From positions 1 through 44,624 of the forward strand of contig CALMVZ010000001.1 of the NCBI GenBank assembly GCA_937873155.1: a DNA stretch of 44,624 nt, in the 5' to 3' direction. The position numbers were made by a program, and so were the translations under genes. Shown here one piece after another: positions 1 to 44,624 of the stretch (position 1 is the stretch's first letter; every line of letters starts with the position of its first letter). Under the pieces are notes generated by a model that saw nothing but the letters and a program-made list of their open reading frames with translations, made no database searches and was not told the origin of the DNA. The stretch is from an uncultured Bacteroidota bacterium (lineage in GTDB: Bacteria; Bacteroidota; Bacteroidia; B-17B0; Aurantibacillaceae).

Positions 1-77
1 ATAAAAATTTGTTTAAAAAATATACCTTTACGGTGATCTTTAGTCGAACTCGTTTACACACTTTATTGGACACTCTC
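1..77 (-). repeat. Left copy of 77-bp terminal inverted repeat
   Basis: Bases 1-77 are a perfect reverse complement of 44548-44624; the match stops at base 78 (C here, T in the complement of the other end). Read outwards the repeat begins GAGAGTGTCCAATAAAGTGT and becomes AT-rich. The sequence style (GAGAGTGTCC...GTGTGTAAAC) resembles the end of an insertion sequence, possibly IS256/mutator-like, but no transposase is inside the window, so this is a guess. Both window ends would then run into the same end of a multicopy element, in inverted orientation. Confidence 0.9.
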
Positions 78-150
78 CACTAAAAGTAAGGCACCGTGGT
101 AAAAAGTCACTGCAGTCGATCGGGAGACTGACACAATTACAGCTCATAAC

Positions 151-398
151 CGTTCAATCGTCTCTCCGGTTCATTCATTCATCTTTCGGGTTCAATCAAT
201 CGTGTTTCGGCCTGCTTCAATGTCAGTTCAGAAGCGTTCAATCGTGTCTCCGGTTCAATCAATCATCTCCCGGACTGCTTCAATGTCAGTTCAGAAGCGT
301 TCAATCGTGTCTCCGGTTCAATCAATCACCTCCCTGACTACTTCAATGTCAGTTCGGGATCGTTCGGGCGCCTCTCATGTTCAATCAATCGCTTGTGG
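151..398. repeat. Minisatellite, 63-bp period (three ~21-bp subunits)
   Basis: The block beginning TGCTTCAATGTCAGTTCAGA recurs at 213 and 276 and, as TACTTCAATGTCAG, at 339, which gives an exact 63-bp period. Inside each period the words GTTCAATCGTGTCTCCG, GTTCAATCAATC and CTTCAATGTCAG share a (G/C)TTCAAT core, so the unit is three diverged subunits of about 17-25 bp. Outer copies are degenerate. Because 63 is a multiple of three an 88-codon open frame runs through it (202-468), but this is low-complexity and lacks support as a gene. Confidence 0.85.
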
Positions 399-669
399 GA
401 ACCACTCAGAAAACTTTCGATACTTAATAATTAACGTTTGTTTGCTACAGGCAGGGTTTTCGTATTAAACAATGTTGTGTACGTTGTTTACAGACCGTTA
501 CCACCTGTAAAGATTTAGCTGTAAAATTAATTTGGAAAAATAACCAGTTGTAAAAAAGCCATTCCGGTTTAACAAAGTTTTAACGAATGGAAGTATCGTT
601 TTGAGAAAGATTCTCGTTATAATAACAAAAACCTACTGATACTATTGTCGGTAATAAAAAAAAGAAATC
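399..669. other. Intergenic region without recognisable features
   Basis: AT-rich sequence between the minisatellite and the next gene. No hairpin followed by a T-run, no tRNA-like fold and no convincing promoter was seen. The last bases before the start at 670 are an A-rich run (AAAAAAAAGAAATC), typical of Bacteroidota leaders that lack a Shine-Dalgarno sequence. Confidence 0.5.
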
Positions 670-1599
670 ATGAATAAAGAGCAAACCAATACATTAAATA
701 TGTATGATGCTGTTTCGCAGTTTCTCAACACTAATAACGCTGTGTGGAGTGGAAACGCAACTATAGCAGGTATGGTAACAACATTTAACGGACACATCAG
801 CGCGCTAAATGCCAGCGATATGGCTCAGAAAACAATTACCGGCGGTATAACACAAACCAAACTACAGGCAAAAACTACAATGGCTAATGCAGCTATGGTG
901 ATTGTGAAAGCGGGAAAAGCTTACGCGAATGCTACTAATAATGCAGTACTGGCGGCTAATTTTAATTATGCGCACAGTGATATTATACGTGCGAAGGATA
1001 CAGATGCGGATGATATCTGCCAGAACATTTACAATGCTTTGCAACCGTTCATTACCAGCACATCGGCTTATGGCGCTAATGCTGCCAGCCAAACTGCTTT
1101 GCAAAACGCGATCAATGCTTTTAGTGCGTTGATCGGGAAACCGAGAAGTCAGCGAACGATAATTATAAATGCGACCTTAACCATTGCCCAGCGTTTTGAC
1201 GCGGCCAATACTTTGCTGAAAAACCAATTGGATCCGATCATGGCGCAATACAAGACAACGAATGCGCCGTTTTACAACCAGTATACCGCAGCGAGGGTTA
1301 TTGTTGATATTGGCAAGCATCACACGGTTATTTTGAGAGGTTTCATTTATAATAGTGAGACCAGTATTCCGGTAGAGAATGCTACAGTTGAAATTACCGG
1401 TGCAGCTATCAATGATAAATTAACTGATAGTACCGGTATTTATAAATTTGTGAGATTGCACCCTGGGGAGTACACTATTACGGTAAGCGCACTGGGTTAT
1501 GGAACGCAAACAAAAAGCTTAAGTGTGAAACAGAATGGAGTGGTGGAGACTGATTTTAAAATGGTGCCTATTGTAAATAACAATAGCAATACGAATTAA
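670..1599 (+). CDS. Helical protein with C-terminal carboxypeptidase-regulatory-like domain
   Basis: A 309-residue protein of unknown function. Residues 1-210 are Ala/Asn/Thr-rich and predicted helical, with no signal peptide or membrane segment. Residues about 220-300 form a carboxypeptidase-regulatory-like (Cna-B-type) beta domain, seen in the pattern RGFIYNSETSIPVENATVEI, TDSTGIYKF, HPGEYTITVSALGYGTQTKS. In Bacteroidota this domain is normally found on exported or surface proteins, so its presence without a visible export signal is odd. The gene is monocistronic, with a strong terminator 51 bases after its stop. The ATG at 670 is the first in frame and follows an A-rich leader. The domain call is firm; the role is not known. 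Confidence 0.8.
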   Translation: MNKEQTNTLNMYDAVSQFLNTNNAVWSGNATIAGMVTTFNGHISALNASDMAQKTITGGITQTKLQAKTTMANAAMVIVKAGKAYANATNNAVLAANFNYAHSDIIRAKDTDADDICQNIYNALQPFITSTSAYGANAASQTALQNAINAFSALIGKPRSQRTIIINATLTIAQRFDAANTLLKNQLDPIMAQYKTTNAPFYNQYTAARVIVDIGKHHTVILRGFIYNSETSIPVENATVEITGAAINDKLTDSTGIYKFVRLHPGEYTITVSALGYGTQTKSLSVKQNGVVETDFKMVPIVNNNSNTN

Positions 1600-1649
1600 A
1601 CCGGTGGGCATGGCCGGGTTGTTGGAAGAGGCGATTTTATTTTTTTCAG

Positions 1650-1690
1650 ACCGCGGGGACTATACTAAGAAGGTCCCTGCGGTTTTTTGT
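1650..1690 (+). terminator. Rho-independent terminator
   Basis: An 11-bp stem, ACCGCGGGGAC (1650-1660) with GTCCCTGCGGT (1673-1683, one G-T pair), is followed by TTTTTGTTTTT. It ends the transcript of the gene at 670-1599. Confidence 0.85.
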
Positions 1691-1710
1691 TTTTGATAGG
1701 GGTTGGATAA

Positions 1711-1840
1711 ACTAACGTTTGGCGCTTGGCGAAGAAGCGGATTTCGAAGCACTAAACTGTCTGCCAGCACTGAACTTGAAACGAAGCAAAAGCTTCATTT
1801 AAGCACTGAACCCGCTTTTTTGCCAAACGCCTGTTAGCGG
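1711..1840 (-). other. attC-like recombination site of the TIR cassette
   Basis: On the minus strand the site opens with CCGCTAAC (1840-1833) and closes with GTTAGT (1716-1711). The inner arms GGCGTTTGGCAAAAAAGCGG and the complement of CCGCTTCTTCGCCAAGCGCC agree at 17 of 20 positions, with unpaired extra bases between the outer core and inner arm on one side, as in integron attC sites. The centre contains a small hairpin GAAGC-AAAA-GCTTC (1783-1796). Length of about 130 bp is within the known attC range. It lies directly downstream of the TIR gene in the gene's own orientation. Confidence 0.65.
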
Positions 1841-1876
1841 TAGTTGTTCTTTCCAACGTGTTCATTAGCTTCAGCA

Positions 1877-2812
1877 TTAGTCTCTCCAAATTGTTTCGTG
1901 TCGTAATAAAACTGCTTCTTCTTCTGGAATGTCAACAATATTAGTTGTTACATAGGTGTCGCCTTTATGAAAGTGGAAAGTTAATTTCCAAAACACATCG
2001 TGTTCGGAATAAAAAAGTATTTCAATTAGAATGCCTCGTCCAGTTTGTCCAGTTGAAGGACTGATGTCCATTCCTTTTTTTGAAATAGATAATTCTTTTA
2101 AAATTCCGTCCGTATCATTTATTGGATTTACGTGAATAAAAATTGGATGATTGTTCCCGTTAGCGGCATACTCTAAGGTTTTCTCATCCGAAAATCTAAC
2201 AAAGTCCAAGCTGTCGGGAGGCAATTTTAAATTAAACCTTGCTACAACATTTGAAATATATTTTGTTGTCCGCAAAATTTCATTTAGTGTATTGTCGCCT
2301 TCTTGTTTTGGTGGAAGAGTTGGAGAATATTCGTCTTGAATTTTCTTAATCTTTTCTTCTAATTCAGGGAACCATTTGTCAAAAGAGCGGTTAAGAACGG
2401 TATCACTAATTTTCTTGTCGCCAAGAGCGTTGTTAATAGAAGATACAAGTTTTCTAAATTCTTCTTTGTCAAATTCAGTATTTTGAAAAAGTGATAATGG
2501 GCTTTTTACATCGTTTTGTTTTAGGTTGTCAAATAGAACACTACTAACTCTTGATTGACTAATGTTTTTTGATAATGCTCCTGCTTCAAACATTATCCAA
2601 GGTTCGGTCAAATTTTCCTTTGTCAAACATATAACACCAAAGTTTGAATGTTCAAGTTCGGAATAAATGTCAATCATCCACCTGTCGCCTTTTTTAATGT
2701 TTTCGCTTGAAACAAATGGTTCAAGTTGATTTATTACTAAAGGAAACCATTCTTTAAGTTCTTTAGCTATTTTATGGCTCAATTGTCCTGACCAGCTTAT
2801 AAATAATTTCAT
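1877..2812 (-). CDS. TIR-domain protein, probable NAD-consuming defence effector
   Basis: A 311-residue protein. Residues 1-140 form a TIR domain of the bacterial TIR_2 kind: it opens MKLFISWSGQLSHKIA, followed by the helix ELKEWF, KKGDRW and the motif PWIMFEAGAL, in which Glu76 is the expected catalytic glutamate of TIR NADases. Residues about 160-311 match nothing I recognise; they contain beta-rich segments (FIHVNPIND, ILIEILFYSEHDVFWKLTFHF) and may sense or oligomerise. No signal peptide or membrane helix is present, so it is cytosolic. Bacterial TIR proteins commonly act in anti-phage abortive infection by degrading NAD+. It is alone in its cassette, so trigger sensing would have to be in the C-terminal part. 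Start is the ATG at 2812, about 45 bases after the cassette boundary. Confidence 0.85.
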   Translation of the reverse strand: MKLFISWSGQLSHKIAKELKEWFPLVINQLEPFVSSENIKKGDRWMIDIYSELEHSNFGVICLTKENLTEPWIMFEAGALSKNISQSRVSSVLFDNLKQNDVKSPLSLFQNTEFDKEEFRKLVSSINNALGDKKISDTVLNRSFDKWFPELEEKIKKIQDEYSPTLPPKQEGDNTLNEILRTTKYISNVVARFNLKLPPDSLDFVRFSDEKTLEYAANGNNHPIFIHVNPINDTDGILKELSISKKGMDISPSTGQTGRGILIEILFYSEHDVFWKLTFHFHKGDTYVTTNIVDIPEEEAVLLRHETIWRD

Positions 2813-2850
2813 ATTGTCTTATGTGTTTGTTGTGTCGTCATACAATTACC

Positions 2851-3038
2851 GCTAACGTTTTGCGGGCTGGCGCAGTTTGGCTTTCGGAGCTTCCTGTGTC
2901 TATACCCTAAAATGTTTATATGAAGATACAAATGTTTGTTAGCAAAGCCAAAAACAAATTAAACGTCTGCGAAGCAGGCAATAAATGGCTTTGCGATGAC
3001 CACGTCCGCCAAATTGCGCCACGACCGCTGTTAGTACC
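2851..3038 (-). other. attC-like recombination site of the TPR cassette
   Basis: On the minus strand it opens GGTACTAAC (3038-3030) and closes GTTAGCG (2856-2850). The inner arms TGGCGCAATTTGGC and GCCAAACTGCGCCA pair at 13 of 14 positions, with a further AGCGG/CCCGC pairing nearer the ends. The loop is long, making the site about 188 bp, somewhat larger than the usual attC range. It lies between the stop of the TPR gene and the start of the TIR gene, the position expected for an attC joining two cassettes. Confidence 0.62.
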
Positions 3039-3055
3039 TGTTGCGGCCACACAGT

Positions 3056-4390
3056 TTAATTTTTGTTTGTCCGCTTTAATGATTTGTCAATATACTTTTC
3101 AGTTGGCAATAATGAATTCTGAATACGCTTCGCGTAACGTATACTGTCGAGAATATCTTTATTTTTTTCTTCAATTACAGTGTTTTTTTCCGCCAAAAGT
3201 CTATTTGCTTTTTGTTTTTGTCTGTAACCTCTAAAAATGAAAAATGCCAATCCGATTGTCAAAGCAAACGCAATAATAAAAGTATTTCGCTCTGTTGCTC
3301 TTTGTTTTCTTTCGGCATTTTGTTTGTTAATTTCCGCATCTTTTTTTATTAATTCTTTGTCCTTTTTCTCCGTTTCATACTTAGTATTCATTTCTGCAAT
3401 TTGTTTTGTGCTTTCTGTGTTAATAATGCTGTCTTTACGAATACTATATTGTCTATGATACTCATAGGCTAATTTGTAATTACCTAACTTAGCATAAACT
3501 CTTGATAAACTCTCCATACCGCTAACCAACATTTCATTCGACTGTGACAGCTTTGCTAAATTGATACATTTTTCCTGCCATTCAATTGCCTTTTTATTAT
3601 CACCTAAGTCAAAATACACCTCACCGATGCTATTACATTCCATTGCTTTACCGTATGTGTCGTTAAATTCCTCAAGGACGGCGAGTGCTTTTATGAAGTA
3701 CTCTAATGTTTTACTAAAGTCATGCTCCTCGTAATACAGATTACCAATGTTGTTTAAAACACTTGCCGTACTTTGCTTATCACCGAGCTCCTCAAAAGTT
3801 TTTAACGCCCGTTTCAAATATTCTTTTGTTTTTACCTTATCGCCTTTTGAGTAATAAATTCCGGCGATGTTATTTAAGCTTGCTGCTAACCCTCTTTTGT
3901 CATTCATTACTTCACGAATCTTTAAAGATTGTTCATAATAGCCAAGGGCTTTGGTATCATTTCCAATTAAGCGATATATTATGGCAATGCTATTAAGAGT
4001 AGAAGCGATACCTTGTTTGTTGTCTCTTTGCTCATCAATTTTTAGGGAAAGTAAAAAGTATTTTATCGCTTCGTTATATTTACTTTTATATTGATTGGCC
4101 GTCGCAAGAATATAGTAACTTTGTGAAAGTCCGCTTTTAAATTTTAGGTTATTTGCTATTGCAATGGCTTGATTTGCATAATACGAAGATGTGTCATCTG
4201 GAGAACTGTAGAAAAGGCACGCCAGTTTATTTAAAATGGTAACCTTGTTTGTGTCGTCTTTCGCTGTCTTTAATATTGTTTTGAGAGAGTCAATTTTAAT
4301 TTTCTGTCCGGTGGATTGTCCGTATGCCAATGAATGAAAAGCTGTCACAGTAGAGAATGTCAAAATTGTCAGGATAAGTTTTATTTTCAT
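3056..4390 (-). CDS. TPR sensor protein, C-terminally truncated SpoIIE-type signalling protein
   Basis: About 444 residues from the ATG at 4390. An upstream in-frame start at 4426 is possible but would put 12 residues before a good signal peptide (MKIKLILTILTF...LAYGQ). The protein has six or more tetratricopeptide repeats (NSIAIIYRLIGNDTKALGYY and similar), a charged coiled coil, one membrane segment (NTFIIAFALTIGLAFFIF) and then EEKNKDILDSIRYAKRIQNSLLP. That last motif is the start of the SpoIIE/PP2C phosphatase domain in the common Bacteroidota TPR-SpoIIE proteins. Here it stops some 15 residues later (KSLKRTNKN, stop), just before the attC-like site, so the roughly 200-residue catalytic domain is absent. 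It can at most sense or bind partners. It looks like a fragment of a chromosomal gene captured in a cassette. Confidence 0.85.
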   Translation of the reverse strand: MKIKLILTILTFSTVTAFHSLAYGQSTGQKIKIDSLKTILKTAKDDTNKVTILNKLACLFYSSPDDTSSYYANQAIAIANNLKFKSGLSQSYYILATANQYKSKYNEAIKYFLLSLKIDEQRDNKQGIASTLNSIAIIYRLIGNDTKALGYYEQSLKIREVMNDKRGLAASLNNIAGIYYSKGDKVKTKEYLKRALKTFEELGDKQSTASVLNNIGNLYYEEHDFSKTLEYFIKALAVLEEFNDTYGKAMECNSIGEVYFDLGDNKKAIEWQEKCINLAKLSQSNEMLVSGMESLSRVYAKLGNYKLAYEYHRQYSIRKDSIINTESTKQIAEMNTKYETEKKDKELIKKDAEINKQNAERKQRATERNTFIIAFALTIGLAFFIFRGYRQKQKANRLLAEKNTVIEEKNKDILDSIRYAKRIQNSLLPTEKYIDKSLKRTNKN

Positions 4391-4444
4391 AACAAATGTT
4401 TTTCGTCTAACGGTCAGTCGCCGCAATTGGTACTAACTAGTGGC

Positions 4445-4496
4445 TAAGCGCCACAAACAATTAATTACAAATATTTGTAAATGATTGTAACGCTTA
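4445..4496. repeat. Imperfect inverted repeat next to the first cassette boundary
   Basis: TAAGCG (4445-4450) pairs with CGCTTA (4491-4496), enclosing ACAATTAATTACAAAT/ATTTGTAAATGATTGT arms around the perfect 16-bp palindrome TTACAAATATTTGTAA (4465-4480). It lies immediately outside the start core of the TPR cassette (GTTAGTACC on the minus strand, 4437-4429). It could be a degenerate attC or the insertion site of the array; it lacks a clear R'' core (no YAAC at its outer side), so neither is established. Confidence 0.5.
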
Positions 4497-4533
4497 ACTC
4501 CATTAAATATACCAAAATCTATTTCAACAAAAA

Positions 4534-4555
4534 ACCCCGACATCTCTGCCGGGGT
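4534..4555 (-). terminator. Rho-independent terminator of the small minus-strand gene
   Basis: ACCCCG (4534-4539) pairs with CGGGGT (4550-4555); read on the minus strand the stem is followed by TTTTTTG. It lies about 55 bases after the stop of the 68-aa ORF at 4612-4818. Confidence 0.7.
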
Positions 4556-4582
4556 CTTTAAATGATTTAAAGCGTCATGGTG

Positions 4583-4600
4583 TCCCGATAGCTATCGGGA
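4583..4600. repeat. 18-bp palindrome TCCCGATAGCTATCGGGA, copy 1
   Basis: A perfect palindrome in the spacer after the small ORF. A second perfect copy is at 4715-4732 and related, degenerate copies are at 18461-18477 and 32878-32892. The same motif is, to my knowledge, a frequent dispersed palindrome in Bacteroidota genomes. Confidence 0.8.
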
Positions 4601-4611
4601 TTGACGAACCA

Positions 4612-4818
4612 TTAAGTATTCACTACTTCGATCTCTTTTACGAATTCGCTTTTGAAAATTTTAAGCGACTTTGAGTAGTTTAAAATGTTGTTGATGCTGA
4701 GCGCTGATGGTTCATCCCGATAGCTATCGGGATCAGGCAAATTAATTTCTTCTTTTGTTTCAGAAGTCTCGGTGGTTTTTAAAGAAGATGTTGAAGGTAG
4801 AGTAGATGTTTTGATCAT
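4612..4818 (-). CDS. Small Ser/Thr/Glu-rich protein, unknown function
   Basis: A 68-residue ORF starting at the ATG at 4818. The first 30 residues are rich in Ser, Thr and Glu and look disordered. The end (PSALSINNILNYSKSLKIFKSEFVKEIEVV) resembles a short conserved segment seen in small Bacteroidota proteins ending with a NNILNYSKSLK-type helix. A dispersed palindrome lies inside the frame at 4714-4733 and contributes the residues DPDSYRD without breaking it. A terminator follows the stop. It is likely real because of the helix pattern and the terminator, but I can give it no function. Confidence 0.55.
   Translation of the reverse strand: MIKTSTLPSTSSLKTTETSETKEEINLPDPDSYRDEPSALSINNILNYSKSLKIFKSEFVKEIEVVNT
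4714..4733. repeat. 20-bp palindrome, copy 2, inside a coding frame
   Basis: ATCCCGATAGCTATCGGGAT, perfectly palindromic. Inside the minus-strand ORF it is read as CCC GAT AGC TAT CGG GAT (PDSYRD), so the 18-bp core keeps the frame. Confidence 0.8.
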
Positions 4819-4921
4819 CGGCTATGGATTTGGGATTAGACATTAATATTGCTTAGTTTATATAATGTACAACGAAAGGTATTCCATATTATTGTGTAAG
4901 TCAATATTAATCCAAAAAAAA

Positions 4922-4948
4922 TCCCGGCCAGTTATTAACCGGCCGGGA
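4922..4948 (-). terminator. Terminator downstream of rpsA
   Basis: TCCCGGCC (4922-4929) pairs with GGCCGGGA (4941-4948); on the minus strand the stem is followed by TTTTTTTTGG. It is the first strong hairpin after the rpsA stop at 5092. Confidence 0.8.
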
Positions 4949-5091
4949 CCTCAAAAACTAAAAACCATGGCGTGTTTTTAGTTTGCTCTACCCGGAACTC
5001 GTCCGGATTGATTTTCTTTAAAGGCTTATTTTATTGAAAAACAAGTCTTTATGAACGATCTTGGAGTAAAGTGACGAAGTCTGCTTTACTC

Positions 5092-6882
5092 TTACTTTTT
5101 ACCGTCCATTTTATCTTTAAGGTCAGATAACGCAGAGATATCACCTAAAGTGGTTTTCTCCTGGCTGTCTTTTACCTTTTTAACTGCTTTTTGAGCATCA
5201 TCGTAATCGGCCTTTTTAGAGGCTTTGTCAGCTTTACGAACTTCGTCTTTCACTTCTTCGTGTAAACGTGCATGAGAAACTACGATACGTTTCGCGTCTT
5301 TGCTGAACTCGATAACTTTGAAATCTAAAACCTCTTCAGCTTTTGCAGAACCGCCTTCAGCTTTCGCTAAGTGACGTGCTGGACAGAAACCTTCAACGCC
5401 ATAAGGTAAACCAATGATAGCACCTTTGTCGTTAACGTTCATTACTGTTCCTTTATGAACTGAATCGATAGTGAATACTGTTTCGAATACATCCCAAGGA
5501 TTATCTTCAAGCTGTTTGTGACCTAAAGAAAGACGACGGTTCTCACCATCAATTTCTAATACCACAACATCCATTTTATCATTCACCTTGCAGAATTCGC
5601 TCGGGTGTTTGATCTTTTTGCTCCATGATAAGTCAGAGATATGTACTAAACCATCAACACCTTCTTCTAATTCAACAAACACACCAAAGTTGGTGAAGTT
5701 GCGAACTGTTCCTGTGTGACGTGTTCCTTTTGCATATTTCTCCATGATCATATTCCAAGGATCAGGAGTTAATTGTTTCATGCCAAGGCTCATTTTACGC
5801 TCTTCGCGGTCTAACGTTAATACGATCGCTTCAACTTCCTGGCCAACTTTAACGAAATCCTGCGCGCTGCGTAAATGCTGACTCCAGCTCATTTCACTTA
5901 CGTGAATTAAACCTTCAACACCCTGAGCAACTTCAATAAATGCACCGTAATCAGCAATAACAACTACTTTACCTTTTACTTTATCACCAACTTTAATTTC
6001 AGTTGATAAAGAATCCCAAGGGTGAGCAGAAAGTTGTTTTAAACCTAATGCGATACGTTTTTTATCATCATCGAAATCTAAAATCACCACCTGGATCTTC
6101 TCGTCTAACTTAACGATCTCTTCAGGATGGTTGATACGGCCCCATGATAAGTCTGTAATGTGAATTAAACCGTCAACACCGCCTAAGTCGATGAACACAC
6201 CATAAGAAGTAATGTTCTTCACAGTTCCTTCTAATACTTGTCCTTTTTCTAACTTAGAGATGATCTCACGTTTTTGGTTCTCGATCTCAGCTTCAATTAA
6301 AGCTTTGTGAGAAACAACTACGTTCTTGAATTCGTTATTGATCTTAACAACTTTGAACTCCATTGTTTTTCCAACGTAAACGTCGTAATCACGGATAGGC
6401 TTAACATCAATTTGAGAACCCGGTAAGAATGCTTCGATACCGAATACATCAACGATAAGACCACCCTTGGTACGGCATTTAACGTAACCTTTAATGATCT
6501 CGTCAGAGTTAAGAGCCTGGTTAACGCGATCCCAGCTTTTGTTAGCGCGTGCTTTTTTATGTGATAATACTAACTGGCCGTTAGCATCTTCAGCAGTCTC
6601 AATAAATACTTCCACTTTATCACCGATCGCAAGATCAGGATTGTAGCGGAACTCAGATAGAGCAACAACTCCGTCTGATTTGTAACCAATGTTAACTACT
6701 ACTTCACGGTTGTTCTTTGATACTACAGTACCTTCTAAGATTTGAAGATCGCTGATAGTGCTTAAAGATTTACCATACAATTCATCTAACTTAGTACGTT
6801 CGTCGTTAGAATAATTGTCTTGCTTTTTTCCGATAGAATTCCAGTCAAAATCCGGATTTCCTACTAAGGCTTTTTCTGCCAT
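5092..6882 (-). CDS. rpsA: 30S ribosomal protein S1
   Basis: A 596-residue protein with six S1 (OB-fold) repeats at roughly 48-115, 132-198, 214-283, 300-369, 386-455 and 472-540, each with the signature G.V......GVFIDLGG..GLIHIS(D/E)LSW. S1 binds mRNA on the 30S subunit and helps unfold and position it, which matters particularly in Bacteroidota, where Shine-Dalgarno sequences are rare. The N-terminus (MAEKALVGNPDFDWNSIGKK) and the Lys/Asp-rich tail are typical of Bacteroidota S1, as is the length. It is transcribed alone from a promoter at about 6980, with a leader of about 85 nt in which autoregulation by S1 would be expected. Start at the ATG at 6882. Confidence 0.96.
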   Translation of the reverse strand: MAEKALVGNPDFDWNSIGKKQDNYSNDERTKLDELYGKSLSTISDLQILEGTVVSKNNREVVVNIGYKSDGVVALSEFRYNPDLAIGDKVEVFIETAEDANGQLVLSHKKARANKSWDRVNQALNSDEIIKGYVKCRTKGGLIVDVFGIEAFLPGSQIDVKPIRDYDVYVGKTMEFKVVKINNEFKNVVVSHKALIEAEIENQKREIISKLEKGQVLEGTVKNITSYGVFIDLGGVDGLIHITDLSWGRINHPEEIVKLDEKIQVVILDFDDDKKRIALGLKQLSAHPWDSLSTEIKVGDKVKGKVVVIADYGAFIEVAQGVEGLIHVSEMSWSQHLRSAQDFVKVGQEVEAIVLTLDREERKMSLGMKQLTPDPWNMIMEKYAKGTRHTGTVRNFTNFGVFVELEEGVDGLVHISDLSWSKKIKHPSEFCKVNDKMDVVVLEIDGENRRLSLGHKQLEDNPWDVFETVFTIDSVHKGTVMNVNDKGAIIGLPYGVEGFCPARHLAKAEGGSAKAEEVLDFKVIEFSKDAKRIVVSHARLHEEVKDEVRKADKASKKADYDDAQKAVKKVKDSQEKTTLGDISALSDLKDKMDGKK

Positions 6883-6975
6883 TTTGTTTTATTTTACTTG
6901 TATCAAACAAATTCAGGGTTTGCCTGAGGGGTTAGTTTAATTTTTTGGTCCGAACCTCCCTGAAAATTCGGGGTA

Positions 6976-6983
6976 CAAATATA
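6976..6983 (-). promoter_or_regulatory. Candidate rpsA promoter, -7 element
   Basis: The minus strand reads TATATTTG followed by T, a full match to the Bacteroidota -7 consensus TAnnTTTG. It is 94 bases upstream of the rpsA ATG. No clear TTG -33 element is visible, so the call rests on the -7 box alone. Confidence 0.5.
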
Positions 6984-7063
6984 CATTAAAAGCGGGGTTT
7001 CTTTTTAATTGAGGGGCATTTTTAAATAAAAATAACAGGTTGATAACTAGCTAGTTAATTCTT

Positions 7064-7094
7064 TTGGTTTAAAACTAAAAAACCCATTAATTTG
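7064..7094 (+). promoter_or_regulatory. Candidate apaG promoter
   Basis: TTG at 7064-7066 and TAATTTG at 7088-7094, spaced by 21 nt, resemble the Bacteroidota -33/-7 pair. The apaG ATG lies 23 bases further on. Confidence 0.4.
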
Positions 7095-7116
7095 TAGGGT
7101 AAAGATTATTGAACTG

Positions 7117-7503
7117 ATGACCAAAACCTTAACGCACGGCATAGAAATTTCGGTGGAGTGTAAGTACTGGCCCGAGCAATCGAGCCCTAAGGAAAATCTT
7201 TATTTTTTCATTTATTACATCACCATCGAGAATAAGAGTACCGAATCGATGCAACTGATAAAACGTCATTGGGATATTTTCGACAGCATCAACGAAAAAC
7301 GTATGGTAGATGGAATAGGAGTAGTAGGAGAAACCCCGATCCTTGAACCGGGAGAGAAATACGAATACAACAGCGGTTGTAATCTGGTTTCTGAAATTGG
7401 TTTTATGAAAGGGTATTATACTATGAAAAAAATACTTAGTGGTACAGAGGTGGATGTTGAGATCCCGCAGTTCAATTTAATAGTTCCGGCTAAGTTGAAT
7501 TAA
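7117..7503 (+). CDS. apaG: ApaG-family protein
   Basis: A 128-residue protein covering the whole ApaG fold (fibronectin-III-like beta sandwich). The signatures are YYITIENKS, KRHWDIFDSINEK, the family hallmark GIGVVGETPILEPGEKYEYNSGC, and GFMKGYYTM. ApaG is associated in enterobacteria with Co2+/Mg2+ resistance and Ap4A metabolism; the biochemical role in Bacteroidota is not settled. Its length is normal. It stands between divergent rpsA and the DUF4160/DUF2442 pair, 68 bases before the latter, so it may or may not be co-transcribed with them. Confidence 0.93.
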   Translation: MTKTLTHGIEISVECKYWPEQSSPKENLYFFIYYITIENKSTESMQLIKRHWDIFDSINEKRMVDGIGVVGETPILEPGEKYEYNSGCNLVSEIGFMKGYYTMKKILSGTEVDVEIPQFNLIVPAKLN

Positions 7504-7571
7504 CAGCAAGGGTAGTATTATTTATGGTTTTTTCTAACATCTTATATGTAACTTTATGTTTTTGAATTCGT

Positions 7572-7820
7572 ATGAGTCCAAGAGCTATTAGTGATGTTGA
7601 AGGCTATAAATTCTCGTTCTTTAGTAATGAAAATTCCGAGCCACCGCATGTTCATGTGACTAAAGGTGATGGTTCCGCAAAATTTTGGTTATCACCTTTA
7701 GGAGGAGTTGGATTAGAAGAATATTATGGATTTAAAAAACAGGAATTGAAAAGGGCAACCGAACTTGTGATAGAAAACAGCGAAGAGATCTTAAGACAAT
7801 GGTATATCCGAAAAGGATAA
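7572..7820 (+). CDS. DUF4160 protein, putative toxin-antitoxin partner
   Basis: An 82-residue protein of the DUF4160 family: SPRAISDVEGYKFSFFSNENSEPPHVHVTKGDGSAKFWL, with the conserved EPPHVHV motif, and a C-terminal ELVIENSEEILRQW helix. It lies six bases before a DUF2442 gene, a very common arrangement that has been proposed on genomic grounds as a type II toxin-antitoxin-like module. Which partner would be the toxin is not clear. Cytosolic, no membrane segment. The ATG at 7572 is the only plausible start. Confidence 0.88.
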   Translation: MSPRAISDVEGYKFSFFSNENSEPPHVHVTKGDGSAKFWLSPLGGVGLEEYYGFKKQELKRATELVIENSEEILRQWYIRKG

Positions 7821-7826
7821 TACAAC

Positions 7827-8177
7827 ATGAAAAAAACAAGTAAACATACTGATGCTTTTGATAGAGTAATGATCAATGCCAAAAAAAATAGTTTGCCGAA
7901 AGATTTTTTGGCTAAAAAAGTGCTTTTTGATCATGAACATGGAATGATGTTTGTTTTGTTGAATGGAGGACAAATTGTTTTTGAGGATTTCAAAAAATAT
8001 AAAACTTTAGCCGAAGCTTCTAAAAAGGATAGAGAAAAGTATATTTTAATGGGTAAAGGAGCTGCTATTCACTGGAGCTCGTTAGATGAAGATCTTTCAG
8101 TAAGAAAAATTATATTAGATTTTGTTAAGAATTACCAGAAAATGGTAAGCAAGGCTGTTGATCTAATTCCTGCTTAA
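7827..8177 (+). CDS. DUF2442 protein, putative toxin-antitoxin partner
   Basis: A 116-residue protein whose central part (VLFDHEHGMMFVLLNGGQIVFEDFKKYKTLAEASKKDREKY, GAAIHWSSLDEDLSVRKI) is the DUF2442 fold. DUF2442 proteins usually accompany DUF4160. The N-terminal 30 residues and the C-terminal helix extend beyond the minimal domain. The gene starts six bases after the DUF4160 stop, so they are surely co-transcribed. It converges on the QueD-like gene, with stops adjacent at 8177/8178 and no room for a terminator. Confidence 0.88.
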   Translation: MKKTSKHTDAFDRVMINAKKNSLPKDFLAKKVLFDHEHGMMFVLLNGGQIVFEDFKKYKTLAEASKKDREKYILMGKGAAIHWSSLDEDLSVRKIILDFVKNYQKMVSKAVDLIPA

Positions 8178-8585
8178 TCAATCCGGATAGATCACGTAAT
8201 TTCTCGGCGTTTCGTAAAGTGTGACCTGCACTTTTAATTGCGGATCTAATTTCGGTTTTAAAATATCGTAAATAACTTTCGCGATATTCTCTGCAGTAGG
8301 ATTTAAATTTTTGAATTCAGCAACATCCAGGTTAATATTTTTATGATCGAAACGTTCTACGATCTCGAATTGCAACAGATCATTTAATTTTTTAAGATCA
8401 ATAACATAACCTGTTTCCGGATCAATATCTCCAGTCACTTTTAAATGAAGTTCGTAATTATGACCGTGATAATTCGGATTATTGCACAAACCAAAAACTT
8501 CATCGTTCTTTTTCATATCCCATTCCGGATTATACAAACGGTGAGCCGAATTAAATATCACTTTTCTTATCACAGAAGTCTTCAT
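8178..8585 (-). CDS. queD: 6-carboxytetrahydropterin synthase / 6-pyruvoyl-tetrahydropterin synthase family
   Basis: A 135-residue protein of the PTPS/QueD family. His15 (SAHRL), His40 and His42 (NYHGHNY) are the zinc ligands and Cys34 (FGLCNNPNYHGHNY) is the catalytic cysteine. The acidic residues in NPTAENIA and LYETPRN are the substrate-binding positions. The enzyme acts on dihydroneopterin triphosphate, in queuosine precursor synthesis (QueD) or pterin synthesis. No other queuosine gene is nearby, so the exact reaction is inferred from the family; the absence of further context makes QueD the default. Start at the ATG at 8585. Confidence 0.9.
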   Translation of the reverse strand: MKTSVIRKVIFNSAHRLYNPEWDMKKNDEVFGLCNNPNYHGHNYELHLKVTGDIDPETGYVIDLKKLNDLLQFEIVERFDHKNINLDVAEFKNLNPTAENIAKVIYDILKPKLDPQLKVQVTLYETPRNYVIYPD

Positions 8586-8649
8586 AATTATCCCCGGTTT
8601 GAGAATGATAAAGTTAAGGAATAAAGTTACAAACTACTTAAAGAAAAAA

Positions 8650-8865
8650 TTAAATCGGCCGGTGTAGCGATACAGTCCCGTTTTCGTCAATGAAAAGCGG
8701 ATATTTTCTTCCGGTGTGAGCCATGCCGCCTAATATATCGAGAGCGCTTCTTAAAGCGAGAGGATCGGGTTCGCCGAATAAATGCCGGTTCTCTTTAAAG
8801 AAAGCTTTAGTAACTTCCTTTCCTCTATAGATGTGAATTATATTCACATTCCCAAAGTTGGTCAT
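8650..8865 (-). CDS. Small protein of unknown function, divergent from an XRE regulator
   Basis: A 71-residue ORF (MTNFGNVNIIHIYRGKEVTKAFF...GEPDPLALRSALDILGGMAHTGRKYPLFIDENGTVSLHRPI). The mix of residues and the turn DENGTVSL look like a real folded protein. No signal peptide or family recognised. It is transcribed away from the small XRE gene at 8994 with a 128-bp shared upstream region. A 19-bp inverted repeat lies within its first codons (8831-8849). It could be a partner in a small regulatory or toxin-antitoxin module, but this rests on position alone. Confidence 0.55.
   Translation of the reverse strand: MTNFGNVNIIHIYRGKEVTKAFFKENRHLFGEPDPLALRSALDILGGMAHTGRKYPLFIDENGTVSLHRPI
8831..8849. 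promoter_or_regulatory. 19-bp inverted repeat, possible operator
   Basis: ATGTGAAT-TAT-ATTCACAT, with perfect 8-bp arms, lies at codons about 6-11 of the 71-aa gene. Its form fits a dimeric repressor site, and the small XRE protein encoded 145 bases away is a candidate. It could also be chance. Confidence 0.35.
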
Positions 8866-8993
8866 ACGAAACAGGAAAGCTTATGTAAAAACAATTGCAA
8901 TTAACAGGGTAAAATTAAAAAGAAACGAATGGTTATCTTATATGATAACAATTTTGTTGAAAAATATGAGATACTTTGTATCCCGGATTAACA

Positions 8994-9209
8994 ATGAACG
9001 AAGCAAACTATCTCAAACGAATCGGGAAGAACATAAAGGAACTCCGGAACTCAAAAGGTATCTCGCAGGCAGAACTTGCCTATAGATGCAACTTGGAAAA
9101 AGCTAATTTGAGCCGGCTGGAGTCAGGCAATACTAACCCGACCATAAAAACACTTTTTAAAATTTCAAAAGCCTTAAAAGTAAATATTATAGACCTGTTA
9201 AAAATGTAA
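8994..9209 (+). CDS. XRE-family (Cro/C1 HTH) transcription regulator
   Basis: A 71-residue protein that is almost entirely one Cro/C1-type helix-turn-helix: IGKNIKELRNSKGISQAELAYRCNLEKANLSRLESGNTNPTIKTLFKISKALKVNIIDLLKM. ISQAELAYRCNLEKANLSRLE is the HTH. The ATG at 8994 is preferred over an in-frame TTG at 8976, because a promoter-like TACTTTG at 8972-8978 overlaps the latter and would leave a leader of about ten bases. Proteins of this size regulate toxin-antitoxin, phage or restriction genes, often their own promoter. Its stop is three bases from the convergent TPR gene. Confidence 0.9.
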   Translation: MNEANYLKRIGKNIKELRNSKGISQAELAYRCNLEKANLSRLESGNTNPTIKTLFKISKALKVNIIDLLKM

Positions 9210-9212
9210 CAC

Positions 9213-10301
9213 CTATTTCCGGTTATCATTCATGCCTTTGCAATACTTATCGATCAACTGGTAGGCCATTTTATCACCTAAAGTATCGGCTTTATTCAGA
9301 TCATCGCAAGCACCGCGGACATCTTTACCGGCGAATTTAATGGCTGCGCGGTTAACGTATGCCGCGGCATAATCGAATTTTAATTTGATGGAGTAGTCAA
9401 TGTCTTTTAATCCTTCCACATTTTGTTTGTTACCTGCTTTTGCCATGCCCCGGTAATTCCAGCTTACCGGATTTTTAGGATTTATTTTGATCGCTTCATC
9501 CAGGTCTACAATGGCATTTGTGTTATCATTGATATTGATCCGTGCAGCGCCTCTCGAGATCAAGGCTTCTTCTTCTCCCGGTTTCCCATCTATATAAACG
9601 CTCCAGTCACTCACAGCGCCTTTATAATCCTGCACTTCGAATTTGGCTTTTGCGCGCGTTTTATAAGCGTTATAATCCAAAGCATCTGATTTCATTAAAC
9701 TGATGGCTTCATTTAATTCTTTGATCGCGTAATTGTAATCCTTCTGCGCAAAACGGACTTCTCCTTTTAAAACTATGGCTTCAATATATTTGGGTTTTAT
9801 TTCAACGGCATTCGCTAAAACATCAAGCGCATCTTTATAAGCTTTTCCTAGGAACATCAATTTTGCACGGTAATATAAGAACTCAGCATCATCAATTTTT
9901 TCCGCCACTGCAATAGAAGCGGCGCTATCGAAATACACTTTACACTCCTTATAATTCTCGGTATTGAAATACATGAAGCCCATTACTTTCAGGGTCTCAA
10001 AATCATTCGGATTGCTCGCGAGCGAAATTTTCAGGTCCTTTTCTGCACCTTTGATATCTTTCGTGGCAATTTTAGCAACCGCCATCTTGGTATACGCAGC
10101 CGGGTAATCAGGTTTTATTTTTACAGCTTTTTTAAGATCGGCAATGGCTTCTTTATAACGGGCAGAGTCAATAAGTTTGACCGCTTTTTTGAAAAGTTCA
10201 ACTTCAGGGGCGGCTTTAGTTGTATCCTCAACCTCCTGGCAAAATCCCATAAAGGAAAATACCACCAAAACCACCGTTAAAAACCGTCTGTAACTATTCA
10301 C
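9213..10301 (-). CDS. Exported tetratricopeptide-repeat protein
   Basis: A 362-residue protein with a signal peptide (RRFLTVVLVVFSFMGFCQ) and about eight TPR units spanning residues 35-350 (YKEAIADLKKAVKIKPDYPAAYTKM, ...NAIVDLDEAIKINPKNPVSWNYRGMAKA). The C-terminus GACDDLNKADTLGDKMAYQLIDKYC is common in secreted Bacteroidota TPR proteins. It probably scaffolds an envelope complex; no partner can be named. Start is the GTG at 10301; there is no ATG in front of the signal peptide. The start lies 67 bases from the divergent SPFH gene. Confidence 0.85.
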   Translation of the reverse strand: MNSYRRFLTVVLVVFSFMGFCQEVEDTTKAAPEVELFKKAVKLIDSARYKEAIADLKKAVKIKPDYPAAYTKMAVAKIATKDIKGAEKDLKISLASNPNDFETLKVMGFMYFNTENYKECKVYFDSAASIAVAEKIDDAEFLYYRAKLMFLGKAYKDALDVLANAVEIKPKYIEAIVLKGEVRFAQKDYNYAIKELNEAISLMKSDALDYNAYKTRAKAKFEVQDYKGAVSDWSVYIDGKPGEEEALISRGAARININDNTNAIVDLDEAIKINPKNPVSWNYRGMAKAGNKQNVEGLKDIDYSIKLKFDYAAAYVNRAAIKFAGKDVRGACDDLNKADTLGDKMAYQLIDKYCKGMNDNRK

Positions 10302-10322
10302 AACCTTAAAAGTAAAAATAAA

Positions 10323-10351
10323 TTGCGAGTTCCTGAATTTTGATACCTTTA
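10323..10351 (+). promoter_or_regulatory. Candidate promoter of the SPFH gene
   Basis: TTG at 10323-10325 and TACCTTTA at 10344-10351, spaced by 18 nt, approximate the Bacteroidota -33/-7 pair (last G replaced by A). The ATG is 17 bases downstream. Confidence 0.4.
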
Positions 10352-10368
10352 AAAAAAATTAAATTAAT

Positions 10369-11298
10369 ATGTCAGTTATCACCATGGTTATTTTAGGGCT
10401 GTTATTTATAACGCTCCTGTTATCGTTCAGAACAGTTCAGCAGGGAACTGTAGCAGTTATTACAGTATTCGGAAAATACCGCCGTGTGATGCGTCCGGGT
10501 TTAAATTTTAAGATCCCTTTTATTGAAAGGGTGGCAAAAAAGATCTCGATCCAGAACCGTAGTGCTGAATTAGGTTTCCAGGCTGTGACCATAGATCAGG
10601 CCAATGTGAATTTCACGGCTATGTTGCTTTATTCGGTATTGAATCATGAGGAAGAGACCATAAAAAGCGTGGCGTTTAAATTTATTGATGAACGTAACTT
10701 TATGCAAGCACTCGTGCGTTCAGTTGAAGGTAGTGTTCGGGCATTCGTAGCAACAAAAAAGCAATCGGAAGTATTAATTACCCGCCGCGAGATCGTGGAG
10801 GCTGTAAAAGAACAATTAGACATCACTTTAGAAGGTTGGGGATACCATTTAATAGATCTTCAGTTGAACGATATCACGTTCGATGAAGAGGTAATGCGCT
10901 CCATGGCAAAAGTTGTGGCAAGTAATAACTTAAAAGCAGCAGCTGAGAACGAAGGCCAGGCTTTACTGATCACCAAAACCAAAGCAGCTGAAGCCGAAGG
11001 AAATGCTATTAAGATCTCAGCCCAGGCCGAAAAAGAAGCGGCTCAATTGCGCGGGCAAGGTGTTGCATTATTCCGTGAAGAGGTGGCCAAGGGTATGGCA
11101 ATTGCTGCCAAACAAATGGAGGACTCTAACCTGGATGCAAATCTTATATTATTCAGTATGTGGACAGAGGCCATCAAGAACTTTGCTGAGCACGGCAAAG
11201 GCAATGTGATCTTCCTCGATGGCAGTAATGAGGGGATGCAAAAAAGCCTTAAGGAAATGATGGCGCTTAACCAGTTAAATCTGCACGCTAAAAAATAG
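10369..11298 (+). CDS. SPFH/band 7 (stomatin/prohibitin-like) membrane protein
   Basis: A 309-residue protein. Residues 3-20 form one N-terminal membrane helix (ITMVILGLLFITLLLSF); residues 25-200 are the SPFH/band 7 domain (QQGTVAVITVFGKYRRVMRPGLNFKIPFIERV...); residues 195-260 form an Ala/Glu-rich coiled coil (TKAAEAEGNAIKISAQAEKEAAQLRG). Such proteins assemble large rings on the inner membrane that organise proteases or lipid domains. No NfeD or protease neighbour is present, so the partner is unknown. It appears to be monocistronic, with a terminator shortly after the stop. Confidence 0.92.
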   Translation: MSVITMVILGLLFITLLLSFRTVQQGTVAVITVFGKYRRVMRPGLNFKIPFIERVAKKISIQNRSAELGFQAVTIDQANVNFTAMLLYSVLNHEEETIKSVAFKFIDERNFMQALVRSVEGSVRAFVATKKQSEVLITRREIVEAVKEQLDITLEGWGYHLIDLQLNDITFDEEVMRSMAKVVASNNLKAAAENEGQALLITKTKAAEAEGNAIKISAQAEKEAAQLRGQGVALFREEVAKGMAIAAKQMEDSNLDANLILFSMWTEAIKNFAEHGKGNVIFLDGSNEGMQKSLKEMMALNQLNLHAKK

Positions 11299-11334
11299 AC
11301 CAAAAGCCTAAATTTTTAGATAAACTTTTTTAAA

Positions 11335-11365
11335 AAAGCCTTGCAGTTGTCGCAGGGCTTTCTTA
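11335..11365 (+). terminator. Terminator after the SPFH gene
   Basis: AAGCCTTGC (11336-11344) pairs with GCAGGGCTT (11352-11360, one T-G pair), followed by TTCTT. The T-run is short, so strength is moderate. Confidence 0.65.
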
Positions 11366-11395
11366 TCTTGTATAAAATTAATACACCCTTTTCAC

Positions 11396-13573
11396 ATGAA
11401 AAAAAATATACAAATCTTAGCACTCTCAATTTTTATGGGATGTGCAGTAATGAATGCGCAAACTGATGGCCCGACTGCTCCATGCCAGACTTACAACGTA
11501 ATGGAAGATGTTTTCAAAGCCGATCCATCTGCGAGAGTTCGTTACGATAAAGCCCAGGAAGAATTGCGTTTGGCTACTCTTGCTTACGAAGAGAGTTTGA
11601 AGAATAAAAAAACAGGCGCTGCTTTTCAATACACCATTCCTGTTGTATTTCATATTTTACACATGTATGGCCCTGAAAACATTCCGGATGCCAATTGTAT
11701 ATCAGCTTTAGCCAATATCAACAACGATTTCGCTGCATCAGGACCGGATATCGGAACGATCAGTCCTTTATTCGCTTCTCTTTACATCAACAGCGATATT
11801 AAATTCATGTTGGCTCACAGGGATCCGTTAGGAAACTGTACCAGCGGTATCGTCCACCATTATAATACTAACACTAACTGGAATCAATCATCTCCTAACT
11901 ACGCTTATTCAGGAACAGGAGCAGGCCAGTGGAACCCGACAAAATATTTAAATATCTACGTAGTTAACCAGGTTTGTGCAAGCTCTAATACTTGTGCTTC
12001 TTGTGCCAGCGGTTGTGTTATCGGGTATACTTATAAGCCGGGTACTTTATCAACAGGAAGTCCTGCTGATGCTTTCGTTATCCGTGCAGCGTGGGTTAAT
12101 AACAACATTACGAATACCCGTACTTTAAGTCACGAGATCGGTCACTGGTTAAATTTATCTCACACATGGGGTAATACTAATAACCCAGGTGTTTCTTGTG
12201 GTAATGACGGAATTACTGATACGCCTGTTACAATGGGCTTCTTCTCAACTTGTCCTTCTTCGGCAGTCGGCAGCGGATGTACCCCTAGCGGTGAGAATGT
12301 TGAAAATATCATGGATTATTCGTCTTGCCCTAAAATGTTCACAACAGGACAAACTAATGCCATGCGCGCAGCTTTAGCTTCAGCAGTAAGTGGTAGAAAT
12401 AACCTTTGGACAACTACCAACCTTGGTCCAACCCAAACAGATGTTAATGGTGCCGGAACTTGTGCGCCTATCTCTGATTTTTATACTACTTATGGAACTG
12501 CCGTAAACATCTATACAGTTTGTTCAGGCGGAAGCCTTAACTTCAATGATGTTTCTTTTAACGGTACAGTAACTGCAAGAACATGGGCTGCAACAGGTGG
12601 TGCTGCCATTACAAATAATACAGCGGTTACTACAGCTATCATGTTCCCTAACGTAGGTATGCAAACCGTTTCTTTAACAGTAAGTAATAGTTTTGGATCG
12701 AATACGTTGGTAAAAACAGTGAACGTAGTTAACGGTACTCCGAATTTTGGTTCTACTTACCAGGAAAGCTTTGAAGCATCTGCAAGTTTACCTGCAAACT
12801 GGAATATCATCAACACAGGTGGTGTTACGTGGGCAAGAAATACTTTAGCTACTGCTGCAACAGGAACTGCTTCTTACTACATGAATAATACCACTAACAA
12901 TGCAGGTATGGTTGATATCTTTGAAACACCTTCATACGATTTCCAAAGTAATCCGGGTGCAACTTTCACATTCAAATATGCATTCGCATTAAAAACTTCA
13001 ACATGGGCCCCGGTATTTAAAGTTCAGGCAAGCAGCAACTGTGGTGCAAGCTGGAGCGATATTTATGTTCCTTCTCCTACTACAATGGCATCAGGTTCAG
13101 GCGGAGTTACTGCTGCGGCATTTACACCAACATCTACGGCACAATGGAAATTATATACTTTAACATCACATCCTGCATTTAACGTATTTAAAACTCAGCC
13201 AAATGTCAGGATCCGTTTCTACTTCCAGGAAAATCCATCTTCACCAAACGGAAATAACTTATGGTTAGATGATATTAACTTCAACGGTACTTTAGGTACG
13301 AATGAGTTAACTAAGTCTGTTGGCTTTGTAGTTTATCCTAACCCGACTTCAGGCACAGCAACAATGGAATTCACTTTAAGCGAGAGTTCAGTTGTTTCCT
13401 ATAATGTTGTTGATGTGATCGGACGTGTGGTTGAATCACAAAGGAATGTGAACGCACAGCCGGGCCGTCATTCAGTTACTATCAACGAAGGACAAACATT
13501 TAAACCGGGAATTTATTTCGTAAGTTTTGAATTGAACGGACAAAAGATGTCTCGTAAACTGATCGTTGAATAA
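11396..13573 (+). CDS. Secreted M43 (cytophagalysin-type) metalloprotease with PKD and T9SS domains
   Basis: A 725-residue exported protein. Order: signal peptide (1-21, ending MNAQ), pro-region, M43 metalloprotease with the zinc motif HEIGHWLNLSH at 246-256 and a Met-turn NIMDYSS near 305, a PKD-like domain (about 365-440), a jelly-roll type region (about 445-625), and a type A T9SS sorting domain (about 645-725: VYPNPTSGTATMEF...PGIYFVSFELNGQKMSRKLIVE). The Cys-rich insert CASSNTCASCASGC near 200 probably forms disulfides. It would be exported by the Sec system, crossed over the outer membrane by T9SS and anchored or released, where it digests proteins. Monocistronic, with a strong terminator. 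Confidence 0.95.
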   Translation: MKKNIQILALSIFMGCAVMNAQTDGPTAPCQTYNVMEDVFKADPSARVRYDKAQEELRLATLAYEESLKNKKTGAAFQYTIPVVFHILHMYGPENIPDANCISALANINNDFAASGPDIGTISPLFASLYINSDIKFMLAHRDPLGNCTSGIVHHYNTNTNWNQSSPNYAYSGTGAGQWNPTKYLNIYVVNQVCASSNTCASCASGCVIGYTYKPGTLSTGSPADAFVIRAAWVNNNITNTRTLSHEIGHWLNLSHTWGNTNNPGVSCGNDGITDTPVTMGFFSTCPSSAVGSGCTPSGENVENIMDYSSCPKMFTTGQTNAMRAALASAVSGRNNLWTTTNLGPTQTDVNGAGTCAPISDFYTTYGTAVNIYTVCSGGSLNFNDVSFNGTVTARTWAATGGAAITNNTAVTTAIMFPNVGMQTVSLTVSNSFGSNTLVKTVNVVNGTPNFGSTYQESFEASASLPANWNIINTGGVTWARNTLATAATGTASYYMNNTTNNAGMVDIFETPSYDFQSNPGATFTFKYAFALKTSTWAPVFKVQASSNCGASWSDIYVPSPTTMASGSGGVTAAAFTPTSTAQWKLYTLTSHPAFNVFKTQPNVRIRFYFQENPSSPNGNNLWLDDINFNGTLGTNELTKSVGFVVYPNPTSGTATMEFTLSESSVVSYNVVDVIGRVVESQRNVNAQPGRHSVTINEGQTFKPGIYFVSFELNGQKMSRKLIVE

Positions 13574-13592
13574 TTTTTAACGTAATACTAAG

Positions 13593-13625
13593 AAACCGTC
13601 TTAAGCAATTAAGGCGGTTTTTTTA
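13593..13625 (+). terminator. Terminator after the M43 protease gene
   Basis: AAACCGTCTTAA (13593-13604) pairs with TTAAGGCGGTTT (13609-13620, one T-G pair), followed by TTTTT. Confidence 0.85.
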
Positions 13626-13633
13626 TGCCATTT

Positions 13634-13666
13634 ACCCTATAGGATTTTTGAGAAATCCTGCAGGGT
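13634..13666. repeat. Hairpin of dispersed-repeat type
   Basis: ACCCTATAGGATTT (13634-13647) pairs with AAATCCTGCAGGGT (13653-13666) at 13 of 14 positions around a 5-base loop, with no T-run. It is not a terminator and looks like a REP-type palindrome. No second copy was found in the window. Confidence 0.5.
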
Positions 13667-13787
13667 TTACGCAATATACTGAAGCAGATCATAGTTAATG
13701 GAAAAGCAATGATCACTTCAGTATAATGCAGAGGGATTCATGGTCGTCAGAAGAACAAATATGGATTCTAGCTGCATAAAAGAATTC

Positions 13788-13818
13788 TTGTATATGAGAA
13801 AAATCGGGGGTAATTTTA
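13788..13818 (+). promoter_or_regulatory. Candidate promoter of the polysaccharide operon
   Basis: TTG (13788-13790) and TAATTTTA (13811-13818), spaced by 20 nt, approximate the Bacteroidota promoter and lie 26 bases before the first ATG of a six-gene operon. Confidence 0.35.
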
Positions 13819-13843
13819 CGTATTCCAAACAGAGCCGGCCACT

Positions 13844-14947
13844 ATGTCGATAAAAGTATTGTTGTTATCTGATTCCCATTCCGAACATACCGAAAAATGG
13901 GCTTTGGGTTTGGCTTCAAGAGGGGTTAAGATCGGACTCTTCAGTTTTAATAAATCATCTTACAACTGGTTCGAAGGTATCGAAAACATCACACTGCTTC
14001 ACGAAACCGATAATACTGTTAATGCGAAAAGGAATCGTACCAAATTTCAATACATTCAGTATGTGAGTAACCTCAAAAAAGCCATCCGTGAATTTCAGCC
14101 TGATATTTTGCACGCGCATTACGCGACAAGTTATGGACTGATAGGGGCTTTGTCAGGTTTTCATCCTTATATCATTTCGGTTTGGGGTGAGGACGTTTAT
14201 AAATTTCCGAATGCATCAGGGCTGCATAAATCATTATTGAAGTATAATCTTAAAAAAGCGGATGAGATCCTTTCAACAAGTGATATCATGCGTAATGAAA
14301 CAAGAAAGTATACGCACAAAGATATAATGGTAACGCCATTTGGTGTTGATACCAATGAATTCCGCAAAAAGGAAGCGAAAAAAGAAAAGGATACGATCTA
14401 TATCGGTACCATTAAAGCAATGGAGGATAAATATGGTATTCGGTATATTATTGAAGCAACTAAGTTGTTGGTGCAAAGAATAAAGAATAAAAAATTGAAG
14501 GTGTTAATGGTTGGTCCCGGTACCCAGATCGACCGCTACAAGGAAATTGTGAAAGAGCAAAAACTGGAACATGTGATCGAATTCACAGGTCGTATTTCTT
14601 TCACTGAAGTCAGTAACTATCATAATTTGCTGGATGTTTTTTTAAATGTATCTGTTGATGACAGCGAAAGTTTTGGAGTTGCAGTTGTAGAAGCCATGGC
14701 TTGCGAAACGCCGGTAATAGTTTCAGATGTAGGAGGACTAAAAGAAGTTGTAGACCATGGTGAGTATGGGATTGTGGTTAAAAAAAGAGATGCAGAGGCA
14801 ATTGCAACGGCAGTTGAAAAAATAATCAATGATGAGGTTTACGCAAATACAGTTACTGCAAAAGCACGTCAGCACGTTTTAAAAAAATATGATTTCAATG
14901 TTTGTCTGGATAAAATGATCCATATCTATAAAACACATCTGGATTAA
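13844..14947 (+). CDS. GT4-type glycosyltransferase
   Basis: A 367-residue GT-B fold glycosyltransferase of family 4. The N-terminal Rossmann half (KVLLLSDSHSEHTEKWALGLASRGV, LHAHYATSYGLIGAL, SVWGEDVYKFP) binds the acceptor. The C-terminal half binds the nucleotide sugar and contains the EX7E motif (ESFGVAVVE, about 275-283) and SDVGGLKEVV. It is cytoplasmic or membrane-associated and would add one sugar to a lipid-linked glycan. First gene of the operon; its stop overlaps the next start by one base (TAATG). Confidence 0.92.
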   Translation: MSIKVLLLSDSHSEHTEKWALGLASRGVKIGLFSFNKSSYNWFEGIENITLLHETDNTVNAKRNRTKFQYIQYVSNLKKAIREFQPDILHAHYATSYGLIGALSGFHPYIISVWGEDVYKFPNASGLHKSLLKYNLKKADEILSTSDIMRNETRKYTHKDIMVTPFGVDTNEFRKKEAKKEKDTIYIGTIKAMEDKYGIRYIIEATKLLVQRIKNKKLKVLMVGPGTQIDRYKEIVKEQKLEHVIEFTGRISFTEVSNYHNLLDVFLNVSVDDSESFGVAVVEAMACETPVIVSDVGGLKEVVDHGEYGIVVKKRDAEAIATAVEKIINDEVYANTVTAKARQHVLKKYDFNVCLDKMIHIYKTHLD

Positions 14948-15912
14948 TGCACATTAAAGAAATAGATAGCAGCTTTGAAGAGAAGTACACCAGGTTGTGT
15001 GGCGGCCCGCCTGCTTTTAATTCTTTCGACTGGCAAAAAAAAGTGCACCCTTCCGGGCTAAAAGTGTATGGCATTTTTGAAGATGACGGGCAAATGATAG
15101 GCGCCTTCCATTTGTACCTGCAAAAGAAAATGGGTTTTACATTTATAAAGACACCCCATTATATACCGAATATCGGCTTGGTGTATAATAACAGGACGCA
15201 GAATGAAGCGAATAGTTTATCGTTCAATAAAAAGGTGGTAGAACAGGTTTGTGATTTTGTAAGTTCATTGCCTTATGGCGTGATAAGTATTGCATTGCCC
15301 CCGGATGTCATCGATGCCCAGCCTTTTTTCTGGAATAAATTCAAGGTCATTCCAAATTATACTTACCGTTTAAATCTGAATTTAAGCGCAGAAGAAATTG
15401 AAAAACGTTTTTCTCCAGAACACCGCAACAGTATTAAAAAAGCAGTTAAAGAGGGTGTTGAAGTAAAGGAATGTAAAGATCTTGAAGTCGTAAAAAAAGT
15501 GATCTTAAGAACTTTTAGTCAGAAAGAAAAAAGTGTAAGTGAAGAGAATATCAATTCTATTCTTTTCAGGATCGCTGATCCTGCAAATAGTTTTGCTTTT
15601 ACGGCTTCACTGAATAACGAAGTGATCGCAGCTACGTTCTGTCTCTATGATAATAAGTGTTGTTATTATTTATTAGGAGGTTATTCTAACGATTCGAAAC
15701 AACACGGAGCAGGCGCGTTGTGTGTTTATAATAGTATTTTAAAAGCAAAGCAGCTGAACATACCGGTATTTGATTTTGAAGGTTCCATGATCAAAGAAGT
15801 AGAACGTTATTTCCGTTCGTTCGGCGGTGAACTGGTTCCGTATTATACAGTAAATAAAGCCAAGCTGCCATTCGAGATGATCCTTAAACTGATTAAGCGT
15901 GAATTATTTTAA
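14947..15912 (+). CDS. FemAB-like GNAT-fold transferase, copy 1
   Basis: A 321-residue protein of the FemAB-like double-GNAT superfamily (Acetyltransf_6). N-terminal half: FNSFDWQKKVHPSGLKVYGIFEDDGQMIGAFHLY. C-terminal half: RLNLNLSAEEIEKRFSPEHR, AATFCLYDNKCCYYLLGGYS, KQHGAGALCVYNSILKAKQLN and the signature FDFEGSM (about 275-281) then EVERYFRSFGG. Family members transfer amino acids from aminoacyl-tRNA, or acyl groups, to sugars or peptides; in polysaccharide operons they probably attach an aminoacyl or acyl substituent to a sugar. A tandem paralogue follows with a one-base overlap (TAATG). The substrate is unknown. Confidence 0.82.
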   Translation: MHIKEIDSSFEEKYTRLCGGPPAFNSFDWQKKVHPSGLKVYGIFEDDGQMIGAFHLYLQKKMGFTFIKTPHYIPNIGLVYNNRTQNEANSLSFNKKVVEQVCDFVSSLPYGVISIALPPDVIDAQPFFWNKFKVIPNYTYRLNLNLSAEEIEKRFSPEHRNSIKKAVKEGVEVKECKDLEVVKKVILRTFSQKEKSVSEENINSILFRIADPANSFAFTASLNNEVIAATFCLYDNKCCYYLLGGYSNDSKQHGAGALCVYNSILKAKQLNIPVFDFEGSMIKEVERYFRSFGGELVPYYTVNKAKLPFEMILKLIKRELF

Positions 15913-16874
15913 TGGGCATTGAGTTACTTAACATAAAAAAAGATGCTGCGGCTTATGAAACACTGGAAGGAAAATTAAAACCTTCCGTTTTCAATTCGTT
16001 GAGGTGGCTTTCTATGTTCGGACATTTAAAGCTTTATGGTATTTTCAACGACAACCATGAGCTGATAGGCGCTTTTTATTTTTACAGTTTTAAGAAGTAT
16101 GGTTTTCCTTTGAATATAACACCGCCGTTCACCCCGCATAACGGATTGTTTTTTGAGAACAGGGCGGAGAATAGCGCTAACATTAATTCGTTCAACAAAA
16201 ATATAATCGACGAGGTGTCTGAGTTCATTGATAAGATGAATTCTAAACTTACTGTTTTTACTTTACCGGCAGGTTCATTGGAAACACAACCCTTCTCCTG
16301 GAAGAATATGGAAGTGAAAGTAAAATACACGTACCAGATCGATCTGGATCAATCTGAAGAAACACTTCTTGCGAACCTGAGTTCCGAAAAACGGAAAAGC
16401 CTGAATAAAGCAAAGTCTGATGAACTGGAAATAGTAAAGGAAACAGACATGAAAGTAGTGAAAGAAGTGATCCTGAAAACGTTTTCAAGGAAGCAGATCT
16501 CGAAGAATATGAATTACTTCGATAAGATTCTTTTTGAGTTCGCAAACAACACGAATGCAATTGCTTTTGTTGCGTACCGGGATAAAAAACCGATAGCCTC
16601 TACTTTTTGTGTCAATGATTCCGGCACCGCGTATTATTTATTTGGTGGATATGATTCGGGATCCAAACACCATGGAGCAGGCGTGAGCTGCATGTGGCAA
16701 AGTATTTTGTATGCGAAACAGATCGGATTAAAAACATTTGATTTTGAAGGCAGCATGATCCCAGAAGTGGAAAAATATTTCCGAGGCTTCGGTGGAAAAC
16801 TGGTACCGTACTATGCAGTTTATAAAGCCAGCCTGCCCCTAAAAGTTTTATTAAAATTGAGTACACGTATTTAA
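15912..16874 (+). CDS. FemAB-like GNAT-fold transferase, copy 2
   Basis: A 320-residue paralogue of the preceding protein, matching it along the whole length (FNSLRWLSMFGHLKLYGIF, IDLDQSEETLLANLSSEKR, KHHGAGVSCMWQSILYAKQIG, FDFEGSMIPEVEKYFRGFGGKLVPYYAVYKASLP). The C-terminal block is most conserved while the N-terminal halves have diverged, suggesting the same donor chemistry on different acceptors. It follows copy 1 with a TAATG overlap and abuts the deacetylase-like gene with no gap. Tandem duplication is the simplest origin. Confidence 0.82.
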   Translation: MGIELLNIKKDAAAYETLEGKLKPSVFNSLRWLSMFGHLKLYGIFNDNHELIGAFYFYSFKKYGFPLNITPPFTPHNGLFFENRAENSANINSFNKNIIDEVSEFIDKMNSKLTVFTLPAGSLETQPFSWKNMEVKVKYTYQIDLDQSEETLLANLSSEKRKSLNKAKSDELEIVKETDMKVVKEVILKTFSRKQISKNMNYFDKILFEFANNTNAIAFVAYRDKKPIASTFCVNDSGTAYYLFGGYDSGSKHHGAGVSCMWQSILYAKQIGLKTFDFEGSMIPEVEKYFRGFGGKLVPYYAVYKASLPLKVLLKLSTRI

Positions 16875-17690
16875 GTGAAAGCCATTATATCACACGATAT
16901 CGACCACATTACAGTTACGGAACATTTGCTCCGTGATCTGATCGTGCCCAAATTCATGGTGCGGACCAACCTGGAATTAGCTTTAGGTAAGATCTCATTA
17001 AAAGAATATGTAGCGCGCTGGACCGATTTCCTGAAGAACAAATGGCAGAACCTCGATGAGCTGATCACTTTTAATAATGTGAAACAAGTGCCTTCCACTT
17101 TTTTTATTGGTGTTAAAAGAGGGGTAGGTTTAAGTTATTCGAATGAATTGGCAGCTGTCTGGATGGAACAAATAATTAGCCGGGGTTGTGATCTGAACGT
17201 ACACGGAATAAATTTCAGTGATGTTGATACTATCAAAGAAGAACGTGAATTGTTCCAAAAATTAAGCGGACGCGAAGCAAAGGGTATAAGGATGCATTAT
17301 GTGCGCACGCACCAGGAAACACTAAGATATTTGAATAAGGCAGGATATAAATTCGACACAACCGTTCATGCTTTCGAAGATCCTTATAAAGTGGGTGAGA
17401 TGTGGGAGTTCCCGTTCCAGATCATGGATGGCTGGGTAATAGAGAACGGAAAAAAATGGCAGAGCGCTGATCTGAATGAAGCAAAAGAGCGTACTAAAAA
17501 ACAAATTGCAAAAGCACAGAAGCACAATTTAAAATACCTTGGAGTTGATTTCCATGACCGGTACTTTAGCCGTTCGTTCAATACATGGCTCGAGTGGTAT
17601 TTTTGGGTGATCGACTATTTGGCGCAGAATAAAATTGAATTCGTTAATTATCATACGGCCATTTCCGAACTGGAATCAGTTAAACATTAA
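16875..17690 (+). CDS. Polysaccharide-deacetylase-like (NodB-fold) protein
   Basis: A 271-residue protein with the layout of divergent NodB-family deacetylases. MKAIISHDIDH (Asp8, Asp10, His11) is the metal/catalytic motif 1, NVHGINF (about 110) is motif 2, then GIRMHYVRTHQETLRYLNKAGYKFDTT (motif 3 region) and GVDFHDRYF (about 225), which supplies the late catalytic His. It lacks a signal peptide, so it acts in the cytoplasm, for example removing an acetyl group from a lipid-linked sugar before another substituent is added. The start is a GTG directly after the upstream TAA; no ATG lies before the catalytic motif. Confidence 0.75.
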   Translation: MKAIISHDIDHITVTEHLLRDLIVPKFMVRTNLELALGKISLKEYVARWTDFLKNKWQNLDELITFNNVKQVPSTFFIGVKRGVGLSYSNELAAVWMEQIISRGCDLNVHGINFSDVDTIKEERELFQKLSGREAKGIRMHYVRTHQETLRYLNKAGYKFDTTVHAFEDPYKVGEMWEFPFQIMDGWVIENGKKWQSADLNEAKERTKKQIAKAQKHNLKYLGVDFHDRYFSRSFNTWLEWYFWVIDYLAQNKIEFVNYHTAISELESVKH

Positions 17691-17693
17691 ACA

Positions 17694-18938
17694 TTGAGTA
17701 TTAAACTCCTCATACTAACACAATATTTTCCGCCTGAGGTTGGCGCACCGCAAAACCGTTTGTATGAATTAGCTTTAAGATTAAAAAAGAGCGGGGTAGA
17801 TGTGACTGTTCTTACTGCGATGCCCAATTATCCGAAGATGGAGATCATGGAAGCGTACAAGGGTAAGAAATATATGTACGAAGAAATGGATGGTTTAAAA
17901 GTTCACCGCAGTTCCATTCATGTTTCTAAGAACCGGTCTATCATAAGCCGGTTGCGTAATTATTTTTCTTTCGTGATCTCAAGTGCACGCGTTGGACAAA
18001 AATATATTGGTGATGTAGATATTATCTTTTGTGAATCACCACCGTTGTTCCTTGGTTATTCTGCATTGAAGTTAAAGCGGAAGAAAAATGCAAAACTGAT
18101 CTTCAATGTGTCTGATCTCTGGCCGGAGTCTGCAGAGAAACTTGGGGTTGTTACCAATAAATTGCTTTTAAAGTTCGCTTATGATCTTGAAGAAAAATTA
18201 TACCGTAGTTCAGTATTGGTAACCGGGCAAACGCAGGGTATTTGTAAAGATATCAGCTACCGTTTTCCAAATAAAAGAACGTATTGGCTGCCAAATGGAG
18301 TTGATCTTAGTTACTATGATCCGGCTATTGTCCCTAAAAATGATTGGCGCCAAAAGAATGGTTTTTCTGAAACTGATCTTATTTTCCTTTATGCCGGGAT
18401 AATCGGTATTGCACAGGGATTAGAAGTGATACTGAATGCTGCTAAAGAAGTAAAAGATAACCCGATACCTATCGGGACGAAATTAAAATTTGTTTTGTTA
18501 GGAAGTGGCCCTGAAAGAGAAAAATTACAAGTTTTAAAAGAACAAAATGGTTTGGCGAATGTTACCTTTATTGATGCGGTATCAAAAGCTGAAATGCCTT
18601 CTGTATTGAAGTCAGTTAACGCTGTTATTGTTCCTTTAAAGAAATTAGATCTCTTTAAAGGTGCTATTCCTTCAAAACTTTTTGAAAGCTCGGCTATGCA
18701 GTTACCGATCCTGTTGGGGGTTGATGGAGAAGCAAGAGAATTATTTATAAATGAGGGCAAGTGCGGCTTATATTTTGAACCCGAGAATGCTTCTGAACTT
18801 GCGCAACAGGTTTTAAAAATAAGTTCGGATCCCTCTTTGGTAAAACAACTGGGAGAGAACGGAAGGAAGTATGTTAATGTTAATTTTAACCGTGATGTTA
18901 TCGCGAATAAATTTTTAGAACAACTGAATAAACTATAA
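17694..18938 (+). CDS. WcaI/WbuB-type GT4 glycosyltransferase
   Basis: A 414-residue GT4 enzyme similar to WcaI/WbuB: LILTQYFPPEVGAPQNRLYELALRLKKSGVDVTVLTAMPNYP at the start, FCESPPLFLGYSALKLKRKKNAKLIFNVSDLWPESAEKLG, WLPNGVDLSYY, then YAGIIGIAQGL, LLGSGPEREKL and PLKKLDLFKGAIPSKLFESSAMQLP. It uses a nucleotide sugar, often a fucosyl or N-acetyl-fucosaminyl donor in relatives. Start is the TTG at 17694, three bases after the upstream stop; the initial residues SIKLLILTQYFPP match the usual N-terminus. A degenerate palindrome (CCCGATACCTATCGGGA) lies in the frame at 18461-18477. Confidence 0.92.
   Translation: MSIKLLILTQYFPPEVGAPQNRLYELALRLKKSGVDVTVLTAMPNYPKMEIMEAYKGKKYMYEEMDGLKVHRSSIHVSKNRSIISRLRNYFSFVISSARVGQKYIGDVDIIFCESPPLFLGYSALKLKRKKNAKLIFNVSDLWPESAEKLGVVTNKLLLKFAYDLEEKLYRSSVLVTGQTQGICKDISYRFPNKRTYWLPNGVDLSYYDPAIVPKNDWRQKNGFSETDLIFLYAGIIGIAQGLEVILNAAKEVKDNPIPIGTKLKFVLLGSGPEREKLQVLKEQNGLANVTFIDAVSKAEMPSVLKSVNAVIVPLKKLDLFKGAIPSKLFESSAMQLPILLGVDGEARELFINEGKCGLYFEPENASELAQQVLKISSDPSLVKQLGENGRKYVNVNFNRDVIANKFLEQLNKL
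18461..18477. repeat. Degenerate copy of the GATAGCTATC palindrome
   Basis: CCCGATACCTATCGGGA differs from the perfect palindrome at 4583-4600 by a single base in this stretch and is read in frame as part of NPIPIGT in the glycosyltransferase. Confidence 0.5.
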
Positions 18939-20150
18939 TTGAAAAAGACGGCTGAAATATTCTTTAACACTATGCCTGTGCTGCTTTGTTTCCTAATGCC
19001 GTATGGTATCATACTCGGGCCATTTGTGATACTTTGGTTCATTTCATCATTGTTCCTGTTCGATAAAGAACGTTTTTTCAGCGGAGCCAAAAATCCGTGG
19101 TTCTTAATTATGTTCTTCTTTTTCCTTATGCATTGTTTGAGCGGATTGTTCTCAGATAATAAACAGGAGGCTGTAACAGGAATCGAGAATAAATTAAGTT
19201 TTCTGGCTTTTCCTTATTTCTTTTTTTTGTATAAGATGAATGACCATACCGTTAAACGAATGTTGATAGCATTTGTCAGCGGTTGTTTTTTTGCTTTGAT
19301 CATTTGTGTGGCCAGGGCAACGTATATTTATTTTACTTCCGGGGCAAATGAATTCTTCTATAATTTATTCTCTGTATTGATACATGCCGGTTATTTCTCC
19401 ATGTATATGTTATTCTGTATCCTGATCGTGATGTTCGCTTATCCTAAATGGTTCGGTAAGGATAAATGGGTTGGGATCATCTCTTATTTTTTGGTTCTCG
19501 CATTTTTAATCGGGATCTTTTTGTGCGCTTCAAAGATCGGGTACGGGACAGTGGTATTAGTTTTAATTATTGCCCCGATCATTAAATTCAAACACAGGCT
19601 TAACTTAAAGGTATTTTTGATCTCATCTGCAGTGCTGTTAGCTGTATTTTTTGCAATGATAAAGGTGTTTCCAAAACCTTTTGAACGCTTGAATAATGTA
19701 TTCACTACATTGTCGGCCGATAATATTGATAAAACTTCCGGTGAAAGTACAGCGGTTCGTTTATTGATCTGGAAAGAGAGCAGGGAGATAGTAAAGGAGA
19801 ACTTTTGGTTAGGGGTTGGAACCGGCGATGCTAATGATGTTTTACAGGAGCGTTACAGGCAAAACGGATTAACCGGTGCTTTAGAACATAATCTAAATAC
19901 GCATAATCAATATTTTCAAACAGCAATTGCTTTAGGGATTGTTGGATTATTGATCATGCTGTTCTTAACCTTTGGTGTGATGATATATGCCTTTGTAAAA
20001 AAGCACATTCTTTTAGCTTTGTTCAGCATCATAATCATTTTAAATTTTCTTGTAGAATCCATGCTGCAAACGCAATCCGGTAATTTATTCTTTACAGGAT
20101 TCCTCTGTTTGATGTTAACACATGATGTATTGAAGTTCCGGGATATTTAG
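18939..20150 (+). CDS. O-antigen ligase / Wzy-like membrane protein
   Basis: A 403-residue polytopic membrane protein with about 11-12 hydrophobic segments and a large loop at about 255-320 containing ESTAVRLLIWKESREIVKENFWLGVGTGD and HNLNTHNQYFQTAIALGIVG (317 onwards), the Wzy_C/O-antigen-ligase signature in which the paired His residues are functional. It either polymerises repeat units or transfers the finished glycan to a lipid or protein acceptor. Start is a TTG immediately after the upstream TAA. It is the last gene of the operon. Confidence 0.88.
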   Translation: MKKTAEIFFNTMPVLLCFLMPYGIILGPFVILWFISSLFLFDKERFFSGAKNPWFLIMFFFFLMHCLSGLFSDNKQEAVTGIENKLSFLAFPYFFFLYKMNDHTVKRMLIAFVSGCFFALIICVARATYIYFTSGANEFFYNLFSVLIHAGYFSMYMLFCILIVMFAYPKWFGKDKWVGIISYFLVLAFLIGIFLCASKIGYGTVVLVLIIAPIIKFKHRLNLKVFLISSAVLLAVFFAMIKVFPKPFERLNNVFTTLSADNIDKTSGESTAVRLLIWKESREIVKENFWLGVGTGDANDVLQERYRQNGLTGALEHNLNTHNQYFQTAIALGIVGLLIMLFLTFGVMIYAFVKKHILLALFSIIIILNFLVESMLQTQSGNLFFTGFLCLMLTHDVLKFRDI

Positions 20151-20469
20151 TTTGTAGAATTCAGACAACAATTCCACACGTAGCAGTACTACGTTAGTTA
20201 TAAATTTTTGGGATGTAATTAAGCTGCGGGTAAAAGTTTAATCATATGAAAATACAGCAGTACATTACGGTTACCAAAAAATAAATAACAAAGTCTAATA
20301 TGCGTTCCTGCATTTGCATTTGTTACCTCCAAAATCTGAATTATTAGGCTCTAAGTCAATAAACCTCAGGTTATTTTGTTAACTATGGCTTGTTAACTCT
20401 GTATACGTTCTAAAACCCGGTAAAAGTTGTTTTAATTACCTACCTTTAACTAACCTTAAACCAATTTAC
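20151..20469. other. Intergenic region after the polysaccharide operon
   Basis: No gene. It holds a small hairpin ACGTAG-CAGTA-CTACGT (20178-20194) without a T-run. TACCTTTA at 20441-20448 resembles a -7 element 22 bases before the next ATG, but no TTG lies at the right distance. Confidence 0.4.
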
Positions 20470-21315
20470 ATGATCAAAAATCTACTTTTAACAATTGCAT
20501 TAGTCCTTAGTATCGCTGTTCAGGCACAGATCCCAAATATGAGTTTCGAAACCTGGACAACAACACCATTTGGCTTACAGCCTGTCGGTTGGCTGGGTAT
20601 TACCGTTAATCAGCAAACAACAGGCGCGCAGCAAGGCACCAGTTATGTTAGGATCATTACGACTTCAACCAGTTCGCCGGCTTATGATGGCGTTTTTTAT
20701 GCGACCTCTAATATTACTCCAACAATGGCGACCAGCGGTGTGCCTTATACCCAACGCCCGGTTTCCCTCAATGGATTTTATAAAACTTCAGGACTTGGTG
20801 TTGGAGATACTGTTCAGGTTTATAGCTTATTACTTGAAACAGGTAATCTTGTAGCGATCGGAACTACTTTCTATGAAACAAATAATGTGCCCGTATGGAC
20901 ATCTTTTTCAGTTCCATATAGTTATTTCTCCGTTCTTAATCCTGATACTGTACATATTATTGCTTCTTCAAATGAACAATGCTTTGGCGGAGGCCCAAAT
21001 GCTATCGGATCAACTTTAGACCTGGATAATCTTTCATTTATGTTGACAACCCGGGTTGATGTTATGTCAGTAGGGACCGCATTTATGGTCTATCCTAATC
21101 CTGCATCAAGCGAACTAAATGTGGTTTCTAAAGATGAAACAGCAACAACTATATCGATCATTGATGTTACAGGAAGAACAATTGATGAAATAAGTATTGA
21201 GAACGAGAAGACAAGAATTGATCTTGAGAAATATGCTTCAGGAATTTATTCTTATTCCATTTTAAATAGTGATAGAAGTATTCTTCTCAAAAGTAAATTT
21301 ACGGTCAGTAAATAG
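20470..21315 (+). CDS. T9SS-exported protein with jelly-roll-like domain
   Basis: A 281-residue protein. Residues 1-20 are a signal peptide (MIKNLLLTIALVLSIAVQAQ). The middle (PNMSFETW...PVGWLG, SYVRIIT, VSLNGFYKT, DTVQVYSLLLETGNLVAIG, NPDTVHIIASS, STLDLDNLSFM) has the pattern of a carbohydrate-binding or choice-of-anchor jelly roll. The last 75 residues (FMVYPNPASSELNVVS...ASGIYSYSILNSDRSILLKSKFTV) are a type A T9SS sorting domain. Surface or secreted. Binding partner unknown. A terminator follows 11 bases after the stop. Confidence 0.88.
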   Translation: MIKNLLLTIALVLSIAVQAQIPNMSFETWTTTPFGLQPVGWLGITVNQQTTGAQQGTSYVRIITTSTSSPAYDGVFYATSNITPTMATSGVPYTQRPVSLNGFYKTSGLGVGDTVQVYSLLLETGNLVAIGTTFYETNNVPVWTSFSVPYSYFSVLNPDTVHIIASSNEQCFGGGPNAIGSTLDLDNLSFMLTTRVDVMSVGTAFMVYPNPASSELNVVSKDETATTISIIDVTGRTIDEISIENEKTRIDLEKYASGIYSYSILNSDRSILLKSKFTVSK

Positions 21316-21326
21316 AACGAAAATCT

Positions 21327-21351
21327 AAAGGAGCTCCGGCTCCTTTTTTTT
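21327..21351 (+). terminator. Terminator after the T9SS gene
   Basis: AAAGGAGC (21327-21334), loop TCCG, then GCTCC (21339-21343) followed by eight T. Confidence 0.9.
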
Positions 21352-21537
21352 ATGGGATCAAATGAAGATGCAGCACGTAAGCACTGTTACTAAAAAGTAT
21401 ATCACTATATCTAAAAAGCGCTCTTCAGCTCTCATGAAATTGGTTTTAATGATACAATAACGGGCAACTTATTAAAATATTACATGCAATAAAATTTTGT
21501 GATTCGTTAACAATATGTGCGCAATAATTGCGTTGTT
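21352..21537. other. Intergenic stretch without recognisable features
   Basis: AT-rich sequence between the terminator and the small inverted-repeat element. No RNA-like fold or promoter was evident. Confidence 0.4.
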
Positions 21538-21676
21538 GACCTCACCGTCACGTGCAGGGCAGGTGACTTGCTCTCCTCAAGGAGAGAAGTATTCCGTCTA
21601 CGAAATGAATTAGTGTGAATGAATTCACCTCTCCTGAAGGAGAGGTAACTTCGCCTTAAGGCGAAGGGGTGAGGTC
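21538..21676. mobile_element. 139-bp MITE/REP-like element with inverted ends
   Basis: The element is bounded by GACCTCACC (21538-21546) and GGTGAGGTC (21668-21676), perfect inverted 9-mers. Between them are three hairpins: CTCTCCTCAAGGAGAG, ACCTCTCCTGAAGGAGAGGT and CTTCGCCTTAAGGCGAAG. It has no coding capacity. The layout, and the CTCACC edge, recall the GACTCACCCCC repeats around 32.1-32.8 kb, so both may belong to one class of dispersed elements. Confidence 0.6.
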
Positions 21677-21688
21677 AAGAGGAAACCG

Positions 21689-23974
21689 CTATTCAGAAGT
21701 ATTTTTCTTCCCGCCAAGTATAGCGAAAAGTAATACAGGCAATAAAAATATATCTGCTATTACTGCAATAATAATAGTGATACAAATTAAAAACCCGAAA
21801 TAGAATGTACTTTGAAAATCACTGATCATTAAACTAATGAAGCCACCCATTAAAATAAAAGTGGTCAATAAAATTGGTTTACCGGTTTCAAAATAAGTAC
21901 GCTTAAAGGCATACATCAAACTCTTTCCATAACCCATTTCAATTTTTAAACGGGAAATAAAATGTATTGTATCGTCGGTTGCAACACCAAAAGCGATACT
22001 AAACACTAAAGAAGTTGCTGATTTTAATTCGATACCTGCAAATCCCATTACGCCGGCCATTATTAAAAGCGGGATCACGTTTGGTACAATAAATACCAAT
22101 ACCATTCGCCAACTGCGGTGTAAGAAGTAGGTGAGAAGTGCAATGATGAATATCGAGAAACCAAACCCCTGCATCATGTTATTCACCATATAATCATTAT
22201 TCAGATCTACTAAATGCGCTGCGCCTGTAATAGTTACTTCAAGATCTTTCGGGTCAATATTATCGCTCACGTATTTTTTTAAATGCTCGTTATGGGCTTT
22301 AACATGCATGCTCCCCATGTCTTGTATCTTAGCACTAACCCGTGCGCTTTTAAGGTCTGGGCTAATGATCCGTTTGATGTCTTTATTCTTTTTATTAGCT
22401 TTTAATTCTTTTACAATGTCATTGAAATCTTCTTCAGGCGGTAATCCATTTTTCGCCTCACTATCTATAGCTTTATAAATTGATTTTACTAATTGAGGGG
22501 GAGAGTATAAAAAACCTGCTGAATATTCTTTCTTAATGAATTCATCCAATCCGTTCAGTTGAGTAATGATGCCGCGGTCCCAAATGGTTTTGTCGGATTT
22601 AACTTTTATTTCTAATTCAAGCGGACGAACACCACTGTATTCCTTATCAAAGAAATTGAAATCCTGTTTTATTTTAACGCCATCACTAAGATCATCCAAC
22701 AGTAAATTATTTACTTTTATTTTAGTGAGTCCGAATAAAGAAAGTACTATTAACACTACTGTTATTCCGATAATTGTTTTCTGGTTCCGGAAGATCCAGA
22801 ATAATCCGGTTTGCATCACTTTATAAGTATTGTTATCATGACCATGAACAGACACTAATTTTTTTGGCGTGAAGAAATAAAGCAGGGCAGGTAATAGGGT
22901 ATAAGTTAATATGAACGCTATAATAATTCCTACCGAAGTATAAATACCAAAATCACGGATGGGGGTGATGCTTGAAAATAAAAGTGACAGGAAACTAACT
23001 ACCGTTGTAATTAAAGTTAAGAATGTAGGAAAGCCGACTTCTTTTAAAATTAAAGGAAAGATCAGGCTCTTTTCAGTCCCTTTTGCCAACTCTTCAAAAT
23101 ATTTGGAGAAGAAATGCACCACATCACTCATCCCTGCAATAAAGATCATGGTTGGTAACATCACACTCATGATATCAATGGATTTTCCCATCATGGCCAT
23201 AACTCCTAACGTCCAGAAAATAGATATCAGACAAATTGAGATTGGAACTATCATACCATACACGCTTCGGAATGATAACCACAGGAAGAACATTACTAAT
23301 CCGAACGCAATGGTTAAGAAATAAACAAATTCACTTTGTAAAGTTTGCAGATAAACATCCTGCGCAAAGATCCGCCCCACAAAATGTATCTCATCGAAAT
23401 TATATTTTTTAATGGAGGCTTCAATATTTTTTGCTAATGAATCACATTTCTTTTTACTGAGTTCATCATGCGTTTTAATGTAAATGGTAACCGATTTCGC
23501 ATTCTTGGGAAAAAAGGAACCGACAAGTTCACCTGAACTATAAATACGCGCGCTGTCTTCCTTGTAAAGCTCCGGATCATCATAATGCAAAACCTTGGTC
23601 TGCATGGGAACTAATCCACCCAATGATAAAGCTTTTAAATTGGTTGGCGATACAACTTTTGAAACATATCTCAGTCTGGTGAAATCTATGGTAAGCGAAT
23701 TTATTTTTTCAAGGAAATCTTTTTTGAAAATGCCTTCTTTATTCTCTAAAGCAACCAGGACGAATTCGTTATCGTACTCGAATTGTTTACGGAAGTTATT
23801 ATAAACTTCCAGCTCATTATCTTCATTCGGAAAAAAATCCTCGAAATTATAATTGAACTGAAGTTTCGTGATCTGGAAACCGCACAAAACAGAAAAACCT
23901 ATTACAAAGGCAAGTACTAATAAATTATATGTTTTTTGTTTTTTGATAAGCTCAAAGATATAATTTAATCGCAA
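21689..23974 (-). CDS. MMPL/RND-superfamily transporter
   Basis: A 761-residue membrane protein built of two repeated halves, each with one membrane helix, a large periplasmic loop and five more helices (TM1 near residue 20, TM2-6 near 220-370; TM7 near 400, TM8-12 near 615-755). It fits the MMPL/sterol-sensing-like RND group that exports lipids or other hydrophobic compounds using the proton gradient, rather than the longer HAE drug pumps. TM4-like segments contain the Asp residues expected for proton relay (GMSDVVHFFSKY, GVATDDTIHFISRL). Start is the TTG at 23974. No membrane-fusion protein or outer-membrane factor is adjacent. Substrate unknown. Confidence 0.88.
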   Translation of the reverse strand: MRLNYIFELIKKQKTYNLLVLAFVIGFSVLCGFQITKLQFNYNFEDFFPNEDNELEVYNNFRKQFEYDNEFVLVALENKEGIFKKDFLEKINSLTIDFTRLRYVSKVVSPTNLKALSLGGLVPMQTKVLHYDDPELYKEDSARIYSSGELVGSFFPKNAKSVTIYIKTHDELSKKKCDSLAKNIEASIKKYNFDEIHFVGRIFAQDVYLQTLQSEFVYFLTIAFGLVMFFLWLSFRSVYGMIVPISICLISIFWTLGVMAMMGKSIDIMSVMLPTMIFIAGMSDVVHFFSKYFEELAKGTEKSLIFPLILKEVGFPTFLTLITTVVSFLSLLFSSITPIRDFGIYTSVGIIIAFILTYTLLPALLYFFTPKKLVSVHGHDNNTYKVMQTGLFWIFRNQKTIIGITVVLIVLSLFGLTKIKVNNLLLDDLSDGVKIKQDFNFFDKEYSGVRPLELEIKVKSDKTIWDRGIITQLNGLDEFIKKEYSAGFLYSPPQLVKSIYKAIDSEAKNGLPPEEDFNDIVKELKANKKNKDIKRIISPDLKSARVSAKIQDMGSMHVKAHNEHLKKYVSDNIDPKDLEVTITGAAHLVDLNNDYMVNNMMQGFGFSIFIIALLTYFLHRSWRMVLVFIVPNVIPLLIMAGVMGFAGIELKSATSLVFSIAFGVATDDTIHFISRLKIEMGYGKSLMYAFKRTYFETGKPILLTTFILMGGFISLMISDFQSTFYFGFLICITIIIAVIADIFLLPVLLFAILGGKKNTSE

Positions 23975-24000
23975 TGGAAATTAGCTGCAAAGCCCTAAAA

Positions 24001-24050
24001 CACAAAACCCCGCTAAAATTTTGCGGGATTTGGTGTCTTTGTGTTTTTTG
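24001..24050 (-). terminator. Terminator/hairpin between the UspA and MMPL genes
   Basis: CCCGC (24009-24013) pairs with GCGGG (24023-24027), flanked by an outer CACAAA/TTTGTG pairing (24001-24006 with 24038-24043). The plus side ends in GTTTTTTG and the minus side in GGGGTTTTGTGTTTT, so it may work in both directions; it would end the UspA transcript. Confidence 0.55.
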
Positions 24051-24080
24051 CCGAAGGTATCCCTCCGGGAGTGGTAAATA

Positions 24081-24986
24081 TTACAGCCCTGATGTACCTG
24101 ATAACACACTGATATCTGTTCCGTCTGAATTAATTTCAGGGGTAATAGCTATTACAGGAACTTTTGAATGGTGAATGATCTGTTGTGAATAAGGGCCAAG
24201 GAAAAATCCACTGATCTCAGCCTCCTGGTCGGTCATGATGATCATAAGGTCAGCTTTTACTTTTTCCGCGTGTTTAATTGTAGCATCAGCACGGTTCTTT
24301 ACATTATTCAGAACTTCAGTGGTGCAGTTAACTGATTTATCAGTTGCCATTTTCTTGATCTGCCCCATAACAACGTCCATGCCCGGTTGTTCATTATCGT
24401 CGTTACTGCCAAGTAAACCCACAACATGTAAATGCGCGCTGAAAATTTTGGAAAGTTCAATAGAGTAATTCACTTTCTGGCGACTATGTCCCGATGTATC
24501 AATAGGGATTAAAATGTTCTTATAACCGAAACGGCTTGCGTTTTCACTCATTGTCATTACCGGGCAAGCGCTTTTTGTAATTACTTTTAAAGTGTTACTG
24601 CCGATCACTAACTCTTCAAGCGGAGAATAACCGTGTGTTCCCATTACGATCATATCCGCTTTTATTTCCTTAGAGTTATTGATTATCTCTTTTGTGGGAT
24701 TTCCTAAACTTACAATTGTATTCACTGAAACACCATACTCAGAACGTACTGTATCAGCCAATTCATTTAATTTATTGCTCGCACTCGTTTCATAACTGGC
24801 AGGATCTTCTATATGCATGGGTTGTTCAAGAACAGCATAATGCTCGTATTGTTTATTGATCACATGTAAGAGGTAAACATCACCTTTAGTGTATTTCGCT
24901 AAGAATGCACCGTGTTTAATTGCTAACATCGAGGTTTCTGAAAAATCAACGGGAATGAGGATCTTTGAGGAATTAAAGTGTATCAT
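24081..24986 (-). CDS. Universal stress protein with two Usp domains
   Basis: A 301-residue protein with two tandem UspA domains (1-150 and 152-290). Domain 1 has KILIPVDFSETSMLAIKHGAFLA and the ATP-binding pattern MGTHGYSPLEELVIGSNTLKVITKSACPVM (G-2x-G-9x-G-S/T). Domain 2 has NILIPIDTSGHSRQKVNYS and a variant nucleotide loop (IMTDQEAEISGFFLGPYSQQIIHHSKVPVIAI) in which the first glycines are lost, so only the first domain is likely to bind ATP. Cytosolic, stress-induced in most bacteria. Its neighbours are transporters, with no clear operon. Confidence 0.92.
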   Translation of the reverse strand: MIHFNSSKILIPVDFSETSMLAIKHGAFLAKYTKGDVYLLHVINKQYEHYAVLEQPMHIEDPASYETSASNKLNELADTVRSEYGVSVNTIVSLGNPTKEIINNSKEIKADMIVMGTHGYSPLEELVIGSNTLKVITKSACPVMTMSENASRFGYKNILIPIDTSGHSRQKVNYSIELSKIFSAHLHVVGLLGSNDDNEQPGMDVVMGQIKKMATDKSVNCTTEVLNNVKNRADATIKHAEKVKADLMIIMTDQEAEISGFFLGPYSQQIIHHSKVPVIAITPEINSDGTDISVLSGTSGL

Positions 24987-25022
24987 AAGAATTAGTTTTG
25001 GTATTAAATATACAATAAATTT

Positions 25023-25640
25023 TTAATGCACCATAGTGACAGAAATCAGGTCTAAAACTGACGGATATGTGTTCTTTACAACAGTGTTTTTTACAGTGGT
25101 CTCATCCAGCCATTCTGCCTTCGTAATGTTTTCTTCCGTTTGGGGAACCAGTTCCCTGGTATCAGTGCAATCCATCAGGTACCAATAAGTTGTTTTTAAA
25201 GCATGTCTTCCTTTATATGGATAGATATGGTAAGTGGAAGGGAGTTCTTTGATGATATTTAATTGTGAGATGCCACATTCTTCTTCGCATTCACGGATAG
25301 CTGCTTCGGCAGGAGTTTCGCCTTTGTCTAATTTTCCCTTCGGAAGATCCCATTTCCCGAGACGAAAAATAAAAAGATAATTTTCCTTTTGTTTTATCAG
25401 CCCCCCCGCAGCTTCAATGTATGCAAATTGTTCTTTTAATTCTTTGAACAAAGAATTTACGTTTTTACAAATTAAGATCAGGTCAGGACCGTCATTTTGT
25501 TGAATAAATTTTTTTATTCCCTCATTTAGGAATTCTTTAGATTTCTCTTCAGTATTTACAATTAATTGATTCCCTGCGGGTTGAATATTGTCGCTGGTCA
25601 ACAGTAGAAATTTGGAATTATAATACACTTTTTTGTTCAT
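25023..25640 (-). CDS. Nudix hydrolase
   Basis: A 205-residue protein. The Nudix box is at about 102-124 (GKLDKGETPAEAAIRECEEECGI), matching Gx5Ex7REUXEEXGU, with the metal-binding glutamates present. Residues 1-75 form an extra N-terminal domain (YYNSKFLLLTSDNIQPAGNQLIVN). It hydrolyses a nucleoside diphosphate linked to some group; YHIYPYKGRHALKTTYWYLMDC resembles the Ap4A/diphosphoinositol-phosphate group, but the substrate is not certain. Divergent from pyrE with only 43 bases between the start codons. Confidence 0.92.
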   Translation of the reverse strand: MNKKVYYNSKFLLLTSDNIQPAGNQLIVNTEEKSKEFLNEGIKKFIQQNDGPDLILICKNVNSLFKELKEQFAYIEAAGGLIKQKENYLFIFRLGKWDLPKGKLDKGETPAEAAIRECEEECGISQLNIIKELPSTYHIYPYKGRHALKTTYWYLMDCTDTRELVPQTEENITKAEWLDETTVKNTVVKNTYPSVLDLISVTMVH

Positions 25641-25671
25641 AAAAATCTCTTTCTAAAAGGGTTTATAACAC

Positions 25672-25679
25672 TAATTTTG
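25672..25679 (+). promoter_or_regulatory. Candidate pyrE promoter, -7 element
   Basis: TAATTTTG followed by C is an exact match to the Bacteroidota -7 consensus TAnnTTTGC. It ends four bases before the pyrE ATG, so transcription would begin at or very near the start codon, giving a leaderless mRNA. No good -33 TTG is present. Confidence 0.5.
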
Positions 25680-25683
25680 CGCC

Positions 25684-26334
25684 ATGACCTCGTTTGATGA
25701 CTCTGCGCATAAAATTGCCGAATTTTTACTACAAATCAAAGCCATAAAGCTTAACCCTGAGAACCCATTTACATGGGCCAGCGGGAGAAAATCACCTATA
25801 TATTGCGATAACCGTAAGACCTTATCGTATCCGCAGATCCGTACGTATATCCGACAGGAATATGTGAATATGATCAATCAATCTTTTGGCCGCCCTGATG
25901 TAATTGCAGGTGTTGCAACCGGTGGTATTGCCCAGGGCGCTTTAATTGCACAGGAAATGGGACTGCCTTTTGTTTACGTGCGAAGCGAAGCAAAAAAACA
26001 TGGTATGACCAACATGATAGAAGGTGTAGTTGAAAAAGGACAAAGCGTAATGGTGATCGAAGATCTTATTTCAACGGGTGGCAGCAGTTTAAAAGCGGTT
26101 GATGCATTAAAAGAAGCAGGTTGTAACATTAAAGGAATGGTTGCAATTTTCACATATGGCTTCGATGAGGCGACCGAGAATTTCAAAAAAGCGAATATCC
26201 TGGTTAAAACTTTAACGGATTACAATATTTTAATTGAAGAAGCACTGAAGAAAAACTACATCACCGAAAAAGATGTAGATTCATTAAAAGCATGGCGTAA
26301 AGATCCTGCCAATTGGGGACTTTTAACCAATTAG
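25684..26334 (+). CDS. pyrE: Orotate phosphoribosyltransferase
   Basis: A 216-residue enzyme that makes orotidine 5'-monophosphate from orotate and PRPP, step five of pyrimidine synthesis. FTWASGRKSPIYCDNR is the orotate-binding region, VRSEAKKHG is the catalytic flexible loop, and VMVIEDLISTGGSSLKAV (about 122-139) is the PRPP-binding motif. Length is normal and all motifs are intact. It is followed after three bases by an SRPBCC gene, so it heads a three-gene operon. The first ATG (25684) sits just downstream of the -7-like box. Confidence 0.97.
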   Translation: MTSFDDSAHKIAEFLLQIKAIKLNPENPFTWASGRKSPIYCDNRKTLSYPQIRTYIRQEYVNMINQSFGRPDVIAGVATGGIAQGALIAQEMGLPFVYVRSEAKKHGMTNMIEGVVEKGQSVMVIEDLISTGGSSLKAVDALKEAGCNIKGMVAIFTYGFDEATENFKKANILVKTLTDYNILIEEALKKNYITEKDVDSLKAWRKDPANWGLLTN

Positions 26335-26337
26335 ATC

Positions 26338-26757
26338 TTGGCTGAATTCACTATCATAAGCGAGACGAAAACAACAAGGTCGGCAATTAAAGATCTGTAT
26401 GATTTTTTGAGCGACTTTAAGAATTTTGCTTCTATTTTACCGGAAGATAAAGTTGAGAATTTCACTTACACAGCTGATAGCTGTAATTTTACCATTAGAG
26501 GAATTACAGCACTTACCATTAAACAGATCAGTAAAACGCCTTACAGCAGTATCAAATTCCAATCAGAAGGTTTAGCCAAATTCAACTTCATCCTCGAAGC
26601 AAAATTTGTTGGTGAAGCAGAAAAAGAAGGGCAGTGCCAGATCGAATTATTCGCGGATATGAATCCGTTCATAAAAGTGATGGCAGAAAAACCGTTGAAA
26701 GGATTAGTGGATACAATGGCCGTACGTTTATCAGAATTACAATTACCAAAAGCATGA
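26338..26757 (+). CDS. SRPBCC (START/polyketide-cyclase-like) domain protein
   Basis: A 139-residue protein with the single-domain helix-grip fold pattern: TIISETKTTRSAIKDLYDFLSDFKNFASILPEDKVENF, then strands FTIRGITALTIKQIS, SIKFQSEG, FNFILEAKFV, CQIELFADMN and a long C-terminal helix. Such proteins bind hydrophobic ligands in a cavity. In Bacteroidota it commonly follows pyrE. Start is the TTG at 26338, three bases after the pyrE stop. Its end overlaps the next start (ATGA). Ligand unknown. Confidence 0.82.
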   Translation: MAEFTIISETKTTRSAIKDLYDFLSDFKNFASILPEDKVENFTYTADSCNFTIRGITALTIKQISKTPYSSIKFQSEGLAKFNFILEAKFVGEAEKEGQCQIELFADMNPFIKVMAEKPLKGLVDTMAVRLSELQLPKA

Positions 26758-27044
26758 GTAATGAAAAAATAAATGCAGCTATTCAACTGCTGCCTGTCGA
26801 TACAAAAGAAGTAAGATGGGATGTAGTGGATAGAGCTATTGCCGTTATTCAGAAAAGCGGATTGAATTATAAAGTATGCCCGTTCGAAACAGTTGTAGAA
26901 GGTTCAATGACGGAAGTTCTATCGCTGATAGAAAAAATTAAGACAACTGCGCTTGAAAAAGATTGCCAGGAGATCCTGATCAATATTAAAATTCACGCCG
27001 CTACACGAGATCTTTCTTTCGAAGAAAAGTTAGAGAAATACTAA
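26754..27044 (+). CDS. Thiamine-binding protein (MTH1187/DUF77 family)
   Basis: A 96-residue ferredoxin-like fold protein: MSNEKINAAIQLLPVDTKE, DRAIAVIQKSGLNYKVCPFETVVEG and CQEILINIKIHAATRD are typical of the MTH1187/YkoF-like thiamine-binding family. The ATG at 26754 overlaps the upstream stop as ATGA, which shows translational coupling and excludes the longer frame starting inside the previous gene. It would bind thiamine or a precursor in the cytosol, for storage or transport. No other thiamine gene is nearby. Confidence 0.85.
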   Translation: MSNEKINAAIQLLPVDTKEVRWDVVDRAIAVIQKSGLNYKVCPFETVVEGSMTEVLSLIEKIKTTALEKDCQEILINIKIHAATRDLSFEEKLEKY

Positions 27045-27106
27045 CGATCAATTATCTCTAAACTAAACCCCTTCTCCGAACTACCAACTTCGAACTACCA
27101 ATTAAT

Positions 27107-29383
27107 TTAAGGACGGATCAAAAGGAACGAAGGTGTTTCTTTCTCACCCATTACAATATCCTTCGAGAATACATTAAAGCCATCGATACTTAGGATAGTT
27201 AAGTTGTAATTGTAGATATTGACCATATCCCAGTTCTTACGGCTGATCAAACGCATATTGTTTGGTGCGTAATTCTCGAGATTATTGATCTCTTCTTTGA
27301 TCTCGGTGTTGGCTTCGATCAGTCCGTTATAATCAACAACAGTAATGCTAACGTTACTGTTACGGATTATTTTTTTAGCGTAGAATAATAAGAACACATC
27401 GCTGATCGAAACGATGGGAAGCAACACAGTCTCCACTGTATCCATTTCATGATCGATGAAAATACCGACAGGGATCTTACTGTTATTAATGAAGGCATTC
27501 GATTTCTCGTCGAGGATATTTTGTGTTTTAAAAATATTGCTTTTACCGGTTAAAGTTCCTACCAGTTTATCCGGATTTAAAACATTAGCTGTGATACCAA
27601 TGAATTGTCCTAGTAAAGTGCCTTCAAATACAGATTGTCCGACACCAACCAGCATCAGATCGTAAGAGCCCGAATTAGCATCGCTTAAGATCTCTTCGCT
27701 CACATCATTACTAACTTTGTAATCCGTTTTCAGGGTCAATCCTAATTTATTGGCTTCTGCTTTAATTGGTTTAAAACTTTCCTTCTCATATTCTGCTAAT
27801 TGGTATTGATTGATATCAGAAGACGGTGTAACGTGCAACGCCATGATCTCAGTTGAATTTTTAGAGTAACCTGAAATTAAATTGGCAACACGAGCTAATT
27901 TTTTTCCGCTTTGTGGATTCGCGAACGATAAAAGGATCCTGAATTTTTGTTTTAGTTTGATAGTGACTTCTTCTGAAGATTTATCATTCCTCCAGATCCA
28001 GTTGATGAGATCGAGGGCAGGGCCGGTCATGAATGTTGTAACAACAGCCATGATCACGAGCATTGCAAATATCTCAGGACTCAATACACCAAGGTCGTAT
28101 CCAATATTCAGTACGATAAGTTCCATTAAACCGCGTGTATTCATTAACGCACCAATAGATAAACTTTCTTTCCAGCTTTGTCCGACAAATTTCGCGGCGA
28201 ACATACTTCCGCCGAATTTCCCTGCAATAGCTACAAAAACGATCAGGGCGCACACCATCCATAAATGGCCGTCGTTCAATAAACCTATTTGCGTTCTTAA
28301 ACCGGTGAACACGAAAAAAAGCGGAAGTAATAAACCTAAAGCAACTGATTCTAACTTTTCAATGATCAATCTTCTGAAATTAATTGAAGGAGGCATGATA
28401 GCTCCTGCCAGGAACGCTCCGAATAGCGCATGGATGCCAATGATCTCGGTTGTGAAAGAAGAAATAATTAAGATACCGAAGATAGAGGCAACTACATTTA
28501 AACTTAAGGATTCTTTATTAGAATAAACTTCACCCAAACGTTTTAAGAAAGGCTGAACCAGTTTCAGCATGATCATTAAGTAACCTAAAGAAAATGCAAT
28601 GGTGAAGAGAGCACTCATAGATGAACCTGCTTTCACGATGGCGATAACGGCAGCAAGGATGCACCATGCTGTAATATCATCTGCGGCAGCACAGGTGATC
28701 GCAATGGCGCCTAATTTGGTCTTGGTGAGATTTCGTTCCTGGATGATCCTGGCAAGCACAGGAAAGGCCGTTATGCTCATAGCAATGCCCATGAATAAAG
28801 CGAATGAAGTAAATTCAACCCCCTGTGGTGCAAATTCTTCATAAATGAAATAAGCAAGCCCCATACCTAAAGCATAAGGGATGATAATACTGGCATGACT
28901 GATCACAACAGCGTCCTGTGCTTTATTCTTTAATAATTTAAGATCTAATTCCATTCCAACTACGAACATGAATAACACCAAACCTATCTGGCTTAATAGA
29001 TTTAAATTTCCTAATGAGGTTTTTGGAAAAAGGAATGCGCTGTACTCTGGGAACCACATACCCAGGAGGGAAGGACCAAGGAAAATGCCTGCTAAGATCT
29101 CGCCAATTACTGTAGGCTGACCGATCTTATTAAATAAAAATCCGAAAGTGCGTGCTGTGAAAATAATGGTTAAGATCTGCAATAATAAAATAGCAAGCGG
29201 GTGTGTAACGTTGTGGTGTAAAGTATCAGAAAAATGATCGAGTACAGAGATCCCCGTATTGGAATTTGGTATTATGTTCTTGGTAGTTTCTAAATTTTTC
29301 CCCTGTATGTTTAGAAGATACATTAAAACGGCAAAAGCGCCGATGGTTATTACGTAAAATAATATATTCTTATACTTTTTCAT
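27107..29383 (-). CDS. CPA2-type monovalent cation:proton antiporter with C-terminal cytosolic region
   Basis: A 758-residue membrane protein. An N-terminal signal-anchor helix (20-40) is followed by the Na+/H+ exchanger domain of about 12 helices (residues about 65-430), including GQPTVIGEILAGIFLGPSLLG and the ion-binding region ITCAAADDITAWCIL. Residues 460-758 form two universal-stress-like cytosolic domains (FRILLSFANPQSGKKLARVANLIS, LMLVGVGQSVFEGTLLGQFIGITANVL). It exchanges K+ or Na+ for protons; the Usp-like tail probably regulates it by binding a nucleotide. Its start follows the stop of the preceding beta-barrel gene with no gap, so the two are coupled. Confidence 0.92.
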   Translation of the reverse strand: MKKYKNILFYVITIGAFAVLMYLLNIQGKNLETTKNIIPNSNTGISVLDHFSDTLHHNVTHPLAILLLQILTIIFTARTFGFLFNKIGQPTVIGEILAGIFLGPSLLGMWFPEYSAFLFPKTSLGNLNLLSQIGLVLFMFVVGMELDLKLLKNKAQDAVVISHASIIIPYALGMGLAYFIYEEFAPQGVEFTSFALFMGIAMSITAFPVLARIIQERNLTKTKLGAIAITCAAADDITAWCILAAVIAIVKAGSSMSALFTIAFSLGYLMIMLKLVQPFLKRLGEVYSNKESLSLNVVASIFGILIISSFTTEIIGIHALFGAFLAGAIMPPSINFRRLIIEKLESVALGLLLPLFFVFTGLRTQIGLLNDGHLWMVCALIVFVAIAGKFGGSMFAAKFVGQSWKESLSIGALMNTRGLMELIVLNIGYDLGVLSPEIFAMLVIMAVVTTFMTGPALDLINWIWRNDKSSEEVTIKLKQKFRILLSFANPQSGKKLARVANLISGYSKNSTEIMALHVTPSSDINQYQLAEYEKESFKPIKAEANKLGLTLKTDYKVSNDVSEEILSDANSGSYDLMLVGVGQSVFEGTLLGQFIGITANVLNPDKLVGTLTGKSNIFKTQNILDEKSNAFINNSKIPVGIFIDHEMDTVETVLLPIVSISDVFLLFYAKKIIRNSNVSITVVDYNGLIEANTEIKEEINNLENYAPNNMRLISRKNWDMVNIYNYNLTILSIDGFNVFSKDIVMGEKETPSFLLIRP

Positions 29384-29878
29384 TTATTGAGGCACTGCTT
29401 CTGTTTTGGTTGGAAAATAAAATACAAATCCGGCAACCGATCTTAACCCGGCATTAAAATCTTTGATCCAATCAGAAGTATAAAAAGGCGCCACTTCAAA
29501 AAATATCCCTGCGTTCTGAAACGCAAAAGGGAAACCTTCAACGCCGATTGGAATTACTGTACCATATTTGTTAGCCTTTGCATTATCCGGATTCCACTCG
29601 CCGCGCCCGCCAATACCAATATGGAATCTTACTTTTTCTAACAGTACTGTTCTGAAAATAACATTGAGTTCAGAAGTGAAAGATGATGTGCCTGCTTTTT
29701 GGGTGAAAACTGCTTTACTAACACGCGCATCTAAGCACGCGATTGAATTCTTAGCGCTTCTGTAGCCGAGCCCGACATCTGTTCCGGTAGGGTAAAGGCC
29801 AATACCAACTCCGGTCTGTGATCTTAGACAGGAAAGGAGTGATAAAAACATAAGCGTAAGGGTTAAATTGGCTCGCAT
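29384..29878 (-). CDS. Small outer-membrane beta-barrel-like protein
   Basis: A 164-residue protein with a signal peptide (RANLTLTLMFLSLLSCLRSQ) and alternating-residue strands typical of small barrels (GVGIGLYPTGTDVGLGYRS, RFHIGIGGRGEW, AGIFFEVAPFYTSDW, NAGLRSVAGFVFYFPTK). It ends exactly where the antiporter gene begins, so both are made from one mRNA. Function unknown; it may be a surface partner unrelated to transport. Confidence 0.7.
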   Translation of the reverse strand: MRANLTLTLMFLSLLSCLRSQTGVGIGLYPTGTDVGLGYRSAKNSIACLDARVSKAVFTQKAGTSSFTSELNVIFRTVLLEKVRFHIGIGGRGEWNPDNAKANKYGTVIPIGVEGFPFAFQNAGIFFEVAPFYTSDWIKDFNAGLRSVAGFVFYFPTKTEAVPQ

Positions 29879-29987
29879 AAAGTTACGGATTATCCGCGCA
29901 CAAAAGTAATTTGCACCTCTGAGTTAAAGGGTCAATAGCAATGAAAACGCGGCTAATGTAATGAAACGGAGAAAAAATGTAATGAAA

Positions 29988-30698
29988 CTAATTCTGCATC
30001 CAGGCCGTAAAGTTCTTTCTGAAACTTTCACCCAAATTTAAAACCGTTTTGGTTTTGTTCTGGATCTTAAGAACGATCTCATCAGCCGTGTAAGCCTGGA
30101 TCACTTTTTTAGTGACGATATCAGCTTTATTTACCTGCAGGAATTGATTGGCCGGTAAAAGTGATAATAATTTTTCGAGTGTGATATTTTTTAAGATGAG
30201 TTGATTGTTATCCTGTAAATGAACGGTCTTATCACGTTTATCAATTTCAGAAGTTGTGATGTAAAGGATCTCAGCAAAATAGATTGTTGATTTTCCTATG
30301 TTGGTGTTCCAGCTGAAAAAAGTTTTCGTATTCCCTTCGTTCAATTGTTTTTGGGCTTTCAGAAGCGCTTTTTCCAAACGTTCTTTCGTTACCGGTTTTT
30401 TAATGAAATCACAAGCTTCTATCTCAAATGCATTTACTGCAAATTCAGGATACGCTGAAGTGAAGATCACTTGTTTATCCTGTAGCAATTGGGCAATTTC
30501 AATACCGTTTATATCCGGCATGTTGATGTCAAGCAAACACACATCGAAACTAATGTTCTTGTATTCCTTTAAAAATAATTCGGGTGAATTGAAAGCGCGT
30601 TCCACTTCAATAAACGGTAATTGCTCGCATAACATTTTTAAATACGTTAAGCCCGGCAATTCGTCATCCAATATTATGCACTTTATTTTTGAACTCAA
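29988..30698 (-). CDS. LytTR-type response regulator
   Basis: A 236-residue response regulator. Receiver domain at 1-118: Asp11-Asp12 (ILDDE), phosphoacceptor Asp57 (CLLDINMPDINGIE), TSAYPEF and the KKP motif (DFIKKPV). DNA-binding LytTR domain at 130-236 (IYFAEILYITTSEIDKRDKTVHLQD, ITLEKLLSLLPANQFLQVNKADIV). The start is a TTG at 30698 (SSKIKCIILDDE), inside the last 35 bases of the kinase gene, so translation is coupled to it. Target genes unknown; the neighbouring YdeI-like gene is a candidate. Confidence 0.93.
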   Translation of the reverse strand: MSSKIKCIILDDELPGLTYLKMLCEQLPFIEVERAFNSPELFLKEYKNISFDVCLLDINMPDINGIEIAQLLQDKQVIFTSAYPEFAVNAFEIEACDFIKKPVTKERLEKALLKAQKQLNEGNTKTFFSWNTNIGKSTIYFAEILYITTSEIDKRDKTVHLQDNNQLILKNITLEKLLSLLPANQFLQVNKADIVTKKVIQAYTADEIVLKIQNKTKTVLNLGESFRKNFTAWMQN

Positions 30699-31410
30699 GT
30701 AAATTGATCTTTAAATAAGACGTATGAACGCCATTCTCTATAATATAATCCAGTTTGTAATGTGTTTTGTAAACAAGATCGAGGCGGCGCTTTAAATTTT
30801 CTTTACCTATACCGCTCTTTGCTGATAACATTGGTTTTTTATTCACCTTATTGGTCACAACAAATAAAAAGTGATCATCTTTTAATTCCAATTCAATTGA
30901 AATAAAAGCATCGTTACTTTGCAGGTCGGCATGTTTGAATGTGTTCTCAATAAAATAAGCAGTGATCAGCGGAAGAATAACAGGCTCTTCGTAAAAGTTA
31001 TTATTCACGTCAATAGTTTCCTTGATCCTGATATCGTAAACCGGGAGTAATTTTATTTTATTGAGTTCAATAAAATTCTTCGCGAATTCAAGCTCTTGTT
31101 TCAGGGAGATCAATTGATCACCGCTGTCGTACAAAACATAATCAAGAACGCCGCCTAATTTTTCTAAGGCCATATGTGTGCGGTAAGCATAACCCTGGAT
31201 AGAATTTAGTGTGTTCTTAAATAAATGCTGGTTTAAAATGAATTTAGTGTGTTCGAATTCGGATGGATTCGAAACTGTCGGTCTTTCTTCTTTTCTTAAA
31301 GACGAAATTTCTTTAGCCAGTTTTTTATTCCGGGAATTAAGAATGAATGAAAGTATAGCCAGTCCTGCGCAGGCAACAATTAATGAAATTATTAGAAGAT
31401 CGCTTTGCAT
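30664..31410 (-). CDS. LytS-type sensor histidine kinase
   Basis: A 248-residue kinase with one N-terminal membrane helix (LLIISLIVACAGLAILSFIL) and no visible sensor domain. The His-kinase domain has the phosphoacceptor His62 in LNQHLFKNTLNSIQ (the family usually reads NPHFLFNALN), the ATP-binding N box ENTFKHA (Asn156) and the G box GIGKENLKRRL. It is short for a sensor kinase, so it probably senses through the membrane or a partner. The response-regulator gene overlaps its end by 35 bases. The YdeI-like gene ends 13 bases upstream, so all three may form an operon. Confidence 0.9.
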   Translation of the reverse strand: MQSDLLIISLIVACAGLAILSFILNSRNKKLAKEISSLRKEERPTVSNPSEFEHTKFILNQHLFKNTLNSIQGYAYRTHMALEKLGGVLDYVLYDSGDQLISLKQELEFAKNFIELNKIKLLPVYDIRIKETIDVNNNFYEEPVILPLITAYFIENTFKHADLQSNDAFISIELELKDDHFLFVVTNKVNKKPMLSAKSGIGKENLKRRLDLVYKTHYKLDYIIENGVHTSYLKINLLEFKNKVHNIG

Positions 31411-31423
31411 TTATTTCACAAAG

Positions 31424-32050
31424 CTAGCCTTTTTTTGCTTTCACGTATTTCCAATGGCGGATCTTTCCTTCCGACATCCACTGAATAGCTGTTTTGAGGC
31501 GCTTAACTTTGGTCGCTTCGGTCTTAGCTTCAGTTACCCAGTTCACATATTCCTTCTTTTGGCTTGGGCTGAAATTCTCAAATGTATCAAGTGCTTTACT
31601 GTTCTTACTTAACGCTTCTTTAAAATAAGCCGGGACTTTTAATGGTGTTTTGGCTGCAGGTTTTGCCTTGCTTATCTTTTCGCCTTTATCGATCAAAGCC
31701 ATCGCTTCTTTTATATAGGAGATCATGATCTTATCGGAAGGAAAATCTTTCACGGAGGTTAATTTTCCTAAATGTCCCATACCTTCCCGTTCTTTACCAC
31801 GACTAAGGATCTTATTCGGGTCTTTCATTTTCGATTCTAACCAAAAACCAAAAGCACAATGATGTTTGAATGCCGCCATGCTGCATAAAATACTTCCTTT
31901 ATACATGAAGCATGGAAAACTCCATTTCATGGCTTCTTCCACATCCGGACAAGCGGTATGAACTAATTCAAGGATATGAGCTAATATAGGTTTCGCGAAA
32001 TCAGCCGATCTGCCAATGTATAATTCAATGCGTTTATCAATTTTAGCCAT
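31424..32050 (-). CDS. YdeI/OmpD-associated family protein (DUF1801 plus YdeI C-terminal domain)
   Basis: About 208 residues from the ATG at 32050 (MAKIDKRIELYIGRSADF). Longer in-frame starts reach into a repeat at 32122 and are not used. N-terminal DUF1801-like domain (PDVEEAMKWSFPCFMYKGSILCSMAAFKHHCAFGF) and C-terminal bacteriocin-protection/YdeI domain (PAYFKEALSKNSKALDTFENFSPSQKKEYVNWVTEAKTEATKVKRLKTAIQWMSEGK). The family is linked to resistance to cationic or antimicrobial stress in some bacteria. Cytosolic. Upstream of, and 13 bases from, the LytS/LytTR pair. Confidence 0.88.
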   Translation of the reverse strand: MAKIDKRIELYIGRSADFAKPILAHILELVHTACPDVEEAMKWSFPCFMYKGSILCSMAAFKHHCAFGFWLESKMKDPNKILSRGKEREGMGHLGKLTSVKDFPSDKIMISYIKEAMALIDKGEKISKAKPAAKTPLKVPAYFKEALSKNSKALDTFENFSPSQKKEYVNWVTEAKTEATKVKRLKTAIQWMSEGKIRHWKYVKAKKG

Positions 32051-32121
32051 GGGGAAAGATTTTGGTAAAGATAAAAAGAAAAAGGTTTTAAAGAAGGCTG
32101 AGTTTGTTGGGGGCTCATCAT

Positions 32122-32160
32122 GACTCACCCCCAACCCTCTCTACAAGCAGAGAGGGGAGT
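32122..32160 (+). repeat. GACTCACCCCC hairpin repeat, copy 1
   Basis: GACTCACCCCCAA followed by the hairpin CCCTCTCT-ACAAGC-AGAGAGGG and GAGT. It lies upstream of the DUF559 gene in the same orientation as copy 2. Confidence 0.8.
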
Positions 32161-32228
32161 ATAGGCAGATTTGAAGAAAGCTACGTTTTATAGCAAGGGA
32201 TTCGTTATTGTGAATGCATTTTTGAGTA

Positions 32229-32576
32229 ATGAATAAGCAATTAATGATAAAAAGGTGCCGGAGATTAAGACGAAATCAAACGGAAACGGAGAAAATATTT
32301 TGGGAGCAGGTTAGAAACCGTAAAATAAATAACCTGAAATTTTTACGCCAACATCCATTCATTTATCAGAAAGACGCGTCTGATCTGTATTATTTCATTG
32401 CCGATTTTTATTGTGCAGAAAAGAAAATAATAATTGAGTTAGATGGAGGGATCCATAATGAACAAAAAGAGTATGATGAGTACAGAGATTCTGTTTTGAA
32501 AAACCTGGAATTGAAAGTGGTTCGGTTCAAGAATCACGAAATTGAAAAGGCGGTTGGGTTTGTCAGGAGTTTATAA
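32229..32576 (+). CDS. DUF559 endonuclease-like protein (Vsr/PD-(D/E)XK-like)
   Basis: A 115-residue protein of the DUF559 family, related to very-short-patch-repair (Vsr-like) nucleases. NQTETEKIFWEQVRNRKINNLKFLRQHPF is the family N-terminus; ADFYCAEKKIIIELDGGIH supplies the Asp and Glu of the nuclease core (D...ELDG), and VVRFKNHEIE is the late conserved segment. All catalytic positions look intact and length is normal. Start at the ATG at 32229; Met at 32244 is an alternative. It stands alone, bracketed by copies of a palindromic repeat (32122 and 32639), with a third, inverted, copy at 32802. Cutting function is inferred from the fold. Confidence 0.88.
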   Translation: MNKQLMIKRCRRLRRNQTETEKIFWEQVRNRKINNLKFLRQHPFIYQKDASDLYYFIADFYCAEKKIIIELDGGIHNEQKEYDEYRDSVLKNLELKVVRFKNHEIEKAVGFVRSL

Positions 32577-32638
32577 GGACTCACTCTGTTGGAAATTGTT
32601 CTATCGAGTGAGGGTTGTGTTTGTTGGGAACTCACGGT

Positions 32639-32678
32639 GACTCACCCCCGACCCCTCTCTACCAGTAGAGAGGGGAGT
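32639..32678 (+). repeat. GACTCACCCCC hairpin repeat, copy 2
   Basis: GACTCACCCCCGA then the hairpin CCCCTCTCTA-CCAG-TAGAGAGGGG (32652-32675) and AGT. It is 63 bases after the DUF559 stop and nearly identical to copy 1. Confidence 0.8.
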
Positions 32679-32801
32679 AGATGACCCGTCCTGAAATTAC
32701 TTTACAGGTTAAAATAAATCCTGATCAAGCTAACAATAGAGGCAAACCCCGGCTAAATGATTAAAAAAAAGGAAGTCTCATCAACGAAACGCGAAGTGTC
32801 G
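32679..32801. other. Intergenic stretch between repeat copies
   Basis: No gene or further structured element was seen between repeat copies 2 and 3. Confidence 0.4.
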
Positions 32802-32837
32802 CCCCTCTCTATTTATAGAGAGGGGCGGGGGTGAGTC
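32802..32837 (-). repeat. GACTCACCCCC hairpin repeat, copy 3 (inverted)
   Basis: The hairpin CCCCTCTCTAT-TT-ATAGAGAGGGG (32802-32825) followed by CGGGGGTGAGTC, the reverse complement of GACTCACCCCCG. The orientation is opposite to copies 1 and 2. It ends about 20 bases from the stop of the beta-lactamase-like gene and may also serve as its terminator. Confidence 0.8.
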
Positions 32838-32857
32838 AGAATGAAACTTAAAGCTGA

Positions 32858-33934
32858 TTACTGCAAAAACTTCAATATCCCGATAGCTATCTGATCAACG
32901 GGGTTTCCTGAATTTGCTAATACAACAACTGCAACATCTTTGCTTGGAATGAATCCACAAAAGCTACCAAACCCACCGGTGCGGCCATTGTGCCAGATCA
33001 ATTCATTTCCCTTTTTGGTTAAGGTTTTATGCCAGGCTAAGGCGACGTGATTCTTGCTGTCGTTGAAAGTGGATTGATGCGATAATTTAAATGCAGGATT
33101 TGTTTCTTCCAGGTTCGCTTTTGTGTACTTCATCATGTCTTCAGCGGTTGAACGTATGCCACCTGCGCCTGCTAAAGCCCCAAGGTCCCAATAAGAAGTA
33201 CGGTTTCCTTCATCATCATAACCTTTCGCAAAATGTGAAGTGTCAGATTTTGTAATAGTGATCTTTGTATCATTCATGCCAAGGGGCTGACAAATGTATT
33301 GCGTAATTAATTCTTCGTAACTCTTATTGTAGGCTTTTTCCTCAATGATACCGAGAAGTCCCATTCCTAAATTCGAGTATTCGTTCTTTGTTCCCGGTAA
33401 GGTATCAGGTTTCATCAGCTTCAGATATTCCATTACCATTTCCTTAGTATAATTTTTATAAGGATTTCCTATCGTAAAACCGGGTTGCGTCATTAAATTG
33501 AATGGTACGCGGTGAATACGACTTGTGTGATTCGCTAAATGCACCAATTCAATATCGGTTCCTTTATACGCTAAATTCGAGTAGGCTTCTCCCAAATGCT
33601 TTTTCACGGGATCATTCAATCCTAATTTCTTATCCAATATAGCTTGCGCGAATAGAATTCCTGTAAAAGTTTTGCTTATAGAACCGATCTCGTAAATGGT
33701 TTTATTAGTTGGTTTTTGATTGGTGCCCCGCGAAATACTTCCATAATGGTAATAGTTTATCTTTTTATCCTGGTAAACAGCGATACTCAACCCGCAATTG
33801 ACCGGGTTCAGCATGAAATTATTGACAATGGAATCAATTTTTGAGTCTATAAGGCTTGGAGTTTGATTTCCCGTTTGGGCCTTTGCCTGAAAAAGCCCTA
33901 AAAACATAATAAAAACCGCGAAAATACGTTGCAT
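32858..33934 (-). CDS. Serine beta-lactamase-like hydrolase
   Basis: A 358-residue exported serine hydrolase of the beta-lactamase/DD-peptidase (class C/AmpC-like) family. Signal peptide at 1-20 (MQRIFAVFIMFLGLFQAKAQ). Catalytic Ser85 and Lys88 (SISK), Tyr186-x-Asn188 (YSN) and His315-x-Gly317 (HNG, replacing the KTG box) are all present. Such proteins include esterases and peptidases, so antibiotic hydrolysis should not be assumed. A degenerate palindrome (32878-32892) is read in frame in its last codons. Divergent from the beta-barrel gene at 34048. Confidence 0.92.
   Translation of the reverse strand: MQRIFAVFIMFLGLFQAKAQTGNQTPSLIDSKIDSIVNNFMLNPVNCGLSIAVYQDKKINYYHYGSISRGTNQKPTNKTIYEIGSISKTFTGILFAQAILDKKLGLNDPVKKHLGEAYSNLAYKGTDIELVHLANHTSRIHRVPFNLMTQPGFTIGNPYKNYTKEMVMEYLKLMKPDTLPGTKNEYSNLGMGLLGIIEEKAYNKSYEELITQYICQPLGMNDTKITITKSDTSHFAKGYDDEGNRTSYWDLGALAGAGGIRSTAEDMMKYTKANLEETNPAFKLSHQSTFNDSKNHVALAWHKTLTKKGNELIWHNGRTGGFGSFCGFIPSKDVAVVVLANSGNPVDQIAIGILKFLQ
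32878..32892. repeat. Partial copy of the GATAGCTATC palindrome
   Basis: TCCCGATAGCTATCT matches the first 14 bases of the perfect palindrome; it encodes part of VDQIAIGIL in the hydrolase. Confidence 0.5.
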
Positions 33935-34047
33935 AATTAAACCTTTCAGATTTATAAGGTCAAAGTAAAGAATTAATTTACATGCGCTGAATTATTTTAT
34001 TTAAATGGTAATTTTTAGAAATAAATCAGGTATTTTTAGGGTTAAGT

Positions 34048-34734
34048 ATGCGCCTTCATTTTTTAAGTCTGATTAGCTGCTTTTTCCTCGTAACCCAAAC
34101 GGTAGCGCAGGAAATTGAAAAAGTTAAGGTCCCTTTTAAAGACCCGTTACCATGGTTTAGTATCCGCGGTTCCTGTACTATTCCTAAGATCACAGGCAGC
34201 GAGGCGTTCCGGATAAGTTTTTTAGGTGTATACGACGCAAATCTGACCGTTCATTTCAGACTTGGTAAAATGTTTACTATTGGCGTTGGATACCAGAGCG
34301 TATTATTTAACCAAAGTGCTTTTTTTAAATACAAAGGTTTGGATACAAGATTGAATGTATCAAACGGAATAGTAAAGATCGGTATTGACAAACCGGTCGG
34401 GCCAAAAAGTTTTGTGACCTTATCAGCTACTTCGGGTTTTGGTATCAATCAATATACTGCTGTTAAAGCAGCTAAAGATAGTTTGAATGGAAAATATCCT
34501 ACATACTTCAATGCTACTTTCCTTCGTCCTGAAGTGAGTTATAATTTTTTAGTGGAAGATAATTTTGCTTTCGGCGTACTGATCGCTTACAATATGATCC
34601 TTGCTTCTTACGACCCGAAATTAAATTGTTTTGATACCTACGAGAACTTTGGAAAATATAAGAATAAAGCCAATATGGGTTGGATCTCTTTCGGGTTTAA
34701 TTTCTATTATGGTCCGAAGAAGAAAAAAGCGTAG
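34048..34734 (+). CDS. Outer-membrane beta-barrel-like protein
   Basis: A 228-residue protein with a signal peptide (MRLHFLSLISCFFLVTQTVAQ) and strands typical of a porin-like barrel (AFRISFLGVYDANLTVHFRLGKMFTIGVGYQSVLF, GIVKIGIDKPVGPKSFVTLSATSGFGINQY, AFGVLIAYNMIL, MGWISFGFNFYYGP). It is the first gene of a plus-strand run, six bases before the TonB receptor gene. Role unknown; possibly an outer-membrane partner of the receptor. Confidence 0.72.
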   Translation: MRLHFLSLISCFFLVTQTVAQEIEKVKVPFKDPLPWFSIRGSCTIPKITGSEAFRISFLGVYDANLTVHFRLGKMFTIGVGYQSVLFNQSAFFKYKGLDTRLNVSNGIVKIGIDKPVGPKSFVTLSATSGFGINQYTAVKAAKDSLNGKYPTYFNATFLRPEVSYNFLVEDNFAFGVLIAYNMILASYDPKLNCFDTYENFGKYKNKANMGWISFGFNFYYGPKKKKA

Positions 34735-34740
34735 TAATTT

Positions 34741-37200
34741 TTGTGTTGCCTGAAAACAGTTTTCAAAATATTTATAGTTCTTATCTTAAGTAACGTAGTT
34801 TCTTTCTCGCAAAACATTTCCCTGAGCGGTTATGTAAAAGATAAAGCTAATGGCGAGAGTATGCCGGGCGCTACTATTTTAATTAAAGAGATCAACAAAG
34901 CAACTTCTGCCAATCAATATGGTTTTTATTCGCTGACCGTTCCTAAAGGACAATACACTGTCGCCTTTTCTTTGTTAGGATATAAAACGTACACACAAAG
35001 CATCGATCTTGAAAAAAATCTTGGTCTGAATGTTAATCTTACTTCTGCTGAAGAACAATTAGGTGAAGTAGAAGTGAGTACTGATAAACCGGATCAGAAT
35101 ATCAAGTCCTCGCAAATGAGTTCCATCAATCTCGATATGGGTGAGATCAAAAAAATTCCCGCATTCATGGGAGAGGTAGATGTTTTAAAAACTATCCAAT
35201 TAATTCCGGGAGTTAAATCCGCAGGAGATGGTAACAGCGGCTTTTATGTTCGCGGAGGTGGGCCTGATCAAAATTTAATTCTATTGGATGAAGCGCCTGT
35301 TTACAATGCTTCCCATTTAATGGGATTCTTTTCTGTTTTCAATGGCGACGCAATTAAAAATGTGAACCTGATCAAAGGCGGAATGCCTTCGCAATATGGA
35401 GGACGTTTATCTTCAGTTCTTGATATTTCAATGAAAGAAGGAAATAACCAAGCCTTTCATGCAACAGGTGGAATAGGGGTGATCGCTTCAAGATTGACCT
35501 TAGAAGGCCCGATACAAAAAGATAAGTCTTCATTTATCATTAGTGCCAGAAGAACTTACATTGATGTGCTTTCAAAACCATTTTTCAAACCGGGGTCACC
35601 GTTTGCGGGAACGTCTTATTACTTTTACGATCTCAACGCAAAGATCAATTATAAATTCTCTGATAAAGATCGCGTTTTCTTAAGCGGCTATTTCGGGCGT
35701 GATGTTTTTAAATTCAATGATGTTGAAGCGAAATTCAAAACCACCATTCCATGGGGAAATGCAACCGGGTGTTTGCGTTGGAATCATTTATTCAGTTCTA
35801 AATTATTCTCAAACGCTTCGGTTATTTTTACAAATTACGATTTCGCTTTTGGTGCAGAAGAAGATAATTTCGAGTTAACTATTAAATCAGGCATCAAAGA
35901 CTGGACCTTTAAATATGATGTCAATTATTTCCCGAACCCGCGACATAACGTGAAAGTAGGATTAAATTATATTTTCCACACATTTATTCCAACCAGTGTT
36001 TCCGCAAAACAAGGTTCAACAACATTCGATCTCGGTAAAATAGTAAAATTATATTCGCATGATATTGCAGTTTATGCCGGAGATGATTGGGACATCACCG
36101 AAAAATTAAAAGTGAATTTTGGTCTGCGTTTCGGCTATTTTGCACAGGTTGGCCCGTTCACCCGTTATACCAAAGATTTTTTAGGACGTCCTTCTGATAC
36201 TATCATTTACAAGCAAGGAAAAAAAGTAGTGGATTATAACGGACTTGAACCGAGATTATCCATGCGTTATTCATTTACAAAATCATTGGCAGTTAAAGCA
36301 TCTTACACGCGGAATTTTCAGTATATCCATTTAGCGACCATGTCATCAGTAAGTTTACCAACGGATGTATGGATGCCATGTACGGAAGTCATCAAGCCTC
36401 AGATCTCTACGCAATATGCTATTGGAGTGTTCAAGAATTTCAAGGATAATGAATATGAATCCTCAATTGAAATTTATTACAAGGACATGCAGAACCAGGT
36501 GGATTATAAAGAGGGTGCAACACCTTCGGATAATGTTTATGACAATCCGGACAACGCATTTACTTATGGAAAAGGCTGGGCTTACGGCGCTGAATTCTTT
36601 TTGAAAAAACGTACAGGTAAATTCACAGGCTGGATCGGTTATACTTTATCCTGGACCTGGCGTCAATTCAATGATATAAATTACGGATTACCTTTCCTTG
36701 CAAAATACGATCGTCGTCATGATGCTTCTTTGGTTTTAACTTACGATCATAATAAAAAATGGAATTTCGGATTAGTATGGGTGTATGGTACAGGGAACAG
36801 GGGAACGCTTCCGAATGGTTTCTTTTTATACGAAGGGAGTTTGAGCAGCGATTATGGTCTGCGTAATTCGTATCAGTTCCCTGCTTATCACCGGATGGAC
36901 CTGAATGTGACATTCACGCCTGACAGGCAAAAGCATTTGGCAAAGAAAAAAATGAGAATGGAAAAGCGTTATGCGAAAAAAGGGAAAGATCCTGCAAAAA
37001 TTGTTCTTCCAAAAAAATGGCTGAAGAATTTCGAGAACAGTTATACGCTGAGCATTTTCAATGTGTATAACCGTTACAATCCGTATTTTATTTATTACAG
37101 CCGGAGCGGGGATTTTTTAAACGGGAATTTAAGTATAACAGCGAAGCAGGTGTCGTTATTCCCGATCTTGCCAAGCATAACATGGAATTTTAAGTTTTAG
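34741..37200 (+). CDS. TonB-dependent outer-membrane receptor with carboxypeptidase-regulatory-like domain
   Basis: An 819-residue receptor. Signal peptide at about 1-23 (IFIVLILSNVVSFSQ), carboxypeptidase-regulatory-like domain at about 26-110 (LSGYVKDKANGESMPGATILIKEINKATSANQYGFYSL), plug domain at about 110-235 (GVKSAGDGNSGFYVRGGGPDQNLILLDEAPVYNASHLMGFFSVFN), then a 22-strand barrel ending in an aromatic residue (TWNFKF), as expected for BAM recognition. The start is a TTG at 34741, six bases after the previous stop; no ATG lies before the signal peptide. It imports an unknown ligand; a DUF4249 lipoprotein follows, the usual partner. Confidence 0.95.
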   Translation: MCCLKTVFKIFIVLILSNVVSFSQNISLSGYVKDKANGESMPGATILIKEINKATSANQYGFYSLTVPKGQYTVAFSLLGYKTYTQSIDLEKNLGLNVNLTSAEEQLGEVEVSTDKPDQNIKSSQMSSINLDMGEIKKIPAFMGEVDVLKTIQLIPGVKSAGDGNSGFYVRGGGPDQNLILLDEAPVYNASHLMGFFSVFNGDAIKNVNLIKGGMPSQYGGRLSSVLDISMKEGNNQAFHATGGIGVIASRLTLEGPIQKDKSSFIISARRTYIDVLSKPFFKPGSPFAGTSYYFYDLNAKINYKFSDKDRVFLSGYFGRDVFKFNDVEAKFKTTIPWGNATGCLRWNHLFSSKLFSNASVIFTNYDFAFGAEEDNFELTIKSGIKDWTFKYDVNYFPNPRHNVKVGLNYIFHTFIPTSVSAKQGSTTFDLGKIVKLYSHDIAVYAGDDWDITEKLKVNFGLRFGYFAQVGPFTRYTKDFLGRPSDTIIYKQGKKVVDYNGLEPRLSMRYSFTKSLAVKASYTRNFQYIHLATMSSVSLPTDVWMPCTEVIKPQISTQYAIGVFKNFKDNEYESSIEIYYKDMQNQVDYKEGATPSDNVYDNPDNAFTYGKGWAYGAEFFLKKRTGKFTGWIGYTLSWTWRQFNDINYGLPFLAKYDRRHDASLVLTYDHNKKWNFGLVWVYGTGNRGTLPNGFFLYEGSLSSDYGLRNSYQFPAYHRMDLNVTFTPDRQKHLAKKKMRMEKRYAKKGKDPAKIVLPKKWLKNFENSYTLSIFNVYNRYNPYFIYYSRSGDFLNGNLSITAKQVSLFPILPSITWNFKF

Positions 37201-37223
37201 ATTAAGAAGATTAAGATAGGAAG

Positions 37224-38123
37224 ATGAAAGTATTGATCATAAAATATAAGGAAAGTATTAAGGTTCTGTCTTTGATGCTGATTCTTTCATCTTTGCTCTT
37301 GTTCTCATGCCGTAAAACAATTAAAGTAAAATTGCCGGAGTACAAACAAAAACTGGTGATAGAAGGAAGTATTACTACCGGTGAAGGCGCGATTGTGTTC
37401 TTGTCGTACTCTGTTCCTGTATTCGGTGGATTTGATTTTACGCATCCTGAAAATGCATTTGTGAAAGGGGCTTTTGTAACAGTGAGCGATGGAACTGTAA
37501 TTGATACACTGAAAGAGTTCAATCCGAGCGAAGGTTATTTTTACTACGGAAGTAAAGTAATGGGGCAAACCGGGAAAACTTATTACCTGACCATAAGTTT
37601 AAACGGAAAAACCTATAATGCTGAAACAAAAATTCTTCCGCCTATTGCTTTAGACAGTTTATATTTTAAAGGCGAAAGGGATAGTTTAGGATTTATCTGG
37701 GCGCATTTAACTGAGCCTTCAGGCCTGGGACAAAATTACCGTTGGTTCGCAAAACGTTTGAATAAGAAAACGGATTATGCTTTTGCGGCTCCTTTCAATT
37801 CGGTGTTCGATGATAAATTTGTGGATGGAAAGGATTTTCATTTTGCTTACGACCGCGGCCCCCAGCCAAATGATGTGCAGGCCGATAAGGATGATCCGGA
37901 ACAAGGATGGTTCAAGAGAGGGGATACGGTAGCTGTTAAGTTTTGCGTCATCGACCGTCCTTCGTATAATTTCTGGTACTCTTATTATCTGAATAAAGCC
38001 AGCAATGGTAATCCGTTTTCAGCGCCGAGTAATATTGTGAGTACACTGGAAGGCGATGATGTTCTTGGTGGTTTCTATGGTTATTCCCCAAGTTATGATA
38101 CCTTAGCAATACCAAAGAATTAA
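37224..38123 (+). CDS. DUF4249 lipoprotein
   Basis: A 299-residue lipoprotein: hydrophobic segment SLMLILSSLLLFSC with lipidated Cys29, then the DUF4249 domain (KLPEYKQKLVIEGSITTGEGAIVFLSYSVPVFG, FVTVSDGTVIDTL, YYLTISLNGKTYNAETKILPPIALDSLYFK, ...AVKFCVIDRPSYNFWYSYYLN). DUF4249 proteins lie next to TonB receptors, as here (23-base gap), and are thought to sit on the outer leaflet as ligand-capturing partners, analogous to SusD. Ligand unknown. Confidence 0.9.
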   Translation: MKVLIIKYKESIKVLSLMLILSSLLLFSCRKTIKVKLPEYKQKLVIEGSITTGEGAIVFLSYSVPVFGGFDFTHPENAFVKGAFVTVSDGTVIDTLKEFNPSEGYFYYGSKVMGQTGKTYYLTISLNGKTYNAETKILPPIALDSLYFKGERDSLGFIWAHLTEPSGLGQNYRWFAKRLNKKTDYAFAAPFNSVFDDKFVDGKDFHFAYDRGPQPNDVQADKDDPEQGWFKRGDTVAVKFCVIDRPSYNFWYSYYLNKASNGNPFSAPSNIVSTLEGDDVLGGFYGYSPSYDTLAIPKN

Positions 38124-38127
38124 ATTT

Positions 38128-41100
38128 ATGCGCCCATTTTATTTTCTTAGTTTTTTAATATTCAGTACAATTCTTTTATCGCAAAATCCTGGTAATTCCT
38201 TGCTTTGGCGGATCAGCAAAAATCAATCCTCAAAATTTTCTTACTTGTATGGCACAATGCATGTAAAAGATAAAAGGATATTCTATGCAAACGATTCTTT
38301 ACCTGCTTTTATAAGTTCTTGTGATAAGTTTGCTTTGGAGCTTCATCCTGACAGCATGAATACTATGTTATTCAACCAACTCAATTCGGCAGATACTGCA
38401 TCTAATAATTTCAAAAAGATCTTTAATGAAGAAGAATACAGATTGGTGAATGAAAAACTCCAGAAGGATATCGGAATTGACCTGACACAAGTAAAGAATA
38501 AGGACCTGAATTATATCAGGATGCTGATCAGCCCAACAAAAAAGCGTTCAGATGATTATGCGACTTTTTTGGATGGGTATTTACTCAAAATTGCAAAACG
38601 GACTGACCGCTCAATTATAGGATTGGAAAGTATTAAGTCACAGGCTTCAGCTTTTCGAAGTATCAAATCAACAACTGAATTTAAGGATGAGATTCTTGAA
38701 ATGAGCCGTGAAGAAAAGTCAGAGAGTGTTTACGATAAAATGTTAAAATTATACCAGGCAGAAAATATGGAAGGTATTCATCAAATATTCACGAATTATG
38801 ATGAAGAATCAATAAACAACATGCTTTACCGGCGGAATGTTGTAATGGCTCGTACTATAGATAGTATAATTTCAGGAGGCGGATCAATTTTTGCGGCCTG
38901 TGGCGCAGGCCATCTTGGCGGAGCAAAAGGTATTATCAAGTTATTAAAAGATCTTGGTTATTCGGTTACTGCTGTGCAAACAAAAAAAAGAAGTTATCTG
39001 AATGCTAACAAGATCCCAAGTACCACAGGAACCGGCTGGCAAAAGATAGCCTTACCTTCTGTTGGGGTAAATTATGTTCTGCCCGGTGCTCCAATGGCGT
39101 ATAAGAAAAATATCATCCTGGCGGAATCGAAGATGTATATGGATGTTACCAGTGGCGCTGTATATATGATGTTACCGGTAAGTATAACTTCTGATCTGGT
39201 TGGCAATAAACGATTTCTGTTCGATAAGGTTGCTGAATCTATGCAGCAGAGAATGGCAAAAGGAATTTCCCTGGATAAAAAATATGGTAAGCAGGGAGCT
39301 TATGAATATTGCGAAGTTAGTTTTGAAACTAAGGTAGGTTATAGTCTTGTTTCCAGGATCTATATAGAAAATAATGTGTTGTACGACTTCCTTGTTACTT
39401 ATCCGCCAAATTCGGATATAGAGAAAGAGGCTGAGTATTTTTTTTCAGCTATTAATTTTTACAAACCTATAGCACAGGAAACATATTTGTATAAAGATGA
39501 GAATTGGAATTTCGAGATTAGTTTACCAGGTGAACCGGCTAAAGTGAATACAGCAAGAAAAAAAGGTGCTGCATCCGAATTGTCGTTAAAATCTTCCGAT
39601 AACATCAATGGGGTACATTACATAATTGAAGGTGCTGAAGCTGGTGAAGGGTTGTATTATATTAGCGATACAATGCTTTTGAACGAGGTGTGCCGTAAAT
39701 TTAAGCATCAACCGAGGGTGATCTCTTATACTGATTCTGTTTTTACATTTCAGGGGTTTCCTGCTAAACAATTTGTTGCCGTTTTCGATGATAATTCAAC
39801 TTGTGAAGGATGGTTGATACTGAAAGGCTTTAAATTTTATAGTATAATGGCTGTAGCTACAAAAAAGAACATTGATGCAGGTATTCATAAAGCTATTTTG
39901 AATTCTTTCACATTCAGGGATGTTAAAACCCCTGAGTATAAATGGTACAAGTCCCCTGTAGATTCTTTGTTAACCATAAAGTTACCAAAGGCGTACAGGA
40001 TCAAAGCAAGTGATGCTGAAGAAAATCAATACAACGAAGATTATTCCCCGATCTACACAAGTTACGAAGATGGATATGGTGTTTCGTGTTTCATGCAAAG
40101 AACAGAAGAGACAGATTATTATTACACGCTTTCTGATTCTTTGTATTGGAAAAGGGTAGAACAATCCTTGGTCGGATACAGCGATAGTTTAATTCTCTCA
40201 GAAAAACTAAATTTAAAAGGCCTTAATGCAAGAAGATATATTGTAAAGAAATTGAATTCGAGTTATACCGAATATTATAATGTGATCAGTTTCGGGAAAT
40301 ACAGGTACAGTATCTTCAGTTATATTCCTGATGTTCTCAAATCCTCGTATCTGACAACACCCATCTACAACTTGGAGTATAAAGGAACACCAAAAACAGT
40401 ATTTCAAAGTGATACGGTTGCATTTAAGAACCTGGTTAGAGATTATTTATCAACAGACACTATTCTGAATAAAAAAGCAAGAAAGTACATTTATGAATTT
40501 GATGCTACAGATAATATGTTCCCGCTTCTGGTAAAAGAACTGGAGCGGCCTGCAAAAGACAGTACATCTGACTTGAAAGATCGTTTGATAAATAAACTGG
40601 ATGATGTAAAACCGGCATTGTTGACGCCTTATCTTAAGAAAAAATTATTTACAGATCGAACGGATTCAACATTTGATGTGAATTATTTAAGAATGCTGGT
40701 TGGAATAAAAACACAGGAAAGTTTTTCTTATATAAAATCTTTTTTAGCTGGCCGTTTGAGTACGCTGAGTGAATATTCCGGTATTTTTTATGGAATGAAT
40801 GATTCTCTTGTATTAGCAAAAGTTTTTTACCCTGATTTTTTAGAAGCGATCGCAAAAGATACATCTGAAAACAGTTCATTCTTATATCTTACCAATAACA
40901 TGTTAGATTCATCTTATGTAAAATATGAGCAAATAAAGGATTTTGAAAATTCACTTTTAAAGTACGCGTCACGTTATATAGATCAAAAAGTAAGCGATAA
41001 GGAATTAATGGAGCACTATGTTTCTGTTGAAGTGTTCGATCTTCTCTTCAAATCAGACAATAAGAAAATGCTGAGTGAGTTGCTTGTTAAAATGGCGCAA

Positions 41101-41565
41101 AGCAAGAATATCTGGATCCGCTACTATAGCATAGTTTATGCGTTAAAGAACAAGAGTGAACCTGATCTTAAAGTAATGAATGAACTGGTAAGAACGCCTT
41201 ATTTAAGACATTCTATCTATGCTGAGTTAGAATTTAATAAGCGTTTAGAGTTATTCCCTGCTGCTTTTAAGAACCAAAAGGCATTGGCCGAAGGGGATAT
41301 GATCAATTATATGTTAGATGACGATTATTATCCGAAAGAGGTAAAATTTGTGAAAGAAATTAAAACAAGATTTGAGGAAAAAGACGTTTATTTTTTTATA
41401 TTTAAACTGGAATTTAATGAAGGCACTGCTCCTGTGATCGGGTTTACAGGGCCATACACCAAGAACGGGGAACTATTAAATAACAGTGAAAGGCCGGGAA
41501 TAGGGGGCGATTACGTTAAAGGACAGGAAGAAATTTTGCTTTACGAACATTTATACCAAAAATAA
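38128..41565 (+). CDS. Large TraB/GumN-family protein with long C-terminal region
   Basis: A 1145-residue exported protein. Signal peptide at 1-18 (MRPFYFLSFLIFSTILLS). Residues about 24-290 are a TraB/GumN (Tiki-like) domain: LLWRISKNQSSKFSYLYGTMHVKDKRIF at the start and SIFAACGAGHLGGAKGIIKLLKDLGYSVTAV (about 255-285) at the end, including the conserved GTMH and GxxH motifs that bind metal in Tiki-type proteases. Residues 300-780 are repeated mixed alpha/beta segments similar to each other (WNFEISLPGEPAKV, SLLTIKLPKAYRI). Residues 780-1100 look like helical HEAT-like repeats. The normal TraB/GumN protein is about 300 residues, so this is an unusual extended form. Four bases after the DUF4249 gene. 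Confidence 0.82.
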   Translation: MRPFYFLSFLIFSTILLSQNPGNSLLWRISKNQSSKFSYLYGTMHVKDKRIFYANDSLPAFISSCDKFALELHPDSMNTMLFNQLNSADTASNNFKKIFNEEEYRLVNEKLQKDIGIDLTQVKNKDLNYIRMLISPTKKRSDDYATFLDGYLLKIAKRTDRSIIGLESIKSQASAFRSIKSTTEFKDEILEMSREEKSESVYDKMLKLYQAENMEGIHQIFTNYDEESINNMLYRRNVVMARTIDSIISGGGSIFAACGAGHLGGAKGIIKLLKDLGYSVTAVQTKKRSYLNANKIPSTTGTGWQKIALPSVGVNYVLPGAPMAYKKNIILAESKMYMDVTSGAVYMMLPVSITSDLVGNKRFLFDKVAESMQQRMAKGISLDKKYGKQGAYEYCEVSFETKVGYSLVSRIYIENNVLYDFLVTYPPNSDIEKEAEYFFSAINFYKPIAQETYLYKDENWNFEISLPGEPAKVNTARKKGAASELSLKSSDNINGVHYIIEGAEAGEGLYYISDTMLLNEVCRKFKHQPRVISYTDSVFTFQGFPAKQFVAVFDDNSTCEGWLILKGFKFYSIMAVATKKNIDAGIHKAILNSFTFRDVKTPEYKWYKSPVDSLLTIKLPKAYRIKASDAEENQYNEDYSPIYTSYEDGYGVSCFMQRTEETDYYYTLSDSLYWKRVEQSLVGYSDSLILSEKLNLKGLNARRYIVKKLNSSYTEYYNVISFGKYRYSIFSYIPDVLKSSYLTTPIYNLEYKGTPKTVFQSDTVAFKNLVRDYLSTDTILNKKARKYIYEFDATDNMFPLLVKELERPAKDSTSDLKDRLINKLDDVKPALLTPYLKKKLFTDRTDSTFDVNYLRMLVGIKTQESFSYIKSFLAGRLSTLSEYSGIFYGMNDSLVLAKVFYPDFLEAIAKDTSENSSFLYLTNNMLDSSYVKYEQIKDFENSLLKYASRYIDQKVSDKELMEHYVSVEVFDLLFKSDNKKMLSELLVKMAQSKNIWIRYYSIVYALKNKSEPDLKVMNELVRTPYLRHSIYAELEFNKRLELFPAAFKNQKALAEGDMINYMLDDDYYPKEVKFVKEIKTRFEEKDVYFFIFKLEFNEGTAPVIGFTGPYTKNGELLNNSERPGIGGDYVKGQEEILLYEHLYQK

Positions 41566-41572
41566 TTCAGTC

Positions 41573-42682
41573 ATGAGTAACGAATTCAGCGAAAAAACAG
41601 CCGAAGTAGGCAACCAGGTAAAATGCGTGGGTTGCGGAGGAAATTTAAAATTTGCACCGGGTACCGAGCATTTGAATTGCGAATATTGCGGTGCGAAGAA
41701 TGAAATTAAACCTGCAGCAGCGACTGTTATCGAAGAAAATGATTTCGAAAGTTTTTTGAACCAGGCGGCGAGCAGCTCTGATAAAAAAGAAGTGAACACG
41801 GTAAAATGTGACAACTGCGGCGCTTCAACTTCATTAAAACCAAATGTCACTTCAGATTCTTGTCCGTATTGCGATACAGCTTTAGTTATAAAAAATGCGA
41901 CCACTTGCAGTCTCATCAGTCCTAAATACGTTCTCCCTTTTAAAATAGAACGCAAGACGGCGAATGAATCTTTTATTAAATGGGTGGGAGGTTTATGGTT
42001 TGCTCCCGGAGATCTGAAAAAATATGCAGAGAACTCGGCAGAGAAATTAAAAGGCGTTTACATGCCGTTCTGGACCTACGATACGGATACAACCACGCGT
42101 TATACCGGTATGCGCGGCGATCATTATTATGTGACAGAATCTTATACCGACTCACAGGGAAAATCACAGACCCGCAGTGTGCAAAAAACACGCTGGAGCG
42201 GAGCGAGCGGAACGGTTCATAATAATTTTGATGATGTATTAGTTTGCGCTTCTCATTCTTTACCAGAGAAATTAGTACACGCCCTTGAGCCATGGGACCT
42301 TCCTTCATTGGCGGGGTACGACGACCGTTACCTGAGTGGATTTGTGACTGAGAGTTACCAGGTAGATCTGAAAGCAGGCTTTGATACGGCAAAAACAATT
42401 ATGGCGCCGCAGATCCGCAGTACTATTTGTGCTGATATCGGCGGCGATGTACAGCAAGTGACTACACAAAGCAGTGATTACAATAACATCACCTTCAAAC
42501 ACATCTTATTGCCATTATGGATCTCTGCTTACCGTTACAACGATAAAGTATACCGCTTTATGATCAACGCCCGCACCGGCGAAGTACAAGGCGAACGTCC
42601 TTGGAGTACAGCGAAGATCTTATTAGCTGTATTAGGGGCAATAGCAATTGGAGTAGGGGTTTGGTATTTTGCGACGAGGTAA
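41573..42682 (+). CDS. Double zinc-ribbon membrane protein
   Basis: A 369-residue protein. Two zinc ribbons: Cys18/Cys21/Cys36/Cys39 (CVGC...CEYC) and Cys79/Cys82/Cys97/Cys100 (CDNC...CPYC). A conserved domain follows (about 115-335: SPKYVLPFKIERKTANESFIKWVGGLWFAPGDL, GVYMPFWTYDTDTTTRYTG, LPLWISAYRYNDKVYRFMINARTGEVQGERPWS), then one C-terminal membrane helix (ILLAVLGAIAIGVGVWYFA). Similar proteins are annotated as PriA-like helicase zinc-finger proteins, but no helicase domain exists here. It probably sits on the cytosolic face of the inner membrane. Seven bases after the TraB/GumN gene; function unknown. Confidence 0.85.
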   Translation: MSNEFSEKTAEVGNQVKCVGCGGNLKFAPGTEHLNCEYCGAKNEIKPAAATVIEENDFESFLNQAASSSDKKEVNTVKCDNCGASTSLKPNVTSDSCPYCDTALVIKNATTCSLISPKYVLPFKIERKTANESFIKWVGGLWFAPGDLKKYAENSAEKLKGVYMPFWTYDTDTTTRYTGMRGDHYYVTESYTDSQGKSQTRSVQKTRWSGASGTVHNNFDDVLVCASHSLPEKLVHALEPWDLPSLAGYDDRYLSGFVTESYQVDLKAGFDTAKTIMAPQIRSTICADIGGDVQQVTTQSSDYNNITFKHILLPLWISAYRYNDKVYRFMINARTGEVQGERPWSTAKILLAVLGAIAIGVGVWYFATR

Positions 42683-42710
42683 CTTTTTTAGGAATTAACT
42701 ATTAATTAAT

Positions 42711-44051
42711 ATGAAAAATATATTGCTATTCGGTTTGATCTTAACGATTAAAGTAACTCACGCGCAACTTTGTTTTAATTCTGCGGTAAATTATACAACA
42801 GGAACAAATCCTCAATCAATAATTTCGGTCGATGTTAATAATGATGGAAAGTTGGATTTGATAACCCCTAATTATCCAACAAATTATGTTTCAGTTTTAT
42901 TAGGTAATGGCTTTGGAAGTTTTAGTGCGCCAAATAATTATACTGTCATCGGCGGAAATCCTCAATATGTTGCAGCAAAAGATTTTAACGGTGATGGAAA
43001 TTTGGATTTGGCAGTTTCAAATACAGCATCTACAAATATTTCTGTACTAATTGGAAATGGAACTGGCTCTTTTGGTCCTGCGGCCAGTTATTTTGGAGGA
43101 AGTTTCCCGCAAATGGTTATAAGCTCGGATTTTAATAACGATGCGAAAATGGATCTGGCACTTGCTCATGGTTTATCAAATGGAGCCGTGGCAATTTTAT
43201 TAGGGAATGGATTGGGTGGTTTTGGGCCTCCTACTGATTTCACAGTTGGTGCTTTTCCTATTGGATTAGTTAGCTCTGACTTCAATAATGATGGTAAACC
43301 TGATATTGCTGTAGGGAACCTATCGTCAAATAATACATCCGTATTGTTAGGTAACGGTTTGGGAAGTTTTAGCACTGCAACAAACTTTCCTGTTGGCACA
43401 CAACCTTATTCGATAACTTCGGGAGATTTCAATAATGACGGCAAAGTAGATTTAGCAACTGCAAATCGCGGGTCGAATGATGTTTCGGTATTAATTGGCA
43501 ATGGTTCGGGAAGTTTCAGTTCCTCAGTAAATTTTTCGGTAGGAAGTATGCCGCAAGTTATTGTAAGTTCAGATTTAAATCTGGATGGTAATATTGATAT
43601 AGTAACAGATGCGAATTCGAATAACATTTCTGTTTTATTAGGTAATGGTTTAGCGGGTTTTAGTAGTGCTTTTACTTTTATAACAGGTAGCGGTCCAGCT
43701 GGAGTCATTTTTGGAGATTTTGATGGGAATTCTAAACCTGACCTTGCTGTAAACAATTATTTTGATAGTAATATTTCTGTTTTATTAAATTGTATAATAC
43801 TTGACTTAAGTGATATATCGGTGAAAAATGAAGTTCGTACTTTTCCGAATCCTTTCAGTAGAAAATTAAATATTGTTTCACAAGATCAAATTCAAGAAAT
43901 AAAGATTATAAATGCTTTTGGCAGTCTTGTTTATAGTTCTGAATCCAGCAACAGCAAAAAAAGTGTGGAAATCGATTTGCTGGATCAGCCTGATGGAATT
44001 TACTTTCTAATAATTGGTTCTGAAATTAAAAAAGTAGTTAAAATGGAATAA
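42711..44051 (+). CDS. T9SS-exported FG-GAP/VCBS-repeat beta-propeller protein
   Basis: A 446-residue protein with a signal peptide (MKNILLFGLILTIKVTHAQ) and seven FG-GAP/VCBS repeats of about 49 residues, each with a calcium loop (DVNNDGKLDL, DFNGDGNLDL, DFNNDAKMDL, DFNNDGKPDI, DFNNDGKVDL, DLNLDGNIDI, DFDGNSKPDL) and a SVLLGNGxGSF strand. Seven repeats fit a seven-bladed propeller. The last 75 residues are a type A T9SS sorting domain (VRTFPNPFSRKLNIVS...PDGIYFLIIGSEIKKVVKM). It is an adhesin- or binding-type surface protein. The start follows the zinc-ribbon gene by 28 bases. Confidence 0.93.
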   Translation: MKNILLFGLILTIKVTHAQLCFNSAVNYTTGTNPQSIISVDVNNDGKLDLITPNYPTNYVSVLLGNGFGSFSAPNNYTVIGGNPQYVAAKDFNGDGNLDLAVSNTASTNISVLIGNGTGSFGPAASYFGGSFPQMVISSDFNNDAKMDLALAHGLSNGAVAILLGNGLGGFGPPTDFTVGAFPIGLVSSDFNNDGKPDIAVGNLSSNNTSVLLGNGLGSFSTATNFPVGTQPYSITSGDFNNDGKVDLATANRGSNDVSVLIGNGSGSFSSSVNFSVGSMPQVIVSSDLNLDGNIDIVTDANSNNISVLLGNGLAGFSSAFTFITGSGPAGVIFGDFDGNSKPDLAVNNYFDSNISVLLNCIILDLSDISVKNEVRTFPNPFSRKLNIVSQDQIQEIKIINAFGSLVYSSESSNSKKSVEIDLLDQPDGIYFLIIGSEIKKVVKME

Positions 44052-44232
44052 AACGTTATTAGTGTGGTCCACCGGGGCGGATGTAATCTGTTCAGAAAAA
44101 GTAAACCTTTCAGACGTTAACTCCTCCAATAATTCCCCTGCTATTTTTTTACGTTGTTTAACAACTAAAACATTCTAGCATTATGTTTTTAGCAAAAGAA
44201 TATAATTTTTAACAAAAAGAAGATCTTCTTTT
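44052..44232. other. Intergenic region without recognisable features
   Basis: Between the T9SS gene and the right minisatellite. No terminator hairpin or promoter could be supported. Confidence 0.4.
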
Positions 44233-44546
44233 GTCCGGAGATGTTATGCTTTGCTCTTGGGAATGTATGCTTTTGTCCGGGGATGTTATGCTTTGCTTTT
44301 GGGAATGTATGCTTTTGTCCTGGGATGTTATGCTTTGCTTTTGGGAATGTATGCTTTTGTCCGGGGATGTTATGCTTTGCTTTTGGGAATGTATGCTTTT
44401 GTCCGGGGATGTTATGCTTTGCTTTTGGGAATGTATGCTTTTGTTCAGGGATGTTATGCTTTGCTCTTGGGAATGTATGCTTTTGTCCTGGGATGTTATG
44501 CTTTGCTTTTGGGAATGTATGCTTTTGTTCAGGGATGTTATGCTTT
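44233..44546. repeat. Minisatellite, 42-bp period (two ~21-bp subunits)
   Basis: Units start at 44233, 44275, 44317, 44359, 44401, 44443, 44485 and 44527, every 42 bases exactly; the eighth is cut at 44546, one base before the terminal inverted repeat. Each unit has two related halves, GGGGATGTTATGCTTTGCTTTT and GGGAATGTATGCTTTTGTCC. Variants are GTCCGG/GTCCTG/GTTCAG and CTCTTGG/CTTTTGG. Three overlapping plus frames stay open because 42 is a multiple of three; none is a credible gene. Confidence 0.95.
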
Positions 44547-44547
44547 A

Positions 44548-44624
44548 GAGAGTGTCCAATAAAGTGTGTAAACGAGTTCGACTAAAGATCACCGTAAAGG
44601 TATATTTTTTAAACAAATTTTTAT
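44548..44624 (+). repeat. Right copy of 77-bp terminal inverted repeat
   Basis: The exact reverse complement of 1-77. It starts GAGAGTGTCCAATAAAGTGT directly after the truncated minisatellite unit, so a sharp junction exists at 44547/44548. It is probably the end of a multicopy element running out of the window. Confidence 0.9.

Follow-up and report, generated by a model that had tools for sequence, protein, structure and literature searches.

The question raised by this locus is what a single gene of DUF559, a large family of nucleases whose role is not settled, is doing between copies of a palindromic repeat. In the window (the whole stretch of DNA analysed, 44,624 nt), the first-pass annotation had placed three such copies around the gene, and we found them at 32122 (+), 32639 (+) and 32837 (-), at spacings that agree with its description: 69-71 nt from the end of the left repeat to the gene, depending on the cut-off point of the repeat, 62 nt from the gene to the second repeat and 126 nt between the second and third hairpins. 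All three share one design, a CTCACCCC-type tail adjoining a GC-rich hairpin. The left end (32122..32159, +) consists of the GACTCACCCCC tail and a CCCTCTCT..AGAGAGGGG hairpin, the right end (32802..32837, -) of the inverted hairpin and a GGGGGTGAGTC tail, and an additional internal copy (32639..32675, +) is oriented like the left end. With up to one mismatch, GACTCACCCCC has three matches in the window, all of them at this locus (0.15 expected; three reached in none of 100 shuffles), and as single-stranded DNA the three repeats are predicted to fold into hairpins of -7.4, -10.1 and -14.3 kcal/mol (z -2.2, -2.9 and -6.8). The idea that all reading frames through the window repeats are open to an unusual degree was rejected, as they have 4, 3 and 2 open frames of six and shuffles equal this. 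The outer two repeats face outwards and bound an element of 716 nt (32122..32837, unstranded) that is intergenic, lying between a DUF1801/OmdA gene (31424-32050, -) and a serine beta-lactamase-like gene (32858-33934, -). A congener (L043, a Sphingobacteriaceae MAG) carries a related element with the identical outward-facing end layout but no middle copy; the homology of this element to that of the window starts exactly at the left end, and the right end is shared. Since about 190 nt around the middle copy are missing from that element, the middle copy is probably a nested insertion.

The gene itself (32229..32576, +) had been called DUF559 at first pass, and the profile search agrees (PF04480, E 1.8e-27), with a product of 115 aa that amounts to a bare catalytic domain in which residues D59, E70, D72, H76 and D83 are conserved. 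The fold of the predicted model (pLDDT 92.4) is best matched by 3hrl (NGO0050; Z 11.7), with I-Bth0305I next at Z 8.5, level with three mitoribosomal chains (8.0-8.3), and then Vsr (7.3) and TnsA (6.9), and Foldseek compared the model with I-Bth0305I at E 0.017. A sequence-profile search, which is independent of structure, retrieved I-Bth0305I at E 2.9e-5 and 3hrl at 2.5e-29. By profile, modelled fold and conserved columns, the window enzyme is therefore predicted to be a Vsr/EDxHD-like PD-(D/E)XK nuclease. A 2007 account notes, in the part available, that Alphaproteobacteria have DUF559 joined to a SPOUT methyltransferase and that elsewhere it stands alone (PMC1829167).

Comparison with close relatives bears on whether the repeats and the gene form one unit. 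In two congeners (G052, G053) the genes that flank the window element lie only 2 nt apart and the element is absent; read against these genomes, the window unit is an insertion, bounded by repeats, that is missing from the same intergenic site. Six congener loci carry the serine hydrolase gene, of which two are empty, one holds another insert and three have other neighbours. That other insert, of about 650 nt, lies between the serine hydrolase and DUF1801/OmdA genes of the sister genome G054 (L167). Within single genomes, ten chosen comparisons of DUF559 loci yielded two clean blocks with unrelated flanks: Sunxiuqinia dokdonensis has two DUF559 loci with a common 561-nt block at 90% identity and hairpins at both block ends (one contig, L050, ends 16 nt past the block), and a Clostridia MAG (L089) has two copies with a common, hairpin-bounded 557-nt block at 95%; since 1.8 kb of one contig separates these two, a local duplication is possible. 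In the other eight comparisons the flanks were themselves homologous, the copies stood in tandem, the shared block was longer or nothing matched. On plasmids, DUF559 genes were found between paaD and paaZ and between sufB and sufC.

The source genome has three DUF559 genes. The second, on contig C11, lies in frame within leucyl-tRNA synthetase (leuS_bact, 732 bits against a cut-off of 548), with repeats of the window design at either end, and the third, on contig C24, is flanked by another palindrome family. The pattern CACCCCCNNCCCCTCTC with up to two mismatches matches at least nine times in this genome, five of them with no more than one mismatch, and two of the nine flank the C11 gene; nine is a lower bound because a one-base difference in spacing hides two of the three window copies from the pattern. 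One nuclease-free repeat is read in frame in uvrA (TIGR00630, 987 bits against a cut-off of 730).

The first-pass annotation had proposed testing whether solo DUF559 genes are flanked by repeats more often than other places, and this was clearly borne out, outside Bacteroidota as well. Our survey of the window's own family gave 102 DUF559 hits in 87 genomes, 29 of them in long frames; from the other 73, 45 solo rows (44 genes) were tested for repeats in their flanks. L039 and one L100 row are the same gene and both were counted, and the broken frames L049, L075 and L076 contribute two to three rows each. The 350 nt to the left of each DUF559 domain were compared with the 350 nt to the right at a local score of at least 20, leaving out the duplicates L001, L008, L009, L019 and L126. 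A repeat pair was found in 25/45 solo rows of the family and in 34/53 broad solo rows, while the 2415 windows slid along the same loci gave 18 inverted and 28 direct matches (about 2% at most), and thresholds of 16-24 gave the same picture. A further sample of 49 rows, reduced to 37 (L357-L394) by removing 12 from genomes of loci already used (L342-L351, L354, L356), comes mostly from Alphaproteobacteria and plasmids and includes Deinococcus, Azospirillum, cyanobacteria, Sphingomonas and Sinorhizobium. Here 22 of the 37 had a pair, compared with 0/98 slid windows of the whole run; five of the 37 lie in frames of 359-614 aa, the L379 and L385 regions are near-identical and the L394 match is not hairpin-like. 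No left-right pair was found for 20/45 and 19/54 solo rows and 15/37 newly fetched loci, around 40% of solo genes, nor at the locus of the E. coli copy; such genes may be old, domesticated or accompanied by repeats too diverged for the test.

The pair test itself is not specific to DUF559: among controls from the same genomes (30 hits each out of longer lists), GxxExxY genes pass it in 13/30 and TIGR02436 four-helix-bundle genes in 4/30 cases, with other repeats. A GC hairpin lies within 350 nt of DUF559 in 39/45 family solo rows and 52/54 broad rows, against 1/30 GxxExxY genes, 0/30 four-helix-bundle genes and 54/401 slid windows. The GxxExxY loci (L213-L242) have their own, non-hairpin repeats (ACCRCAAAG, CACGAATT and CGCAGAT), at a motif density of 6.46 per kb within 300 nt of the gene versus 0.42 farther away. 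A few of the four-helix-bundle loci (L243-L272) lie in AGTTTGAAAG/GAGATTTGAGA-type repeats, a weak signal, and CGTC-type motifs were found within 350 nt of 0/30 genes of either family. Around DUF559, two or more CTC-type motifs occur within 300 nt at 17/45 loci versus 14/45 in farther windows of double length, a density of 3.95 versus 1.01 per kb, with motifs derived partly from the same loci. Units with palindromes were seen in Bacteroidota, Balneolota, Kryptoniota, Clostridia, Alphaproteobacteria, Deinococcus and candidate phyla, and the same design is written in other letters in Kryptoniota (ACTCACCCCC..CCCCTCTCTA..TAGAGAGGGG..GGGGGTGAGT) and Clostridia (ACCTCATCCACC..CCTTCCCCT..AGGGGAAGG..GGTGGATGAGGT). 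In one alphaproteobacterial genome all six matches of one repeat pattern lie no more than 360 nt from one or other of its two DUF559 genes, and the pattern had no matches in two of the six DUF559-carrying genomes tried. One form of the repeat is commoner in genomes with DUF559 (19/58) than in those without (2/29; p 0.008, kinship and completeness ignored), which fits the reading of the unit as an element.

The first-pass annotation contained nothing on in-frame insertion into conserved genes. Of the 102 family hits, 29 lie within frames of at least 800 aa. Hosts in the family are LeuRS (two sites), MetH (two sites) and urocanate hydratase (HutU); in the wider phylum they also include RecG, HsdR, HsdM, type ISP and Eco57I-like enzymes, UvrD-like helicases and a methylmalonyl-CoA mutase fusion, and in Alphaproteobacteria IleRS and DNA polymerase III alpha (DnaE). 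LeuRS, MetH, HutU, RecG and IleRS score above NCBIfam equivalog cut-offs and the remaining hosts are named by Pfam. The frequency of in-frame copies cannot be derived from the wider-phylum set because many of its 69 domains were fetched for their long frames. Some hosts lie in one-contig genomes (G189 has both LeuRS and RecG copies), so misassembly is no explanation. The junctions (compared without L001, L008, L009 and L019) read as palindrome-encoded peptides on both sides of DUF559, and the insert ends are proline/glycine-rich repeat peptides. Fusions of DUF559 to the ends of HisF, HemF, RNase HI, FGase, GATase_5 and DHquinase may instead be read-through between adjacent genes and not insertions. 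As a side observation, a motif W-x-T-A-D stands just before the domain in 40/72 in-frame and 0/120 solo copies, a lead only, as the pattern was defined post hoc.

The nuclease in these proteins has been kept. The five residues named above (window numbering) are retained in 72/72 in-frame copies with a near-full domain, a figure from which broken copies are missing since domains shorter than 285 nt were left out (L012 was also left out as a duplicate, here and in the clade tree). In-frame DUF559 copies are under purifying selection where this can be measured, with dN/dS of 0.024-0.156 in the seven of 15 pairs for which it was computable (dS was saturated in seven, and one had no amino-acid change). 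That in-frame nucleases are generally younger than their hosts is unsupported as a rule, the nuclease being less diverged than the host at silent positions in only 95 of 185 same-site pairs. In five pairs (HutU, RecG, MetH) the insert was less diverged at p<0.01, of which two survive correction for 185 tests (3.2e-6 and 3.5e-6) and the other three do not, and in none was it more diverged at p<0.01. As the insert is usually as diverged as the host, recent transfer looks rare and much of the inheritance vertical. The family's in-frame nucleases form one clade (29 rows, 98/90; few columns, with the bootstrap not settled) containing site-specific subclades.

LeuRS, for which 70 of the listed loci were compared, allows occupied and empty sites to be set side by side. 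Site A was readable in 68, of which 14 hold DUF559, 33 a loop of 14-15 aa and 21 a loop of 16-34 aa (some with other repeats), and site B in 65, of which five hold DUF559, 49 have 15-16 aa and 11 are longer. The site-A inserts add approximately 141-166 aa, about 105 of them DUF559. Site A is occupied in G000 and empty in its sister genomes G054 and G055; fitting the 14 occupied rows to the LeuRS tree takes 12 changes, compared with 13.0 when labels are shuffled (a quick tree, whose well-supported branches force only three changes), and the site-A nucleases fall into three separate groups of the nuclease tree (again with few columns and the bootstrap not settled). As judged from these comparisons, site-A occupancy is scattered and does not follow the host tree. 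Repeats are also found at these sites with the gene absent: site A of G020 (L205) holds 102 nt of repeat-only insert, which over its first 30 nt is identical to the left end of the site-B nuclease element of the same gene, and at site B of G070 the left end is fused to the right end. Empty, repeat-only and nuclease-bearing states coexist at the LeuRS sites. In-frame repeat-only palindromes were also read in UvrA, HemF, HsdS, ValRS and RmlB (dTDP-glucose 4,6-dehydratase) (L002, L395, L399, L413, L423). The site-A loop is a hot spot for unrelated repeats; L182, L190 and L195 carry there a palindrome containing CGTCACCCTGA (peptide RHPELVSGSQEMLKQVQHD), unlike the window-type ends, and L178 and L193 another repeat (FDSAQGDK). 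In G058, LeuRS is split over contigs C287 and C92 (L032, L408) with a repeat near the break on both pieces, which suggests that an in-frame repeat broke the assembly.

From these data we consider it likely that the window holds one homing-endonuclease-like mobile palindromic element, with outward-facing palindromic ends around a single DUF559 gene. The first-pass annotation had suggested that the nuclease may move or maintain the repeats, in the manner of REP-associated tyrosine transposases (RAYT). The part of this that found support is movement of the repeat-gene-repeat unit, to which the empty sites, the two blocks and the scattered occupancy point. The comparison with REP-RAYT (REPtron) elements holds for architecture, namely a single nuclease-type gene between short hairpin repeats with repeat-only copies elsewhere, but fails for enzyme class, repeat tag and copy number: DUF559 has a PD-(D/E)XK-like, restriction-nuclease-like fold whereas RAYT is an HUH tyrosine transposase (in the window gene none was found, and DUF559 alone passes the Pfam cut-off), the tag here is CTCA(C/T)CC (ends GACTCACCCCC) instead of GTAG, and the DUF559 repeats have few copies per genome where counted. 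Since profile and fold point to I-Bth0305I, an EDxHD/Vsr-type homing endonuclease, among characterised enzymes, homing is the better model. Homing predicts subclades that are specific to a site, an occupancy that is scattered and sister genomes with the empty allele, and so fits. The units share with EDxHD homing endonucleases a conserved insertion site, empty alleles in relatives and conserved essential hosts, but differ in that no intron or intein was found, in their palindromic ends and in occurring in both stand-alone and in-frame forms; EDxHD enzymes are also described, in the available part of one account, with extra DNA-binding regions for a long target (PMC3943268), which the 115-aa window protein lacks. 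Rickettsia palindromic elements (RPE) and CGTC REPs resemble relatives of the window element, not the window copy, in placing in-frame palindromes in conserved genes, but their sequences differ from the DUF559-associated repeats, which lack the CGTC tag and end in CTCACCCC; the excerpts available report CGTC REPs without a dedicated transposase (PMC3733652) and leave the mobility enzyme of RPE unnamed (PMC10969869). On the best reading, the DUF559 unit resembles REP-RAYT elements and RPEs in its working and belongs to neither.

In the mechanism that we envisage, the nuclease would cut the allele that has no insert, or some DNA structure that forms at that place, and break repair templated by the occupied copy would spread the unit, i.e., homing. 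The hairpin ends would be recognition or processing sites; since hairpins mark the ends of the shared blocks, they probably take part in processing. In coding genes the same ends would serve as readable linkers, the inserts not being spliced out, and copies that have lost the gene would remain as repeat-only palindromes, comparable to MITEs or REPINs, and are best regarded as deletion derivatives. The first colonisation of new sites is the least supported step.

The unit could instead owe its mobility to a different enzyme, either a transposase of the tyrosine or DDE type or recombination functions supplied in trans, with DUF559 as passenger cargo. Repeat copies without the gene exist, the repeat occurs in two of the 29 genomes in which DUF559 was not detected, the movement of REPs is ascribed to RAYT (in the section available of PMC3733652), and in Legionella DUF559 is described, in the part available, in a repeated segment alongside a transposase (PMC12308824). 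Nevertheless, the nuclease is the sole gene between the repeats in the units read, its active site is kept in every near-full in-frame copy and under purifying selection where measurable, and two other small-protein families of the same genomes lack such hairpins, and we therefore regard a passenger role as unlikely. A further step down in probability is that DUF559 is a Vsr-like repair or defence nuclease near which ordinary terminators or REPs accumulate. The window protein shares its fold with Vsr and its domain with Caulobacter VsrA, on which, according to the portion available, a methyltransferase mutant depends for its SOS response (PMC12907096), and PADLOC returned weak matches only. 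The context here differs from that of Vsr and VsrA in its repeats and in-frame insertion: the repeats stand on both sides and within coding genes, where terminators make no sense, slid windows and other genes are without them, and occupancy is scattered.

The in-frame copies admit two explanations of their own. They might be domesticated functional extensions of the host enzymes with the repeats as relics, in keeping with their mostly host-like divergence and with purifying selection, but the same loop is empty in sisters of an occupied genome, the hosts are unrelated and what is kept is a nuclease active site, which makes this quite improbable, slightly more so than a repair or defence role. 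They might also be inteins, or homing endonucleases encoded in introns, that are spliced out; a 2022 Thermosynechococcus paper, in its intein section as available, assigns a DUF559 gene to the EDxHD homing family (PMC9403480). The size of the LeuRS site-A inserts, most of which is DUF559 itself, and the proline/glycine-rich repeat peptides at the insert ends speak against splicing, and the intein identity was rejected as no Hint/intein domain was found in 28 scanned DUF559 frames (E up to 1e-3 or 1e-5), leaving this the most improbable explanation by far.

The mobile palindromic element that we favour for the window may belong to something larger. More tentatively, at a little short of an even chance, DUF559 is the enzyme of a widespread, CTCAYCC-tagged, self-mobile palindromic superfamily, one lineage of which sits unspliced and in frame in essential proteins (LeuRS, RecG, MetH and others) with the nuclease kept as a domain, enzyme-less coding palindromes being its deletion derivatives and DUF559, GxxExxY and perhaps the four-helix-bundle family each having a private repeat family. 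The link between this nuclease and homing is not new, because the 2022 paper already makes it; for palindrome ends, free-standing units and in-frame copies of DUF559, no earlier report was found in the open-licence papers searched. The element reading supplies a testable role for the family, and offers in DUF559 a possible enzyme for palindromes that insert into coding genes; the CGTC REPs, as noted, are reported without a dedicated transposase. If true, it would add a third residence for a homing-type nuclease in an essential gene, beside introns and inteins, namely tolerated insertion with palindrome-encoded linkers, and would explain the oversized LeuRS, MetH and RecG proteins of Bacteroidota. 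Taken together, our analysis suggests that DUF559 units represent a class of selfish element, akin to homing endonucleases, that has so far gone unrecognised.
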